Below, one piece after another: positions 1 to 52,510 of a DNA stretch of 52,510 nt. Origin of the DNA: Cyanobacteria bacterium FACHB-471 (GTDB lineage: Bacteria; Cyanobacteriota; Cyanobacteriia; Elainellales; Elainellaceae); the NCBI GenBank assembly GCA_014695345.1, contig JACJOC010000067.1:1-52510 (forward strand), in the 5' to 3' direction. Both the position numbers and the translations under genes were made by a program. The notes beneath the pieces are model-generated. The model worked only from the letters and a program-made list of their open reading frames with translations. It ran no database searches and was not told where the DNA came from. The stretch's first letter is position 1; each line of letters opens with the position of its first letter.

Positions 1-150
1 ACTGGTCGAATAGTTGACCATACAAATGGGTAGAGGGTGTCATGATTTTGGGCTGTTGTGTGGTAACTCTAGCCTCTCATGACTCTCTACCTTCTTCGCC
101 AATTCCCTTGTGTCTGCTGGGTTTCACCTACTTCTGTCAGGCAGCCAGGG
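1..150. mobile_element. Probable end of an insertion element at the left edge
   Basis: This flank replaces the 3' end of the ParA-type gene that starts at 1167. Homology to ParA stops abruptly after the codons for the Walker B-like Asp-Pro-Pro-Pro at about 150-160. The flank carries an imperfect inverted repeat, GTAGAGGGTGTCATGA at 30-45 against TCATGACTCTCTAC at 77-90. On the minus strand an ATG at 21-19 opens a frame that leaves the window after seven codons and could be the start of a transposase. No transposase motif is visible, so the assignment rests on the broken neighbour gene and the repeat. A simple deletion or rearrangement is the alternative. Confidence 0.35.
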
Positions 151-1167
151 GGGCGGGTCTATAAAAACGAAATCATATTCGTTGTTTCTTAATTTTTTAG
201 CTAAAACGCGATCGCTATCTACCATTTGTGTAAGTCTGCTTTCCATCCGGCTTAAACGAATATGAGATGGAACCACATCAAGTTCAATATCATTCCATCG
301 CTTTTGATAGATCACATCTTCCAGTTTAGTCTTAGGCTCAGTCAAAAGATGAGTAATATCTTTTCTGCCCGCCAACTCCACGTCGTTTAGAGGATCGATA
401 CCTAAACCCGTAGATAAGTTTGCCTGCGCGTCAATATCAACAAGTAAAACTTTTTTCCCAAGCTGGGTTAAGGTTGCAGCCAGGTTTATCGTCAATGTAG
501 TCTTACCAACGCCGCCTTTATTGTTAAAAACTGTGATAATCATAGATTTCTTTTGGTTGGAAGTAACTACAGTTGGTTGTTTTGTCGATTGTGAATTGCT
601 ATTCAAATCTGGCTTCTTCTTAAATAACCCAAACATATCTTCACTGGCAAATATTTTTGCAGTATAGGTGAGGAATTGGAAGTTAATATTATTCTGGCTT
701 TGCAAAACAGCATTGCCAACTTTTAGGCAGGTTTCTTTGCAAAGAGTTTTGTAGAACAAGCCAAACTGTGAAATCAACTCGGCTTGGGAATAATTAAATA
801 TCGTAATGATTTGTCCCTGATGATTGTACAGTAAGCGAAACGTATAGCCGTTTGTGAGCAGCCCTAAAGTTGCCCTAGATTGGCGCATGTAGTTGTTGAT
901 TTGCCAGACTGCTGAATCAATTCTTTTGTTTGCAGCTTTAACTTCGATGACTAAATAAGGTAGGCAGGTGGTAAATAACTCGTTTGGGTGAACTAGAAAA
1001 TCGAGTTTAGTTTTAGCAAATCTAGCTTGTGATCGCCAATCTGCATCACTATAACCAAGAATCTTTAGAAGTGGAATGACAACTTTAAGTTCAATATCTG
1101 ACTCACTGCTCTGAGGTGTTATTGCTTCAAGAAAGCTGAGTGAGCGTGAGTTAGATAGACCAGTCAT
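124..1167 (-). pseudogene. PD-(D/E)XK nuclease-like domain fused to ParA ATPase, 3' truncated
   Basis: The 347-residue product has two parts. Residues about 10-130 look like the N-terminal nuclease domain of type I restriction R subunits: Glu26, Asp56, the Glu75-Val-Lys77 pair after a hydrophobic strand, and a Gln89-Ile-Asn-Asn-Tyr motif. Residues 209-340 are a ParA/MinD-type ATPase with deviant Walker A KGGVGKTT (Lys217, Lys222), the DIDAQANLS motif and Asp-Pro-Pro-Pro of the B motif. ParA proteins continue for roughly another 100 residues here. This frame instead runs into an unrelated tail (WLPDRSR) and stops, so the gene is probably interrupted by the element at the left edge. Residues 180-208 are a polar linker. 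ParA ATPases position DNA or complexes on the nucleoid; the role of the nuclease-like part is unknown. No ParB or partner gene is visible on the right side. Confidence 0.75.
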
Positions 1168-1389
1168 GCGATTAATAACAAGCTGTAGTTTCTGTCAGTT
1201 TAGCGACTCAGGATCAAATTATCTACAGATTAAAACTCAGTAGGAAGAAGTTCTTAATGCGTAAAGTGATGATGGCTGAAGAGGGAAAGGGGATGGCGAT
1301 CGCCCTTCCCAAAATCTTCAACATCGACTACTTGCCAAAAGCTTTTCTTTAGCGTAGTCTCGTATCTCACAACCTAAATACCTCGGACT

Positions 1390-1535
1390 TAAAGCGTTCC
1401 CTGAAGGTGCTACCAACACCCTCAAGGAACTAACCCCCAAACTGAGCACGCAGTCTGGTGGGCTAGTTAGGCAGTTTAGCACTTCCTCTAGCCACCCTTG
1501 TTTTGCTGCACAAAATTGCAACGGGGGTGGCTTTG
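1390..1535. other. Folded non-coding stretch, possible structured RNA or leader
   Basis: The 410 bases between the ParA fusion gene (1167) and the small gene at 1578 hold no credible coding frame. They contain several inverted repeats: GTTCCCTGAAGGTG 1396-1409 with CACCCTCAAGGAAC 1417-1430 (12 of 14 pairs, 7-nt loop); GGCTAG 1461-1466 with CTAGCC 1488-1493; AGCCACCC 1490-1497 with GGGTGGCT 1525-1532, enclosing TTTTG/CAAAA at 1501-1515. The helices could form an RNA leader for the gene at 1578. I do not recognise a known RNA family. Confidence 0.3.
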
Positions 1536-1577
1536 AGTTTTAGGGGCTAGTCTCTCAACTAATGGAGCTTTACTGCC

Positions 1578-1793
1578 ATGACAGACAACCCTTTGTTTGA
1601 TTTCGATCGCTTTGATAATGCTGATCCACGTATTCTCACTTTGATTATGATTGGTACGGAGGAGAATGTGAGAGCGCATATTCTGAGGCAGCATACCTTG
1701 GGTGTGACTGAGGCGGGTTTATGGAGTAAACCTTTGCCTTTGTCGCAGTGTCCAGGGAAAGTGATCAGCATTCTCAGCCGAGTTCTAGCTTAA
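1578..1793 (+). CDS. Small conserved hypothetical protein
   Basis: A 71-residue protein without signal peptide or membrane segment. It begins with an acidic, aromatic stretch (DNPLFDFDRFDNADP), followed by a hydrophobic core (ILTLIMIGTEENVRAHIL) and a C-terminal PGKVISILSRV segment. This resembles short cyanobacterial proteins of unknown function that share an MIG-x-x-x-x-V start and a PGEVxSIL end. The gene holds a HIP1-like GATCGC and its composition matches the genome. The ATG at 1578 has no strong ribosome site but is the only good start. Function unknown. Confidence 0.6.
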   Translation: MTDNPLFDFDRFDNADPRILTLIMIGTEENVRAHILRQHTLGVTEAGLWSKPLPLSQCPGKVISILSRVLA

Positions 1794-1856
1794 TTCAGCA
1801 AATGAGCAATATCACTTCCTGATAAAGCCACTTTGAATAAGGGACTTAAGCCGAAT

Positions 1857-2023
1857 GGCACTGATTTAAGCGCTTTGAGATACAACAATTTTCGCTTGGA
1901 TAAACCACAAATCCCTGTAGGGCAGTTCGCGAACTGCCCCTACACTATGGCTTACTCATCGGAAAATGGCTGTAAATCTCAGGCTCAAAGCTTAAACCGG
2001 TTAAAACAGCTTAAATCAGTGCC
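1857..2023. mobile_element. MITE-like fold-back element with palindromic apex
   Basis: A 167-bp stretch reads almost as one long hairpin. Its ends are a perfect 15-bp inverted repeat, GGCACTGATTTAAGC at 1857-1871 and its complement at 2009-2023. A second block, GCTTTGAG 1872-1879, pairs with CTCAAAGC 1984-1991; imperfect pairing continues inward to the apex palindrome at 1917-1943. The trinucleotide AAT flanks both ends (1854-1856 and 2024-2026), which would fit a short target duplication. There is no transposase inside. The family cannot be named without finding other copies. Confidence 0.6.
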
Positions 2024-2087
2024 AATAAGCTCAGATGAATTCGTATTAAAGTGAAGAAGTTGTGCAGCGTATTGAATCAGACCTTTT

Positions 2088-2258
2088 ATGAGCAATTCGA
2101 TTGAGTGGACGAGTGAAGCTGAAGCCCGTCTGAAGGAAATTCCGTTTTTTGTTCGTCCTGCTGCCCGTAAGAAGATTGAAAAGTTTGCTCAGGAGGCAGG
2201 TGTGACTCAAATTACTGTTGAAATTTATGAGCGGGCTAAGCAGCGCTTTGGGTCTTAG
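2088..2258 (+). CDS. Small PCP_red domain protein (ChlB C-terminus-like)
   Basis: A 56-residue reading frame with start ATG at 2088 and stop TAG at 2256-2258. Its whole length matches the PCP_red domain found at the C-terminus of the light-independent protochlorophyllide reductase subunit ChlB/BchB: WTSEAEARLKEIPFFVR, then RKKIEKFAQEAG and a terminal TVEIYERAKQRFG. In cyanobacteria this domain also occurs as a stand-alone small protein of unknown role. There is no ChlB body next to it, so it is either a free-standing member or a domain left behind. It starts 65 bases after the fold-back element and lies just upstream of the flavin-type gene at 2354 on the same strand. Confidence 0.8.
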   Translation: MSNSIEWTSEAEARLKEIPFFVRPAARKKIEKFAQEAGVTQITVEIYERAKQRFGS

Positions 2259-2353
2259 AAATTCCCAGTAAAGCTCAAACTGCTCACAGTCTCCCAACAT
2301 GGAGATATCAAGGGGCTGCATTATGTACACACCGTAAAAGTAGAAAGTCCATA

Positions 2354-2896
2354 ATGGAACTTGCAACGGCTGAAAATGGTTGGGTGAAAACGATCGCTTC
2401 CTCTAATCCAGAAGCGATCGCCAAGGCCCGTCACATCCTTCAAAGTGTGCATTATTGCAGCCTTTCTACCTGCTCAGCCGATGGCTTTCCCTGGGTGTCT
2501 CCGGTGTTTTTTACTTACGATGAGCAGCTAAATTTTTACTGGTCATCAGCGATCGCCTCTCGCCATTCTCAAAACCTGTATGCCAACGACGGACGGATGG
2601 CGATCGCCATCTACAGCTCTGGTGTAGAAGAAGGAAAAGGACAGGGTATTTACTTCTATGGAACGGCTGCTGAGCTTGAGCCAACGCGAGTAGAAGCTGT
2701 GATGCAACTGTTGTTTAAGCGTTCAGGTAGAGTATTGCCTAGAACGGCTGAAGATTATTTGAACGACTCACCGCGCCGAATTTATCATTTTCAGCCCACA
2801 GAGGCTTGGGTTACGGGCGATCGCTTGCCCATTGGCAATCAGCTTGTGGATACCAAAATTCAACTTAACTTAGCGACTTTTTCGGCGCCTAGTTGA
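2354..2896 (+). CDS. Pyridoxamine 5'-phosphate oxidase-like flavin split-barrel protein
   Basis: 180 residues with the split beta-barrel fold of the PNPOx-like family. Residues 25-75 (ILQSVHYCSLSTCSADGFPWVSPVFFTYDEQLNFYW) carry the typical alternating strands and the P-W-x-S-P-V-F motif; the second half has GIYFYGTAAELEP and a closing IYHFQPTEAWV. Such proteins usually bind FMN, F420 or heme and reduce small substrates; the substrate here is unknown. It is not PdxH itself, which is longer and has a conserved C-terminal PLP-site motif absent here. The last 37 bases overlap the 3' end of the convergent DoxX gene. Confidence 0.8.
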   Translation: MELATAENGWVKTIASSNPEAIAKARHILQSVHYCSLSTCSADGFPWVSPVFFTYDEQLNFYWSSAIASRHSQNLYANDGRMAIAIYSSGVEEGKGQGIYFYGTAAELEPTRVEAVMQLLFKRSGRVLPRTAEDYLNDSPRRIYHFQPTEAWVTGDRLPIGNQLVDTKIQLNLATFSAPS

Positions 2897-3291
2897 GTCT
2901 CTGGATTGCGGGTATACCAGTATGCCCATGCAATTAACACTGCTTGAAAGGGCAACCTAGCAACATAAAGAGCCTGGCTATGAGGAATTCCCTCAACTGG
3001 GATGTTGTGCAGAGTCATGTAAATGTTGGCAGGGAATACCGCAATAAACAGAGAAATGAGTCCCCACGCAGCAGCCACACTCACTAGTGGAATCATTAAG
3101 CCAATCCCACCCAAGATCTCAAAGAACCCACTCACATAAACAGACGTTAGCGGCGGAAAGGGCGGCGGCACAATCCGAGCATACTGTTCTGGACGGATGA
3201 AATGAGTCATGCCAACGATAATGATACAAACAGCCAAAACGCCACGCAAAATCTCTTTACGGCGATGGGGGGATTGAGTGGTGGAGTTCAT
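2860..3291 (-). CDS. DoxX-family membrane protein
   Basis: 143 residues with four predicted membrane helices: about 14-31, 49-66, 70-90 and 109-126. The pattern of GMTHFIRPEQYARIVPP after the first helix and GFFEILGGIGLMIP in the second is typical of the small DoxX/DUF417-like integral membrane proteins. Their biochemical role is mostly unknown; some take part in quinol oxidase or thiosulfate oxidation complexes, and others act in redox protection. The start at 3291 is followed by a basic segment (HRRKE), as expected for an inside N-terminus. Its 3' end overlaps the convergent flavin protein gene by 37 bases. Confidence 0.8.
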   Translation of the reverse strand: MNSTTQSPHRRKEILRGVLAVCIIIVGMTHFIRPEQYARIVPPPFPPLTSVYVSGFFEILGGIGLMIPLVSVAAAWGLISLFIAVFPANIYMTLHNIPVEGIPHSQALYVARLPFQAVLIAWAYWYTRNPETQLGAEKVAKLS

Positions 3292-3465
3292 GAGTAATGA
3301 TTAACTTAGTTCAAAACACCTGTCAGTGTAGCGATCGCTTCTCAATTCTGCGTCTGTCCTGGGTTAGTGCGATCGCTTTCTCTGTAGCGCTGTTGCGTAC
3401 AACAATTTCTCAGGTTGTAGATTCAGATCTCGTGGGAAAATTGGAGTTGTCTTGTAATTTGTATC

Positions 3466-3726
3466 ATGTTTAAGGTTGTTACTCCTGGTTTTTCACAAGA
3501 GTTTGAGCGCTGGACGGATGCTCTTAATACTGCCAATTCCTTGATTCCTCAGTGTAAAAGCTGGACTCAAGATATCCGCATCTTTCTATTTGATGAATTG
3601 GTTTGGGTCTACAGCAGAAGTCACAAATATCCTCAGTATATTGGTGCTGGAATGTACGATCGCCTCGCTAGAATCTTTGTTCAAGAAGCGTTAGAAGAAG
3701 AAAGTGCTGATTCAGGGGATGATTAA
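3466..3726 (+). CDS. Conserved hypothetical protein
   Basis: An 86-residue soluble protein with no signal peptide or membrane helix. It is rich in aromatic residues (FERWTDALNTANSLIP, IFLFDELVWVYSRSHKYPQYIG) and ends in an acidic tail (EEESADSGDD). The composition and the HIP1-like site TACGATCGCC inside it match the genome. I do not recognise a family. It stands alone, with about 170 bases upstream and about 95 downstream. Confidence 0.65.
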   Translation: MFKVVTPGFSQEFERWTDALNTANSLIPQCKSWTQDIRIFLFDELVWVYSRSHKYPQYIGAGMYDRLARIFVQEALEEESADSGDD

Positions 3727-3822
3727 CGGAGGCAAACGGATAACCTAAAACCCAAAAACTCAAGACTTCTAAAATTCTCATTCTGAATTTCTAACTCTTA
3801 CTTTTTAATGCTTTGAATTATT

Positions 3823-4917
3823 ATGGCTCTCAGAACGCTCATTCCGCTAATTCTGCTGATCTTTGTCCCAATCTCGATCGCTGCTGAGCAGCTACATTGG
3901 GGCGAAACGGCAGTATTCGTTACTTCTGCACTGGCGATCGTTCCCCTCTCAATCTGGCTAACCACCGCAACAGAAAAGATTGCTGTTGTCACAGGTCCAA
4001 GCTTTGGCGGATTAATCAATGCTGTGTTTAGCAATGCAACGGAGCTAATTATTGCCCTGACTGCCCTCCGCGCAGGGTTAGTTGATATTGTAGAAGCGAG
4101 TATCACGGGAAGTATTATTGGTGCCCTGCTGTTACTGTTAGGTTTGGGACTATTTACGGGTGGGCTGCGCTACAAAGAGCAGGAATTTAAACCGATTTTG
4201 GCACGGGTGAATGGTTCCTCAATGACGCTAGCAGCCGTGGCGATCGCCCTTCCGACTCTCGTCATTAATACATCCAGAATCGTCGACGCATCATCCATTC
4301 GCAATCTTTCTCTAATCACCGCAGGGGCATTGATTGTGGTGTATGGACTAACGTTATTATTCTCCCTAAAAACCCACAGTTTTCTCTACGATATTGGTAT
4401 CTCTGAAGAACCGATCCTGGAACCTGGAGCTGATGCTCCGCATAAAGGAATGCGTCGTTTGTTGCTTTGGTTGGGTGTGTTGCTTGCATCTACGATCGCC
4501 ATTGCGGTTGAGTCAGAACTGTTTGTCGGTGTTGTCGAGCAGGAAACATCTCGTCTGGGACTCACACCTTTGTTTACAGGTGTGATCTTGCTGCCGTTAA
4601 TTAGTGATGTGGCAGGTTATGTGTTGGTCGTTCGTCTCGCGATGAAAAACCAGATGGATCTGGCAGTTGCTACTGTGACAGGCGATAGTCTACTGATTGC
4701 GCTGTTTGTTGCACCGATTCTGGTGTTTATGGGGCAGGCAATGGGGCAACCCATTGACCTTAATTTCAATACGTTTGAGGTGATTGCGCTGGCTATCACT
4801 GTAATTGTAAGTAATTTAATCTTGTCAGGCGGCCGGTCTAACTGGCTGGATGGTGCGTTTTTGTTGGCGACTTACTTTCTGCTGGGCGTTGCTTTTTACT
4901 ACCATCCGATTTATTAG
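3823..4917 (+). CDS. cax: Calcium/proton exchanger (Cax family), divergent second motif
   Basis: 364 residues with about eleven hydrophobic segments, the length and repeat layout of bacterial Cax/ChaA antiporters of the CaCA superfamily, which export Ca2+ across the membrane in exchange for protons. The first alpha-repeat motif is nearly intact: S70-N-A-T-E74-L in place of the usual GNATEL. The second repeat, normally GNAAEH, reads S261-D-V-A-G-Y266, although the flanking sequence is typical (LLPLI before it; MKNQMDLAVA and LLIALFVAPILV after it). The second-repeat glutamate takes part in ion binding in this family, so transport may be altered or lost. The frame is open throughout. The start ATG at 3823 lies 96 bases after the previous gene. 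Confidence 0.85.
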   Translation: MALRTLIPLILLIFVPISIAAEQLHWGETAVFVTSALAIVPLSIWLTTATEKIAVVTGPSFGGLINAVFSNATELIIALTALRAGLVDIVEASITGSIIGALLLLLGLGLFTGGLRYKEQEFKPILARVNGSSMTLAAVAIALPTLVINTSRIVDASSIRNLSLITAGALIVVYGLTLLFSLKTHSFLYDIGISEEPILEPGADAPHKGMRRLLLWLGVLLASTIAIAVESELFVGVVEQETSRLGLTPLFTGVILLPLISDVAGYVLVVRLAMKNQMDLAVATVTGDSLLIALFVAPILVFMGQAMGQPIDLNFNTFEVIALAITVIVSNLILSGGRSNWLDGAFLLATYFLLGVAFYYHPIY

Positions 4918-4953
4918 GGAACATGAATTAATTAAACTACCTAATTCCCTGCT

Positions 4954-4981
4954 GTACGGGCTTGGCATTGCCAAGCCCCTA
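4954..4981. repeat. Palindrome of the GTAGGGGC family
   Basis: GGGCTTGGC (4958-4966), loop ATT, GCCAAGCCC (4970-4978), flanked by GTA on the left and CTA on the right. It lies 40 bases after the exchanger gene and could also serve as its transcription stop. It shares arm sequence and layout with the hairpins at 1917, 11737, 30330, 40871 and 46345. Confidence 0.7.
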
Positions 4982-5153
4982 ACCGAAATACTGTACTTTA
5001 TTAAATTCATGCTCCTAAGTGGCAGCGATCGCCCTCCGTATTTCCTGCAACTGTATTTCTTGTAACTATTTTTGCAACAGAACCAAGGTTTGCTGGTCTG
5101 CTAGATAAGGTAAAGGAATCGTACTTGACATCCTTTATCCCGGTACTGAACTT

Positions 5154-6257
5154 ATGTCTCGCCACAGTTCATCACAAGCAGGAGCTAGATCACTTCGCGG
5201 CATTTGGTCGCTAGCTTTAATGGGTTTTGTCGTGTTGGCTGCTCCTCAGCAAGCTGCAACAGCTTCACCACAGCCTGCCAATTCAGCGATCGCTCAAGCA
5301 AACTCCAATCAATCCTCTCAAAATCGGTTGCCGCGAGCGGTTGCGCGACAGGTGCAGCGCGACTTGTCCCAACGTCTTGACGTTCCCCAACGCAACTTAG
5401 AAATTGTCAGCTTTGACCGACAAACCTGGCCCGATAGCTGCCTTGGATTAGCTGCCGCGAACGAACGCTGTGCCACAGCAACGGTCGAAGGTTGGCGAGT
5501 GGAACTGACTAACGGTCAACAAAACTGGGTTTATCGCACCGACATGACCGCGCAGGTGATTAGGTTGGAAACCAATCAGAACAACGATCTGCTGCCCGAA
5601 GCGCGCGATCGCCTGCTCCAAACGATTGCTCAAGAAGAGAGCGTGGCGATCAACAGCCTACGTATTACGGAAGCGCAGCCCAGAGTGTGGGATGGCTGCA
5701 TGGGAATCTATGCCCCTGACCAGGCTTGCACCAGGATTGCGATTTCGGGCTGGCAGGTAATCGTGGCTGGAGAAGATCAAAGCTGGGTTTATCACTTGAG
5801 CGAAGATGGCTCACGCATTGTGCAAAACTCCACAGCAAGCGGTAACTTGACCCCATCCTTTATTCCAACAGATGGAGGGACTCCTGAACCGATCGACAGC
5901 GCAGTTGTCTTTCGAGCCGTGACGTCCGGTGGTTTTGCAGGGATTGTCTCTGAAGCGATTTTAACGGCGGATGGCACGATTTATCGCCAGGTGTCGCAAC
6001 CAAGCTCTCCTCGCCCCTCTGACCCAGTGGTTGAAAGTCGCCTTTCACCAGAACAGGTAGAGCAGTTTCAGCAGCTTTTAGAAGACCAAAGATTCCCTAA
6101 TCTAAACGGGTTGAGATACATTACTGATGTTGCACTTGCCGATTATCCAACGACTACCTTCTACGCAATGGGTAGCCGAGTTGAATACATCGATTTGGAG
6201 CAAGATAATTTGCCTGAAGCGCTCCAGGAAGTAGTTCAAGCTTGGAACCAGTTCTAG
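5154..6257 (+). CDS. Secreted cyanobacterial protein with two internal repeats
   Basis: 367 residues. The N-terminus is a signal peptide: basic start, hydrophobic core about 20-30, AxA-type site near ATA37. Two homologous blocks of about 85 residues follow, roughly 58-140 and 147-228. Each has a helix with ARQVQRDLSQRLDV or ARDRLLQTIAQEESV, a Trp-Asp/Pro-x-Cys motif (TWPDSCLG, VWDGCMG), a second Cys (ERCATA, QACTRI), then GWRVEL/GWQVIV and WVYR/WVYH. The paired cysteines suggest one disulfide per block outside the cytoplasm. The C-terminal third (VVFRAVTSGGFAGIVSE onward) resembles a conserved cyanobacterial domain of unknown function. No enzyme motif is seen. Confidence 0.75.
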   Translation: MSRHSSSQAGARSLRGIWSLALMGFVVLAAPQQAATASPQPANSAIAQANSNQSSQNRLPRAVARQVQRDLSQRLDVPQRNLEIVSFDRQTWPDSCLGLAAANERCATATVEGWRVELTNGQQNWVYRTDMTAQVIRLETNQNNDLLPEARDRLLQTIAQEESVAINSLRITEAQPRVWDGCMGIYAPDQACTRIAISGWQVIVAGEDQSWVYHLSEDGSRIVQNSTASGNLTPSFIPTDGGTPEPIDSAVVFRAVTSGGFAGIVSEAILTADGTIYRQVSQPSSPRPSDPVVESRLSPEQVEQFQQLLEDQRFPNLNGLRYITDVALADYPTTTFYAMGSRVEYIDLEQDNLPEALQEVVQAWNQF

Positions 6258-6699
6258 GTTTGAATAAACCAGCAATACCAGGAACACCTGTTCCTATAAC
6301 TTGAACATTGCCTTCTATAAACGTTGGGGCTGTGTGAAGTGGAGAGAAGCGCCATCTGGCTAAAGATGTAATCTCCACTTGTCAGTGGGTTGGTAGAAAG
6401 CATTCCGATTTTGTAATGCTGGTTACATAACCTAGAAACTAAAAGGGAGGTAGGGTAAAGCTCTACCTCCCTTTTAGTTTCTAACCTGTATAGCTATAGC
6501 TATAGATGCCCAAAAGTATTGCTACATATACCTCTCTAGGTTAGTTGAGTTTTTTATGGAGGTGTTAAATTCAGTAGTTATAACGTTTGGTACAGGCACA
6601 CCAATCTTTCTCGTAATAACTTTTAAGTACGTTTAAGAATACTCCCTTAACTTGCCTTTTTGCTTTGCGTTAAATCATTTTTACAAAGGAAGAGCAACC
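6258..6699. other. Gene-free stretch with two hairpins
   Basis: The 440 bases between the secreted protein gene and the repeat-protein cluster contain no credible gene. AAGTGGAGA 6337-6345 can pair with TCTCCACTT 6372-6380. A strong 21-bp stem follows at 6433-6483 (listed separately), then a TATAGC tandem run near 6487-6506. The last 150 bases are AT-rich and probably hold the promoter of the cluster, but I cannot point to a convincing -35/-10 pair. Confidence 0.4.
6433..6483. terminator. Perfect 21-bp stem-loop, probable bidirectional terminator
   Basis: TAGAAACTAAAAGGGAGGTAG at 6433-6453 and its exact complement at 6463-6483 enclose a 9-nt loop. The stem contains A and T runs on both sides, so it could stop transcription from either direction. 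It separates the secreted protein gene from the cluster at 6700. The stem is unusually long and perfect for a plain terminator, so a mobile palindromic element is possible. Confidence 0.6.
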
Positions 6700-7623
6700 A
6701 TGATCAGCGATCAGAGACCCGTCGTTCAAGACGAAGAAAAGTTTTCAGTGGGTAGCACAAGCCAAGAGAATGCTCATCCTACCAATGTCCGACCGACTAA
6801 CGTTCAGCCGACCAAGGTCCAACCGACTAAAGTCCGAACTGCTGACGTAACTCCTGTAACTGTTCAGGTCGAGCAAAAACCTGATTTCGACCAAAACACA
6901 GCTGAAAAGAAACCTGTAGAGAAACGGGTTAATCCTTCTCTAACCCGATTAATCGTCGGAGGATTGGTTGGTGCAACGGTTGGTGCGCTCGCAGGGGCAT
7001 TAGCTAACCGGAAGACCTCTCAAGGTTTCAAACACGCAGTTCAAGGAGTAGACCGCGCCTCCAAAACTGTCGGTGAAGGTTTAAGCCATGCTGCTAGTGG
7101 TGTTGTTGATGCGACCAAGAGCGTTGGTGAAGGCTTAGGATACGCAATCAGTGGTTCAACTCAGGACGCAGTACAGGGCATCGCTGAGGGCACACAGCAA
7201 ATCAAAACGGCAGCAGCGGGGGTTGCACAAACAACCGCTAATCAGGTAGACCAGACTGTCAGGGATGTGACCAAAGGTGCACAGCAAGCTAAAACGGCAA
7301 CGTTAGAGGCTGTGCAAGCAACAACAGAGCGAGTAAGTCGTGCTGCTCAAGAAACATCAGAAACCCTTAAAGCGGCGGCTGAAGAGACTAGCAACTCTAA
7401 TCAACAGGTGATTGCTCAAGTACCGCAAACCGAAGCAATAGTACCTGTTCAATCTGATGTTGATATAGAACTCATGAATGCGTTGCAAGCGGATGAAGAT
7501 TTTCTTGCTCTGACAGAAGGAACCGGTCAAGGAGAGATTGAGCAAAAAATCCAAGAAAACACCGAAGCAGCTCTTCAAGAGGGTTTGTTTGCAGATGTTG
7601 AAATCAGTCACCCAAGCCCCTAG
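6700..7623 (+). CDS. Glycine-zipper, LEA-like repeat protein (307 aa)
   Basis: I chose the ATG at 6700 because AAAGGAAGAG lies just upstream; the upstream in-frame start at 6652 has no such site. The order is: a Pro-Thr-rich N-terminus with tandem pentapeptides (PTNVR, PTNVQ, PTKVQ, PTKVR; about residues 27-46); a glycine-zipper hydrophobic segment (LIVGGLVGATVGALAGALA, about 87-105); then about 130 residues of Ala/Thr/Gln-rich amphipathic helix in 11-residue-like periods (VGEGLSHAASGV, VGEGLGYAISGS), similar to LEA group 3 or apolipoprotein-like helices; and an acidic C-terminus. Such a layout suggests a membrane-inserted or membrane-lining protein with a desiccation-type helix. It shares the zipper and the repeats with the next gene, 9 bases downstream. 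No function is known. Confidence 0.7.
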   Translation: MISDQRPVVQDEEKFSVGSTSQENAHPTNVRPTNVQPTKVQPTKVRTADVTPVTVQVEQKPDFDQNTAEKKPVEKRVNPSLTRLIVGGLVGATVGALAGALANRKTSQGFKHAVQGVDRASKTVGEGLSHAASGVVDATKSVGEGLGYAISGSTQDAVQGIAEGTQQIKTAAAGVAQTTANQVDQTVRDVTKGAQQAKTATLEAVQATTERVSRAAQETSETLKAAAEETSNSNQQVIAQVPQTEAIVPVQSDVDIELMNALQADEDFLALTEGTGQGEIEQKIQENTEAALQEGLFADVEISHPSP

Positions 7624-7632
7624 AAGGAGAAA

Positions 7633-8217
7633 ATGATGGTCACGGACAGTAATGAAGCTCTAGCTGAATTGGATGCTGCTGAACTGGGTGATACTGAATT
7701 GGGTGATGTAGATACATCTATAGACTACATCGGCTCCGATGACATCTCAGATGGGTCAGGTCACGCCTTAACTCAAATTGCGATTGGTGCACTCGTTGGA
7801 GCCACCATTGGTGGAGTTGCCACTGCTTTGTCCAATCGGTCCATTGTCAACCGCATCAATCAGACCGTTCGGGGAGTTGGCTCCACCGTTAAAAGGGCTG
7901 CTAATAGCGTTGACGACGCGGTCAGAGGAGTGGGTGATGCAGTGCAAAGCGTTGCTACGGGCGTAAATGATACGGCCAAAGAGGTTAGTGACGTGGTTAG
8001 AGAGACAGCTGAAGGTATCGGCGGCACGGTGAAAGACACAATCAACACTGTGCAAAATACAGCCGAGAATGTCAACGACACTGTAAAAAGCACGGCTGAT
8101 GCGGTTCGCTGTACAACCGAGGAAGTAACCACATCCAATCAACGCGAAGCTAATGGGTCAGAAAATGACACTCTTTACAAACTAATCCCAGTTAACTCAA
8201 GTGAATCGGGCTCTTGA
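7633..8217 (+). CDS. Glycine-zipper, LEA-like repeat protein, paralogue (194 aa)
   Basis: 194 residues. AAGGAG lies four bases before the ATG, only 9 bases after the preceding stop, so the two are almost surely cotranscribed. It starts with acidic repeats (AELGDTELGD), followed by a glycine zipper (IAIGALVGATIGGVATALSN, about 51-70) and then tandem 11-residue units rich in Val, Asp, Thr: VGSTVKRAANS, VDDAVRGVGDA, VQSVATGVNDT, and so on to about residue 165. The protein is a paralogue of the upstream product and lacks its Pro-Thr region. The regular units explain the long shadow frames on the opposite strand. Confidence 0.75.
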   Translation: MMVTDSNEALAELDAAELGDTELGDVDTSIDYIGSDDISDGSGHALTQIAIGALVGATIGGVATALSNRSIVNRINQTVRGVGSTVKRAANSVDDAVRGVGDAVQSVATGVNDTAKEVSDVVRETAEGIGGTVKDTINTVQNTAENVNDTVKSTADAVRCTTEEVTTSNQREANGSENDTLYKLIPVNSSESGS

Positions 8218-8379
8218 AGCAATTTCCCCATTGAGTTGGGTTAATTGTGGGATGGGAAATGAGCAGCCTAAAGCGTGGGCTGCTCGTCCCTTCTACAGGT
8301 TCGTGGTTATAGCAGACGAGGTTCAGGGGGCTGGTTTCTGTTCTCTGTGTCGCCTTCACAATATTGGACTGGTGTAACT

Positions 8380-9249
8380 ATGCGTTGGATATCAGGATTC
8401 CTTAACCCCAAAAAGTCTCAGCCTTGTCAGCCACCAATTAACTCTCCAGCAGATCAAAGTTCAGATACAGTTCAAAATCCTAATACGATGCTACAGGTTG
8501 TAGTTGAAGAAACCGTAATGGCTGTTGCAAAATGGTTAGTGACGTTGGTCAACCGTAGTTTAGAAGCTAAGGCAGTTGCTCCAGTTGCCCCAGTCGCAGA
8601 AGCCCCAACGACCGCTGCTACTGTAGCTCAGAGCAATTCTGATGCCAGCTATACTGCTGCTTCCAATCCCTCTAGCGATTCTGACGTTGATCAAACGCGT
8701 ACGGTAGAAGAACTATTAGTAAAATTTAGCTGTTTAATCCAGCAGTCGCACGATCGCATTCAATCTACCACAACCTTAGAAAACCGCATCCGTGCAATTG
8801 AGACCTACTTGAGAAGGGACTATAAGTTAGAACAACAAGTTAAAGAGTTGAGCGAATCATTTGCCAATTTAGAGAATCGACTAGCTCAAGTTGAAAGCTT
8901 CGTTGAGCGAGTTGATGGGATTTCAACCGAAGAATTTCTAAAGATGGAGCAGCGTTTAGAGCAGCAAATTGAAACAGGAACTCAACCCATTGGTACTTTT
9001 GAAAATCGCCTTTCGCTGATCGAAAGCTCTATTGAGAGTGAAAACCTTACCCTTAATCAAATGGTAAAAGTAGAGCAAGATGTAATGGCCATCGAAAAAC
9101 GGATCGTTTCTCTAGAGAAATTGTTTACTCGAATGAGCCTGATCGTTCGGTATGTAGAAAATAACTACCGCTCGATCGCATCTTTGCAAAAGTACGTGAA
9201 GAACCTCGATCCTGCATCTATCCCTAATAAAAACGGTTCTCACAATTAA
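8380..9249 (+). CDS. Coiled-coil protein of the repeat-protein cluster
   Basis: 289 residues from the ATG at 8380 (MRWISGFLNPKK); a start at 8275 would add 35 residues without family character. Residues about 30-60 form an amphipathic segment (VVVEETVMAVAKWLVTLVNRSL), followed by an Ala/Pro/Ser linker. Residues about 110-275 are heptad-rich coiled coil with recurring ENR motifs (LENRIRAIE, LENRLAQVE, FENRLSLIE, IEKRIVSLEK). This could be a scaffold or tether. It lies 162 bases after the second glycine-zipper gene in the same direction. I do not recognise a family and know of no function. Confidence 0.65.
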   Translation: MRWISGFLNPKKSQPCQPPINSPADQSSDTVQNPNTMLQVVVEETVMAVAKWLVTLVNRSLEAKAVAPVAPVAEAPTTAATVAQSNSDASYTAASNPSSDSDVDQTRTVEELLVKFSCLIQQSHDRIQSTTTLENRIRAIETYLRRDYKLEQQVKELSESFANLENRLAQVESFVERVDGISTEEFLKMEQRLEQQIETGTQPIGTFENRLSLIESSIESENLTLNQMVKVEQDVMAIEKRIVSLEKLFTRMSLIVRYVENNYRSIASLQKYVKNLDPASIPNKNGSHN

Positions 9250-9345
9250 ACTCTCACAGGGTTAATATGGGAGAATTCAATTTATCCGTGGATGTGTTCT
9301 TCTTTTCGCCCTTCTAGTGCAGCTAACCCAAAAAGTTCATATTAC

Positions 9346-9373
9346 GCTTTAGGATAGGGGCTTTAGGATAGGG
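9346..9373. repeat. Tandem 14-mer, two copies
   Basis: GCTTTAGGATAGGG occurs twice without a gap (9346-9359 and 9360-9373), 25 bases before the permease start. The 14-mer is a multiple of seven and belongs with the heptanucleotide repeats seen elsewhere in the window. An effect on the promoter or leader of the following gene is possible. Confidence 0.8.
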
Positions 9374-9398
9374 ATTGTATGCTCTCCACTAAATTCCT

Positions 9399-10307
9399 TT
9401 GAACCGCAATCCTGATCATTCTGCATCTCCCAGCACTACAACTAAAACGGGTGCTTTGTATGCTATTTTTGCCTATTCATCCTGGGGGCTACTGCCCATT
9501 TATTGGAAGTTTTTTGGGCAGATTCCGGCTGTAGAAGTGCTTAGCCATCGCATCATTTGGTCAATGGTGTTTCTCACCGGGTTATTGCTGCTGCAACGAC
9601 GCAGAGCTGAATTTACTAAGATCTGGCGATCGCCCACTCATCTCTCCACTCTCTTTTTAACTGCCTCACTACTCACTTTTAATTGGGGACTTTACATCTA
9701 CGCCGTGAATGCCGATCGCGTCGTAGAAACCAGCTTAGGATACTTCATCAACCCGCTTGTGAACGTCCTGCTCGGATTTGTGTTTCTCAAAGAACAGTTA
9801 AACCGATGGCAAACCCTGGCTGTAGTTTTAGCAGGACTCGGAGTCGCGAACTTTATCTGGCAACTGGGAGAAGTTCCCTGGATTGCGCTAGTGTTGGCGT
9901 TTTCCTTTGCCTGCTACGGCTTGTTGCGAAAAGTGGTGCCTGTTGCGCCAATGGCCGGATTGGCAATGGAAACGTTACTCGTTACCCCGATCGCCCTTGC
10001 TGCCACTGGCTATTGGGCCGCGACAGGCACAGGACACTTTGGCACAAGTTGGGCAACCAGTTTGCTGTTTATTGGTGCAGGGGTAACAACTTCACTGCCA
10101 CTGCTGTGGTTTAACAATGCGGCTAAACGGTTGAGGCTTTCCACATTGGGATTCTTTCAATATCTAGCTCCCAGTTTGCAGCTTGTGTTAGCCCTGTGGC
10201 TCTACCGTGAACCGTTTACCTTAACTCACGCGATCACGTTTGGGCTGATTTGGACAGCCCTGATTTTGTATTCCACTTCATCTTTGATGAGCCAGCGATC
10301 GAGTTGA
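9399..10307 (+). CDS. rarD: RarD-type EamA/DMT-superfamily permease
   Basis: 302 residues with ten membrane helices in two EamA halves, the architecture of the drug/metabolite transporter superfamily. The first helix (GALYAIFAYSSWGLLPIYWKFF) and the VEVLSHRIIWSM segment are typical of RarD proteins, and SLGYFINPLVNVLLGFVFLKEQLNRWQ marks the end of the first half. RarD was first linked to chloramphenicol sensitivity, and the true substrate is not established. The only suitable start is TTG at 9399; an ATG at 9379 is out of frame. It ends 13 bases before the convergent cysH. Confidence 0.85.
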   Translation: MNRNPDHSASPSTTTKTGALYAIFAYSSWGLLPIYWKFFGQIPAVEVLSHRIIWSMVFLTGLLLLQRRRAEFTKIWRSPTHLSTLFLTASLLTFNWGLYIYAVNADRVVETSLGYFINPLVNVLLGFVFLKEQLNRWQTLAVVLAGLGVANFIWQLGEVPWIALVLAFSFACYGLLRKVVPVAPMAGLAMETLLVTPIALAATGYWAATGTGHFGTSWATSLLFIGAGVTTSLPLLWFNNAAKRLRLSTLGFFQYLAPSLQLVLALWLYREPFTLTHAITFGLIWTALILYSTSSLMSQRSS

Positions 10308-10320
10308 TTGCTGCAACGGC

Positions 10321-11079
10321 TTACAGCGAACTAGAGTCGAGGCTAGCTGATTCTCCCAAGCTTTGCGGTAAGTGAATTCCACATTCCTGCTTCAAGCCAT
10401 TAAAGCGGGTGTCGCGTTCGTCCTCATCTGTAGCGGTGAGGGGGCGGCTAGAGTGCCAATCGCCCACCGTGACATAGCCTTCATCAAACAGCGGATGATA
10501 GGGCAAGTCATAGGCTTGAAGGTAGTCATACACTTGCTTAGAACTCCACCGCAGAATCGGTAGCACCTTGTAAATGCTGCCCTGGAGGTTGACGAAATCC
10601 AGCGTTTTACGGTGATCGGTTTGGCTGCTGCGAAGCCCAGCCAGCCATGCGGTAACGTTTAACTCGCGCAGGGCTCGCTGCATCGGCTCGACTTTGCGGA
10701 GTTGGTCATAACGATTAAGCGACTCCACATCGTTTTGGTCCCACAGCCGACCATAAAGGGCTTCCATTCGGGCAGGGCTAAGGGAAGACTGATAGACCTT
10801 GAGGTTGAGCTTGAGGCGATCGCTCAACTGGTCTGCAAAGAGGTAAGTTTTAGTGGGCAAATAGCCTGTATCAATCCAGATCACCGGAATGTCAGGAACG
10901 ATGCATGTCACCATATGCAGCATTACAGCAGAGTGAATGCCAAAGCTCGTCGTCATTGCCAATCCGCTATCAAACGTATCAACCGCCCATTGCACAATCT
11001 GAACTGCGTCTGCTTCTGCAAACTGCTGATTGACTTCGTTCAGGTTGATTGCGGTTTGCCCCCATTTCAAGCTAGTCAT
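10321..11079 (-). CDS. cysH: Phosphoadenylyl-sulfate reductase
   Basis: 252 residues, the usual length for CysH. It reduces PAPS to sulfite with thioredoxin in assimilatory sulfate reduction. The PP-loop-type nucleotide site lies at about residues 41-50 ([13 protein letters not shown]), followed by [13 protein letters not shown], the [13 protein letters not shown] segment, and the C-terminal ECGIH motif whose cysteine attacks the substrate. The extra cysteine pairs that hold an iron-sulfur cluster in APS reductases are absent, so PAPS is the more likely substrate. No other sulfur gene lies next to it. The start at 11079 is directly followed by the family-like MTSLKW. Confidence 0.9.
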
Positions 11080-11209
11080 TCAACTTTCCTTCAGATCCAT
11101 GTGACTTTGTGCGATCGCTGCCTCCTTTCAGATAATCGCATGATACAAACAAGCTTGGCACGATGCTTTTAGAATGCATCTCGGATTATGCAGTAATTGG
11201 GAGACAAAG

Positions 11210-11677
11210 GTGACGCGCAAGACCATTTATTTAGCTAGCCCCTACGGATTTTCTCAACAACAAAAGGCGTTGCTGTTACCGCCTATCGTTCAGGCGCTAG
11301 AGGCGCTAGGGGCAGAAGTTTGGGAGCCATTTGAGCGCAACAATCAGGTCGATTTCTCCCAAGTCGGCTGGGCTTATCAGGTCGCACAGGCAGATTTCAA
11401 TGATGTGAAAAACTGTGATGGTATTTTTGCTGTCGTGAACGGAACACCGCCCGATGAAGGGGTCATGGTTGAACTGGGAATGGCGATCGCCCTTCACAAA
11501 GCTATTTTCCTGTTTCGCGATGATTTCCGCCGCTGTACCGACAGTGAGCTTTACCCACTCAACCTGATGGTTTTCTCAGGGCTGCCTGAAAAGAACTGGG
11601 AAGATTACTACTACACCTCCCTAGATGAAGTTAAATCTGAGCAAAAGGCTCTCTACCGCTGGCTGAGTGTTGCATAG
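11210..11677 (+). CDS. Nucleoside 2-deoxyribosyltransferase family protein
   Basis: About 155 residues from the GTG at 11210, which follows a GGGAG ribosome site and begins right before the conserved strand TIYLASPYGFS. An ATG at 11174 would add 12 residues. Motifs of the family are present: the N-terminal nucleotide-binding strand, AQADFNDVKNCDGIFAVVNGTPPDEG, and the catalytic-type Glu in VMVELGMAIAL. Members transfer deoxyribose between bases or act as nucleotide hydrolases; the exact substrate cannot be read from the sequence. It is transcribed divergently from cysH. Confidence 0.85.
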   Translation: MTRKTIYLASPYGFSQQQKALLLPPIVQALEALGAEVWEPFERNNQVDFSQVGWAYQVAQADFNDVKNCDGIFAVVNGTPPDEGVMVELGMAIALHKAIFLFRDDFRRCTDSELYPLNLMVFSGLPEKNWEDYYYTSLDEVKSEQKALYRWLSVA

Positions 11678-11736
11678 GAAGCAAGATCTAAGGCATTTCG
11701 GGGAAAGGAAACCCCTGCACAACTGACGGTGTTTCA

Positions 11737-11762
11737 GTAGGGGCGAACGGCTGTTTGCCCTA
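11737..11762. repeat. Palindrome of the GTAGGGGC family, slightly decayed
   Basis: GTAGGGGCGAAC at 11737-11748 faces GTTTGCCCTA at 11753-11762. One arm has lost a G and one pair is a G-T wobble. It lies between the deoxyribosyltransferase-like gene and the beta-lactamase-like gene and may double as a transcription stop. Confidence 0.6.
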
Positions 11763-11871
11763 ACAGGCGTGTTCTCGAAAATCCCTCAAATCTGAGCCTG
11801 AGTTTCTGGAACTATCTGACCCTGGGGTGTATCCCTACGGGTTCTCAGAAGCAGTTCTATCAAGAAGCATC

Positions 11872-12756
11872 ATGCATCAAGCTAGAAAGATTCTGTCTAG
11901 AAAATGGCGATCGCTCCTCCTGCTTGCTCTAGCGAGCCTGCTTGCCCTCCTGATGGGAGGACACCTTAACGGCAATCAGGCTGCCTTCGCAGGGGTGTCA
12001 GGAGTGCAGGTAGAAGAAGTGGCGATCGCCCAGGTTGATCTATCACAACCCTTTGAGCAGCTTGGGATAGAAGGTTCTGTGCTGCTCTACGACCAGAACG
12101 CAAATCAATTCTATGAACACAATCCCACCCGCAACACAACAGCCTTTTTCCCTTTGTCCACGTTCAAGATTTTGAATGCGCTCGTCTCTTTGGAGACGGG
12201 TGTAATCCGCGATGACGTAACCGTTCTGACCTGGGACGGGATCGAGCGTGAATTTCCAAGTTGGAACCGCGACACCAATCTCCGCCAAGGGTTCAAAGAT
12301 TCAACCATCTGGTTTTATCAAGTCCTGGCTCGCAAAGTTGGACATGAGCGAATGCAGGATTTTGTGAATCAGGTTGAGTATGGCAATCGCGACATCGGAA
12401 CAGTCGAAGCGATCGATCGATTTTGGTTAGAAGGTCCGCTGCGAGTCACCCCCCATCAGCAAATAGAGTTTTTGCAAAAACTCTATCGAAACGAGTTGCC
12501 TTTCTCCCAACGCACTATTGATGTGGTCAAAGACATCATGGTAGTTGAGCGCACTCCGGACTATGTACTGCGCGGCAAAACGGGCTTGGACACCATCACC
12601 ACGGGCTGGCCAAAACTGGGCTGGTTTGTTGGTTATTTAGAACAGAACGATAACGTCTACTTCTTTGCGACCAACATCGCCACGCAAGACGAAGATGACT
12701 TTCCCGCCCGCATCGAAGTGACGCGGCGCAGTCTTAAAGCGTTAGGGTTGTTTTGA
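11872..12756 (+). CDS. Class D beta-lactamase-like serine hydrolase
   Basis: 294 residues from the ATG at 11872; a frame open from 11827 would add 15 residues upstream of the signal peptide. The signal sequence (RKWRSLLLLALASLLALLMGG) ends near AFAG. The active-site motifs of class D enzymes are present: Ser96-Thr-Phe-Lys99, Tyr170-Gly-Asn, Lys236-Thr-Gly and Trp251-Phe-Val-Gly. The second motif is Ser144-Thr-Ile, where most class D enzymes have Ser-x-Val. The enzyme should act in the periplasm, either hydrolysing beta-lactams or as a penicillin-binding relative; activity is not proven. It has no regulatory or mobile neighbour, so it looks like a chromosomal house gene. Confidence 0.85.
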   Translation: MHQARKILSRKWRSLLLLALASLLALLMGGHLNGNQAAFAGVSGVQVEEVAIAQVDLSQPFEQLGIEGSVLLYDQNANQFYEHNPTRNTTAFFPLSTFKILNALVSLETGVIRDDVTVLTWDGIEREFPSWNRDTNLRQGFKDSTIWFYQVLARKVGHERMQDFVNQVEYGNRDIGTVEAIDRFWLEGPLRVTPHQQIEFLQKLYRNELPFSQRTIDVVKDIMVVERTPDYVLRGKTGLDTITTGWPKLGWFVGYLEQNDNVYFFATNIATQDEDDFPARIEVTRRSLKALGLF

Positions 12757-12759
12757 TTT

Positions 12760-12797
12760 GGGGAAAGGGGAAAAAGGGTGTGTTTTCCCCTTTCCCC
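12760..12797. terminator. 15-bp stem-loop terminator
   Basis: GGGGAAAGGGGAAAA at 12760-12774 and its exact complement at 12783-12797 enclose an 8-nt loop, four bases after the beta-lactamase-like stop codon. The homopurine/homopyrimidine arms make a stable hairpin. The T-run follows only weakly. Confidence 0.6.
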
Positions 12798-12837
12798 TAC
12801 GATTAGTAGTTAAATTGAGAGAAAATCCCTGTTTTAT

Positions 12838-14205
12838 ATGCCTCCAACGATTGCTCTGATTGCCCACGACCGCAAAAAAAGCGATATGGTGGCGTTTGCT
12901 CAGAAGTATGTCTATCTTCTGTCTCGCTACCGACTCATTGCTACCGGCACGACAGGAGAAAGGGTTCAGGCTGGGACGGATTTAACGGTCGAATGTAAGC
13001 TGTCTGGACCGTTGGGTGGGGATGCTCAGATTGCGGCTGAGGTGACGACAGGGGATGTCGCTGCGGTGATTTTTTTGATTGATCCGCTCTATGCTCAGCC
13101 CCACGAACCTGATATTCGCGCCCTGCTGCGGATCTGTGAGGTGCATAATGTTTTGTTTGCGACCAATCTGGCAACTGCCGAGGCGATCGCTTCTCAACTC
13201 TCTAATACCAAGAATGCTTTTCTGATTTTCAATCCGGTTGCGGGTCAGAGCAATCCCGTGGAGGCATTGTCCCAGATTCGAGAATTGTTGCAGCCACACA
13301 TGCTGCTGACGGTTCACACCACGACTCCAGAAGACGACGTTAAGCAGGTCGCGCAGGAGGCGATCGCCGCTGGAGCCGACATGATTTTGGCTTCGGGAGG
13401 CGACGGCACCATCTCTGCGGCGGCGGCTGGGGTGATTGGCACAGGCGTTCCTTTGGGTGTGATTCCAAGGGGCACAGCCAACGCTTTCTCCGTTGCATTG
13501 GGAATTCCTAGAGCCGTGCAGGGAGCCTGCCAGACAATTTTGTCTGGGCTAACGCGCACTGTAGATGCAGCCCGCTGTAACGGTGCGCCGATGATTTTGC
13601 TGGCTGGAATTGGGTTTGAGGCAGAAACGATTGACCGGGCCAATCGCGACCTGAAAAATCGCCTGGGCGTTTTGGCTTACATTCTGGCAGGGGTACAGCA
13701 ATTTGGGCAGCAGGAGCAATTTCTTGCCCAAATTGACGTTAGTGGCACCGTCAGCGAGTGTCAAGCAGGAGCAATCACCATTGCTAACGTTGCACCACCG
13801 ACTTCTGTGTTAGCTCAAGGCTTTGGGCAGGTGCTTGTGGATGATGGGCTGCTAGATGTGACGATCAGCACTGCAAATACTCGGCTCCAGGCGATCGACA
13901 CGATGCTGAATTTGTTTGGCTCCGCGCTGATCAAAACTGCTACCAATCGGGAAGACATTATCTGTCTGCGAACCCAACGGCTCACCGTCACCACTGACCC
14001 ACCCCAAAAGGTTGTAGTTGATGGAGAAATTATTGGCACCACACCCGTTGAGATTGAGTGTATTCCACAAGGACTGCTGGTGTTTGCCCCGCCCGTAGCA
14101 GTGGCACCTACTCAGGAAGAAGTCGCTGCCGAAGTTGAGGGGGAAATTGCGGCTATTGAGGATGCAGTTGAGCAAGAGAAAAAGGATGAAGCGGGAGAAG
14201 GATGA
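12838..14205 (+). CDS. Methylglyoxal synthase fused to a diacylglycerol/lipid kinase
   Basis: 455 residues in two enzymes. Residues 1-125 are methylglyoxal synthase (dihydroxyacetone phosphate to methylglyoxal plus phosphate): ALIAHDRKK with the family His, the phosphate loop ATGTTGERV, GPLGGDAQIA with the catalytic Asp region, and FLIDPLYAQPHEPDIRAL. Residues about 128-420 are a YegS/DgkB-type lipid kinase: FLIFNPVAGQSNP, the ATP-site SGGDGTISAAAAGV, and GVIPRGTANAFSVALGIP. The C-terminus is a Glu-rich tail ending in a heptad repeat. The fused form occurs in cyanobacteria, but the reason for the link is unknown: glycolytic bypass and lipid phosphorylation share no step. The ATG at 12838 starts with the family sequence. 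Confidence 0.9.
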   Translation: MPPTIALIAHDRKKSDMVAFAQKYVYLLSRYRLIATGTTGERVQAGTDLTVECKLSGPLGGDAQIAAEVTTGDVAAVIFLIDPLYAQPHEPDIRALLRICEVHNVLFATNLATAEAIASQLSNTKNAFLIFNPVAGQSNPVEALSQIRELLQPHMLLTVHTTTPEDDVKQVAQEAIAAGADMILASGGDGTISAAAAGVIGTGVPLGVIPRGTANAFSVALGIPRAVQGACQTILSGLTRTVDAARCNGAPMILLAGIGFEAETIDRANRDLKNRLGVLAYILAGVQQFGQQEQFLAQIDVSGTVSECQAGAITIANVAPPTSVLAQGFGQVLVDDGLLDVTISTANTRLQAIDTMLNLFGSALIKTATNREDIICLRTQRLTVTTDPPQKVVVDGEIIGTTPVEIECIPQGLLVFAPPVAVAPTQEEVAAEVEGEIAAIEDAVEQEKKDEAGEG

Positions 14206-14213
14206 AGGATAAG
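14184..14213. repeat. GGATGAA heptad repeat at the gene end
   Basis: GGATGAA occurs at 14184-14190 and 14200-14206, followed by GGATAAG at 14207-14213. The stop codon of the MGS-lipid kinase gene (14203-14205) lies inside the second unit, so the repeat encodes the last residues. The same unit occurs at 14641-14668. Confidence 0.75.
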
Positions 14214-14228
14214 GGCTAAAACGAATCT

Positions 14229-17200
14229 TCAGCTTTCTCGGTTGAAAGTCCGATCGCCAATTTTTAATATTTTTAATGCCGCAATCGCTTTGATTAATTC
14301 TTCTGGTTCAACAGGCTTTGCGAGGTGCTGTTGAAACCCTGCTGTCAGGGCTTGTTGCTGATTTAGTTCTCCTGCGTAGGCAGTGAGGGCGATCGCTGGA
14401 ATGTTGCCGCCTTGCTCTGGTGGCAGACTTCTCACCTGCTTGAGCAATGCGTAGCCGTCCATGTCCGGCATTCCAATGTCGCTCAACAATAGGTCTGGTT
14501 TGGTGTGTGTCAGTGTGTGTAGTGCTGCTTCTGCGGATGCCACTGCAATCACCTCGGCTCCAGCCTGCTCTAATACAAACGTAAAGAAAGTACGGGTGTC
14601 TGTGTCGTCATCGACTAGCAAAACGCGCAGCGACTTTAAAGGATGAGGGACGAAGGATGAAGGATGATGGGGATCGGTTTCGTCCTTTATGCCTGCCTCC
14701 TCATCTTTCAGCAGCGGTAGCCGGACGGTAAAGGTCGATCCCTGCTCTTCTCCGGGGCTGGCTACTGCGATCGTGCCACCGTGTAGTTCGACTAAGTGAC
14801 GGGCGATCGCCAATCCCAGTCCCAGTCCCCCAAATTGGCGCGTGATCGCTCCATCAGCCTGACGAAAGGCATCAAACACATGAGGCAGGAAGTCGGGAGT
14901 AATTCCTTTGCCCGTGTCGGTGACGGTGATCTGAGCGTAATTCGTCCTTTGTCCTTGGGGATCTGTTTTGAATTGCTGACCTTTCACCCATGACCCGTGA
15001 CCCATGACTAATGACAGCCTCACCTCAACTTGTCCGCCTAGAGACGTGAATTTGACGGCATTAGAGAGCAAATTCCAAATGACCTGCTGCAAGCGACCCG
15101 GATCGCCAGAAACCTTACCAACGGTTGGGTCAAGCACAGCCTGAAGGTTAATCGACTTTGTAGTTGCCGCCAGCTGAACCGTTTCAATTGCAGCTTGAAT
15201 GGTTGTTGCTAGATCGACCGGGATGTTGTCCAGTCGCAATTTGCCCTGGAGAATGCGGGAAACATCCAGCAGGTCTTCGATCAGTTGGGTTTGCAGTTTG
15301 GCATTGCGCTCAATGGTTTCCAAAGCGCGGTCGGTGGTTGCGGCATCAAATGAGCGCGATCGCAGCAGCTTAGACCAGCCCAAAATCGGGTTCAGTGGAG
15401 TTCGCAATTCGTGGGAAAGAATGGCTAAAAACTCATCTTTAATGCGATTTGCGGCTTCTGCGTTGGCTCTAGCTGTTTGCTCGGCGGTCAGGCTACGGGC
15501 AAGTTCGAGCTGCGCTTGATGCTGTTTGGTCACGTCGCGGATCGTAACAATTGCCAGAATGACTTTTCCTTGTTTATCTTGTACGGGAGTGCCGCTGTAG
15601 CTGCCAATCCAGGTTTTGTCAGTATCTCGACGACGAACCTGAATCTCATAGTTGGAGAAGGTTTCACCGTTGAGCGCTCTAGCGATCGGCCACTGCTCTA
15701 CGGAGACAAAGTTGCCCTGCAAATCATGCACCTCAAAGGTGTCTGGAAGCTCTTGCAGGTGCCGTCGTACTTGCTCGACGGTGTCATACTCATGCAGGGC
15801 AAGTGCCGCCGGATTAAACGTCAACATGTTGCCTTGCGGGTCAGCAATCACTAACCCCTCAGTCATGTTGTTGAGAATTGCCTCAAGCTGTCCGACGCTT
15901 GTCTCTAGCTGATGCAGCAGTTGTTCGCGCTCGGCTTCGGCTTGCTTGCGATCGCTAATATCTAGAAATGCTGCGACTGAGCCTCTAACCTGTCCTTGCT
16001 CATCGAGCAGAGGTTTGGCATAACCAAACAAGCTAAAGCGACTGCCATCTGCTCGGACAATATCGACCTCTGTTCCTTTGATTTCTACATTGTGCAGGGC
16101 GGCATAGCGCAAGGGAAATTCATTGGGCGTGAGTTCGCGTCCTTCCTGAATGATTTTGTAGGACGGAGGCGGAGCATCAGCGGGGGTGTAAGAAACATTG
16201 GCATCTGGGATAATTCCCAACATTTTGGCAAAGGCTGGGTTGGCTTTGACCTGCCTAAATGCTGGATCTTGGGTAATCAATACGCCAATTGGAATCACTT
16301 CAAACAGCGTTTGCAAATCCTGGTTGAGGCTGGCGATCGACTGTTCACGAGCGGCGATCGCCGCTGCCATCTCGTCAAAGGCGCGTGCCAAATGCCCCAG
16401 CTCTCCTGTATCATCAGCTAGTTCAGTGCGGGCGCTAAGGTCGCCACTTTGGAGCTTTTGAGCAGTTTGTACGAGGGATTGCACTTTGCGGGTGAGAAAA
16501 ATATCTCCCCCAAACCAGGCAGCCGTCAGCGCCAAAACAGTGACGCATCCTAGCCCAACCAGATTTTCCACGAGCAGTTGGTTAGCTTCTGCAAAAGCAA
16601 CGTTTCTGGGCACTCCAATTCTGATATGGACATCTTGATCAAAAGAGCCATGAGAGCCATTACCCAATGTGGTAAATGCATAAAGCTGCTCAACCCCATC
16701 TAAACTAGTGGCTTCAGTCGTACCCTCGCGCTGAGCCAAAATCCTTTGGGTGATAGGAGCATTCGGGACAGACTTGCCGACCCAATCTTGTGAATCTGGG
16801 TAGCGAACTAAAATCGTTCCGTTGCGGTCGGTTACGGTAACGGTCGAGCCTTCTGGTAACTCTGCTTCGGCAGCTAATCGATCCATCCAGTCCAGATCTA
16901 ATGCTGCACTGACGATCGCCCTTACTTTCCCCGATTCATCTAAAATGGGATAGCCAAAATTGAGCGTAGACTTACCTGTAATTCGCTCTACCTGATATTC
17001 GCCGATGGCAAAGTCACGATTAGCAAGCGCAAGACGAAAGTAAGCGCGATCGGCTACGCTAATCGACTGTGTTGTTGCAGGGGCACTACAAGTTAAGTTA
17101 CCTGCTGCATCTGCTACCACAAAACCTGCGTAAGAACGATATTGCTTTAATAGATTAGCCAGCAGTTGGTTACAGGCTTCGGTATCTAGTTCATGAATTG

Positions 17201-17441
17201 CAGGTACTTGGGAAAGCGCGATCAACAATTGTCGTGCCCCCTCAATTGCTTGACGCTGACTAGCAGCCGTAGACTTTGTCAGTCGCAGCAGGCTTTCCTG
17301 GGCGTTTCTAGCCGCGCTCTGTCGTTGAGTATTAGCCGTATGCAGAATTAGCCCTAGTGCTGGAATAACTGCTAGAAGAACGAGCAGAATTAGGCGCAGA
17401 CGGAGGCTAGATAAGCAGGGACGACGGAACCAGGAGTGCAT
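14229..17441 (-). CDS. Membrane hybrid sensor histidine kinase (Cache-HAMP-PAS-PAS-HisKA-HATPase-REC)
   Basis: 1070 residues. A first membrane helix at about 15-33 and a second at about 290-312 bracket a Cache-type extracytoplasmic sensor (VPAIHELD, ADRAYFRLAL, GYPILDESGKVRAIVSAALDL). HAMP follows at about 312-366, then two PAS domains (about 375-500 and 520-640) and the H-box SHELRTP with phospho-acceptor His677. HATPase has GKGITPDFLPHVFDAF and GGLGLGLAIARHL; the C-terminal REC domain has Asp988 in LLLSDIGMPDMDG. The HATPase contains an in-frame insert made by a heptanucleotide repeat, and the HATPase-REC linker another. The signal is probably a small organic ligand, as for other Cache domains. 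It is divergent from its paralogue at 17840. Its C-terminus is 24 bases from the convergent lipid kinase gene. Confidence 0.9.
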   Translation of the reverse strand: MHSWFRRPCLSSLRLRLILLVLLAVIPALGLILHTANTQRQSAARNAQESLLRLTKSTAASQRQAIEGARQLLIALSQVPAIHELDTEACNQLLANLLKQYRSYAGFVVADAAGNLTCSAPATTQSISVADRAYFRLALANRDFAIGEYQVERITGKSTLNFGYPILDESGKVRAIVSAALDLDWMDRLAAEAELPEGSTVTVTDRNGTILVRYPDSQDWVGKSVPNAPITQRILAQREGTTEATSLDGVEQLYAFTTLGNGSHGSFDQDVHIRIGVPRNVAFAEANQLLVENLVGLGCVTVLALTAAWFGGDIFLTRKVQSLVQTAQKLQSGDLSARTELADDTGELGHLARAFDEMAAAIAAREQSIASLNQDLQTLFEVIPIGVLITQDPAFRQVKANPAFAKMLGIIPDANVSYTPADAPPPSYKIIQEGRELTPNEFPLRYAALHNVEIKGTEVDIVRADGSRFSLFGYAKPLLDEQGQVRGSVAAFLDISDRKQAEAEREQLLHQLETSVGQLEAILNNMTEGLVIADPQGNMLTFNPAALALHEYDTVEQVRRHLQELPDTFEVHDLQGNFVSVEQWPIARALNGETFSNYEIQVRRRDTDKTWIGSYSGTPVQDKQGKVILAIVTIRDVTKQHQAQLELARSLTAEQTARANAEAANRIKDEFLAILSHELRTPLNPILGWSKLLRSRSFDAATTDRALETIERNAKLQTQLIEDLLDVSRILQGKLRLDNIPVDLATTIQAAIETVQLAATTKSINLQAVLDPTVGKVSGDPGRLQQVIWNLLSNAVKFTSLGGQVEVRLSLVMGHGSWVKGQQFKTDPQGQRTNYAQITVTDTGKGITPDFLPHVFDAFRQADGAITRQFGGLGLGLAIARHLVELHGGTIAVASPGEEQGSTFTVRLPLLKDEEAGIKDETDPHHPSSFVPHPLKSLRVLLVDDDTDTRTFFTFVLEQAGAEVIAVASAEAALHTLTHTKPDLLLSDIGMPDMDGYALLKQVRSLPPEQGGNIPAIALTAYAGELNQQQALTAGFQQHLAKPVEPEELIKAIAALKILKIGDRTFNRES
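14641..14668. repeat. Heptad repeat in the HATPase-REC linker
   Basis: GGATGAG, GGACGAA, GGATGAA and GGATGAT stand in perfect 7-base register on the plus strand. They encode the His-Pro-Ser-Ser-Phe-Val-Pro-His-Pro linker of the minus-strand kinase. The other kinase carries the same coding-strand heptads at the same place (21161-21188). Confidence 0.85.
14990..15017. repeat. Heptad repeat inside the HATPase domain
   Basis: ATGACCC, GTGACCC, ATGACTA and ATGACAG are four consecutive 7-base units. On the coding strand they add a loop (about SLVMGHGSWVKG) between two conserved parts of the ATPase domain. The paralogue at 17840 has no such insert at this point. Confidence 0.85.
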
Positions 17442-17839
17442 TATGGGCTTGCTCGACTTCCACTGGCTGAACTCAGTCTGCGATCGCTCTCATTCATTTC
17501 AACGATTGCCCTCTCACCATCCCCTCAGGTGACTGTTAGTTCTCGGCGTTCTAACTTTAAGGAGTTTCTAATTTTAAGGAAGAGTAAATTCAGATGGGAG
17601 AATAGTATACCTTTCCCAATCAAGGTTGTGAGAGCCAGTTTAATCTTTCATTAAATTACAGCTTGCCTGACTCTCTGGGTAGAAGACCTTTTCCACTGAA
17701 AAGCAGGAAATTTTCAACAGGGCTTCTGTACGCTGATTGACCTTGTATTGACTTCTCCATAACGTTTATAACTAAAGGGGCGGTTGTAGGACAACTGCAG
17801 GCAGCCTTTGAAAGACTGCTAAACCTGTGATCTATAAAG
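17442..17839. other. Divergent promoter region between the two kinases
   Basis: About 400 bases without a gene separate two divergently transcribed kinase genes, so both promoters must lie here. Two direct repeats stand out: TTCTAACTTTAAGGA at 17549-17563 and TTCTAATTTTAAGGA at 17566-17580, 17 bases apart and differing by one base. They could be a binding site for a regulator. No clear -10/-35 boxes were identified. Confidence 0.4.
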
Positions 17840-20800
17840 ATGAATGCCAACTCCGAGCATATCTTCATTGGTGACAGCGAGATGGTGGCACTCATGCAGT
17901 CCCATTTCGCAAACGCCGAGAGCACCGCTAATGGCTCGTCAGTGTCTATTGAAGCGATCGCAACTTGGTCGCCAAGCTTCAAGACAGCCCTAAATATTTT
18001 GCTTAATGCTTGCTCTCCAATGTTTCTGGTTTGGGGAAGCGATCGCCTGTTGTTTTACAACGATGCCTACTCTTTGCTGTTGCGGGCAAACGACCAGCCC
18101 ATTCTCGTCGGTCAACCCGCCAGCACTAGCTGGAATGAAAATTGGCAGCAAATCCAAGCCGATGTTGAGCAAGTGTTTGCTACAGGGCAACCCCGACGCT
18201 GTGAAAATCAACCCTTTCCGGGCGATCGCTCTGATAGACAGTGCCATTACACCTGGTCTTATAGCCCGCTCTGGAATGAAGCAGGTCAAATAGACGGAGT
18301 ATTTGCCACGGGGTGTAGAGTTTTAGTCGAAGATAGCCTGCCCACCCCCAGCAACTCCACTCCCCAAGACCTGGAAGAAGCGCTATACCGCCGAGAAGAG
18401 CAACTGCGGCTCGTGACCAACGCCGTTCCGGCTTTGATTGCCTACGTGGACAAAGACCATTACTACCGATTTAACAACCAAACCTATGAAGCCTGGGTTG
18501 GGCAACGTCCCTCAGACCTGACGGGCAAGCACGTCCTCGAGGTGTTGGGTGAGGTCGCTTACAAAACTGTGCTTCCTTACATGGAGCAAGCACTCTCAGG
18601 TCAGCGAGTTAGTTTTGAGAGCCAAATTTCTTACCAGACAGGCGGCACTCGTTACGTTAGTGCGGATTATGTTCCTCACGTCAATAGCCAGGGGGCTGTA
18701 GAGGGCTTTTTCAGCCTGGTGAGTGACATTACCGAGCGCAAACGAGTAGAGGAGGCTCTGCGAGAGAGTGAAGCACAAATTCAACTCGCCGTTAAGATCA
18801 GTCGGCTAGGAAGTTGGCGCTATGACCCGGCTACCAACCTGGTTGAACTGGACAAGCGAATGCGTGAAATTTGGGGAGAGCCAGAGGATGTGGTTTCCCT
18901 TCCCCTATCAACTGTCCTGGAACGAATTCACCCTCAGGATCAGGAACGAGTGGTAAGCGCTATCAGCCATGCTCTTTCCCCAAGTTCTTCAGGTGCTTAC
19001 GAAATTGATTATCGGATCTTGGTAGGCGATGGCATTGAGCGGTGGATTTCAGCGAATGGGCAGGTTCAGTTTGACGGAGAGGGAGCATCCCGACAGCCGA
19101 TAGAATTCATTGGCACTGCGATCGACATCACTAATCGCAAGCAAACTGAAATGGCTCTGATTGCTCAAGAACAGCGTTATCGCTACATTTTTGAAGCAGT
19201 CAGCATTTCAATTTGGGAAGAAGATTTTTCTCAAGTCAGAGCGGCGATCGCTCAACTCAAAGCGTCTGGAGTTAAAGATTTTCGACAGTACTTCACCGAC
19301 CATCCGGAGTTTGTCCAACAGGCTATTGCAATGGTGCATCTGCAAGATGTCAATCAGGCAACGCTGCCCCTATTTGGGGCACAAAACAAAGCAGAACTGT
19401 TAGATTCCTTACATCGGATCTTTACACCTGAAACCGAAGCAGTCTTTGTAGAAGAGCTGCTAGCTATTGCGGATGGGAAATCCTCCTACGCCGCTGAAAC
19501 CGTTTTGCAAACTTTGCAGGGCGATCGCTTTCCCGTTTGGTTTACCATCGCTTTCCCGCCTGCCTCGGCAGCCTATGACCGGGTGCTGGTTTCCCTGGTG
19601 GATATTAGCGATCGGGTCTACGCTGAAGCTGCTCTGCGCGAAAGTGAGTCCCGCTTTCGGGGTGTGGTCGAATCCAACATGGTTGGGATTCTCTTTTGGG
19701 ATGCATCGGGCTACATCACCGCTGGCAACGAAATGGCAGTGCAGATGTTGGGCTACAGCCAGGAAGAACTGCAATCAGGACAGGTGCAGTGGCAAAACAT
19801 TACTCCTCTTGAGTTTCACGAAATTGATGCAGCCATGCAGGCACAACTGCTGGCAGATGGCGTATGTCCTCCCTTTGAAAAAGCTTACATCCGCAAAGAT
19901 GGCACTCAGGTGCCCATCCTAATTGGCGGAGCCTTGTTGCCCGGTTATAGCGATCGCGGCGTTGCTTACTTCATCAATATCGCCGACCGCAAACAGGTCG
20001 AGAATGCTCTGCGTCAAAGCGAAGAACGTTATCGATATTTGGCTGAATCGATTCCCCAACTGGTCTGGACGGCAAACGCCGAAGGAATTTTGTTGGATAT
20101 CAATCAGCGCTGGATGGACTATACGGGGCTAACGCTAGAGCAGGCTCAAACTGAAGGATGGCAAGCGGTCATTCATCCTGACGATATAGCTGAACTCACC
20201 CACGATTGGGCAGCCGCACAACAGAACGACACCCAGTATCAGGCAGAAGGGCGAATGCGACGAGCCGATGGAGTCTATCGCTGGCATTTGCATCAGGCGG
20301 TGCCGTTGAAAGATGCTCAGGGCAAAATTCTCAAATGGTTTGGCACTGCAACTGATATTGAAGAGCAGAAACAATTGCAGCAAGAACGGGAATATCTCCT
20401 GCAGCGAGAACAAGCAGCCCGTGCCGAAGCAGAATCCGCCAACCGCGTTAAAGATGAGTTTCTGGCAGTGCTGTCCCATGAGTTGCGATCGCCCCTCAAC
20501 CCCATTCTCGGTTGGTCGAGACTGCTGCAAGATGGCAAGCTCGATGAGACAAAAGCCAAACACGCTCTAGCAACGATCGAACGCAATGCCAAACTGCAAG
20601 CAGAACTAATCGAAGATTTGCTCGATGTTTCTCGAATTTTGCGCGGCAAGCTCAGTCTGGCAGTTAGCCCAGTCAATTTAGCAGCCACCATTCGAGCGGC
20701 GATCGAAACTGTGCGTCTCGCCGCAGAAGCTAAATCCATTCGCATAGAGCCAGATCTGGCTCCCAACACTCAAGCCGCAGGTGATGCAACACGTTTGCAG

Positions 20801-21595
20801 CAAGTGATGTGGAACCTCCTCTCCAATGCCGTCAAATTCACGCCTCCAGGCGGACTAGTGAAAGTGAGACTAGAGCAAGTTGAGAGCGATAGAGAGGCTC
20901 AAATTACCATTACCGACACGGGCAAAGGAATTGACCCCAGCTTCCTTCCCTATATCTTTGACTACTTTCGGCAGGCAGATAGTGCAACTACGCGGCAGTT
21001 TGGCGGGTTAGGACTGGGATTGGCGATCGTGCGGCACCTGGTTGAACTGCATGGTGGCACCATTCAAGCCGAAAGCAAAGGGGAAGGACTAGGAGCTACT
21101 TTTATCGTTAGGCTACCGCTTTTAAAGGACGAGAATGGAGGGATGAATGAAACCGATCCCCTTCATCCCTCATCCTTCATCCCTCATCCCCTAGCCCACG
21201 TTTGCGTTTTGCTAGTAGATGATGATACCGATACCCGTGAACTTGTTGAGTTTCTGCTAGAACAGGCTGGTGCAAAGGTGACAGCCGTCACGACCGCAGG
21301 AGAAGCACTGTCAATATTGAAGCGTTCGCCACCCGATGTCTTGTTGAGCGACATTGGTATGCCAGATATGGATGGCTATATGCTGATGCGCCAGGTGCGA
21401 ACATTACCTCCAGAGCAAGGTGGACAGGTCAAGGCGATCGCCCTCACTGCTTATGCAGGTGATTTCAACCAGCAACAGGCGCTAGCCGCAGGATTTCAAC
21501 AGCACATGTCCAAACCAATTGACCCCGAAATGTTAGTCAAGGCGATCGCAGCCCTCACTGGAACTTTACCGAATCGATATCATCAGGATAGGTAA
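17840..21595 (+). CDS. Soluble multi-PAS hybrid histidine kinase
   Basis: 1251 residues with no membrane helix. The N-terminal ~170 residues form a PAS/GAF-like sensor (LLNACSPMFLVWGSDRLLFYNDAY). At least five PAS units follow: about 180-305, 310-430, 440-600 (atypical, VSISIWEEDFSQ), 605-720 and 725-850, several ending in DI(T/S)ERK or ADRK-type PAC motifs. HisKA has SHELRSP with His880. HATPase has GKGIDPSFLPYIFDYF and GGLGLGLAIVRHL; REC has Asp1171 in LLSDIGMPDMDG. It is clearly a paralogue of the divergent kinase at 14229-17441, sharing kinase, linker and REC but not the sensor. Many PAS units suggest redox, light or ligand sensing in the cytoplasm. Confidence 0.9.
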   Translation: MNANSEHIFIGDSEMVALMQSHFANAESTANGSSVSIEAIATWSPSFKTALNILLNACSPMFLVWGSDRLLFYNDAYSLLLRANDQPILVGQPASTSWNENWQQIQADVEQVFATGQPRRCENQPFPGDRSDRQCHYTWSYSPLWNEAGQIDGVFATGCRVLVEDSLPTPSNSTPQDLEEALYRREEQLRLVTNAVPALIAYVDKDHYYRFNNQTYEAWVGQRPSDLTGKHVLEVLGEVAYKTVLPYMEQALSGQRVSFESQISYQTGGTRYVSADYVPHVNSQGAVEGFFSLVSDITERKRVEEALRESEAQIQLAVKISRLGSWRYDPATNLVELDKRMREIWGEPEDVVSLPLSTVLERIHPQDQERVVSAISHALSPSSSGAYEIDYRILVGDGIERWISANGQVQFDGEGASRQPIEFIGTAIDITNRKQTEMALIAQEQRYRYIFEAVSISIWEEDFSQVRAAIAQLKASGVKDFRQYFTDHPEFVQQAIAMVHLQDVNQATLPLFGAQNKAELLDSLHRIFTPETEAVFVEELLAIADGKSSYAAETVLQTLQGDRFPVWFTIAFPPASAAYDRVLVSLVDISDRVYAEAALRESESRFRGVVESNMVGILFWDASGYITAGNEMAVQMLGYSQEELQSGQVQWQNITPLEFHEIDAAMQAQLLADGVCPPFEKAYIRKDGTQVPILIGGALLPGYSDRGVAYFINIADRKQVENALRQSEERYRYLAESIPQLVWTANAEGILLDINQRWMDYTGLTLEQAQTEGWQAVIHPDDIAELTHDWAAAQQNDTQYQAEGRMRRADGVYRWHLHQAVPLKDAQGKILKWFGTATDIEEQKQLQQEREYLLQREQAARAEAESANRVKDEFLAVLSHELRSPLNPILGWSRLLQDGKLDETKAKHALATIERNAKLQAELIEDLLDVSRILRGKLSLAVSPVNLAATIRAAIETVRLAAEAKSIRIEPDLAPNTQAAGDATRLQQVMWNLLSNAVKFTPPGGLVKVRLEQVESDREAQITITDTGKGIDPSFLPYIFDYFRQADSATTRQFGGLGLGLAIVRHLVELHGGTIQAESKGEGLGATFIVRLPLLKDENGGMNETDPLHPSSFIPHPLAHVCVLLVDDDTDTRELVEFLLEQAGAKVTAVTTAGEALSILKRSPPDVLLSDIGMPDMDGYMLMRQVRTLPPEQGGQVKAIALTAYAGDFNQQQALAAGFQQHMSKPIDPEMLVKAIAALTGTLPNRYHQDR
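21161..21188. repeat. Heptad repeat in the HATPase-REC linker of the second kinase
   Basis: CTTCATC, CCTCATC, CTTCATC and CCTCATC are four consecutive 7-base units that encode the His-Pro-Ser-Ser-Phe-Ile-Pro-His-Pro linker. On coding strands this is the same repeat type and position as in the paralogous kinase. Confidence 0.85.
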
Positions 21596-21630
21596 GGGAA
21601 AACACTAATTTGCAGTTCGCTGCACGGGTC

Positions 21631-22200
21631 ATGCGTTTAAATTCGTTGATTACAAAACTGTCGCTGATTTTAGGAATTGGCGTTTCTGTGCCGCTATGGG
21701 CAACAGGAGCGATGGCCGCCGAACAGGTTGTCCTTAAATACAGCGTTTTGAGACAGTCGGTTTCTGTCGCTGAACTGACCACGCTAGCCGAAACGGGAGA
21801 AACGTCGCGATCGCTGCGTCGCTATTTGCGGCTAGCAGGCAAACAGCCTGAAGAAGTGCGCCAGACCTTAACCGAAGAAGCACAAGTAAACGTGGTTTTG
21901 GTCGATCGCGGGTTGAACAATCCAATCGGCGATACTGTGCTTGACCAAGTGGGTGAAGCCATTTATCCGCCATCCGGTGAAGCTAGCCGCGAGGCATTGC
22001 GATCGGCTCTGGTCCTTTCAGCCAGTGATGACGACCGGATTAGCTTAATCGAAGTGATTCAAAACTACCCGACTGATGAGGTGGTGGTTGATGGCGATCG
22101 CCTCGTTGCAGCCTATGGTCAGCTTCAAGCGATTCAAGAACGCTTTGGCGGACTTCTGGAAGGTGGGCTAGAAGGCGTGTTCGATAATATTCAGTTTTGA
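21631..22200 (+). CDS. Secreted stand-alone DUF1400 protein
   Basis: 189 residues from the ATG at 21631 (a TTG at 21610 would add 7). The signal peptide runs from MRLNSLITKL through GVSVPLWATGAMA, cut before AEQ. The mature part (VVLKYSVLRQSVSVAELTTLAETG ... VNVVLVDRGLNNPIGDTVLDQVGEAIYPPSG ... RISLIEVIQNYPTDEVVVDG) is the DUF1400 domain. In cyanobacteria this domain usually precedes an alpha/beta-hydrolase; here no hydrolase part follows and the gene ends normally. The function of the domain is unknown. A hairpin terminator follows. Confidence 0.8.
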   Translation: MRLNSLITKLSLILGIGVSVPLWATGAMAAEQVVLKYSVLRQSVSVAELTTLAETGETSRSLRRYLRLAGKQPEEVRQTLTEEAQVNVVLVDRGLNNPIGDTVLDQVGEAIYPPSGEASREALRSALVLSASDDDRISLIEVIQNYPTDEVVVDGDRLVAAYGQLQAIQERFGGLLEGGLEGVFDNIQF

Positions 22201-22217
22201 GAAGCTTGAGAAGATCA

Positions 22218-22255
22218 AAAGCTCTGCCTCCTGAAAGTACAAGAAGCAGAGCTTT
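22218..22255 (+). terminator. Hairpin after the DUF1400 gene
   Basis: AAAGCTCTGC at 22218-22227 pairs perfectly with GCAGAGCTTT at 22246-22255. It lies 17 bases after the stop codon at 22200. The loop is 18 nt and there is only a short T/A tail. Confidence 0.5.
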
Positions 22256-22379
22256 ATAAACAATATTTGTAACAGACTGGAGACAATACAGTCTGTATCT
22301 GAAGCTGCACAGCCTGGAGCGTAAATGGGCACACTCCAAACTATGCAGCTCTAAAGGGAATTGGGATAAGGTCGGAACC

Positions 22380-22580
22380 TCAATAAGCCAAAGTCTCTAA
22401 AGTTTCGCGCAAGTATCGACGCACAAGCTGATCTTGGCTGAGTGGCGGATGCCGCTCGTCGCTACGCTCAGTTTGCCAGCGCTTGAACCCAGAACTGGAG
22501 GCGATCGCCCGCTTTAAGCTATCCCAGACCTGTTCATCTCCAGGGGACTGTATACCAGAAGGGAAAGAAGTAATAGCCAT
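22380..22580 (-). CDS. Small conserved cyanobacterial protein
   Basis: 66 residues, soluble. The core LKRAIASSSGFKRWQ and the end VRRYLRETLETLAY resemble a short family found across cyanobacteria with no known function. The middle holds an Arg/Glu-rich stretch (TERSDERHPPLSQ) that may be a local insertion, as the DNA there reads like a GTCGCTACGCTC-type repeat. The gene lies 120 bases downstream of the membrane protein gene on the same strand and may belong to its transcript. Confidence 0.7.
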   Translation of the reverse strand: MAITSFPSGIQSPGDEQVWDSLKRAIASSSGFKRWQTERSDERHPPLSQDQLVRRYLRETLETLAY

Positions 22581-22699
22581 AGAAGTTTCAGGAATGGTGC
22601 AAGGATTTAGGGGAAATGAAATTTCTCCTAATCACAGCATAGCGTAGTCAATCTATTTGACTGTGTTGAGCTACACGGTTGGGCAAATTAGTGCAAAAT

Positions 22700-23818
22700 T
22701 CATGAATGAGGAGGCTCAGATGTCGATTCTGCAGGAGCGCCTGGTTCAGTATCTGGCTGAGCATCGGGTTGACCGTCGGGCTGAATGTCTTGCGATTCCC
22801 ACGCCAGCATTTCTTCTATCACTTCCTCTGCTGCCTGTTCTTCAATCACCCAAGTGGCTTCAGCCTCCGGAGTTGCCTCAGGTGCGATCGCCTCTTCAAC
22901 ATCTGAAAGCTCAGCCGCAGTAACCGTTTCTGCCTCTGTTGGATCAGGGAATGGCTGACCGACTGGAGTCGTCTCCGCCTCTGAAGGTGATGCTTCCAAT
23001 TCCAGATCAGGGATTGGTGCAGCTTCCGCTTCGACGGTGACGGTTTCATCTAGAACCACTTGGGTTTCCGCTGGTTGAGTTTCTGCAACTTCGGCTGTGG
23101 CAGTTTCTTCGCCTGTAGGAACTACTGCTGCGATGGTTGCCGCATCTGAAGCGATCGCCTCTACAACAGGTGTTTTCTCTGTCTCCGCAGCCGCTTCAGG
23201 CTTAGCAACGGCTACGGGCTGGGGAGGAGGGGCAATCGCAGGCAAAATCTGCTTGACGCGCAGCCCCAAGACGGTAAAATCTTGCCCAACTCGCTCTAAG
23301 GGATAGGGTTCCGCAGCGGCAAACTTAGCTTCACCCGCTAACAGCACCCGCACAACGCTCAAGGGAACTTGCAAAAACAGATTGCAGCCCAGAAAAGCGC
23401 TCGCTGCCACCAGCAACCCGACCAGCCGCCCCGAAAAGGGGGTTACTTCCGTCGCAAGCGGGGCAAGTTTGTAGAGTTGCCAGAGGATGATTGTCAGAAG
23501 GATTGGGGCGATCACAGTCAACACCCGCACTTCTTGAGACTTGAAGAAACGCAGCATTCGCCGCTCTTCATCAGTGAGTTGGGCAGGCTGAATGGCGATC
23601 GCCAGTAAACTAAAAATGTAAAAGGGGCGCTGCCACTGCATCCAAAAAATGGGTGCAATTCCCACCACGGCAACAAATCCTAGCTCCAGCACCGCAGGCA
23701 GGAGAGGATCACCCGCCGCTAGTCCTAACAAACAAATTTCCAAAAAAATCGGTAGCGCAGCAATACCCGCCAGGTGAATCCACAGGTAAGGATCAGACCA
23801 AAAAGAACGCATACCCAA
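22700..23818 (-). CDS. Low-complexity-tail membrane protein
   Basis: 372 residues. The N-terminal 170 residues (RSFWSDPYLWIHLAGIAALPIFLEICLLGLA onward) carry about four membrane helices, the last two after a conserved cytoplasmic loop (LTDEERRMLRFFKSQEVRVLTVIAPILL). From about residue 205 the protein is a Glu/Ala/Val/Pro-rich low-complexity tail, which explains the shadow frames on the other strand. This two-part layout is typical of a conserved cyanobacterial family of unknown function. The start could also be the Met two codons later. It is 60 bases downstream of the M23 peptidase gene in the same direction. Confidence 0.8.
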   Translation of the reverse strand: MGMRSFWSDPYLWIHLAGIAALPIFLEICLLGLAAGDPLLPAVLELGFVAVVGIAPIFWMQWQRPFYIFSLLAIAIQPAQLTDEERRMLRFFKSQEVRVLTVIAPILLTIILWQLYKLAPLATEVTPFSGRLVGLLVAASAFLGCNLFLQVPLSVVRVLLAGEAKFAAAEPYPLERVGQDFTVLGLRVKQILPAIAPPPQPVAVAKPEAAAETEKTPVVEAIASDAATIAAVVPTGEETATAEVAETQPAETQVVLDETVTVEAEAAPIPDLELEASPSEAETTPVGQPFPDPTEAETVTAAELSDVEEAIAPEATPEAEATWVIEEQAAEEVIEEMLAWESQDIQPDGQPDAQPDTEPGAPAESTSEPPHS

Positions 23819-23878
23819 TCTGCATCAGAGGCAACACTGTCATAGTAATCGGGAATGGGGATCGTAGATCAATCAGGT

Positions 23879-24712
23879 CTACTGAACCCGATTAGAAGCC
23901 GCAGTTTGCTGTTCTGAATACATAGCCCGCAGCACCAGCGCCGGATCAACCCAGTTATCGTTATATTTCAGTCCCCAGTGCAGGTGAGGTCCGGTCGTCC
24001 GTCCCGTCATGCCAACCCGACCAATGCGCGCCCCAGCCAGCACTTCTCGCCCTTCCCAAATCTGCAAACCGCCTTCTCGGTCAATCATGTAGCGCCCCTG
24101 GCTATTGGACTCAACATGTCCCTGCATGTGGCAGTAGATGTGCAGCCAGCTTCCAGACTCCACCACGACCGAAGTGCCACAGTTACTGTCGTCCGTCACT
24201 TCAACGACGGTACCTGACCACCAGTTGCGAATGTAGCTGCCAGAGGGGGCCGCCATGTCTAAGCCGTAGTGAAATTCCTGGCTGTAGCCACCCATTGGAG
24301 ACGAGCGATAGCCAAATGGAGACGTGTACTCCTGAAATCCTTCTAGCGGAAAGGAAGCCCCTTGCCACTGGTTTACTGCCATCTCACTGGGATCAATTTG
24401 AGCGACTTCCTGTGGATTCACCGCCTCAGCACCCGCATCGATCGCCAAAGTTTCCCTTTCTGATTCAGATGAAGCAGCATCCGCATCCGGTTTTGCCTCT
24501 GCATCGGTACGCACCTCTGCGTCGAGGGGAGGATCGACCGCCACATCTGGAGCAGCCTCTCGAACCAGATCTGAAAGACCATTGCCAGGTACATGGCTGA
24601 GATCGAGCGCCCCGCCAATTTCCTGGTGCGTTTCTAGAACAACCAGCGCTGTCAGACCCAGCCCAAACAACAGCAGCAATTTCCCAAACCGAACAGAATT
24701 CTTTTGCATCAT
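23879..24712 (-). CDS. M23-family metallopeptidase, membrane anchored
   Basis: 277 residues. An N-terminal anchor (LLLLFGLGLTALVVL, about 12-27) is followed by an acidic linker of about 90 residues. The C-terminal LytM/M23 domain (about 125-260) has the zinc ligands in HYGLDMAAPSG (His and Asp) and GPHLHWGL (second His pair); other typical elements are YTSPFGYRSSPMGG and GRVGMTGRTTG. Such enzymes cut peptidoglycan cross-bridges in the periplasm during growth or division, or regulate amidases. It is the first gene of a run with the low-complexity-tail protein and the small protein. Confidence 0.88.
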   Translation of the reverse strand: MMQKNSVRFGKLLLLFGLGLTALVVLETHQEIGGALDLSHVPGNGLSDLVREAAPDVAVDPPLDAEVRTDAEAKPDADAASSESERETLAIDAGAEAVNPQEVAQIDPSEMAVNQWQGASFPLEGFQEYTSPFGYRSSPMGGYSQEFHYGLDMAAPSGSYIRNWWSGTVVEVTDDSNCGTSVVVESGSWLHIYCHMQGHVESNSQGRYMIDREGGLQIWEGREVLAGARIGRVGMTGRTTGPHLHWGLKYNDNWVDPALVLRAMYSEQQTAASNRVQ

Positions 24713-25069
24713 TAACAGCGCGACTTCTTGTGATTCCTCAGGAGTAAATGACTAAGAACGGGGGATCAAGTAACACTTCTTACTGGTTTACACAAACGCG
24801 GCGTTTGATAAAAGTCCTTGCATTGATCAGGACATCTGCCAAATACCTCGTCTTTATGAAATCTCGAACCTAACTTATGTTCCTAGACGCGCAAGCTAAC
24901 TTTGCTGCTGTGCCGGGTGAAGAAAAATATTCAAGTCTAAAGATACTAGATTAATTGCAGAAATGTGTGGCTGTTAAAAAAATTCCTGGTTCTCCATTAA
25001 TTCTCTACATCGCCCGCTTTTGTGGAAACGGGATACCTTATAGGAGTGTAGCGTTAACAAAACTTCACG
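24713..25069. other. Divergent intergenic region
   Basis: About 360 bases between the M23 peptidase (minus) and the aldo/keto reductase (plus), so both promoters should lie here. The only structure seen is the short inverted repeat AACGC/GCGTT near 24794-24804. No gene and no clear promoter box were found. Confidence 0.35.
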
Positions 25070-26089
25070 ATGAATCCACCTGATTCTCGCAGGCTGCAAT
25101 TTACTCCAGAGTTAAACATTTGCCGCATTCTCAACGGCATGTGGCAGATGTCGGGGGCACATGGCGCGATCGCTCCCCAACGAGCGGTCCAGAGTATGTT
25201 CGATTACTTTGATGCAGGCTTTACCACCTGGGACCTAGCAGATCACTACGGCCCGGCTGAGGATTTTATCGGTGAGTTTAGACGACAGATTTCTGCAACG
25301 CGCGGTACGGCAGTCTTGCTTAGCCTGCAAGCGTTTACCAAATGGGTGCCGCGCCCTGAACGCATGACCCGCAACCTGGTTGAGGAAAACGTTGACATCT
25401 CACTGCGGCGAATGGATGTGCCATCCCTAGACCTGCTCCAGTTTCATTGGTGGGAATATCGCAACAAAAGCTATCTGGATGCGCTCAAATACCTCACAGA
25501 ACTGCAAAACGAGGGCAAAATCAAGCGCCTGGCCCTAACCAACTTTGACACAGAGCATTTACAAACTGTTCTAGAAAACGACATTCCAATTGTCTCCAAC
25601 CAGGTGCAATTTTCTCTGATCGATCGCCGTCCCCTGGTTCGTATGGTACCGTTTTGTCAGAAGCACCACGTTAAGCTGCTTGCCTACGGCACAGTCTGTG
25701 GGGGGCTATTGTCGGAGCGTTATTTGGGGCAGCCCGAGCCCGAGCGAAGCTCACTCGATACGGCTTCGTTGAGAAAGTACAAGAACATGATCGATGTGTG
25801 GGGTGGTTGGGAGTTATTTCAAAGCCTGCTCTCGGCACTCCAGCTTATTGCCCAAAAGCATGGGGTGAGCATCGCCAACATCGCAACGCGTTGCGTTTTA
25901 GATCAGCCAACGGTAGCAGGTGTGATTGTGGGGGCACGGTTAGGTGTGTCAGACCATTTGCAGGACAATGCTAGAGTTTTTGACCTGACGCTAGACGAGG
26001 ACGATCGCTCCCAAATTGATGCTGTACTCAGACAATCCCGCGACCTATACCAACTGATTGGCGACTGCGGCGATGAATATAGGAGATAG
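25070..26089 (+). CDS. Aldo/keto reductase family oxidoreductase
   Basis: 339 residues forming the TIM-barrel NAD(P)H-dependent oxidoreductase family. The catalytic residues are visible: Asp55 and Tyr60 in WDLADHYGPAE, Lys in FTKWVPRP and His in LQFHWWEY. The C-terminal cofactor part is PTVAGVIVGARLGVSDHLQDN. It reduces aldehydes or ketones; the substrate is unknown. The start ATG is preceded by an AT-rich leader with no strong ribosome site. No operon partner. Confidence 0.88.
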   Translation: MNPPDSRRLQFTPELNICRILNGMWQMSGAHGAIAPQRAVQSMFDYFDAGFTTWDLADHYGPAEDFIGEFRRQISATRGTAVLLSLQAFTKWVPRPERMTRNLVEENVDISLRRMDVPSLDLLQFHWWEYRNKSYLDALKYLTELQNEGKIKRLALTNFDTEHLQTVLENDIPIVSNQVQFSLIDRRPLVRMVPFCQKHHVKLLAYGTVCGGLLSERYLGQPEPERSSLDTASLRKYKNMIDVWGGWELFQSLLSALQLIAQKHGVSIANIATRCVLDQPTVAGVIVGARLGVSDHLQDNARVFDLTLDEDDRSQIDAVLRQSRDLYQLIGDCGDEYRR

Positions 26090-26216
26090 CAGTCGATAGC
26101 AAGGCGATAACTGCCTGTATAGCTATCTCCTGTATAACTATATGTAACGGTGTGTCTCCCAATTTGCATTCAATGTTTCCTTAATTCGGGGCAACACTAC
26201 ACCCCTACTAGCGGCC

Positions 26217-28817
26217 ATGACCATGACTACTCCTGGCACTTCTCCTGGCAGCATGTTGGCAGCCTTGTCACAGGGCGATCGCAAAGGCGATCTCACCCGC
26301 CGCGTTAAGGATCTTCCCGTTCCTCAATTTGCTAGCCTGCTCGAACAAATTACAAGAGAGTTTGAGCATTTTCTCAGGGCGATCGAAATGATCAACAACG
26401 AAGCCCTGGAAACGATGCTGGAGCAAATCCTGGAGGCATTCACGCTGAAAATCGGGCAGATTTTGCAAGCCGATCGCACTACCATCTTTCTGGTTGACGA
26501 AGAAAGGGAGCAGCTCTGGTCAAAGATTGCCCAGGGCGAAGGCGAGAAATCTTTAGAAATTCGGGTGCCGCTGAATGTTGGCATTGCCGGACACGTCGCC
26601 GCAACCGGGAAATGCCTCAACATTGCCGACGTTTACAGCCATCCCCTATTCAACCGGGATGTTGATCGGCAGACGGGCTATCGCACCCGCAACGTCCTCT
26701 GCATGCCGATTTTTAGCACCAAAAATCGCGTCGTTGCCGTCGTGCAACTGATGAACAAGGCAGGCAGTGAACCGTTTGATTCTGATGACGAACGTCAGTT
26801 TCGCGAGTTTGCCTCGTCAATTGGCATTATTCTAGAAAGCTGCAACTCCTTCTACATTGCCGCCCGAAATCAGAAAGGCGTAGCGGCTCTGCTAAAAGCC
26901 ACCTCCTGTCTGGCACAAAGCTTGGATCTAGAAAAAACCCTACGAGCCGTGATGGATGAAGCTCGTGGACTCATGCAGGCTGACCGCAGCACCTTGTTTC
27001 TGCTCGATCGAGAACAGGGGCAACTCTGGTCAAAGGTGGAAACCGCTGATGGCAGCACGCTGATGGAGATTCGCATTCCAGCAGACCGAGGCATTGCAGG
27101 CTATGTTGCTTCCACTGGGCAAGCGCTGAACATTCCGAATGCTTACGAAGATCCGCGCTTTGATCCGTCTACTGACAAACGCACGGGCTACCGCACCCGC
27201 AACATTCTCTGTATGCCCGTCTACAACTCAGAAGGAGTGCTGATTGGTGTCACCCAACTGATTAACAAGCACCAGGGCAGCTTTACCAGTTCCGACGAAG
27301 AATTCATGCGGGCGTTCAACATTCAGGCGGGAATCGCACTGGAAAACGCTCAACTGTTTGAAAGCGTGTTGCTAGAAAAGCAGTATCAAAAAGATATGCT
27401 GCAAAGCTTGTCGGATGCTGTAATCTCGACCGACATGCAGGGCAGAATTGTCACCATTAATGACGCAGCACTGGAGCTATTGGGCTGTCCGCGCCAAAAG
27501 GAAGGCGATCGCCACCAAGAAAATTTTTGGATAGAGCAGCTTGTCGGTCGTCTGGTTTGGGAAGTAGTGCCGATTGACAATCTGCAAATGCGTGTTGAGG
27601 ACAGCCTTAAGCTTGGCGCAAAGCACTACGTTCCTGAACAAAGCCTGACAGTTGGGTTATTTGTCAACCAGCCAGACGATCCTGCCGACCGAAATGGCAA
27701 TGGAAGTGGGGCAGGAATGTATGCAATGGCAATGCGCGATCGCCACAACCCCAACAGCTTCCTTCCTTGGAATCTGACGACAGCCAAAAGCAAAGCGCAT
27801 CCCATCTCCCCCATTCCTCAAGAACAGGTGCGAGAAATAGAGCGCAGCATTAACCTAACCGTCAACCCATTGACCAATCCAGAAGGCACCGTCCGAGGTG
27901 GGCTGGTGGTGCTGGAAGACATCAGCCAGGAAAAGCGGATGAAAGCGACGATGTACCGCTACATGACGCCTGGAGTAGCAGAGCGAGTCATGGCCTTGGG
28001 CGAAGATGCGCTGATGGTCGGTGAACGCAAAGAAGTCACCATCCTGTTTTCTGACATTCGCGGCTACACCTCCCTCACCGAAAAGATGGAAGCGGCAGAG
28101 GTCGTCTCGCTGCTAAACAACTACTTTGAAACGATGGTAGAAGCGGTCTTTAACTATGAAGGCACGCTCGACAAATTCATCGGTGATGCCCTGATGGCGG
28201 TATTTGGTGCGCCGCTGCCATTAACCGAAAACCATGCCTGGATGTCCGTGCAGTCGGCGCTGGATATGCGACGGCGGCTGGCAGAATTTAACCAAAATCG
28301 CCGGATTAAGCATCAACCCCAAATCCGCATCGGCATCGGCATCAGTTCTGGAGAAGTTGTATCGGGCAACATCGGCTCCCAAAAGCGGATGGACTATACC
28401 GTCATTGGCGATGGCGTAGACATCAGCTCTCGCCTGGAAGGAGTCACCAAGGAATATGGCTGTGACATCATTCTCAGCGAGTACACCTACGGGCTATGTC
28501 AAGAACACATCGTTGTGCGAGAGCTAGACCGAATTCGAGTCAAGGGTAAGACAAAGCCGATCAGCATCTACGAGTTGATTGGCGATCGCCACCATACCCT
28601 CGACGATCAGACCCATGAGTTCCTGGCGCTCTATGAGCAGGGACGGTCAGCCTACACCGAGATGAACTTTCAGCAGGCGATTCGCTGCTTTGAGAAAGCG
28701 CAGCGCTTGCAGCAAGACGACCGGGCGATCGCGGTCCACCTGGAGCGCGCCAATGCTTACTTGATCAGCCCGCCCCCTACTGCCTGGGATGGAGTTCATA
28801 CCATGACTACAAAATAG
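26217..28817 (+). CDS. cyaB: Class III adenylate cyclase, GAF-GAF-PAS-CHD with C-terminal TPR
   Basis: 866 residues with the layout of Anabaena CyaB1/CyaB2: GAF-A (about 55-205), GAF-B (about 215-385, with matching RTGYRTRN(V/I)LCMP motifs in both), PAS (about 395-560), a class III cyclase domain (about 600-770), and a TPR-like tail. Metal-binding Asp613 (FSDIRGYT) and Asp657 (FIGDALM) are present. Lys653 and Thr728 are the base-selecting pair, spaced exactly as Lys/Thr in CyaB1, so ATP is the expected substrate. The transition-state Asn is Asp735 in this protein (GDGVDISSR); Arg739 is kept. GAF domains in the CyaB group bind cAMP and give positive feedback. The ATG at 26217 is followed closely by another at 26223. 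Confidence 0.9.
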   Translation: MTMTTPGTSPGSMLAALSQGDRKGDLTRRVKDLPVPQFASLLEQITREFEHFLRAIEMINNEALETMLEQILEAFTLKIGQILQADRTTIFLVDEEREQLWSKIAQGEGEKSLEIRVPLNVGIAGHVAATGKCLNIADVYSHPLFNRDVDRQTGYRTRNVLCMPIFSTKNRVVAVVQLMNKAGSEPFDSDDERQFREFASSIGIILESCNSFYIAARNQKGVAALLKATSCLAQSLDLEKTLRAVMDEARGLMQADRSTLFLLDREQGQLWSKVETADGSTLMEIRIPADRGIAGYVASTGQALNIPNAYEDPRFDPSTDKRTGYRTRNILCMPVYNSEGVLIGVTQLINKHQGSFTSSDEEFMRAFNIQAGIALENAQLFESVLLEKQYQKDMLQSLSDAVISTDMQGRIVTINDAALELLGCPRQKEGDRHQENFWIEQLVGRLVWEVVPIDNLQMRVEDSLKLGAKHYVPEQSLTVGLFVNQPDDPADRNGNGSGAGMYAMAMRDRHNPNSFLPWNLTTAKSKAHPISPIPQEQVREIERSINLTVNPLTNPEGTVRGGLVVLEDISQEKRMKATMYRYMTPGVAERVMALGEDALMVGERKEVTILFSDIRGYTSLTEKMEAAEVVSLLNNYFETMVEAVFNYEGTLDKFIGDALMAVFGAPLPLTENHAWMSVQSALDMRRRLAEFNQNRRIKHQPQIRIGIGISSGEVVSGNIGSQKRMDYTVIGDGVDISSRLEGVTKEYGCDIILSEYTYGLCQEHIVVRELDRIRVKGKTKPISIYELIGDRHHTLDDQTHEFLALYEQGRSAYTEMNFQQAIRCFEKAQRLQQDDRAIAVHLERANAYLISPPPTAWDGVHTMTTK

Positions 28818-28847
28818 TCAGAATTTCTTAGACCTCCAACGTGAACG

Positions 28848-28870
28848 GTAGCGCGGTTGAGCCGTGCTAC
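28848..28870 (+). terminator. Hairpin after the cyclase gene
   Basis: GTAGCGCGG at 28848-28856 pairs with CCGTGCTAC at 28862-28870 (one G-T pair, 5-nt loop), followed by TTGTTTATG. It lies 31 bases after the cyclase stop. It is a plausible but not ideal intrinsic terminator. Confidence 0.45.
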
Positions 28871-29163
28871 TTGTTTATGCTCAAAAATGGATTGGTGCAA
28901 AAGGGCTCCTGTGTTGCGTGCAATTACGGTGTGTTGCAAATTCGGCCAAATGGCCCAACTCATTGCACAACACTCACGGATAGATTATTACGTAGCCCTC
29001 TGTGAAATTTCGTAGATCTACGGAATCTTACAAGTAGATCTAGGTACGTTCACCTGGATACTACTTAGTCTGTCGCAGCATTTTATTCTGTTGCCACATT
29101 TTTAGATCATCCACTCCATCGGTGTGTTTCGCAGCCTTTGCTCTTTAAGCCTGGATATCTTCA
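28871..29163. other. Intergenic region before the unknown gene
   Basis: No gene is seen. A palindromic site TTCGTAGATCTACGGAA lies near 29009-29025, and AGATCTA recurs about 15 bases further on. This could be an operator for the following gene. The rest shows no clear structure. Confidence 0.3.
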
Positions 29164-30228
29164 ATGGAGAAAAGCGTGCTACTAGAATATGTACCCATCT
29201 ATACCCCCTGTCGGGATAACACTCCAGTGGAAAGCCTGACTAATCTATGGGCATCTTGCTATACAACCGATCTATCCATACTCTCTTCAGAGACAGGGCA
29301 AGAAGCAGTTGTAACCCTTGTCAAAACTTCTTCTCCAACGGGACGCAGCCAAACGGTTAAGCAGCTAAAACGAGTGCTGCAACTCAACTGCGAACGAGCA
29401 GGAATTCAGACTAATACCCTTTTCTCTTACATTCCCAATGTAGTCAACCTCAGCGATGCCCAGCGAATTGCCACGGCTGCAACGCGACTTTACACACAGG
29501 TTCTAGACTTTTACGAGCAGCAGTCACCGTCGCCTTCGTCGTTTGTGCTGATGCCGTCGTTGGGTATTCAGGCGATCGCACAACTATTAGAAGAACTTGA
29601 ACCCTCCCTACAAGAATTGCGGCTTCAGCACTTTGCTGCAAAAGACCCAAGGGCGATCGGCTTCTTGAGTACGCAGTTTCATTTCACCACTCAATTTTTG
29701 CTGAGCAGACTCACCCCCACCGAGCAATTACTGCTCTCGCCTTACTTCAGGTTTCTTGAAGAGCAAGTTTGCATTCCCTGGAAGCGCGTCTGTCAAGCCG
29801 CCGCGGGATACACTGTGCAGTCTCCCAGTTTGGCTCTAGTTCGACAAATGTTGCCTTACAGTCATGACATTGCCGTTGCTGTATTTCAACGTGCCCTTGA
29901 GATAAACCCGCATTATCAAAGTCGGCGGGGAACGTTGAGCGACCCGGGCATTATGACATCTAGCATTCGCGACATGCAGATGTTTCAGGGCTACCTCTGG
30001 CTTTCCATTCTTGAAGGCAGCACAACATCAATTGAAGAAGAGCTAGTGCCTCTGTGCATGATGGTTTATCCAACTGTTGGTGTCTCTTGGGATCTAGCTC
30101 ACCAGGGAGTCCAACTTTTGCTCGAAGAGATTCAAGCCCGGATACAGCCTGAGTATCTTGAAATTTTGCTGCCCTATGCTCAAGCAATGCAATTTTCCTT
30201 TGCAGAGCTTTTGCAGAAGGACGTTTAA
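29164..30228 (+). CDS. Hypothetical cytoplasmic protein
   Basis: 354 residues, apparently all helical and soluble, with no signal peptide or membrane segment. Segments such as LSDAQRIATAATRLYTQVLDFYEQ and FSFAELLQKDV are helix-like. There is a conserved-looking RDMQMFQGYLWLSILEGSTTSIEEELVPL stretch (about 270-298). I do not recognise a domain or active site. It could be a globin-fold or RsbR-type sensor in a distant form, but I cannot support that. It is single and lies between the cyclase and the convergent kinase. Confidence 0.6.
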   Translation: MEKSVLLEYVPIYTPCRDNTPVESLTNLWASCYTTDLSILSSETGQEAVVTLVKTSSPTGRSQTVKQLKRVLQLNCERAGIQTNTLFSYIPNVVNLSDAQRIATAATRLYTQVLDFYEQQSPSPSSFVLMPSLGIQAIAQLLEELEPSLQELRLQHFAAKDPRAIGFLSTQFHFTTQFLLSRLTPTEQLLLSPYFRFLEEQVCIPWKRVCQAAAGYTVQSPSLALVRQMLPYSHDIAVAVFQRALEINPHYQSRRGTLSDPGIMTSSIRDMQMFQGYLWLSILEGSTTSIEEELVPLCMMVYPTVGVSWDLAHQGVQLLLEEIQARIQPEYLEILLPYAQAMQFSFAELLQKDV

Positions 30229-30329
30229 TATTGAATCCGCCTATAGGTTAGGGGTTATCGGTACGGGTGAAGCCTTCGGTAGAAGGACTGTAACTATACC
30301 AATTTGATTTGAGGATGTTGCAGATATCG

Positions 30330-30357
30330 GTAGGGGCGCACCGCAGTGCGCCCCTAC
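30330..30357. repeat. Perfect palindrome of the GTAGGGGC family
   Basis: GTAGGGGCGCAC (30330-30341), loop CGCA, GTGCGCCCCTAC (30346-30357): a perfect 12-bp stem. It lies between two convergent genes (29164-30228 plus, 30445-32406 minus) and could stop both transcripts. Confidence 0.85.
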
Positions 30358-30444
30358 AGAAATTGCTGTAAGTTGCAGATTTTATGCCCGAATGCTTTCG
30401 CCACCTACACAAAGATAGTGTCTCTCTAAAGAGTGGATTCCGTA

Positions 30445-32406
30445 TTAGTTAGCCTGTTGCAGCGGCAACACAATCGTAAATGTTGAGCCTTGTCCAGGCA
30501 CGCTACTGGCAGTAATAGTGCCACCGTGCCGCTCAGCTATTTTTCGGCAGATTGCTAGCCCAATTCCTGTGCCTTCGTACTCGCTGGAACTGTGCAAACG
30601 TTGAAACACGGTGAAAATTCGATCAGTATAATTCTGAGCAAAGCCAATTCCATTGTCGGTAACGATAATTTGGCACCGGGCATTCTGTAGAGGATTGGAA
30701 CCATCCAGATACGCAGAGTTGAAGATCTGACTGCGAATCAGAACGATGGGTGGAACGTCAGGTTGGTGAAACTTAAGGGCATTGCTAAGCAAGTTTTGCA
30801 GCAGTTGGCGCATTTGTAGCGGATCTGCATCAATGGTGGGCAGTTCTTCTACGGTTATCTGTGCTTTTACCCGTTGAATTTGAAATTCCAGGTCAGACAA
30901 AACTTCTTGAATCACTTCGTTAAGGTTAACTTTGACGAAGGGTTTTGCTCTGGTCGTGATGCGAGAGACAGACAACAGGTCGTTGATCAGAACTTGCATT
31001 CGCCTAGCAGCGGTTTGCATTCGCTCCAGGTAATCTTGCCCTTCGTGGGTGAGGGCTTGGCTGTATTGGCTCTTGAGCCGATCGCCAAATGCCTGAATCT
31101 TTCGCAACGGCTCCTGTAAATCATGAGAGGCGATCGCCGCAAAATCTTCTAATTCTTGATTGCTCTGCTGCAGTCGAGTGGTGAATTGCCGTAACTCTGC
31201 CTCAGTTTGCCTGCGTTCCGTGATGTCTCGAACATTGCACTGAATCACCTGCCTGCTGCCCGCCTGATAGACATTGCTGATAAACTCTACCTCAATGTGC
31301 CGCCCGTAGCGTGTCCGTAGCAGCAAATTGTCGTAGCGTAGGTCGCCTTGCTCCATCAGCGTTTGGAAAGTCAGTTGTCCTTCTGCATCAGAAACGAAAC
31401 CAATTTCCCATAGTTTCTTCCCGACTAGCTCCTGGTAGGCATAGCCTAGCAACTTGAGAAGTGATGGGTTTGCATCTGTGATGCTGCCATTCTCAGGCGC
31501 AACAACCAGAATGCCATCCTGAGCGCTTTCAAATAGCCGTCGATAAAGGGTTTCAGAGGCAGCCAGATTGACTTCTGCCTGTTTGCGCTCGGTTACGTCT
31601 GTCACCATCACGAGGGTGCTAACGAATTTGCCATCTTCGTTAAACATGGGGGTGGCTGAGACGATTGCCCACAGAGAATCTCCAGTGCGGCAGCGAAACC
31701 GCAAGTCGTGCTGCCCTCTCAGTCCATGCTGTTTGGCAAACGGAACGGCGATCGCTGTGCGGGCTTCGTCATCGACAAAGTCCAGCAGCGAACGGCCCAG
31801 CATCTCTGCCACAGAATAGCCCAGCATGTCGCCCATCTGCTGATTGACGTAGCTCGTTTTGCCCTCAACGTCAAACAGCCAGATTCCCTCCTGCGTGGTG
31901 GCGACGATGCGTTGAAATAGGTTTCTATCAGTTTGCAGTCCTGCTTCAATCTGTTTGAACTCGGTAATGTCTTCTACCACGACCCCAACACACTGATTGG
32001 GCATGGGGAATGCGGTGAGCGACAGCACGGTCTGAATTTTTCGGCGGTTTCGGTAGCGAACTTCGCCCAGGCTCCTAGTTTGCGCAGAGCGAATGACCTC
32101 GGCGTAGAAATCAGCAGGTTCGATGCCCAAAAAAGCTGGAAAGGGAGCCGCGATCGCCTCATGCAACAATTGGTCTAATGGCATCTCCAGAATTTCGCTC
32201 ATCGCCGAGTTAGCCGTAATGAGCTGAAAGCTATTAGGATCATCCAGATTTTTTAGGTGCCAAATGATCAAACCAACTGGTACACAATTGACAATATCGC
32301 GGCTCAGATTTTGGGAATTGCCTAAATCTTCATCACCGCTCAGATCCAAATGATCGCCCAGATGGGCTTTAGCACGATTGGTATAGAACGATGTCTCTTC
32401 TGCCAT
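30445..32406 (-). CDS. Multi-PAS sensor histidine kinase
   Basis: 653 residues, cytoplasmic. Three PAS domains cover about 35-150, 155-280 and 285-400 (NLFQRIVATTQEGIWLFDVEGKTSYVN; YRRLFESAQDGILVVAPENG), each ending in a DI/DVTERK-type PAC. The H-box is AASHDLQEPLRKI-like with His428, the variant found in phytochrome-like kinases. HATPase has QLLQNLLSNALKFH, DNGIGFAQ and YEGTGIGLAICRKI. There is no receiver domain. Its start ATG overlaps the TAA of the upstream REC-GGDEF-EAL gene by one base (TAATG at 32404-32408), so translation is coupled and the pair probably forms one signalling unit. Confidence 0.9.
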   Translation of the reverse strand: MAEETSFYTNRAKAHLGDHLDLSGDEDLGNSQNLSRDIVNCVPVGLIIWHLKNLDDPNSFQLITANSAMSEILEMPLDQLLHEAIAAPFPAFLGIEPADFYAEVIRSAQTRSLGEVRYRNRRKIQTVLSLTAFPMPNQCVGVVVEDITEFKQIEAGLQTDRNLFQRIVATTQEGIWLFDVEGKTSYVNQQMGDMLGYSVAEMLGRSLLDFVDDEARTAIAVPFAKQHGLRGQHDLRFRCRTGDSLWAIVSATPMFNEDGKFVSTLVMVTDVTERKQAEVNLAASETLYRRLFESAQDGILVVAPENGSITDANPSLLKLLGYAYQELVGKKLWEIGFVSDAEGQLTFQTLMEQGDLRYDNLLLRTRYGRHIEVEFISNVYQAGSRQVIQCNVRDITERRQTEAELRQFTTRLQQSNQELEDFAAIASHDLQEPLRKIQAFGDRLKSQYSQALTHEGQDYLERMQTAARRMQVLINDLLSVSRITTRAKPFVKVNLNEVIQEVLSDLEFQIQRVKAQITVEELPTIDADPLQMRQLLQNLLSNALKFHQPDVPPIVLIRSQIFNSAYLDGSNPLQNARCQIIVTDNGIGFAQNYTDRIFTVFQRLHSSSEYEGTGIGLAICRKIAERHGGTITASSVPGQGSTFTIVLPLQQAN

Positions 32407-34964
32407 TACAGGTTGCAGTGACTCGTGTCCTGCCCCAGATTTGGGATGCCAATTCCTAGCTGCGATTGCGCTGCAATGACCCGTTCGGCGGCTTGGCTAT
32501 CGAGCGGCTTTGAGAATAAGTATCCCTGTCCATACTCACATTTGAGCGATCGCAGTTGTGCCAGTTGCTTGAGAGTTTCTACCCCCTCTGCAACCACATC
32601 CATACCTAGATTCCAAGCAAGGGTAACGATGGTACGAACGATCGCCAACTGTTCGCCGTCCGCATCCACTTTTTTAATAAAAGACCGATCAATTTTCAAA
32701 GTATCGATTGGAAAACGATGCAGATAGCTGAGCGAAGAATAGCCCGTACCAAAGTCATCCATTGAAAGCTGAATTCCTAGCGATCGCACTTGTGCCAATA
32801 AGTCTGCAGCTGATTCTAAGTTTTCCATCAGCGCACTTTCGGTAATCTCAAGTCTTAAGGATCGAGTATCTAGATGCGTATCTTGCAGAACTCGTTCGAT
32901 TTGGCGAATCAAGCGCGGTGTGAATTGTTTGCTTGATAGGTTCACGCTCAATGACAAAGGCAGTTTCATCGGAAACTCAGCGTGCCAAATCTGCATTTGA
33001 CGACAGGCTTCTCGCAAAACCCAATCTCCAATTGGAATAATTAGCCCCGTCTCTTCCGCTATAGGAATGAATTCGACGGGGGAAATGAAACCACGAGTGG
33101 GATGTTGCCAGCGCAACAGCGCCTCAAACCCAACCACACAGCGGGTTTTGAGCGAAACAATAGGTTGGTAGTAAAGCTGAAATTCCTGGCGATCGCCCGT
33201 TAACTGATCAGCCGCGATCGCCCGCCGCAGGTCAGTCTCCAGATGCAGGAGGGCTAACGCTCGAACATGCATTCCGGTATTGAATATCTCGTATCGCGCC
33301 CTGCCCTGAGCTTTCGCCCGATACATAGCGGTATCTGCATCGCGCAGCAGATCTTCTGGCAGTTCATACCCTGTTTCACTCAGAGCAATGCCAATGCTAG
33401 CGCTGGTGAACACTTCGTGCCCGTTCAGGCTAAATGGTAACGTGAGTTCTTGCTGCACCCGATCTGCAATGGTGGTAACGCTATTGACATCATTGATATC
33501 TTCTAGCAAGATCACAAATTCATCGCCGCCTAACCTGGCAACCGTGTCAGTGGGGCGGAGACAGTCACACAGTCGCTGGGCGATCGCCATCAGCAACTCG
33601 TCGCCTAGCATGTGACCCAAGCTATCGTTGATCACTTTAAAGCGATCAACATCGATAAACAAAACCGCAAACTGATAGCTGGAATCACGCTTCGCCATTT
33701 GGACAACCTGCTTGAGCCGGTCAGTCAGCAGGGCACGGTTTGGCAAACCTGTCAGTGCATCATAAAAAGCATCGTGTAAAAGCTGCTCTTCTGCCTGTTT
33801 GTGAGTTGTGATGTCAGTTTGAGAGCCTGCAATGCGGGTCGCCTTGCCCTTGGCATCGCGTACTGCCAACCCTCGGCTCAGCATCCAGCGATAGGTGCCA
33901 TCCCGATGCAGCATTCGATGTTCATTTTCAAAGTGAGGCGTTAGCCCGTCTAAATGAGCTGCAATTTTGACCTTGACCCAATCTAGATCTTCTGGATGAA
34001 CCCGTTCAAACCACTCGTCTAGCTGGTTTGTGATCTCCTCATCAAGATATCCCAGCATTGATTTCCATCGAGGTGAAAAATAGATCTCGCTGGTTTTAAG
34101 GTTCCAGTCCCAAATACCGTCATTTGCGCCTCGTACGGCTAGAGCATAGCGCTCTTCACTCTCTCGCAACGCTGCTTCAGACTGTTTGCGATCGCTCACA
34201 TCTGTTTGCAAGCCGACAAAGTAAGTGAGTTCGCCTTGTGAGTCAAAAACTGGGTTGACGCTAAGTTCGTTCCAAAAGGGAGTGCCGTCTTTACGGTAGT
34301 TGAGCAAAACGCAGGTATGAGGACAAGCCTGAGCGATCGCCTCTCGCAACTGCTGCAGGGTTGTTGCATCTGTCTCTTTGCCCTGTAGGAAGCGACAGTT
34401 GCACCCCAGTACCTCTTCCTGGGTGTAACCTGTGACAGCTGTAAAGCCTGGATTTGCAAAAATAATTGGATTATTAGGCTGTTTGGGGTCTGTAATCACG
34501 ACACCTGTTGTGATGTTGGCGATCGCAGAAGCGAGTCGGCTATTTTCCTGCAGTGCCTGACGCAACTTTTCGAGTGTGTGAGTTCGCTCAATGGCATGGG
34601 AAATGGCTCGTTCTAGCCCCGTTGCATCAATTTGTCCTTTGATTAAATAATCGGCTGCACCTGCTTTCATTGCAGCAACGTCACTTCGGGAATCTCCTTG
34701 CCCTGTCAACAAAATAATGGGTGCTTTGCAACCGTCAGCAGTGGCTTGCTCCAATAGCTCCACTCCATTTTTGATGCCCAGACGAAAATCAACAAGATAA
34801 ACATCGTGCTGATTTTTGCTCATGATTTCCAAGGCATTGTCATAGTTGCGAATCCACTCAACTTCAAACTTCTTTTCTTGGATGTCACGGAAAAGGTTTG
34901 AGGTAATGATGTAATCGTCCTCGTCGTCCTCCACCAGGAGAACTTTGGTTGTAGCGTTATCCAT
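32406..34964 (-). CDS. Response regulator with PAS-PAS-GGDEF-EAL (c-di-GMP turnover)
   Basis: 852 residues. REC (1-125) has the acidic pocket VEDDEDD and phospho-acceptor Asp59 in YLVDFRLG. PAS domains lie at about 140-260 (a LOV-like core with GCNCRFLQGKETD, including the cysteine motif of flavin-binding LOV domains) and 270-395. The GGDEF domain (about 400-565) has intact GGDEF near 478 and an inhibitory-site RPTD five residues before it. The EAL domain (about 580-835) has EALLRW, the ExxN of ITESALMEN, DDFGTGYSSL and VVAEGVE. Both synthesis and breakdown of c-di-GMP are thus possible, tuned by phosphorylation and perhaps blue light. It is cotranscribed with the kinase whose start it overlaps. 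Confidence 0.92.
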   Translation of the reverse strand: MDNATTKVLLVEDDEDDYIITSNLFRDIQEKKFEVEWIRNYDNALEIMSKNQHDVYLVDFRLGIKNGVELLEQATADGCKAPIILLTGQGDSRSDVAAMKAGAADYLIKGQIDATGLERAISHAIERTHTLEKLRQALQENSRLASAIANITTGVVITDPKQPNNPIIFANPGFTAVTGYTQEEVLGCNCRFLQGKETDATTLQQLREAIAQACPHTCVLLNYRKDGTPFWNELSVNPVFDSQGELTYFVGLQTDVSDRKQSEAALRESEERYALAVRGANDGIWDWNLKTSEIYFSPRWKSMLGYLDEEITNQLDEWFERVHPEDLDWVKVKIAAHLDGLTPHFENEHRMLHRDGTYRWMLSRGLAVRDAKGKATRIAGSQTDITTHKQAEEQLLHDAFYDALTGLPNRALLTDRLKQVVQMAKRDSSYQFAVLFIDVDRFKVINDSLGHMLGDELLMAIAQRLCDCLRPTDTVARLGGDEFVILLEDINDVNSVTTIADRVQQELTLPFSLNGHEVFTSASIGIALSETGYELPEDLLRDADTAMYRAKAQGRARYEIFNTGMHVRALALLHLETDLRRAIAADQLTGDRQEFQLYYQPIVSLKTRCVVGFEALLRWQHPTRGFISPVEFIPIAEETGLIIPIGDWVLREACRQMQIWHAEFPMKLPLSLSVNLSSKQFTPRLIRQIERVLQDTHLDTRSLRLEITESALMENLESAADLLAQVRSLGIQLSMDDFGTGYSSLSYLHRFPIDTLKIDRSFIKKVDADGEQLAIVRTIVTLAWNLGMDVVAEGVETLKQLAQLRSLKCEYGQGYLFSKPLDSQAAERVIAAQSQLGIGIPNLGQDTSHCNL

Positions 34965-35104
34965 CGGTGGATGTTATTTAAGGCACATTGTGAGTGTCCT
35001 TATGATGCCCTTAATTCAGGTTAAACGACTCTTGGGTAGAGGTGTAAAAGCTAACATTCTGTAAAGCTTTACCCTGTCCTGTGGAAATGCGATGAATCGC
35101 ATTT

Positions 35105-35773
35105 TTACTGGGAACTAAGCGCTTCACAATAAGCCTTAACTTGAGCATCAATGCCTGTGATTGCTGTGCCTACCACGACTGCATAGGCTCCTAAGTCCAA
35201 AGCCTGCTTGGCCATAGCGGCAGAAGCAATGCCGCCTTCGCAGATTACAGGAACTGATAGTTCATCGACCATCTGTTTCAACAGGTCGAAGCCAGGAGGG
35301 GGCAAATGGCGAGTTTGTTGGGTGTAGCCGTAAAGTGTTGTACCAACCAGGTCGGCACCCGCAGCAGCGGCAGCGATCGCACTCTCTAACGTATCAACAT
35401 CTGCCATCACGAGTTTTCCTAGATTGTGGATGAAGTCAATCAGGGAAGCAACGGTTTCTCCACCGGGACGCGCTCTGAGGGTAGCATCAATGGCAATGAT
35501 ATCTGCGCCTGCCTGGGCGATCGCTTTTGCCTGCTCAGCTTGAGGGGTAATGTAGACTTCAGACCCCTCAAACTGTCGCTTCCAGAGTCCGATAATCGGA
35601 ACTGAAGTGCGTTGTCGGACCGCTTGAACATGGGCTGGAGTGTCAATTCGCAAGCCTGCTGCCCCTTGGTTAACGGCTGCCTGGGCGATCGCTGCAATCA
35701 CCATCGGGTCATGTAACGGGGAGTCAACGGGAGCCTGGCAGGAGACAATTAGTTTGTGCTGGAGGGATTGCAT
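35105..35773 (-). CDS. nanE: N-acetylmannosamine-6-phosphate 2-epimerase
   Basis: 222 residues, full length for NanE, a TIM-barrel enzyme that interconverts ManNAc-6-P and GlcNAc-6-P. Family landmarks include VSCQAPVDSPLHDP at the start, VPIIGLWKRQFEGSEVYITP with the catalytic Lys, IIAIDATLRARPGG, VMADVDTLE, and the C-terminal phosphate site CEGGIASAAMAKQALDLGAYAVVVGTAIT. No sialic acid transport or lyase genes lie next to it, so it may serve cell-wall sugar salvage. A strong hairpin separates it from the upstream gene. Confidence 0.92.
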   Translation of the reverse strand: MQSLQHKLIVSCQAPVDSPLHDPMVIAAIAQAAVNQGAAGLRIDTPAHVQAVRQRTSVPIIGLWKRQFEGSEVYITPQAEQAKAIAQAGADIIAIDATLRARPGGETVASLIDFIHNLGKLVMADVDTLESAIAAAAAGADLVGTTLYGYTQQTRHLPPPGFDLLKQMVDELSVPVICEGGIASAAMAKQALDLGAYAVVVGTAITGIDAQVKAYCEALSSQ

Positions 35774-35798
35774 GAGCTAAGAGCTGGAACTGTTCCAA

Positions 35799-35839
35799 GT
35801 ATGTTTTTTGTATGTGCGTCGCACATGCAAAAAACATAC
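35799..35839. terminator. 20-bp near-perfect hairpin between two same-strand genes
   Basis: GTATGTTTTTTGTATGTGCG (35799-35818) and CGCACATGCAAAAAACATAC (35820-35839) pair with only one G-T position. The hairpin includes T6/A6 tracts. It lies 20 bases after the stop of the repeat-protein gene and 26 bases before the nanE start on the minus strand. It may end the upstream transcript or act as a leader element of nanE. Confidence 0.65.
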
Positions 35840-35859
35840 CTTAAAGAGGACTTTAAGGA

Positions 35860-37926
35860 TTAGTAGTCTTCCTCATAACCTTCGTCATATTCATAATCTT
35901 CCTCATAGTAAGAATCGTCGCTTTCGGGAGCGGATTCTGCTTCCCAGGAGTCCCAGATGATTTCTCGTTCGATTCGCCATTGGGCGATCGCAGATCGAGC
36001 TTCGGAGTAGAGGGCTCGACCTCGACCAATTTGGGAGGCGACATCGATCGCACCGGAGAGGCTGCCTTCTTCTGCCAGTTCGTAAGCTTCGTTGAGAATC
36101 GGGCGATCTTCAGCAATTTCGATTTCGGTGCGCCAGTTTCTAATGGCGGTTTGGGCCTCGCCGTAAAGGGCGCGACCAGAACGAATTTTCTCAGCGGCAG
36201 CGATCGCTTCTCGGCGTTTGCCCTTCTCAGCCAAGGTTCTGGCTTCATCCAGGAATGGCTGATCCTCAATGGTTTCAATCTGGCTATTCCAGGCGGCGAT
36301 CGCCCCCTGTGCTTCTCCTCGCAAGACGCGGTTAAGCGGGATGACGCTAGCTTGAGCGATCGCCGCTTTAAGCGCTGGGATGGTGCCAGGTTCTGCTAAT
36401 TCGCGGGCACGACGCAAATAGGGGCGGTCTTCTACGCGCTCAATTTCTTGCCGCCAATGGGCGACCAGAGTTTGCGCCTGAACTCGACGGGGGCGATCGG
36501 CTCCGACTAATTCTGCCTGTTTGATTGCAGTTTCTAGAGAGAATCGCTGACCTAGACTGGCGCTGAGGTTGGCAAACTGAAGCTGAACCAGGTCGTCTAG
36601 TTGAGCCTGCCAGGTTTCACGTTCGGTTTGGGCTTGGCGATAAAGCTCGCTGCCAGGTTCGATTCGGTTGACCGTAGAAAGGGCTTGCATCAACCCCCAA
36701 ATTTGCTTGAAGGACGGCTCCCACTGCACCTCGCTCCAGCTTGCTAGCCGCTGGGCATGACTATATTGCACCAGAGCCGCTGCATCGGGAGACAGGGTCG
36801 GGTCAGGAGGGGCTTGCTGCACCAGGGCGATCGCCGCTTCCAGGTTGCCTTGCTGCCACTGCTGCATCCCAGTTTTGAGGAGTGCCTGACTCCACTGCGT
36901 CAATTCGGTTTTGGCTTCTGCCCAGGCGTGGCTGTTGGGAGAAATTTGCTGGGCCAGAGCGATCGCTTCTCCCAAAGCTTTCGGGTTCTGTCGCTTAGCC
37001 AGGTTGCGGGCCTCGACAAGCTGCGATCGAGCCTGCTTTTCTGCCAAAATTTGGCTGGTTAGCTGGTCTGCCCGTTGCCGCCAATAGGGATTTTCCAATT
37101 GTCCTAGGGCAGAGACTTGCTCAGAAGCTTTATCCCAATACTGGTTTTGCAAGGCTTCCTGGGCTGTCTTGTAGAGTGTTTCTCCCTGTTGCCATTGTTC
37201 TTTCCAGTGGGCGATCGATGCCTGTGCTTCCTCGTAAATGGGGCTGTTGGGCGGAATGTGTGCAGCCGCTTCGACGGCACCGGGCAGGTCGTTATGGTTA
37301 ATTTTGTCGTTGGCGATCGCCAGAATGGCTTTAGACCAATTTGCCATTAGCTTTTGCGCCTCGCCATGAAGCGGGTGATCGTCTGGCCATTGTCCCACTA
37401 ATTGCAACCCTGCCACTAGTTGGGGCAAATCACCTGAGCGAATCGCTTCTTGAGCGCAATAAAGCCGTTCTGAATCTGCCGCAATGGGCGATATCTTTCC
37501 ACAGTCAGGCAAGGGTGGCAAGGTGGTTAACCACGTTAGGGCAACAGCCCCCATGCCAACCGAGAGAATGATTGCCCCCAGTCCCAGCATTGACCAGTTC
37601 CACGACTTGGGTGAGCGCATCTGCTGACGGCGCAATCGCCTGGCTCCAGGTTGCGCAATCTGAATTGCATTCTCCGCTTGAGCGGGTTGAGGTGCGTCCG
37701 CTTCCTGCGGTTGGCTTGCTTCTGCGGGCGGTGACTCAACGGTGCTGCTTACTCCCGCAGGGGGAGCGGCTGGAGCCGTAGCATCAGGGGGACTAATAGG
37801 TAACTTTGGCAGCTTCAGCTTGTGCAAGTCGGCTGGTTCGATATTCTGAATTTGCCAGTCGGATGTGTGTTGTATGTATTGATTTGTCTTTGTCCCCAAT
37901 CGGCGGTCAAAATACTTCCTCACCAT
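35860..37926 (-). CDS. Single-pass membrane protein with helical repeats and an acidic tail
   Basis: 688 residues. The N-terminal ~115 residues are cytoplasmic and polar, with a Pro/Ala/Glu-rich linker. One membrane helix follows (MLGLGAIILSVGMGAVALTWL, about 120-142). The rest is helical with a recurring unit of about 48 residues near the C-terminus: AIAxAxxI, a Gly-Arg-Ala-Leu-Tyr-(G/S)-EA segment, AIxxWR, then EDRPxLxEA (for instance at about 545-660). This resembles TPR/Sel1-type helical hairpins. The last 25 residues are Tyr/Glu/Asp-rich. It may be a periplasmic or cytoplasmic scaffold. I do not recognise a named family. Confidence 0.72.
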   Translation of the reverse strand: MVRKYFDRRLGTKTNQYIQHTSDWQIQNIEPADLHKLKLPKLPISPPDATAPAAPPAGVSSTVESPPAEASQPQEADAPQPAQAENAIQIAQPGARRLRRQQMRSPKSWNWSMLGLGAIILSVGMGAVALTWLTTLPPLPDCGKISPIAADSERLYCAQEAIRSGDLPQLVAGLQLVGQWPDDHPLHGEAQKLMANWSKAILAIANDKINHNDLPGAVEAAAHIPPNSPIYEEAQASIAHWKEQWQQGETLYKTAQEALQNQYWDKASEQVSALGQLENPYWRQRADQLTSQILAEKQARSQLVEARNLAKRQNPKALGEAIALAQQISPNSHAWAEAKTELTQWSQALLKTGMQQWQQGNLEAAIALVQQAPPDPTLSPDAAALVQYSHAQRLASWSEVQWEPSFKQIWGLMQALSTVNRIEPGSELYRQAQTERETWQAQLDDLVQLQFANLSASLGQRFSLETAIKQAELVGADRPRRVQAQTLVAHWRQEIERVEDRPYLRRARELAEPGTIPALKAAIAQASVIPLNRVLRGEAQGAIAAWNSQIETIEDQPFLDEARTLAEKGKRREAIAAAEKIRSGRALYGEAQTAIRNWRTEIEIAEDRPILNEAYELAEEGSLSGAIDVASQIGRGRALYSEARSAIAQWRIEREIIWDSWEAESAPESDDSYYEEDYEYDEGYEEDY

Positions 37927-38207
37927 GCCCTTGCCTACGCCTGTGATGCTTCAGAATGGCTTTTTCCAGATGTGTTCATTCAGCATACTCGTCAATCACT
38001 CATCGGTCACACGATGGATTGTTTTAGCTGAATTACTGCTGATACTACACGATCCCCGCGTGATCGGGGGTTGAATGCAAAAACAGCTAACGTTGCCTAT
38101 TCTGGAGAAGGGGATCGTGGATTAATCCCAAATGGGTTGTGAAAGGCGCACGCTTCTGAAATGTGCCCTCACAACTTGCACATCAGCAGAGGATAAAGGG
38201 AGTTGGC
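37927..38207. other. Divergent intergenic region with an inverted repeat
   Basis: No gene seen. CACGATCCCC at 38048-38057 is the complement of GGGGATCGTG at 38110-38119. A small hairpin CCCCG/CGGGG lies at about 38054-38069. It probably contains the promoters for the repeat protein (minus) and the phosphoesterase (plus). Confidence 0.35.
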
Positions 38208-39137
38208 ATGAGCAGCCAGGGTCAAGCAGAATTACTCACGATCGCAGTGATTGGAGATGTCCATGACTGCTGGGATGCCGATGATGAACTGGCGTTGAAG
38301 CATTTGGGCGTGGATCTGGTGCTGTTGGTTGGTGATTTTGGCAATGAGTCAGTGGATGTCGTCCGGGCGATCGCCTCCCTCGACATTCCTAAAGCCGCCA
38401 TCTTTGGCAACCACGATGCCTGGTACAGCGCTACGGAATGGGGCAGAAAAAAGTGTCCCTACGACCGCCAAAAGGAAGACCGAGTGCAGCAACAAATAGA
38501 TTTGCTGGGAGTAGCCCATGTCGGTTACGGCAAGCTAGATTTGCCAAAATTGGGGCTGACCGTGGTGGGAGGTCGTCCCTTTAGTTGGGGCGGCTCTACT
38601 TGGAAAAATCAAGAGTTTTATCAAGAACGTTACGGAGTCAGCAGTTTTGCAGAATCGACCGCAAAAATTTTAGCGGCGGCTGAAAGTGCTACTGAAGATG
38701 CCCTGATTTTTATTGGGCACTGTGGACCAATCGGCTTGGGCGACAAAGCCGAAGATCCTTGTGGTAGAGATTGGCAGCCGATTGGCGGTGACTATGGCGA
38801 TCCGGACTTGGCAGAGGCGATCGCTCAGGTCCGTCTGTCTCAGAAAAAGATTCCCCTAGTTTCCTTTGGGCACATGCACCACAGGCTGCGTCACACCAAG
38901 ACCCAGCTTCGCAAAATGGTTCACACTAGCCCCGAAGGAACGGTCTACCTGAATGCAGCGAGTGTGCCTCGAATTGTGGAGCAAGGGGGCGATCGCCTCC
39001 GAAATTTTTCCCTTGTCACGCTTCAGTCAGGCGTAGTTTCGCAAATTACCCTGACCTGGCTCAATCAAGATTTCGACGTTCATTCTGAGCAAATTCTTTA
39101 TCAGGTTAATCCAGTTGCACAACTTGCATCCACTTAA
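38208..39137 (+). CDS. Metallophosphoesterase (TIGR04168-type)
   Basis: 309 residues from the ATG at 38208, which follows AAAGGGAG; a GTG at 38163 would add 15 residues. All calcineurin-like metal motifs are present: GDVHD near the N-terminus, GDFGNE, GNHDAW, GHCGPIG and GHMHHR. This matches a group of cyanobacterial and plant phosphoesterases described under TIGR04168, with an unknown natural substrate. The C-terminus is beta-rich. A hairpin terminator follows. Confidence 0.88.
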   Translation: MSSQGQAELLTIAVIGDVHDCWDADDELALKHLGVDLVLLVGDFGNESVDVVRAIASLDIPKAAIFGNHDAWYSATEWGRKKCPYDRQKEDRVQQQIDLLGVAHVGYGKLDLPKLGLTVVGGRPFSWGGSTWKNQEFYQERYGVSSFAESTAKILAAAESATEDALIFIGHCGPIGLGDKAEDPCGRDWQPIGGDYGDPDLAEAIAQVRLSQKKIPLVSFGHMHHRLRHTKTQLRKMVHTSPEGTVYLNAASVPRIVEQGGDRLRNFSLVTLQSGVVSQITLTWLNQDFDVHSEQILYQVNPVAQLAST

Positions 39138-39164
39138 GAATGACTGATACTAATTCTCTTTAAG

Positions 39165-39198
39165 GCTGCCTAGTTTGGAGCGTTTTGAACTAGGCAGC
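39165..39198 (+). terminator. Hairpin terminator after the phosphoesterase gene
   Basis: GCTGCCTAGTT (39165-39175) pairs perfectly with AACTAGGCAGC (39188-39198), 12-nt loop, 27 bases after the stop codon. Only a short T stretch follows. Confidence 0.55.
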
Positions 39199-39319
39199 TT
39201 CATGTAGAAGCGGTATGAAGTAGCAGATTCTTAAGGGTTTAAGACAGAAAAGCCTTCCTGTCCTAAAATCAGGATGGTTTCGCCAATGCAGATACTCAGG
39301 TTAAGATAAGAGGTCTGAA

Positions 39320-39404
<85 letters not shown>

Positions 39405-39511
39405 TTGAAATATAGCGATTCTTGCTTGAGTGGACTACAAAGCAGGGCATACAGCAATGGCGTATTGCGCATTGCTGTATGCCCTGCAATTCAGAATTCC
39501 TATACAAGGCT

Positions 39512-40000
39512 TTAGCTATTGTCCTCATTCTTTTCTGCCTTGCCTCGCCCAACGAGTTTGAGAATCTCTTGAACTAACTCATCTGGGTCTAGGGGCTTGG
39601 GCATAAAGCGTTGAAAGCCTGATTCTAATGCTCCTTCAGCGTCGTACTCCCTGGTATATGACGTGACAGCAATGGCTGGAAGTTCGCTCTATACGTCCTC
39701 CAACTGCCTGATTTGTTCAATCAACCAACGTCCATCTTCTTCAGGAAGCTTGACGTTGCTCACTAGAATGTCTGGTCGTCGTTCTCCCAACCTCCCTAAA
39801 GCTTCAATAGCAGAGTTAGATAGGATAACCTCGGCTCCGTAATCTTCAAGAATGAACGTAAATAGTTCAGCAATGTCAGGCTCATCCTCAACCAGAAGCA
39901 CGGTCAGTTCTGCCAAAAGCGCTTGGTGGGTATGGAGTTTAGCTTGCACATCTTTCATAGTCACAGCGGAAAACACACTTGCTCTATCAAGGCTGATCAA
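39512..40000 (-). pseudogene. Response regulator broken by an amber stop, phospho-acceptor lost
   Basis: The open part (40000 to 39689) gives 103 residues covering most of a REC domain: acidic pocket VEDEPD (Asp39), DILVSNVKLPEEDG and WLIEQIRQ. Translation then meets TAG at 39689-39691. Reading past it in the same frame continues the REC fold (ELPAIAVTSYTREY, then F-M-P-K-P-L-D-P with Lys at codon 135) to TAA at 39512. The phospho-acceptor position is Asn82 instead of Asp. Two changes that remove function point to a pseudogene, or to a degenerate receiver if the stop is suppressed. A more likely start of the intact ancestor is the Met at codon 15. Confidence 0.8.
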
Positions 40001-40335
40001 GCAGTTTTTCTCTTTCTCTCATCTGGCAGAAATTGCAAAACCTTGGGTTAGAAATTGTGCTCCAATACAGGAGCGTGATTGCTCTTTGCTTTGCCCATAT
40101 CTACCCATAAGGACGGGTAGATCACCGACTATGCCAGAGCAAAAGAAAGCAGGATGATACATCTATACCAAAACCGCCAGCCACGCTTTATAAGGTTGGC
40201 ATATAAAAAACAAAGCCCTGACCGCGAGGTTAGGGCTTATTGTTTTGAGCCTTAGATAGCTCATGCCTGAAATCAGGGCAACAGAGCGATCGCCGGTTAC
40301 GATCCCTTCATTCGGCAACACTAAGCCCCTATAAA
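40001..40335. other. Intergenic region with a terminator
   Basis: No gene found in these 335 bases. A terminator hairpin lies at 40213-40238 (listed separately). An imperfect repeat ACCCATAAGGACGGGTAGA sits near 40105-40123. The rest is unremarkable. Confidence 0.35.
40203..40238 (-). terminator. Intrinsic terminator of the gene at 40336-40719
   Basis: AAGCCCTGACC (40213-40223), loop GCGA, GGTTAGGGCTT (40228-40238), an 11-bp stem with one G-T pair. On the minus strand it is followed by TGTTTTTTAT, a good U-tract. It lies about 100 bases after the stop of the minus-strand gene. Confidence 0.7.
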
Positions 40336-40719
40336 CTATTGAACCGACTGCAGTTCTGAATGGGGTTCGGGTTCTAACTCTGGCTCCAGGATCTCGATGC
40401 CCATTTGGGTTAGTGCTTCCTGGTGCTCTTCTGGAGTGAGCGATCGCAAATCAGCCTTCTCCACCCAAAACAAACAGTAATCCTGAGGTAGTGCTTCTAC
40501 CATTGTCATGTCATAGGCAACTTCCGGGAAACCGTCTTCTCGCTTCAGCATTTTGTATTCAGGATTGTTCTTGTGAATTAAAACATACCCTGGCAGCCGC
40601 TTAGCGTAGCCTTGATCTGCCCCCACGTATTTAAAGATTCCTCCAGGGCGAATTTCTGTTGTCGGCGTGCGTGAAATTACTAGCCCTTTGCGTGAAACAG
40701 CTTTGTATTTAGCATCCAC
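40336..40719 (-). CDS. Conserved hypothetical protein
   Basis: 127 residues, soluble. The N-terminal half (KAVSRKGLVISRTPTTEIRPGGIFKYVGADQGYAKRLPGYVLIHKNNPEY) looks like a small beta-rich fold; the C-terminus is Glu/Pro-rich (ILEPELEPEPHSE). I do not recognise a family. A purine-rich AACCCCGGAGGTG site just upstream of the ATG (on the minus strand) supports the start at 40719. It has its own terminator. Confidence 0.7.
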   Translation of the reverse strand: MDAKYKAVSRKGLVISRTPTTEIRPGGIFKYVGADQGYAKRLPGYVLIHKNNPEYKMLKREDGFPEVAYDMTMVEALPQDYCLFWVEKADLRSLTPEEHQEALTQMGIEILEPELEPEPHSELQSVQ

Positions 40720-40870
40720 TGGCTAACACCTCCGGGGTTAACCTTTTTATTAATTATAGTATTTTTGTACTAACTGGGTTTTCAGAGGTGGCACTGCGAC
40801 AAACAAGCGTGAAGTGCTGGAGATGGCGTTGCTGAATGCGGGTATGATTCACGGATCTCAATCCCTTCAG

Positions 40871-40896
40871 TAGGGGCATGGCAATGCCATGCCCCC
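40871..40896. repeat. Palindrome of the GTAGGGGC family
   Basis: GGGGCATGGC (40873-40882), loop AAT, GCCATGCCCC (40886-40895): a perfect 10-bp stem with TA on the left side. The core word differs from the other copies while the GGGGC arms are kept. Confidence 0.8.
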
Positions 40897-40958
40897 AGGG
40901 AGCATAGAGCAAGCGATGAAAGGCTTCACTTTGCAGCATTTATACAGGCGAAGTCTGA

Positions 40959-41045
40959 GACATTGCACTGCAAAGATATCTGCAAAGACATTGCACTGCA
41001 AAGTCAGTAGAAAATCGCTGGTCTATTCCAGTAGAAAATTGCTGA
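40959..41045. repeat. Two pairs of direct repeats
   Basis: A 17-mer GACATTGCACTGCAAAG is repeated with 28-base spacing, and CTGCAAAGA occurs once more at 40980. A 16-mer with one mismatch is repeated with 25-base spacing right after. The regular spacing could serve protein binding; it could also be a remnant of local duplication. Confidence 0.75.
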
Positions 41046-41218
41046 ATTTGCACCGCACCTTACAGGAGAGTTGGGGGGAGCACACTCTCTGTAAGGTAGA
41101 TAGCTGTAAGGTATGGCTGTGAAAACTGGCTCATCGGACGGTATTAACACAATACACGCTTGTGCGTATCGTGTCAACCGGATGCCGAATGGCTGTCATC
41201 CAATTGAGAAGAGGCTGG

Positions 41219-41728
41219 TTAAGAGTTTTCTGAATAAGTCTGTCCGTTTTCTTCTACATATTCAAAGCCAGCCTGCTCTGCCACGATTGTTAGATGTTTT
41301 GAAGTAGACAGACGGGGATCATACACCCTCGTTTCCCAGTCGCTTACCGTTTGCTGTCGCACGCCCAGCTTTTCGGCAAACTCGGTCTGCGACAGTTGCA
41401 TATGTTGTCGGAGTGCCTTGATTAAGTCGCTGTGCCAGATCACGGTGTCGCCGACGCGCTTCACGATGTACTGAGTTGGCGGTTTGCGAAAGGTGACTTT
41501 TCCGGAATCCAGGTCGAGCGCTGCGACCAGGAAGCCTGCGTTCATCCAGGAGGTTGCTTGCAAGGCTCCTTTGCTGCGGTTGCTCCACCAGCCGCGCTGG
41601 GTACGGGCAGATTCAGGCAGCTTTTCAGCCATGATTGCTTCAATTTCAACAAAGGTTAGCGTGACTTCAGGGCGATCGCTCCGAAGCAAGTAGTCCAGTA
41701 GTGGCTGATATTTGCTTCCCCCTTTCAT
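41219..41728 (-). CDS. DUF7662-like domain protein with C-terminal XRE-type HTH
   Basis: 169 residues. The N-terminal half (MKGGSKYQPLLDYLL, LTFVEIEAIMAEKLPESARTQRGWWSNRSKG, ATSWMNAGFLVAALDLDSGKVTFRK) matches the small domain now called DUF7662, often linked to restriction-type or toxin-antitoxin loci. The C-terminal half (about 98-150: LRQHMQLSQTEFAEKLGVRQQTVSDWETRVYDP) is an XRE helix-turn-helix. The protein is thus a likely DNA-binding regulator. No partner gene is adjacent; the repeats at 40959-41097 downstream could be target sites, but this is a guess. Confidence 0.85.
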   Translation of the reverse strand: MKGGSKYQPLLDYLLRSDRPEVTLTFVEIEAIMAEKLPESARTQRGWWSNRSKGALQATSWMNAGFLVAALDLDSGKVTFRKPPTQYIVKRVGDTVIWHSDLIKALRQHMQLSQTEFAEKLGVRQQTVSDWETRVYDPRLSTSKHLTIVAEQAGFEYVEENGQTYSENS

Positions 41729-41838
41729 GTTTTCCGAGTATGCTCCTACTGATTCACCGAAATAACTTTAATGCTAATTTGCTACCCTAATCACCCTAGA
41801 ATGGTTTTCGGCAGTTCTCAACCCAGGTGCGCCAACTC

Positions 41839-42579
41839 GTGAAGCTATTTGTTTTCCATACACCCGAACTTACCCCTAGTGATGACGTGCCTGATTGTGC
41901 GATCGCCATTGATGTGCTTCGTGCTACAACGACGATGGCAACTGCCTTGGCAAATGGTGCTGAAGCGGTTCAGGTCTTTAGCAGCATCGACCAGTTGATG
42001 CAAACCAGTGAAGCGTGGCCATCTGACAAACGGCTCCGCGCAGGTGAAAGGGGGGGAGCTACGGTCGAAGGGTGCGATTTAGGAAATTCGCCTCTGGACT
42101 GTACCCCAGAACGGGTGAGCGGCAAACGGCTATTCATCAGCACCACCAATGGCACTCGCTGTCTAGAGCGCATTCAGAATGCCCCGGTCGTGTTGACGGC
42201 TGCGCTAGTCAACCGAAATGCGGTCGTGCAATATTTGCTCAGCCATCAGCCTGAAACCGTTTGGATCTCTGGCTCTGGCTGGGAGGGTAGCTTTTCTTTA
42301 GAAGATACGGTTTGTGCAGGCGCGATCGCCCACAGTTTGCTAACTCAAACGGGGCTTTCCCTAAAAGAGCTATCTGGTAACGATGAAGTTGTGGGGGCGA
42401 TCGCCCTGTATACGCAGTGGCAAGACAAACTGCTAGAGTTACTGCACCAAGCCAGTCATGGGCAGCGATTGCTGCGTTTGGGAGTAATTGATGACCTGAA
42501 ATATTGCGCCCAAACTGATACTTTAGATGTGCTGCCAATTCAGCAAGAACCCGGAACTTTAGTCGCGAAACCGCTGTAG
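41839..42579 (+). CDS. comB: 2-phosphosulfolactate phosphatase family protein
   Basis: About 246 residues from the GTG at 41839, which gives the family-like start [13 protein letters not shown]; a GTG at 41827 would add four. Motifs of the ComB family are clear: [56 protein letters not shown] and [16 protein letters not shown]. The archaeal enzyme acts in coenzyme M synthesis, which cyanobacteria do not make, so the true substrate is unknown. It lies four bases before the RidA-like gene and surely shares its transcript. Confidence 0.88.
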
Positions 42580-42582
42580 CCC

Positions 42583-42972
42583 ATGCTTGAATTCATTACG
42601 CTTCCAGATAACCTGCTGCCGCCTCCAGCTCCCTATTCCCATGCTGTGCGGGCAGGTGATTTTTTGTTTGTAACGGGGCAGTTGTCAGAAGATCCAGAAA
42701 GTGGCGAGATTATTCTCGGACCCATTGCCGAGCAAGCCAAACGAGTGATGGAAAACCTGAAGCTTGTGCTTGACCATGCAGGCGCGAGCTTTGACACCGT
42801 TGTGATGGCTCGTCTGTTTCTCACTGATTTTAGAGACTATGCGGTTGTCAATGAGGTATTTGCGTCTTATTTTGACGCCAGTCGCCGTCCCAGTCGTACC
42901 ACTGTTGGAGTGATGGGGCTGGCAGGTCAGGGCAATGTAGAAATTGACCTGATTGTTTATTGCGGTAATTGA
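42583..42972 (+). CDS. RidA-family (Rid) protein
   Basis: 129 residues, the usual size. The Rid fold is shown by YSHAVRAGDFLFVTGQLSEDPESG, AEQAKRVMENLKLVLDHAGASFDTVV, and the ligand-binding Arg in SRTTVGVMGLAGQGNVEIDLIVYC. The archetype RidA hydrolyses reactive enamines and imines from PLP enzymes. The ATG lies four bases after the ComB stop, an operon pair whose shared purpose is unknown. A long hairpin follows. Confidence 0.88.
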   Translation: MLEFITLPDNLLPPPAPYSHAVRAGDFLFVTGQLSEDPESGEIILGPIAEQAKRVMENLKLVLDHAGASFDTVVMARLFLTDFRDYAVVNEVFASYFDASRRPSRTTVGVMGLAGQGNVEIDLIVYCGN

Positions 42973-43003
42973 GCGCAAATTACAACGTTTCTCTAAAAAG
43001 AGA

Positions 43004-43052
43004 CTACAGATGAAAGGGCACCCTGCTCCGCAGGGTGCCCTTTCATCTGTAG
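43004..43052. terminator. Perfect 23-bp stem-loop between convergent genes
   Basis: CTACAGATGAAAGGGCACCC and three more bases (43004-43026) pair perfectly with 43030-43052 around loop TCC. It lies between the RidA-like gene (ends 42972) and the convergent pipX (ends 43073), so it can serve both. A second hairpin of TAGCCCC/GGGGGGCTA type overlaps at 43050-43075. Confidence 0.7.
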
Positions 43053-43072
43053 CCCCTATTCATGTAGGGGGG

Positions 43073-43342
43073 CTAATGAAAAGTTTGTTTGTATGCCGCC
43101 TGAAGCTGAGTATATTCCTGCTGCTGCCCCAGACGGCGCAGATTGCGGAGGCGATTTTCAACCAGAATTCGAGCATCACTGCGACCCACTGGTTCAAACT
43201 GGACTCCGCCTGGTCCGGTCGTGACTAGAAAGAACAGTCGTTGGGCGTAGAGCGTAGCAAACAGTTCGCGGCTTTCTGCGACGAGACAGACCCTAAACAG
43301 CAAACCAAATGTTGGATGATTTAGATAAGTTTCAGTACTCAT
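43073..43342 (-). CDS. pipX: PipX, NtcA co-activator and PII partner
   Basis: 89 residues, the exact length and nearly the sequence of PipX: SETYLNHPTFGLL-like start (here STETYLNHPTFGLLFRVC), LFATLYAQRLFFLVT, FEP(V)GRSDAR, and VENRLRNLRRLG followed by the C-terminal helix pair. PipX swaps between the PII protein and the nitrogen regulator NtcA according to 2-oxoglutarate and ADP/ATP, and also binds other partners. The usual neighbour pipY (YggS family) is absent here: downstream lies the convergent RidA-like gene. No convincing NtcA box (GTA-N8-TAC) was found in the 210 bases upstream. Confidence 0.95.
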   Translation of the reverse strand: MSTETYLNHPTFGLLFRVCLVAESRELFATLYAQRLFFLVTTGPGGVQFEPVGRSDARILVENRLRNLRRLGQQQEYTQLQAAYKQTFH

Positions 43343-43554
43343 TCAAATTTGGGCTGTGTGGCAGCAATAGGATCGGGAATTGAGTTAAAGAACGGGTCTA
43401 ACCAAACGCAAAAATTTAGAAGGTAGATGTCAAAACGCTGGCTGGACATTACTTACCGTTGCTTAATTTATGTCGACTTTGCTACTTTTTCCTAATTTAT
43501 AGAAATTTGTAGAAAGCCTGATCAAATGTTATCAAAATCAGGGCATTTCTGGGT

Positions 43555-45039
43555 TTATTTCTCTTGATAAGTCTCGACACTACGAGATTTGATTGCTAGT
43601 GCAGCTAGTTGTGCTTGTGCCTTGTGCAGTGCTTCAAACCACTCCAATTCTGGGTTGCTATCTGCTACGATCCCCGCTCCTACCTGTCCCCAGATCACAT
43701 TTCCTCGATCGCCCGCTGCACCCTCCGTCAGACCTGACAGCGATGAAGCAGGGGCGGAGAGAAGGGTACGAATCAAAATATTTAAGTCCAGGTTGCCGCG
43801 CCAGTCCAGATAGCCGCAGGAACCGTAGAACAAGTTGCGGCGAACAGGTTCCAGTTCTTCAATGATCTCCATACAGCGAACTTTAGGACAGCCTGTGATT
43901 GTGCCACCCGGAAACAAAGCCCGAATCAAGGCGATCGCATCACAGTCTGAGTGAAGTCTGCCTCTGACATTGCTGACTAAGTGCATCACATGGCTATAGC
44001 TTTCGATCGTCAGCAGTTCATCGACGGTAACCGATCCCCATTCGCAAACCCGCCCCAGGTCGTTGCGCTCCAGGTCAACCAACATGATGTGCTCGGCATT
44101 TTCTTTAGCGTTGTCGAGCAGGTCTTGAGCCTGCTGGCGATCGTGCTCTGGGGTGTTGCCTCGCGATCGCGTCCCGGCAATTGGTCGAGTCTGAGCCTCG
44201 CGTCCCCGCAATTCTACTAATCGCTCTGGTGAACAGCTAATCATCGCTCCCCACGGTGTCTGCCAATAGCTAGCAAAGGGGGAAGGGTTGATCTGCTGAA
44301 GGGCTCGGTAGATTGACCAGTTATCTACCAGAGTCTGAGTCTCAAATCGCAGAGAGAGGTTTGCCTGAAAAATGTCTCCGGCTTGAATGTATTTTTTAGC
44401 CTGAAGAATAGCGGCTTCGTAGTCGGCTTGAGAGGTGTGAAAGTGGGGAGTGGGGAGTGGATGGGAATTAGGGATTAGGGATTGGGGAATGGCGGGTGGA
44501 GGGTTTTCTAAGCGTGATTGAAGGGTGTCGAGTTGAGAGGAATGGGTGGCGGCTAGCCAGAGGGTTTGGCTGTGGTGGTCGAGGATGGCAAATTGGTCTG
44601 GCTCGTACCAGTAGGCAACCGGAAAGGGGAGAGGGTCGAAGTTGAGCGAGGGGAGCCGCTCAATTTCCCAGGCAAGGTCGTAGCCCAGCCAGCCCAGCCA
44701 GCCTCCGGTAAAGGGAAGTTCAGGAGCGGGAATCTCCAGAGTGGTTGAATGCTGGAGTAGCTGTCGCAATTGAGGCAAAATCTTGCCGACAGCGGGTGTC
44801 CAGACCTGCGGTTTCCCCTGTTGAAAGCGGGGCGCTCCGGCACAAATGGAGTATCGCGCTAGGGAAGAAGCAGAAGGAATAGAAGTGGCAGAAGGACTTT
44901 CTAGCAGGGTGGCAGTCGCCCCCACGCCCGTTTCAGCAGCTCCACCTGGACGGTAAAACAGCGCCTCAAATACGTCTGAGCCAGTGCGCTGGTTAAGGGG
45001 AAGCGATCGCCAGTGCCAGGGTTGAATCGATTGCAGCAT
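43555..45039 (-). CDS. pabB: Aminodeoxychorismate/anthranilate synthase component I family protein
   Basis: 494 residues of the chorismate-using family. Residues 1-200 form the N-terminal domain (GWLGWLGYDLAWEIERL). The catalytic half has IQAGDIFQANLSLRF, PFASYWQTPWGAMISCSPERLVEL, RPIAGTRSRG, FPGGTITGCPKVRCMEIIEELEP and GYLDWRGNLDLNILIRT. Length and context favour PabB (folate), but the PIKGT lysine of E. coli PabB is replaced by Ala (PIAGT), as in anthranilate synthase. The coding region contains a heptanucleotide repeat that yields the proline-rich SLIPNSHPLPTPHF segment. It starts six bases after the ecfT stop and is probably in its operon. Confidence 0.85.
   Translation of the reverse strand: MLQSIQPWHWRSLPLNQRTGSDVFEALFYRPGGAAETGVGATATLLESPSATSIPSASSLARYSICAGAPRFQQGKPQVWTPAVGKILPQLRQLLQHSTTLEIPAPELPFTGGWLGWLGYDLAWEIERLPSLNFDPLPFPVAYWYEPDQFAILDHHSQTLWLAATHSSQLDTLQSRLENPPPAIPQSLIPNSHPLPTPHFHTSQADYEAAILQAKKYIQAGDIFQANLSLRFETQTLVDNWSIYRALQQINPSPFASYWQTPWGAMISCSPERLVELRGREAQTRPIAGTRSRGNTPEHDRQQAQDLLDNAKENAEHIMLVDLERNDLGRVCEWGSVTVDELLTIESYSHVMHLVSNVRGRLHSDCDAIALIRALFPGGTITGCPKVRCMEIIEELEPVRRNLFYGSCGYLDWRGNLDLNILIRTLLSAPASSLSGLTEGAAGDRGNVIWGQVGAGIVADSNPELEWFEALHKAQAQLAALAIKSRSVETYQEK
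44442..44487. repeat. Heptad repeats inside the PabB-type gene
   Basis: AGTGGGG, AGTGGGG and AGTGGAT run from 44442 to 44462; ATTAGGG, ATTAGGG and ATTGGGG run from 44467 to 44487. The block encodes a proline-rich linker between the N-terminal and catalytic parts of the enzyme, in frame. Related degenerate TAGGGACTAGG runs occur at about 45990-46017. Confidence 0.85.
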
Positions 45040-45045
45040 TGCCCC

Positions 45046-45978
45046 TCACAGATAGCCCCAGAAAAAACGGGCACTCCAAAATGCGCCTGCACCCAGCAGC
45101 ACTGCCCAATCTAATAGCCGCAGCTGAAACTGATACCAGCGCACCTGATGCTGATTGGGACTGATAAACCCTCTCACCTGCATAGCGCTAGCAATTTGCT
45201 CTGCCCGCAGCAGCAGGTTGTCTAACAACCGCTCAGAAATCACCAGCCAAATCTGCGTCGTGCCCCGAAGCCCCAATTTTTTCCAGTTGATCGCTCTAGT
45301 GCGAACCGATCGCACCAAATTCTGAATTTCCTCCAGCACCAGCGGAATAAACCGCAGCGATAGCGTCAACGTCAGCACGATTTCAGTGACGGGTACGTTA
45401 AATCGACGCAACGGCTGCATCAAGTTATCCAGTCCTGCAGTGATCTCTTCAGGCGCAGTGGTTAGCAGATACAAATTCGTACTGTAGATCAGCACAAACA
45501 TCAGCGTCCCAGCGCGAATGGCTAACTCCAGCGATCGCCGCGTCACCGTAATTCGGGACTGCTCAATCAGCACATATTGATAGCCCGTGGGCTGAGGCAA
45601 TCCACTAGCTGCCACCTCCACCGCCGCATCTGTAGGTTCTAACGTTGCTTCTACAAAAGCAAGTTCATTCTCGGGCAACCGACCCTGATGACCTACATTT
45701 AAGCCGTCTGGAGCCAGCATGGTGACAAAAAACAGCAGGAGGCTAAAGATGATCACCAACCCCATCTGTTGCCGCCAAACCCGAAACGGAATTCGGGTTG
45801 CCAGCGTCAACAGCAGCAGCCAGCCAACCAGTGAAAGCCGCCAAATTGGACCCGCTGAAATCGGCGAGAGCAAAAATCCAAATAGCCAGACCAGTTTGAT
45901 TCGGGGATCAATCCGATGGAGCCAGGTGACGGGTTGTTCGAGATAAAGCCCAATTGGGAGCGATCGCAGCAGATCCAT
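45046..45978 (-). CDS. ecfT: EcfT-type energy-coupling factor membrane protein (CbiQ family)
   Basis: 310 residues with about five to six membrane helices. The start (LGLYLEQPVTWLHRIDPRIKLVWLFGFLL-like) and the C-terminal coupling region with two Arg-containing motifs (VRSVRTRAINWKKLGLRG; AEQIASAMQVRGFIS) identify EcfT/CbiQ, the scaffold that links ABC ATPases to substrate-binding S components in vitamin or cobalt/nickel uptake. No ATPase or S component is adjacent, so it is probably a shared (group II) module or one whose partners are elsewhere. A 120-residue extracytoplasmic loop region (about 100-150) is longer than usual. The gene is six bases upstream of pabB. Confidence 0.88.
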   Translation of the reverse strand: MDLLRSLPIGLYLEQPVTWLHRIDPRIKLVWLFGFLLSPISAGPIWRLSLVGWLLLLTLATRIPFRVWRQQMGLVIIFSLLLFFVTMLAPDGLNVGHQGRLPENELAFVEATLEPTDAAVEVAASGLPQPTGYQYVLIEQSRITVTRRSLELAIRAGTLMFVLIYSTNLYLLTTAPEEITAGLDNLMQPLRRFNVPVTEIVLTLTLSLRFIPLVLEEIQNLVRSVRTRAINWKKLGLRGTTQIWLVISERLLDNLLLRAEQIASAMQVRGFISPNQHQVRWYQFQLRLLDWAVLLGAGAFWSARFFWGYL

Positions 45979-46063
45979 GAGGGTAATTAGGGACTAGGAG
46001 GAGGCTGGGGGCTAGGGAAGATCACGGAATTGTAAAACGGTAGTAGTACGGCAAGTCTAAAGC

Positions 46064-46138
46064 GTTGGGTTTCGCTCTGCTCCACCCAACCTACAGATCG
46101 CAGAACCGTAGGTTGGGTGAAGCGCGGCGGAACCCAAC
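46064..46138. repeat. Long inverted repeat of the GTAGGTTGGGTG type
   Basis: GTTGGGTTTCGC...CACCCAACCTAC (46064-46094) is inverted in GTAGGTTGGGTG...GGAACCCAAC (46108-46138), with imperfect middles and a 13-nt loop. Elements of this type are widespread in cyanobacterial genomes. Function is unknown. Confidence 0.75.
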
Positions 46139-46344
46139 AGAGGAGATGGGCTTAACCTGCCCAATCCTGCGGCTGTGAGAGTTTGGCATCGTTAAGTCTC
46201 TGTCTGTGCAATGTCTAAGTTTCACAAGCTCAGTCCAGTCTACAGCGTTGCAAACATTGGGCAATTTTTCAAAGAGAAGTCGCCAAAAGGGCATTGCACA
46301 AATTGAGAATGATGCGGAAATTCCTAATACGCGAATCGCCCACT

Positions 46345-46370
46345 GTAGGGGCACGGCATTGCCGTGTTAC
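46345..46370. repeat. Palindrome of the GTAGGGGC family, one arm eroded
   Basis: GTAGGGGCACGGC (46345-46357), loop ATT, GCCGTG (46361-46366) then TTAC. The inner 6-bp stem is kept, but the CCCC of the right arm is replaced by TT, so only the core still pairs. Confidence 0.65.
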
Positions 46371-46485
46371 ACGAAAATTATTCGTCAAATGTGCAACGCC
46401 ACCAAAAGGCTCTAAAAAGCAGAAAAGTAATCCCCTCCTGCTCTTTGCGTCCTTCTCCCTCTTTTCCCAGTCCTCAGCCCCAGAT

Positions 46486-47850
46486 TCACCCTTTAACCTT
46501 CGTTGCCCGATTCGCGCCTCGCTCTAGTTCGCGCATTTTCTTGCCGCGCCAGAGGAGACGAACAGGGGTGCCATTGAAGCCAAGGCTTTGGCGAAACTGG
46601 CGCTCGATGTAGCGGCGGTAGTTGTCGTTAAACAGCTTGGGATCGTTGATGAACAGGGCGATCGTCGGGGGTTGACTGGTCACTTGAGTGCCGTAGTAGA
46701 TTCTGCCCTGTCGTCCCTGTCGGGTTGTGGGAGGCGTGTGCCACTTGACCGCGTCTTCCAGCACCTCGTTAATGACGGAAGTTGAAACGCGACGCTTATG
46801 TTGTTCCGCGGCAATGTTGACCAGTTCCAGGATTTTTTCTACCCGTTGTCCGGTCATGGCACTGACGTAGATGGTTTCAGCCCAGTCGGTGAAGTGCAGT
46901 CGATCTTTCACCGTTTTTTCGTAGGCATAGATAGTGTAGGAGTCTTTTTCGACAGCATCCCATTTGTTCACGACGACGACACAGGCACGTCCGTCTTCGG
47001 CAATTCGTCCGGCTAGCTTTTGGTCTTGTTCGGTCACACCGTCTATGGCATCAATCACTAGAAGCACTACATCAGCCCGTCGAATTGCTTTAAAGGCACG
47101 GTTGATGCCAAAAAATTCAGGGCCGTACTCGACCTGCTTCTTTTTACGAATGCCTGCGGTATCAACCAGGCGATAGATTTGCCCCTGACGCTCGACCACC
47201 ATGTCGATCGCATCGCGAGTGGTGCCCGAGATGGGGCTGACGATCGCCCGAGCTTCTCCCACAAAGGCGTTTAACAGACTAGATTTGCCCACATTAGGGC
47301 GACCGACGATCGCCACTCGAATCTCGTTTGTTTCTGGCAATTCTTCTGTGGCGGGCAGATACATCATCAGTGCATCCAGCAAATCGCCTGTGCCGCTGCC
47401 ATGAATACCGGAAACGGCATAGGGTTCGCCTAACCCCAAACTCCAAAATTCTGCCGCTTGCACTGCCCCCTGTTCGACCGATTCGCATTTGTTTACCGCA
47501 AGCAGTACAGGAACAGTCTGATGCCTGAGCCAAGTGGCGATCGCTTCATCAGAAGCATTTGGACCCTCCTGACCATCAACTACCATAATCGCCACGCTGG
47601 CTTCTGCGAGAGCCGCCATTGCCTGCTCTCGAATCAACGGCAGAAATTCGGTGTCGTCGTCAAAGACCAGACCGCCTGTGTCTACGACTGAAAATTCGCG
47701 ATCGCGCCAAAAGGCTTCTCGATAGGTGCGATCGCGGGTCACTCCGGGTTCATCGTGTACGATCGCATCCATTCCCCCTGCCAGACGATTGACAAGCGTA
47801 GACTTGCCCACATTGGGGCGACCGATAATAGCAACTATAGGCAAAGACAT
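46486..47850 (-). CDS. der: Ribosome-assembly GTPase Der (EngA)
   Basis: 454 residues with two tandem GTPase domains and a KH-like C-terminus, the layout unique to Der. G1 motifs are GRPNVGKST (residue about 9-17) and GRPNVGKSS (about 182); G3 motifs are DTGGL and DTAGI; G4 motifs are NKCE-like and NKWD. The C-terminal KH region includes [21 protein letters not shown]. Der acts in late assembly of the large ribosomal subunit. The gene lies 3.1 kb from pipX on the same strand; PipX and EngA have been reported to interact in Synechococcus elongatus. Confidence 0.96.
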
Positions 47851-48357
47851 ATAAAAATCCGCCAGCCCGTCTGGCTGTTAATTCCTCAATACTTCATTCT
47901 AGTGCAGCTTCAACAATGCTGTTTTACCTGGAAGCGCTGGCAATTGCCCAATTCAGCAATGCCTCAAAATCTTTATCACAGTTGTTGACCTAGCACCACT
48001 ACTATAGAGACGCAGAGGCAAAAGAGATGCAGAGACGGATTTTCCAATATTTCTCCCATGCGACATTTGAGACTTTAACCGCTATTTGCTACGGTTTATT
48101 ACAGATGCTTACATATTCTTTATATTCTCCTCCTTTCCTTAGATGGATGACATCTAACTGACCCCATCCGCCAGGATTGCATCCCTAGACTGATGTGAAG
48201 ACTGGCTGGATTTAGTTTTATCAGCAGTAGTGGCAGGTTCTGGGGGTTTCCCTATTCCTGTATTAGTAAGCAGCTAAGTTAAACCCAAAAGAGTAATCTT
48301 TTATTTTTGAAGTCCCTTTAACCTCTGTTCAACAACTCGATTTAGGTAGGTAGTTTC
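47851..48357. other. Divergent region between der and glgB
   Basis: 507 bases without a gene; the promoters of both der and glgB should lie here. There is a repetitive AGAGACGCAGAGG...AGATGCAGAGACGG stretch at 48005-48037, and pyrimidine-rich sequence before glgB. AGGTAGGTAG just before the glgB start could be its ribosome site. No operator was identified. Confidence 0.4.
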
Positions 48358-50649
48358 ATGTCGATGACTGTCGCTCCAGAGCAGATCGAACGGATTGTTT
48401 GGAACCAGCACCAAGACCCGTTTGAGGTTTTAGGTCCCCACCGAATTCAGGACAACGGCAAAGCTGTCTGGGTGGTGCGGGCTTATCTGCCTGATGCCAG
48501 CGCAGCATGGGTGGTATTGCCAGAAGAAAGGGCCGAGTACCCAATGCAGACCGTGCATCATCCGCATTTTTTTGAATGCACTTTAGAACGCCCTGAACTT
48601 GCTAATTATCAGCTTCGCGTTAAGGAAGGGGAGCATGAGCGAGTCATCTATGATCCTTATGCGTTTCGATCGCCCCGGGTAACGGACTTTGACATTCACC
48701 TGTTTGCCGAAGGCAACCACCACCGAATTTATGAAAAGTTAGGCGCTCACCTGACCGAAATTGAAGGGGTTGAAGGCGTTTATTTTGCAGTCTGGGCACC
48801 GAATGCGCGAAACGTTTCCGTTTTGGGCGATTTCAACTATTGGGATGGTCGTAAGCATCAGATGCGCCGAGGTTCGAGCGGCATTTGGGAACTGTTTGTG
48901 CCTGGGCTAAAAGTTGGTGACTGCTATAAGTACGAGATTAAGAATGAGACGGGTCATATTTACGAGAAGTCTGATCCTTATGGATTTCAGCAGGAAGTGC
49001 GTCCTAAGACGGCTTCTATTGTGGCGGATTTGGACCGGTATGAATGGGGCGATCGCGATTGGATGGAACAGCGTCGCCACTCCGACCCCTTGACTCAGCC
49101 GATCTCAGTTTACGAAGTTCACCTTGGCTCTTGGCTACACGCTTCAGCCGCCGAACCCGCCAAATCTCTCACAGGCGAAGACGAACCCGTCGTCATCGTG
49201 GCAGAACTTAAGCCTGGAGCACGCTTCCTGACCTACCGAGAGCTAGCAGATCGGCTGATCCCCTATGTCAAGGAGACGGGCTTTACCCACATCGAGCTAC
49301 TGCCAATCGCTGAACACCCGTTTGATGGTTCCTGGGGTTATCAAGTGACAGGCTACTATGCTTGCACCTCGCGCTATGGCAGTCCGGAAGACCTGATGTA
49401 CTTTATTGACCAGTGCCACCAAAACGGCATTGGCGTAATCGTGGACTGGGTACCTGGGCACTTTCCTAAAGACGGACATGGATTGGCTAATTTTGACGGC
49501 ACCCACCTATACGAACACGCCGATCCCCGCAAAGGTGAGCACAAAGAATGGGGAACGCTGGTATTCAACTATGCCCGCCATGAGGTGCGTAACTTCCTGG
49601 TTGCCAATGCCCTGTTCTGGTTTGACAAGTACCACATTGACGGCATTCGGGTAGATGCGGTTGCCTCCATGCTTTACCTTGACTACTGCCGCGAACCCGG
49701 TGAATGGCTGCCGAACCAGTACGGCGGACGAGAAAATATCGAAGCAGCCGATTTCCTCCGCCAGACCAACCATACTCTGTTTAGCTATTTCCCTGGAGCG
49801 CTCTCGATCGCCGAGGAGTCGACCTCCTGGCCAATGGTTTCCTGGCCCACTTACGTTGGCGGCTTGGGCTTTAACCTGAAGTGGAATATGGGCTGGATGC
49901 ACGACATGCTCGATTACTTCAGCATGGACCCGTGGTTCCGCCAGTTCCATCAAAACAATGTCACCTTTAGCATCATGTATGCGTTCAGCGAAAACTTTAT
50001 GCTGGCGCTCTCCCACGATGAGGTGGTGCATGGCAAGAGCAACATGATCGGCAAGATTCCAGGTGACGAATGGCAGAAATTTGCTAATTTGCGCTGCCTC
50101 TATGCCTACATGTTTACCCATCCGGGTAAGAAGACACTGTTTATGAGCATGGAGTTTGGGCAGTGGAGCGAGTGGAATGTCTGGGGCGACCTGGAATGGC
50201 ATTTGCTCCAGTTCGAGCCGCATCAAAAGCTGAAGCATTTTATTACCAAGCTCAATCAGCTTTATCGCGACGAGCCAGCTCTGTATACGCATGACTTTAG
50301 CTTTGACGGCTTTGAATGGATCGACTGTAGCGACAATCGCCACAGCGTCGTTTCCTTCATTCGCAAAGCTAAGGACTCTGAAGATTTTGTGGTTACGGTC
50401 TGCAATTTTACCCCCCAGCCCCATTCCCACTATCGGGTCGGTGTGCCTCAACCTGGTTTCTATACAGAGCTGTTTAACAGCGACGCGCGGGAATATGGCG
50501 GTAGCAACATGGGCAACTTGGGCGGTAAGTGGGCAGAGGAATGGTCTTACCACAATCGCCCTTACTCGATTGATCTGTGTTTGCCACCGTTAGGCGTACT
50601 AGTGCTGAAGCTTGATAAGGCAAAGACTGAGGCGGCAGCGCAAGGGTAA
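48358..50649 (+). CDS. glgB: 1,4-alpha-glucan branching enzyme
   Basis: 763 residues, full length. It forms alpha-1,6 branches in glycogen. Order: an N-terminal domain with [16 protein letters not shown], a CBM48-type module ([30 protein letters not shown] in residues about 140-170), then a GH13 barrel. The GH13 residues are Asp433 (nucleophile, [10 protein letters not shown]), Glu486 (acid/base, [10 protein letters not shown]) and the HDE of [23 protein letters not shown] marks the second conserved region. The start could also be the Met at 48364. A classical terminator lies about 150 bases downstream. Confidence 0.97.
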
Positions 50650-50794
50650 AAGATGAAGTTGTAGCGGTTTACTCAAATTTGGAACTCAAAATCCAACATT
50701 GGTGAAAATCACCCAACTAGGTGAGCCGTTGGAATGAGGCGATAGACCATCGGTTGCCGTTACCTTAATAACTGTAAGTGACGTTGATTGAACT

Positions 50795-50823
50795 AACCCA
50801 GCAAGGGGCTGCTGGGTTTTTTT
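50795..50823 (+). terminator. Rho-independent terminator
   Basis: AACCCAGCA (50795-50803) and TGCTGGGTT (50810-50818) form a 9-bp stem with a 6-nt loop, followed by a T-run to 50823. It is about 145 bases after the glgB stop, just before the tRNA gene. Confidence 0.88.
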
Positions 50824-50879
50824 ATTGGAAAGCGATTTTGTTGGAAGGCGATCGCCCAATTTGATATATTAGTCATATT

Positions 50880-50952
50880 GCTGGTGTAGCTCAGTTGGTA
50901 GAGCAGCTGATTTGTAATCAGCCGGTCGCAAGTTCGAGTCTTGTCACCAGCT
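50880..50952 (+). tRNA. tRNA-Thr (anticodon UGU)
   Basis: 73 nt with acceptor GCTGGTG/CACCAGC and discriminator T. The D arm is GCTC/GAGC; the anticodon stem GCTGA/TCAGC encloses TTTGTAA with anticodon TGT; the T arm is GCAAG/CTTGT with TTCGAGT loop. CCA is not encoded. An integrase relic follows 300 bases downstream. Confidence 0.96.
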
Positions 50953-51255
50953 TTCGCTAAAATTCATAAGCGTCAAGAGTTTCGGGTGTGATTTGGAGGG
51001 ATGTCTATCTTCTAAATCGCACCCAATTCTTTCAATTTCTGCCCTAAATTTAAGCCAAACTTAAGCCGAGCTCTGATTGTAATCCGTTAAGCTTCAGAAC
51101 TACGGATCAAAGGAAATGGAGCAGAAAAGAAAAAGTTGTCTCTATCTTCTTCTTCTTATTCTTTTAAACCATTGTAATCACTGGGTTTTGGGCTAAAAAC
51201 ACCCTGTCTCTATTTGCGTCTCTACGTTGTCTCTGTGTCTCTATTTCGATTGGAC
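50953..51255. other. Gap between tRNA-Thr and the integrase relic
   Basis: 300 bases with no gene. The right end is made of repeated CTCTGTGTCTCTA-type words (51205-51250), related to the AGAGACGCAGAG run at 48005. No second copy of the tRNA 3' end (attachment site) was found in the window. Confidence 0.35.
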
Positions 51256-51690
51256 GTGAACATTCAAGAGGAAGTCCGAAAAGCCAATGCCAGATTGAAA
51301 GCAGCAAAAATGGGAGTTGCCCTACAGCTACGGGGCGATCGCATTAGCCTGGTAGCTACGCTGCCGCCAAAACCAGACTCAATCAAAACTAAGGATCATC
51401 AGCAAAGGATTCCGTTGGGCATATATGCTAACCATCAAGGGCCTAAACAAGCCGAGGCTGAGGCAAAGATGGTAGGCGCTAAATTGGCTGCAAAGACCTT
51501 TACATGGGCTGATTATCTGGATTCTGCTAGCGGTTCTTCTTCTGCAACGACGTGCGGAGAATGAATTAAACAATTCAAAGATTATATCCTTGCTACCAGC
51601 ATTCACGAGAATGACCCTAAAGCAGCCAACAAGCTGTGGCGACGGTTCTACAATGCTGGCTTAAGCCGCCTCAACCCTGTGTCTGAGAGC
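51256..51690 (+). pseudogene. Phage-type tyrosine integrase, N-terminal relic with nonsense codon
   Basis: The frame starts at GTG 51256 (or ATG 51214) and reads VNIQEEVRKANARLKAAKMG, followed by QLRGDRISLVATLPPKP, IPLGIYANHQGPKQAEAEAK and FTWADYL, the N-terminal region of cyanobacterial integrases. The typical C-G-E-W is here C-G-E then TGA (51562-51564). Reading on in frame gives IKQFKDYILAT ... LWRRFYNAGLSRLNP, which still fits the family, until about 51690. The catalytic domain with the Arg-His-Tyr residues is missing. It is probably a remnant of an element that entered near the tRNA gene. Confidence 0.75.
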
Positions 51691-52079
51691 GCAACGGTGG
51701 CGGTGCGATCGTCGATATGATATCAGTGGTAGCCGTTGCTAATGCACCTGTATTTAGCTCCTACAGTGCTTCCAAAGCCGCGCTCCACTCCTTAACCCAA
51801 GGCATTCGCGCAGAACTGGCACAGCAGGGAACGCAAGTAATTGGTGTGTTCCCTGGACCGGTCGATACGGCAATGGCTGAAGCCGTTCCTGCAGAAAAAA
51901 TTGCTCCGAGCGAAGTAGCTAAAGCCGCTTTGCAGGCAATTGAGACAGAAATTGATGATGTCTATCCCGATCTCGTTTCTCAGAGTGTATTTTCTGCGAT
52001 CGCCGCTCCCTTGAAAGCCGTTGAAAAACAATTTGTGGGTTGTGGATGCTTCAATAGGTCAGCCATCGCTACTCAGTGA
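51687..52079 (+). pseudogene. Short-chain dehydrogenase lacking its N-terminal half
   Basis: From about 51690 the frame reads NGGGAIVDMISVVAVANAP, then Tyr-Ser-Ala-Ser-Lys of the catalytic YxxxK motif (YSASKAALHSLT), GIRAELAQQGTQVIGVFPGPVDTAMA and a C-terminal EVAKAALQAIE. This is the second half of an SDR enzyme. The dinucleotide-binding TGxxxGxG half is absent: the upstream sequence belongs to the integrase relic in another frame, so the join lies near 51690. A nominal start ATG exists at 51717, but a product would lack the cofactor site. Confidence 0.8.
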
Positions 52080-52130
52080 GTCATCTGACTAACAGGCTCT
52101 GTCAGAACTGAGTACTCAATTTTAGCCTTG

Positions 52131-52380
52131 GTGGATGTGGGATTGAGCGAGAAGCGAGACATGGAAGCCACAAAAGCATTCTTCGCTCAAGCCTATGAGG
52201 TCGCACAGTACCTCCCTGCAACGAGTGGCAACCGATGACACACCTGCTATCCCAGAGCGATTGAGGAAGAACTGGAAGAAGCGGTTGAACATGAGGTAAA
52301 TTGCAGAGGGAATCTGATTGAGCAGAGTCATCAGGGGATAAAGCAACGCTGCTACTTAACGAAGGAAAGGAGAGGAAAGA
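52131..52380 (+). pseudogene. IS6-family-like transposase relic
   Basis: The frame gives VDVGLSEKRDMEATKAFFAQA, then a TGA at about 52237, then HTCYPRAIEEELEEAVEHEVN and IEQSHQGIKQRCYL. This matches the C-terminal part of IS6/IS240-type DDE transposases, including the region around the last catalytic Glu (IEQDHRGIKQR in intact members). A frame shift and the stop codon show decay. The N-terminal two thirds are missing. Confidence 0.75.
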
Positions 52381-52432
52381 TATTTTTATGAAAAAGAGGG
52401 TATGTCAATAGATTTGTGTCAAAGATCTAAAT

Positions 52433-52510
52433 TCAGAGAGGAAAGCGATCTTCATAAGCGATCGCAAACTGATTTAGAGCAGGTCTCCAATCTCGAATCG
52501 GCATCGTCCA
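52433..52510 (-). mobile_element. IS256-family transposase, C-terminal end at the window edge
   Basis: The last 78 bases on the minus strand encode WTMPIRDWRPALNQFAIAYE followed by DRFPL and a TGA at 52433-52435. The W-T-M-P-I-x-x-W-x-x-A-L-N-x-x-A-I motif is the end of IS256-type transposases. The rest of the gene lies outside the window, so intactness is unknown. Confidence 0.75.

Follow-up and report, generated by a model that had tools for sequence, protein, structure and literature searches.

The forward strand of contig JACJOC010000067.1 of Cyanobacteria bacterium FACHB-471 carries, in the window of 52,510 nucleotides, a conserved module in which two tandem paralogues each join a glycine-zipper hydrophobic segment to a long amphipathic helix and are followed by a gene for a coiled-coil protein. 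With a confidence a little short of even, we read the module as a coat of anchored amphipathic helices on a membrane or other lipid surface, accompanied by an accessory coiled-coil scaffold.

Gene organisation and distribution

All three genes are intact open reading frames. Gene 1 (6700-7623) encodes 307 residues from the ATG at 6700, laid out from the N-terminus as a disordered repeat-bearing tail, the glycine-zipper segment, a long 11/3 amphipathic helix and an acidic C-terminal tail. Gene 2 (7633-8217, 194 residues) has an acidic tail, a glycine zipper, a long amphipathic helix and a conserved C-terminal motif, and gene 3 (8380-9249) encodes 289 residues from the ATG at 8380, with an N-terminal hydrophobic helix followed by an extended coiled coil. 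A longer gene 3 frame starting with GTG at 8275 is unsupported, since the methionine at 8380 aligns with the first methionine of all 6 and all 9 homologues in two sequence comparisons. Tblastn shows genes 1 and 2 to be paralogous (E 1.7e-7; residues 79-216 are 35% identical), in agreement with the first-pass annotation, which had proposed these three reading frames with the first two paralogous. The tandem pentapeptides that it reported at the N-terminus of gene 1 were recovered as well, as repeats on the forward strand at 6781-6835 with a 15-nt period and 3.7 copies; their sequence is not kept in the homologues, where the N-terminus is a low-complexity tail that varies.

The genes also stay together in other cyanobacteria, which the first-pass annotation had put forward as a check. 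At every one of the 22 loci gene 2 comes straight after gene 1 on the same strand, while gene 3 lies downstream in 15 of the 22 and is missing from 7. Carriage is patchy (20 of 388 Cyanobacteriia genomes), and the neighbouring genes differ between genera, which argues for a stand-alone module. The three proteins diverge in step, their pairwise distances being correlated at r 0.92, 0.94 and 0.96 (Mantel P 0.001); shared descent contributes to this. A search of genome contigs with a single gene-2 protein returned 62 pattern matches and no relative, and a second scan was therefore made with a gene-3 alignment (8 loci). No match to genes 2 and 3 was found by tblastn among 72,556 plasmid records.

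Other cyanobacterial zipper-helix proteins (the single-gene loci L131-L134 and L049; L050, L052, L055 and, in this genome, L054) are distant homologues by the gene-2 profile. They share with genes 1 and 2 the glycine-rich hydrophobic segments and long repeats, but unlike the module they are single genes with a longer glycine-rich part and repeats that carry more charge (of the ETVEEVKPS kind), and the C-terminal motif of gene 2 was not seen in them. L050, L052, L055 and L054 end in a TPR-like C-terminus, a label given by eye from the sequence.

Zipper segments and helices of the paralogues

The glycine-zipper segment occupies residues 84-102 in gene 1 (6949-7005, including GGLVGATVG) and residues 49-67 in gene 2 (7777-7833, including GALVGATIG, with a predicted helix at 45-65). 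The Kyte-Doolittle means of these glycine-rich 19-mers are 2.03 and 1.83 for gene 1 and gene 2, and the medians across homologues, 1.80 and 1.95, are of transmembrane-like strength. A GxxxGxxx[GAS] run is present in all homologues of both genes (22/22 each).

To this segment each protein joins a weakly amphipathic helix of about 100 residues or more, placed at about residues 106-225 in gene 1 (7015-7374) and at residues 69-172 in gene 2 (7837-8148), where it is predicted as one continuous helix. The gene 1 helix has a period of 98.5 degrees in the window protein and of 98.2 +/- 0.3 degrees in 23 of 23 homologues, which corresponds to an 11/3 helix, three turns per 11 residues being 98.18 degrees. 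For gene 2 the period is 99.9 +/- 0.4 degrees in 21 of 21 homologues (a count made without the gene 2 of locus L056), which is nearer 18/5 (7+11). The observed moment was reached by none of 200 shuffles in each of the 23 gene-1 and 21 gene-2 homologues, and the periodicity thus goes beyond composition. The earlier description of a zipper coupled to 11-residue LEA-like helices is accordingly borne out for the zipper and for the spacing of gene 1, holds approximately for gene 2, and fails for any LEA likeness beyond the spacing of gene 1, LEA models being absent from the matches at E<=1.

The apolar face of the gene 2 helix is made up only of V, T, I and A (V17, T9, I3, A3), and both proteins are weakly hydrophobic with almost no prolines or cysteines. 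The median moment, hydrophobic fraction, aromatic fraction and charged fraction are 0.322, 0.38, 0.025 and 0.17 for gene 1, and 0.415, 0.34, 0 and 0.21 for gene 2. The corresponding values in Table 1 of PMC5889406 are 0.30, 0.47, 0.02 and 0.24 for alpha-synuclein, 0.35, 0.37, 0.01 and 0.23 for Plin3, 0.257, 0.35, 0.002 and 0.15 for Plin4, and 0.39, 0.40, 0.065 and 0.35 for ApoA-I. In moment, aromatic content and charge, genes 1 and 2 thus come close to alpha-synuclein and perilipins 3 and 4 in that table, a match that is approximate since our moments come from our own script with the Fauchere-Pliska scale and not from Heliquest.

At the end of gene 2, all 22 homologues keep the motif TLYKLIPV (8170-8193, forward strand), whether gene 3 is present or absent.

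The gene 3 protein

The hydrophobic helix of gene 3 (residues 35-65, 8482-8574) includes a conserved VVEETxMAxAKWL stretch, and its Kyte-Doolittle value of 1.36 (homologue median 1.34) is under usual transmembrane strength. Its moment shows no significant excess over shuffles (P 0.14). The coiled-coil region (residues 103-275, 8686-9204) is heptad-like, with a period of 102.5-107.5 degrees in the homologues after leaving out L085, the motif of which is off the pattern. Of the coiled-coil protein with an amphipathic segment that had been proposed here, the coiled coil is retained, and the segment is better described as a hydrophobic helix.

Hairpins and upstream regions

A perfect inverted repeat with 21-nt arms, 100% complementary, lies 5' of gene 1 at 6433-6483. 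Related stretches were found by BLAST elsewhere in the genome, and of the six inspected, five form a long hairpin and one a short hairpin. The hairpin is real, but with related copies dispersed in the genome it is not specific to the cluster that the first-pass annotation had it isolate; it is a member of a dispersed family, lies outside the module, and is probably either an intergenic palindrome or a terminator that works in both directions. Between genes 2 and 3 an 8-nt inverted repeat (8261-8285) may separate the expression of gene 3.

Among the 5' regions of the 23 loci no general motif was found, the commonest 10-mer occurring in 4 of a subset with genus g95 reduced to one locus and four others left out. 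Seven of the 23 (L056, L057 and L086-L090) have a spaced element, CCATAGTTT-N20-TTGRTAGGGT, at about -214 to -166, with at most one mismatch each. Four of the 6 genomes searched have a single occurrence, free of mismatches and located at the module; of the other two, G013 gave one unrelated match with three mismatches and G000 none, and the reversed control matched once. The element is therefore a local conserved 5' region, with no regulon signal demonstrated. Scans for sigma-70 promoters (1 found, 4.0 expected) and terminators (1 found, 3.6 expected) were at or below chance and not informative, and Rfam gave nothing at gathering scores over 5800-10400.

Relation to known families and alternative readings

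No Pfam or NCBIfam cut-off was passed. Gene 2 of the window scores 28.4 bits with Apolipophorin III (PF07464; cut-off 36.3), which is matched sub-threshold at E<=0.01 by 7 of 7 gene-2 members (best 2.6e-8), and the top two PDB matches are structures of apolipophorin III (E 0.0013 and 0.0017). These apolipoprotein matches, like those to YtxH below, are weak and of a sort that low-complexity helices draw in general; coiled coils, tape-measure proteins and a baculovirus envelope protein score too. Perilipin (PF03036) gives 10.6 bits (cut-off 33) and is matched at E<=0.01 by 1 of 7 members. Perilipins, alpha-synuclein and the exchangeable apolipoproteins resemble the module in the period and length of the helix, in its few aromatics and low moment, and in an apolar face rich in V, T and A, and the features of the perilipin and synuclein helix type as published (11/3 stripe, few aromatics, low moment) are found in the module helices. 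However, they are soluble, exchangeable animal proteins without a zipper anchor, and compared with perilipins the module lacks the PAT domain and passes no family cut-off. The likeness is one of helix chemistry and is probably convergent.

In YtxH proteins a long polar or amphipathic helix adjoins a hydrophobic segment rich in glycine. The same layout is found in genes 1 and 2, the gene 2 helix at 69-172 being a low-confidence prediction, and YtxH (PF12732) is matched by gene 2 with 17.8 bits (cut-off 37.5) and at E<=0.01 by 5 of 7 gene-2 members (best 1.4e-6). DUF883_C gives 10.8 bits with gene 1 (cut-off 27). YtxH-like and DUF883/ElaB/YqjD proteins share with genes 1 and 2 the glycine-rich hydrophobic segment, the long helix and the lack of a catalytic domain. 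In DUF883/ElaB/YqjD, however, the segment is a C-terminal tail anchor, whereas in genes 1 and 2 it is internal (84-102 of 307; 49-67 of 194), and the module differs from both kinds of relative in having the zipper in the first third to half, tandem paralogues, an exact 11/3 or 18/5 stripe and a conserved C-terminal motif. The claim that no described system resembles the cluster thus stands as regards curated families above cut-off, and falls as regards architecture, since a zipper with an amphipathic helix is already a known kind. Our search of the open literature (subscription papers lay outside its scope) found no matching system, which leaves the absence of one unproven.

A first alternative, somewhat unlikely, is a stress protectant of LEA or YtxH/ElaB type, unfolded in water, folding on drying or membrane damage, shielding membranes and made under stress. 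The 11/3 period, the scarcity of prolines and cysteines, the weak hydrophobicity and the YtxH matches would all suit such a protein, and ElaB is a precedent, reported in PMC6389858 as a tail-anchored inner-membrane protein of E. coli under RpoS and OxyR control that keeps membranes intact under peroxide. Group 3 LEA proteins (LEA_4, PF02987) have the 11-residue spacing in common with gene 1, but the module proteins have a predicted membrane segment, and LEA_4 is absent among the Pfam matches of genes 1 and 2 at E<=1. A search of relatives for LEA_4 (0 of 79) carries no weight, its control having given 0 of 14. Nor was a stress promoter identified, in sigma-70 and terminator scans that were at or below chance.

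In a second alternative, which we consider quite unlikely, the 11/3 and 18/5 helices would pair with each other and with the heptad coil of gene 3 in a straight or right-handed coiled-coil assembly, a filament or bundle not on lipid. Periods of 98-100 degrees suit hendecad and 18-residue coiled coils, the heptad-like period of gene 3 fits, and the PDB list includes weak matches to designed hendecad and antiparallel coiled coils (8qaf, E 0.015; 9gf4, E 0.13). Against this, apolar faces of V, T and A with almost no Leu, Ile or Phe would make a weak core, and no bundle is seen in the AlphaFold model, a monomer of low confidence (mean pLDDT 57 and 61 for gene 2 and gene 3).

An accessory of gas vesicles or PHA granules (GvpT/GvpP-like or phasin-like) is very improbable. 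Gene 2 does match GvpT (E 0.0013, 19.2 of 80 bits) and the phasin model TIGR01985 (E 8.8e-4, 19.7 of 99.7 bits) sub-threshold, and the GvpA family is present in 17 of 20 carrier genomes compared with 179 of 388 across the class. Within family f1, however, GvpA is found in 5 of 6 carriers and 24 of 30 non-carriers, and as this is no excess, the class-wide one is due to phylogeny. Three genomes (G019, G142 and G374) hold the module without GvpA, no gvp annotation was seen beside it (judged from annotations and not from a scan of the flanks with gvp models), and 3 of 20 carriers have a class III PHA synthase above cut-off. Both links were dropped, neither GvpA nor PHA synthase being required for carriage of the module. 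Scarcely credible is a remnant of a phage or injection machine, in which the genes would be fragments of a tape-measure protein: PHROG tape-measure families match the helices of genes 1 and 2 (best 7.6e-7 and 1.5e-5), but over about 100-150 residues of proteins longer than 1000, and the frames are complete with conserved ends of their own and keep their order in 22 loci without phage neighbours shared between them.

Proposed role

For the anchored coat that we prefer, we infer that the proteins of genes 1 and 2 insert into a membrane, each being held on the surface by its short glycine-zipper segment, and that these segments could pack side by side. The long, weakly hydrophobic helix would then lie flat on lipid, as in alpha-synuclein, perilipins and exchangeable apolipoproteins, and many weak V/T/A contacts would bind a curved or stressed membrane and may block fusion or leakage; a role under stress is likewise putative. 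In the two thirds of loci that have gene 3, its hydrophobic helix and coiled coil might tie the coat units together or to another structure as a scaffold, and the gene-2 tail TLYKLVPV would dock a partner other than gene 3. The helices encoded by the three genes, apparently membrane-anchored and with a make-up like that of animal fat-droplet coat proteins, may coat or brace a membrane, and the membrane-lining idea of the first-pass annotation fits this helix chemistry, as judged from the composition values. A more specific version is speculative and unlikely: a bacterial counterpart of perilipin and synuclein coating, where zipper-anchored 11/3 and 18/5 paralogues with a coiled-coil partner would line a membrane, a lipid droplet or a plastoglobule-like body of a cyanobacterium in an ordered array, and TLYKLVPV would recruit a client.

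Even if their role is ordinary, the three genes make up a conserved family that had no annotation, with named carriers and conserved motifs. If the coat reading is true, bacteria would also have reached the long, weakly hydrophobic 11/3 helix of synuclein and perilipins, here anchored and in an operon, and in organisms with abundant internal membranes and lipid bodies. The module would be a small genetic system for membrane coating, testable by simple deletion.

Conservation and distribution of the module

The module noticed in the first-pass annotation proved to be real and conserved: genes 1 and 2 occur together at 22/22 loci, and 15 of these also contain gene 3, which is missing at L048 and L125-L130. 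The set comprises 20 genomes of the class sample (388 Cyanobacteriia) together with Cyanobacteria bacterium Co-bin13 (L056) and Nodosilinea sp. WJT8-NPBG4 (L057); further named carriers are FACHB-502, Leptolyngbya sp. FACHB-60, CCP2, Phormidium tenue FACHB-886, Myxacorys californica WJT36-NPBG1 and Nodosilinea sp. FACHB-131. The protein distances of genes 1, 2 and 3 are strongly correlated (r 0.924, 0.939 and 0.962; Mantel P 0.001), as expected from joint inheritance, and species history contributes to these values.

Single-sequence searches, with weak matches counted, found gene 2 in 16 and gene 3 in 7 of 79 relatives. The gene 2 profile gave a match at E<=1e-4 in 35/388 class genomes, and in each of the 20 strong ones (E<=1e-39) gene 1 lies immediately upstream on the same strand. 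The 15 weaker matches comprise eight in G157, G161, G250, G251, G253, G290, G314 and G321 and seven that were examined; of the latter, those at L049, L051, L055, L131, L132 and L133 are single-gene distant relatives or short fragments, and the one in G152 (L135) is a true gene 1. At L135 a transposase-like stretch separates gene 1 from gene 2, which is truncated at the contig end. Gene 3 was matched at the same threshold in 18/388 genomes, 13 of which carry the three-gene module; the five weak matches (G003, G042, G055, G095 and G219) have E values of 1e-14 to 3e-5, and the four loci examined (in G003, G042, G055 and G219) have neither gene 1 nor gene 2 alongside. Stand-alone distant relatives of gene 3, with a W-x2-KL-x-QQG hydrophobic helix ahead of the coil, were seen at L053 (9548-10081) and L093 (8803-9363).

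Gene arrangement and surroundings

All three genes are intact ORFs on the forward strand, gene 1 (6700-7623) encoding 307 aa, gene 2 (7633-8217) 194 aa and gene 3 (8380-9249) 289 aa. Genes 1 and 2 are separated by nine bases in the window, and genes 2 and 3 by 162 bases containing a small 8-nt inverted repeat. In Nodosilinea sp. WJT8-NPBG4 (L057) and the class sample's four genomes of genus g95, L087 excepted, gene 2 begins within the stop codon of gene 1 (at L057, L088, L089 and L090), which resembles translational coupling.

The module is preceded by a gene for 367 aa (5154-6257) and followed by one for a transporter of the RarD type (NCBIfam rarD, 222 bits against a cut-off of 130), with an exact 14-bp tandem duplication, GCTTTAGGATAGGG, at 9346-9373 between gene 3 and the transporter gene. 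A conserved spaced element, CCATAGTTT-N20-TTGRTAGGGT, is found about 165-215 bases upstream of gene 1 at L056, L057 and L086-L090; in the four genomes of family f13 searched it is present as a single copy, always at the module. Elsewhere in the window, the ORF at 124-1167 on the reverse strand appears to fuse a nuclease-like N-terminal half, in the style of a type I restriction R subunit, to a ParA/MinD-type ATPase, and 11827-12756 on the forward strand encodes a secreted protein that carries STFK and KTG motifs and is presumably similar to a class D beta-lactamase or a penicillin-binding protein.

Among the nearest three genes of at least 100 aa on each side, no neighbour family is common to more than 5 of the 22 loci, and the module thus stands alone. 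Families found in four or five loci are each confined to one genus (L127-L130; L057 with L087-L090), and sharing across genera is limited to a few pairs and one trio, e.g. L056/L086/L091, L048/L085, L045/L085, L045/L126 and L048/L126; judged by appearance, these neighbours are mostly members of large families.

The upstream hairpin had been regarded as a special mark isolating the cluster. A perfect inverted repeat of 21 nt is indeed present at 6433-6483, and a BLAST of 6420-6500 against its own genome returned 20 rows, among them the matches of the element to itself and to its reverse. Six other genomic sites were folded: five give a long hairpin, of about 20 pairs or more, and the sixth a short one. 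The repeat is one member of a dispersed family and carries no particular information about the cluster. These long perfect hairpins, at 6433-6483 and elsewhere (L138-L143), are of the AAAAGGGAGG...CCTCCCTTTT kind, and after several of them comes a second conserved small palindrome, AACCTGTATAGCTATAGCTATA.

Architecture of the encoded proteins

The proteins of genes 1 and 2 share a common plan, in which a variable N-terminal tail comes first, then a hydrophobic segment of the GxxxG type, while a long helix and a further tail make up the remainder. The N-terminal tails contain tandem repeats whose kind differs by species, and the median maximal 19-residue hydrophobicity is 1.80 for gene 1 (22 homologues) and 1.95 for gene 2 (21). 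The helix stripe is best described by a period of 98.2 +/- 0.3 degrees in 23/23 gene 1 homologues, corresponding to 11 residues per 3 turns, and of 99.9 +/- 0.4 degrees in 21/21 of gene 2; the gene 3 coil lies at 102.5-107.5 degrees (14 homologues). Shuffled sequences reached the observed periodicity in 0/200 cases for every gene 1 and gene 2 row and in 0-5/200 for gene 3. The apolar side of the gene 2 helix is composed of V (17), T (9), I (3) and A (3), and nothing else.

AlphaFold models, each built from 9 sequences, are of low confidence: for gene 2 (mean pLDDT 57) helix 45-65 and a single continuous helix 69-172 with floppy ends, and for gene 3 (mean pLDDT 61) helices 35-65, 103-178 and 183-275. 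Another glycine-zipper protein, whose C-terminus resembles TPR repeats, is encoded on the reverse strand of contig C94 of the same genome (L054, 8523-9737), and similar proteins occur at L050, L052 and L055.

The motif [TM][LT]Y[KRI]L[VI]P[VLI] is found in the final 20 residues of gene 2 in 22/22 homologues, gene-3-less loci included. Its degenerate DNA pattern, with one mismatch allowed, has a single match in 9/12 carrier genomes and none in 3/12, and all matches fall in gene 2. We infer that this tail may be a docking site whose partner is not gene 3.

Relation to lipid-binding helices and known families

A link to gas vesicles might be read from the presence of a gas vesicle protein in 17/20 carriers, against 179/388 class genomes overall. 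Within family f1, however, the rates are alike (5/6 carriers, 24/30 non-carriers), and three near-complete carrier genomes have no gas vesicle protein, so there is no demonstrable tie beyond phylogeny. The earlier LEA label could not be maintained, LEA_4 being absent among matches at E<=1, and a PHA link was rejected, with class III PHA synthase above cut-off in 3/20 carriers.

The membrane-lining idea fared better, and the helix chemistry had been well read. The median moment is 0.32 for the gene 1 helix and 0.415 for the gene 2 helix, the median aromatic fraction 0.025 and 0, and the charge 0.17 and 0.21, respectively. Low moment, few aromatics and charge group both helices with alpha-synuclein, Plin3 and Plin4 among the known amphipathic helices tabulated in PMC5889406, a comparison which is approximate because our moments were computed over 33-residue windows on the Fauchere-Pliska scale and not with Heliquest. 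Helices of the alpha-synuclein/Plin type are described in that paper as folding upon lipid contact and binding via many weak contacts, and Plin4, according to PMC8064757, forms a stable droplet layer although it is without bulky residues. ApoLp-III, the top Pfam match of gene 2 (28.4 bits, below the cut-off of 36.3), matches 7/7 gene 2 members. The helix chemistry and the ApoLp-III matches support a lipid-lying helix, short of proof, since helical families that are unrelated also score.

None of the three proteins reaches a Pfam or NCBIfam cut-off, and the module is so far without a name. The combination of glycine zipper and amphipathic helix is already known in YtxH-like and ElaB-like proteins; what is new compared with these is the pairing of an 11/3 with an 18/5 helix, together with the conserved tail and a coiled-coil partner. 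We infer a membrane-lining role, and the mechanism proposed for the module, a zipper-anchored protein coat on a membrane or lipid surface, is put forward tentatively, at slightly less than an even chance.
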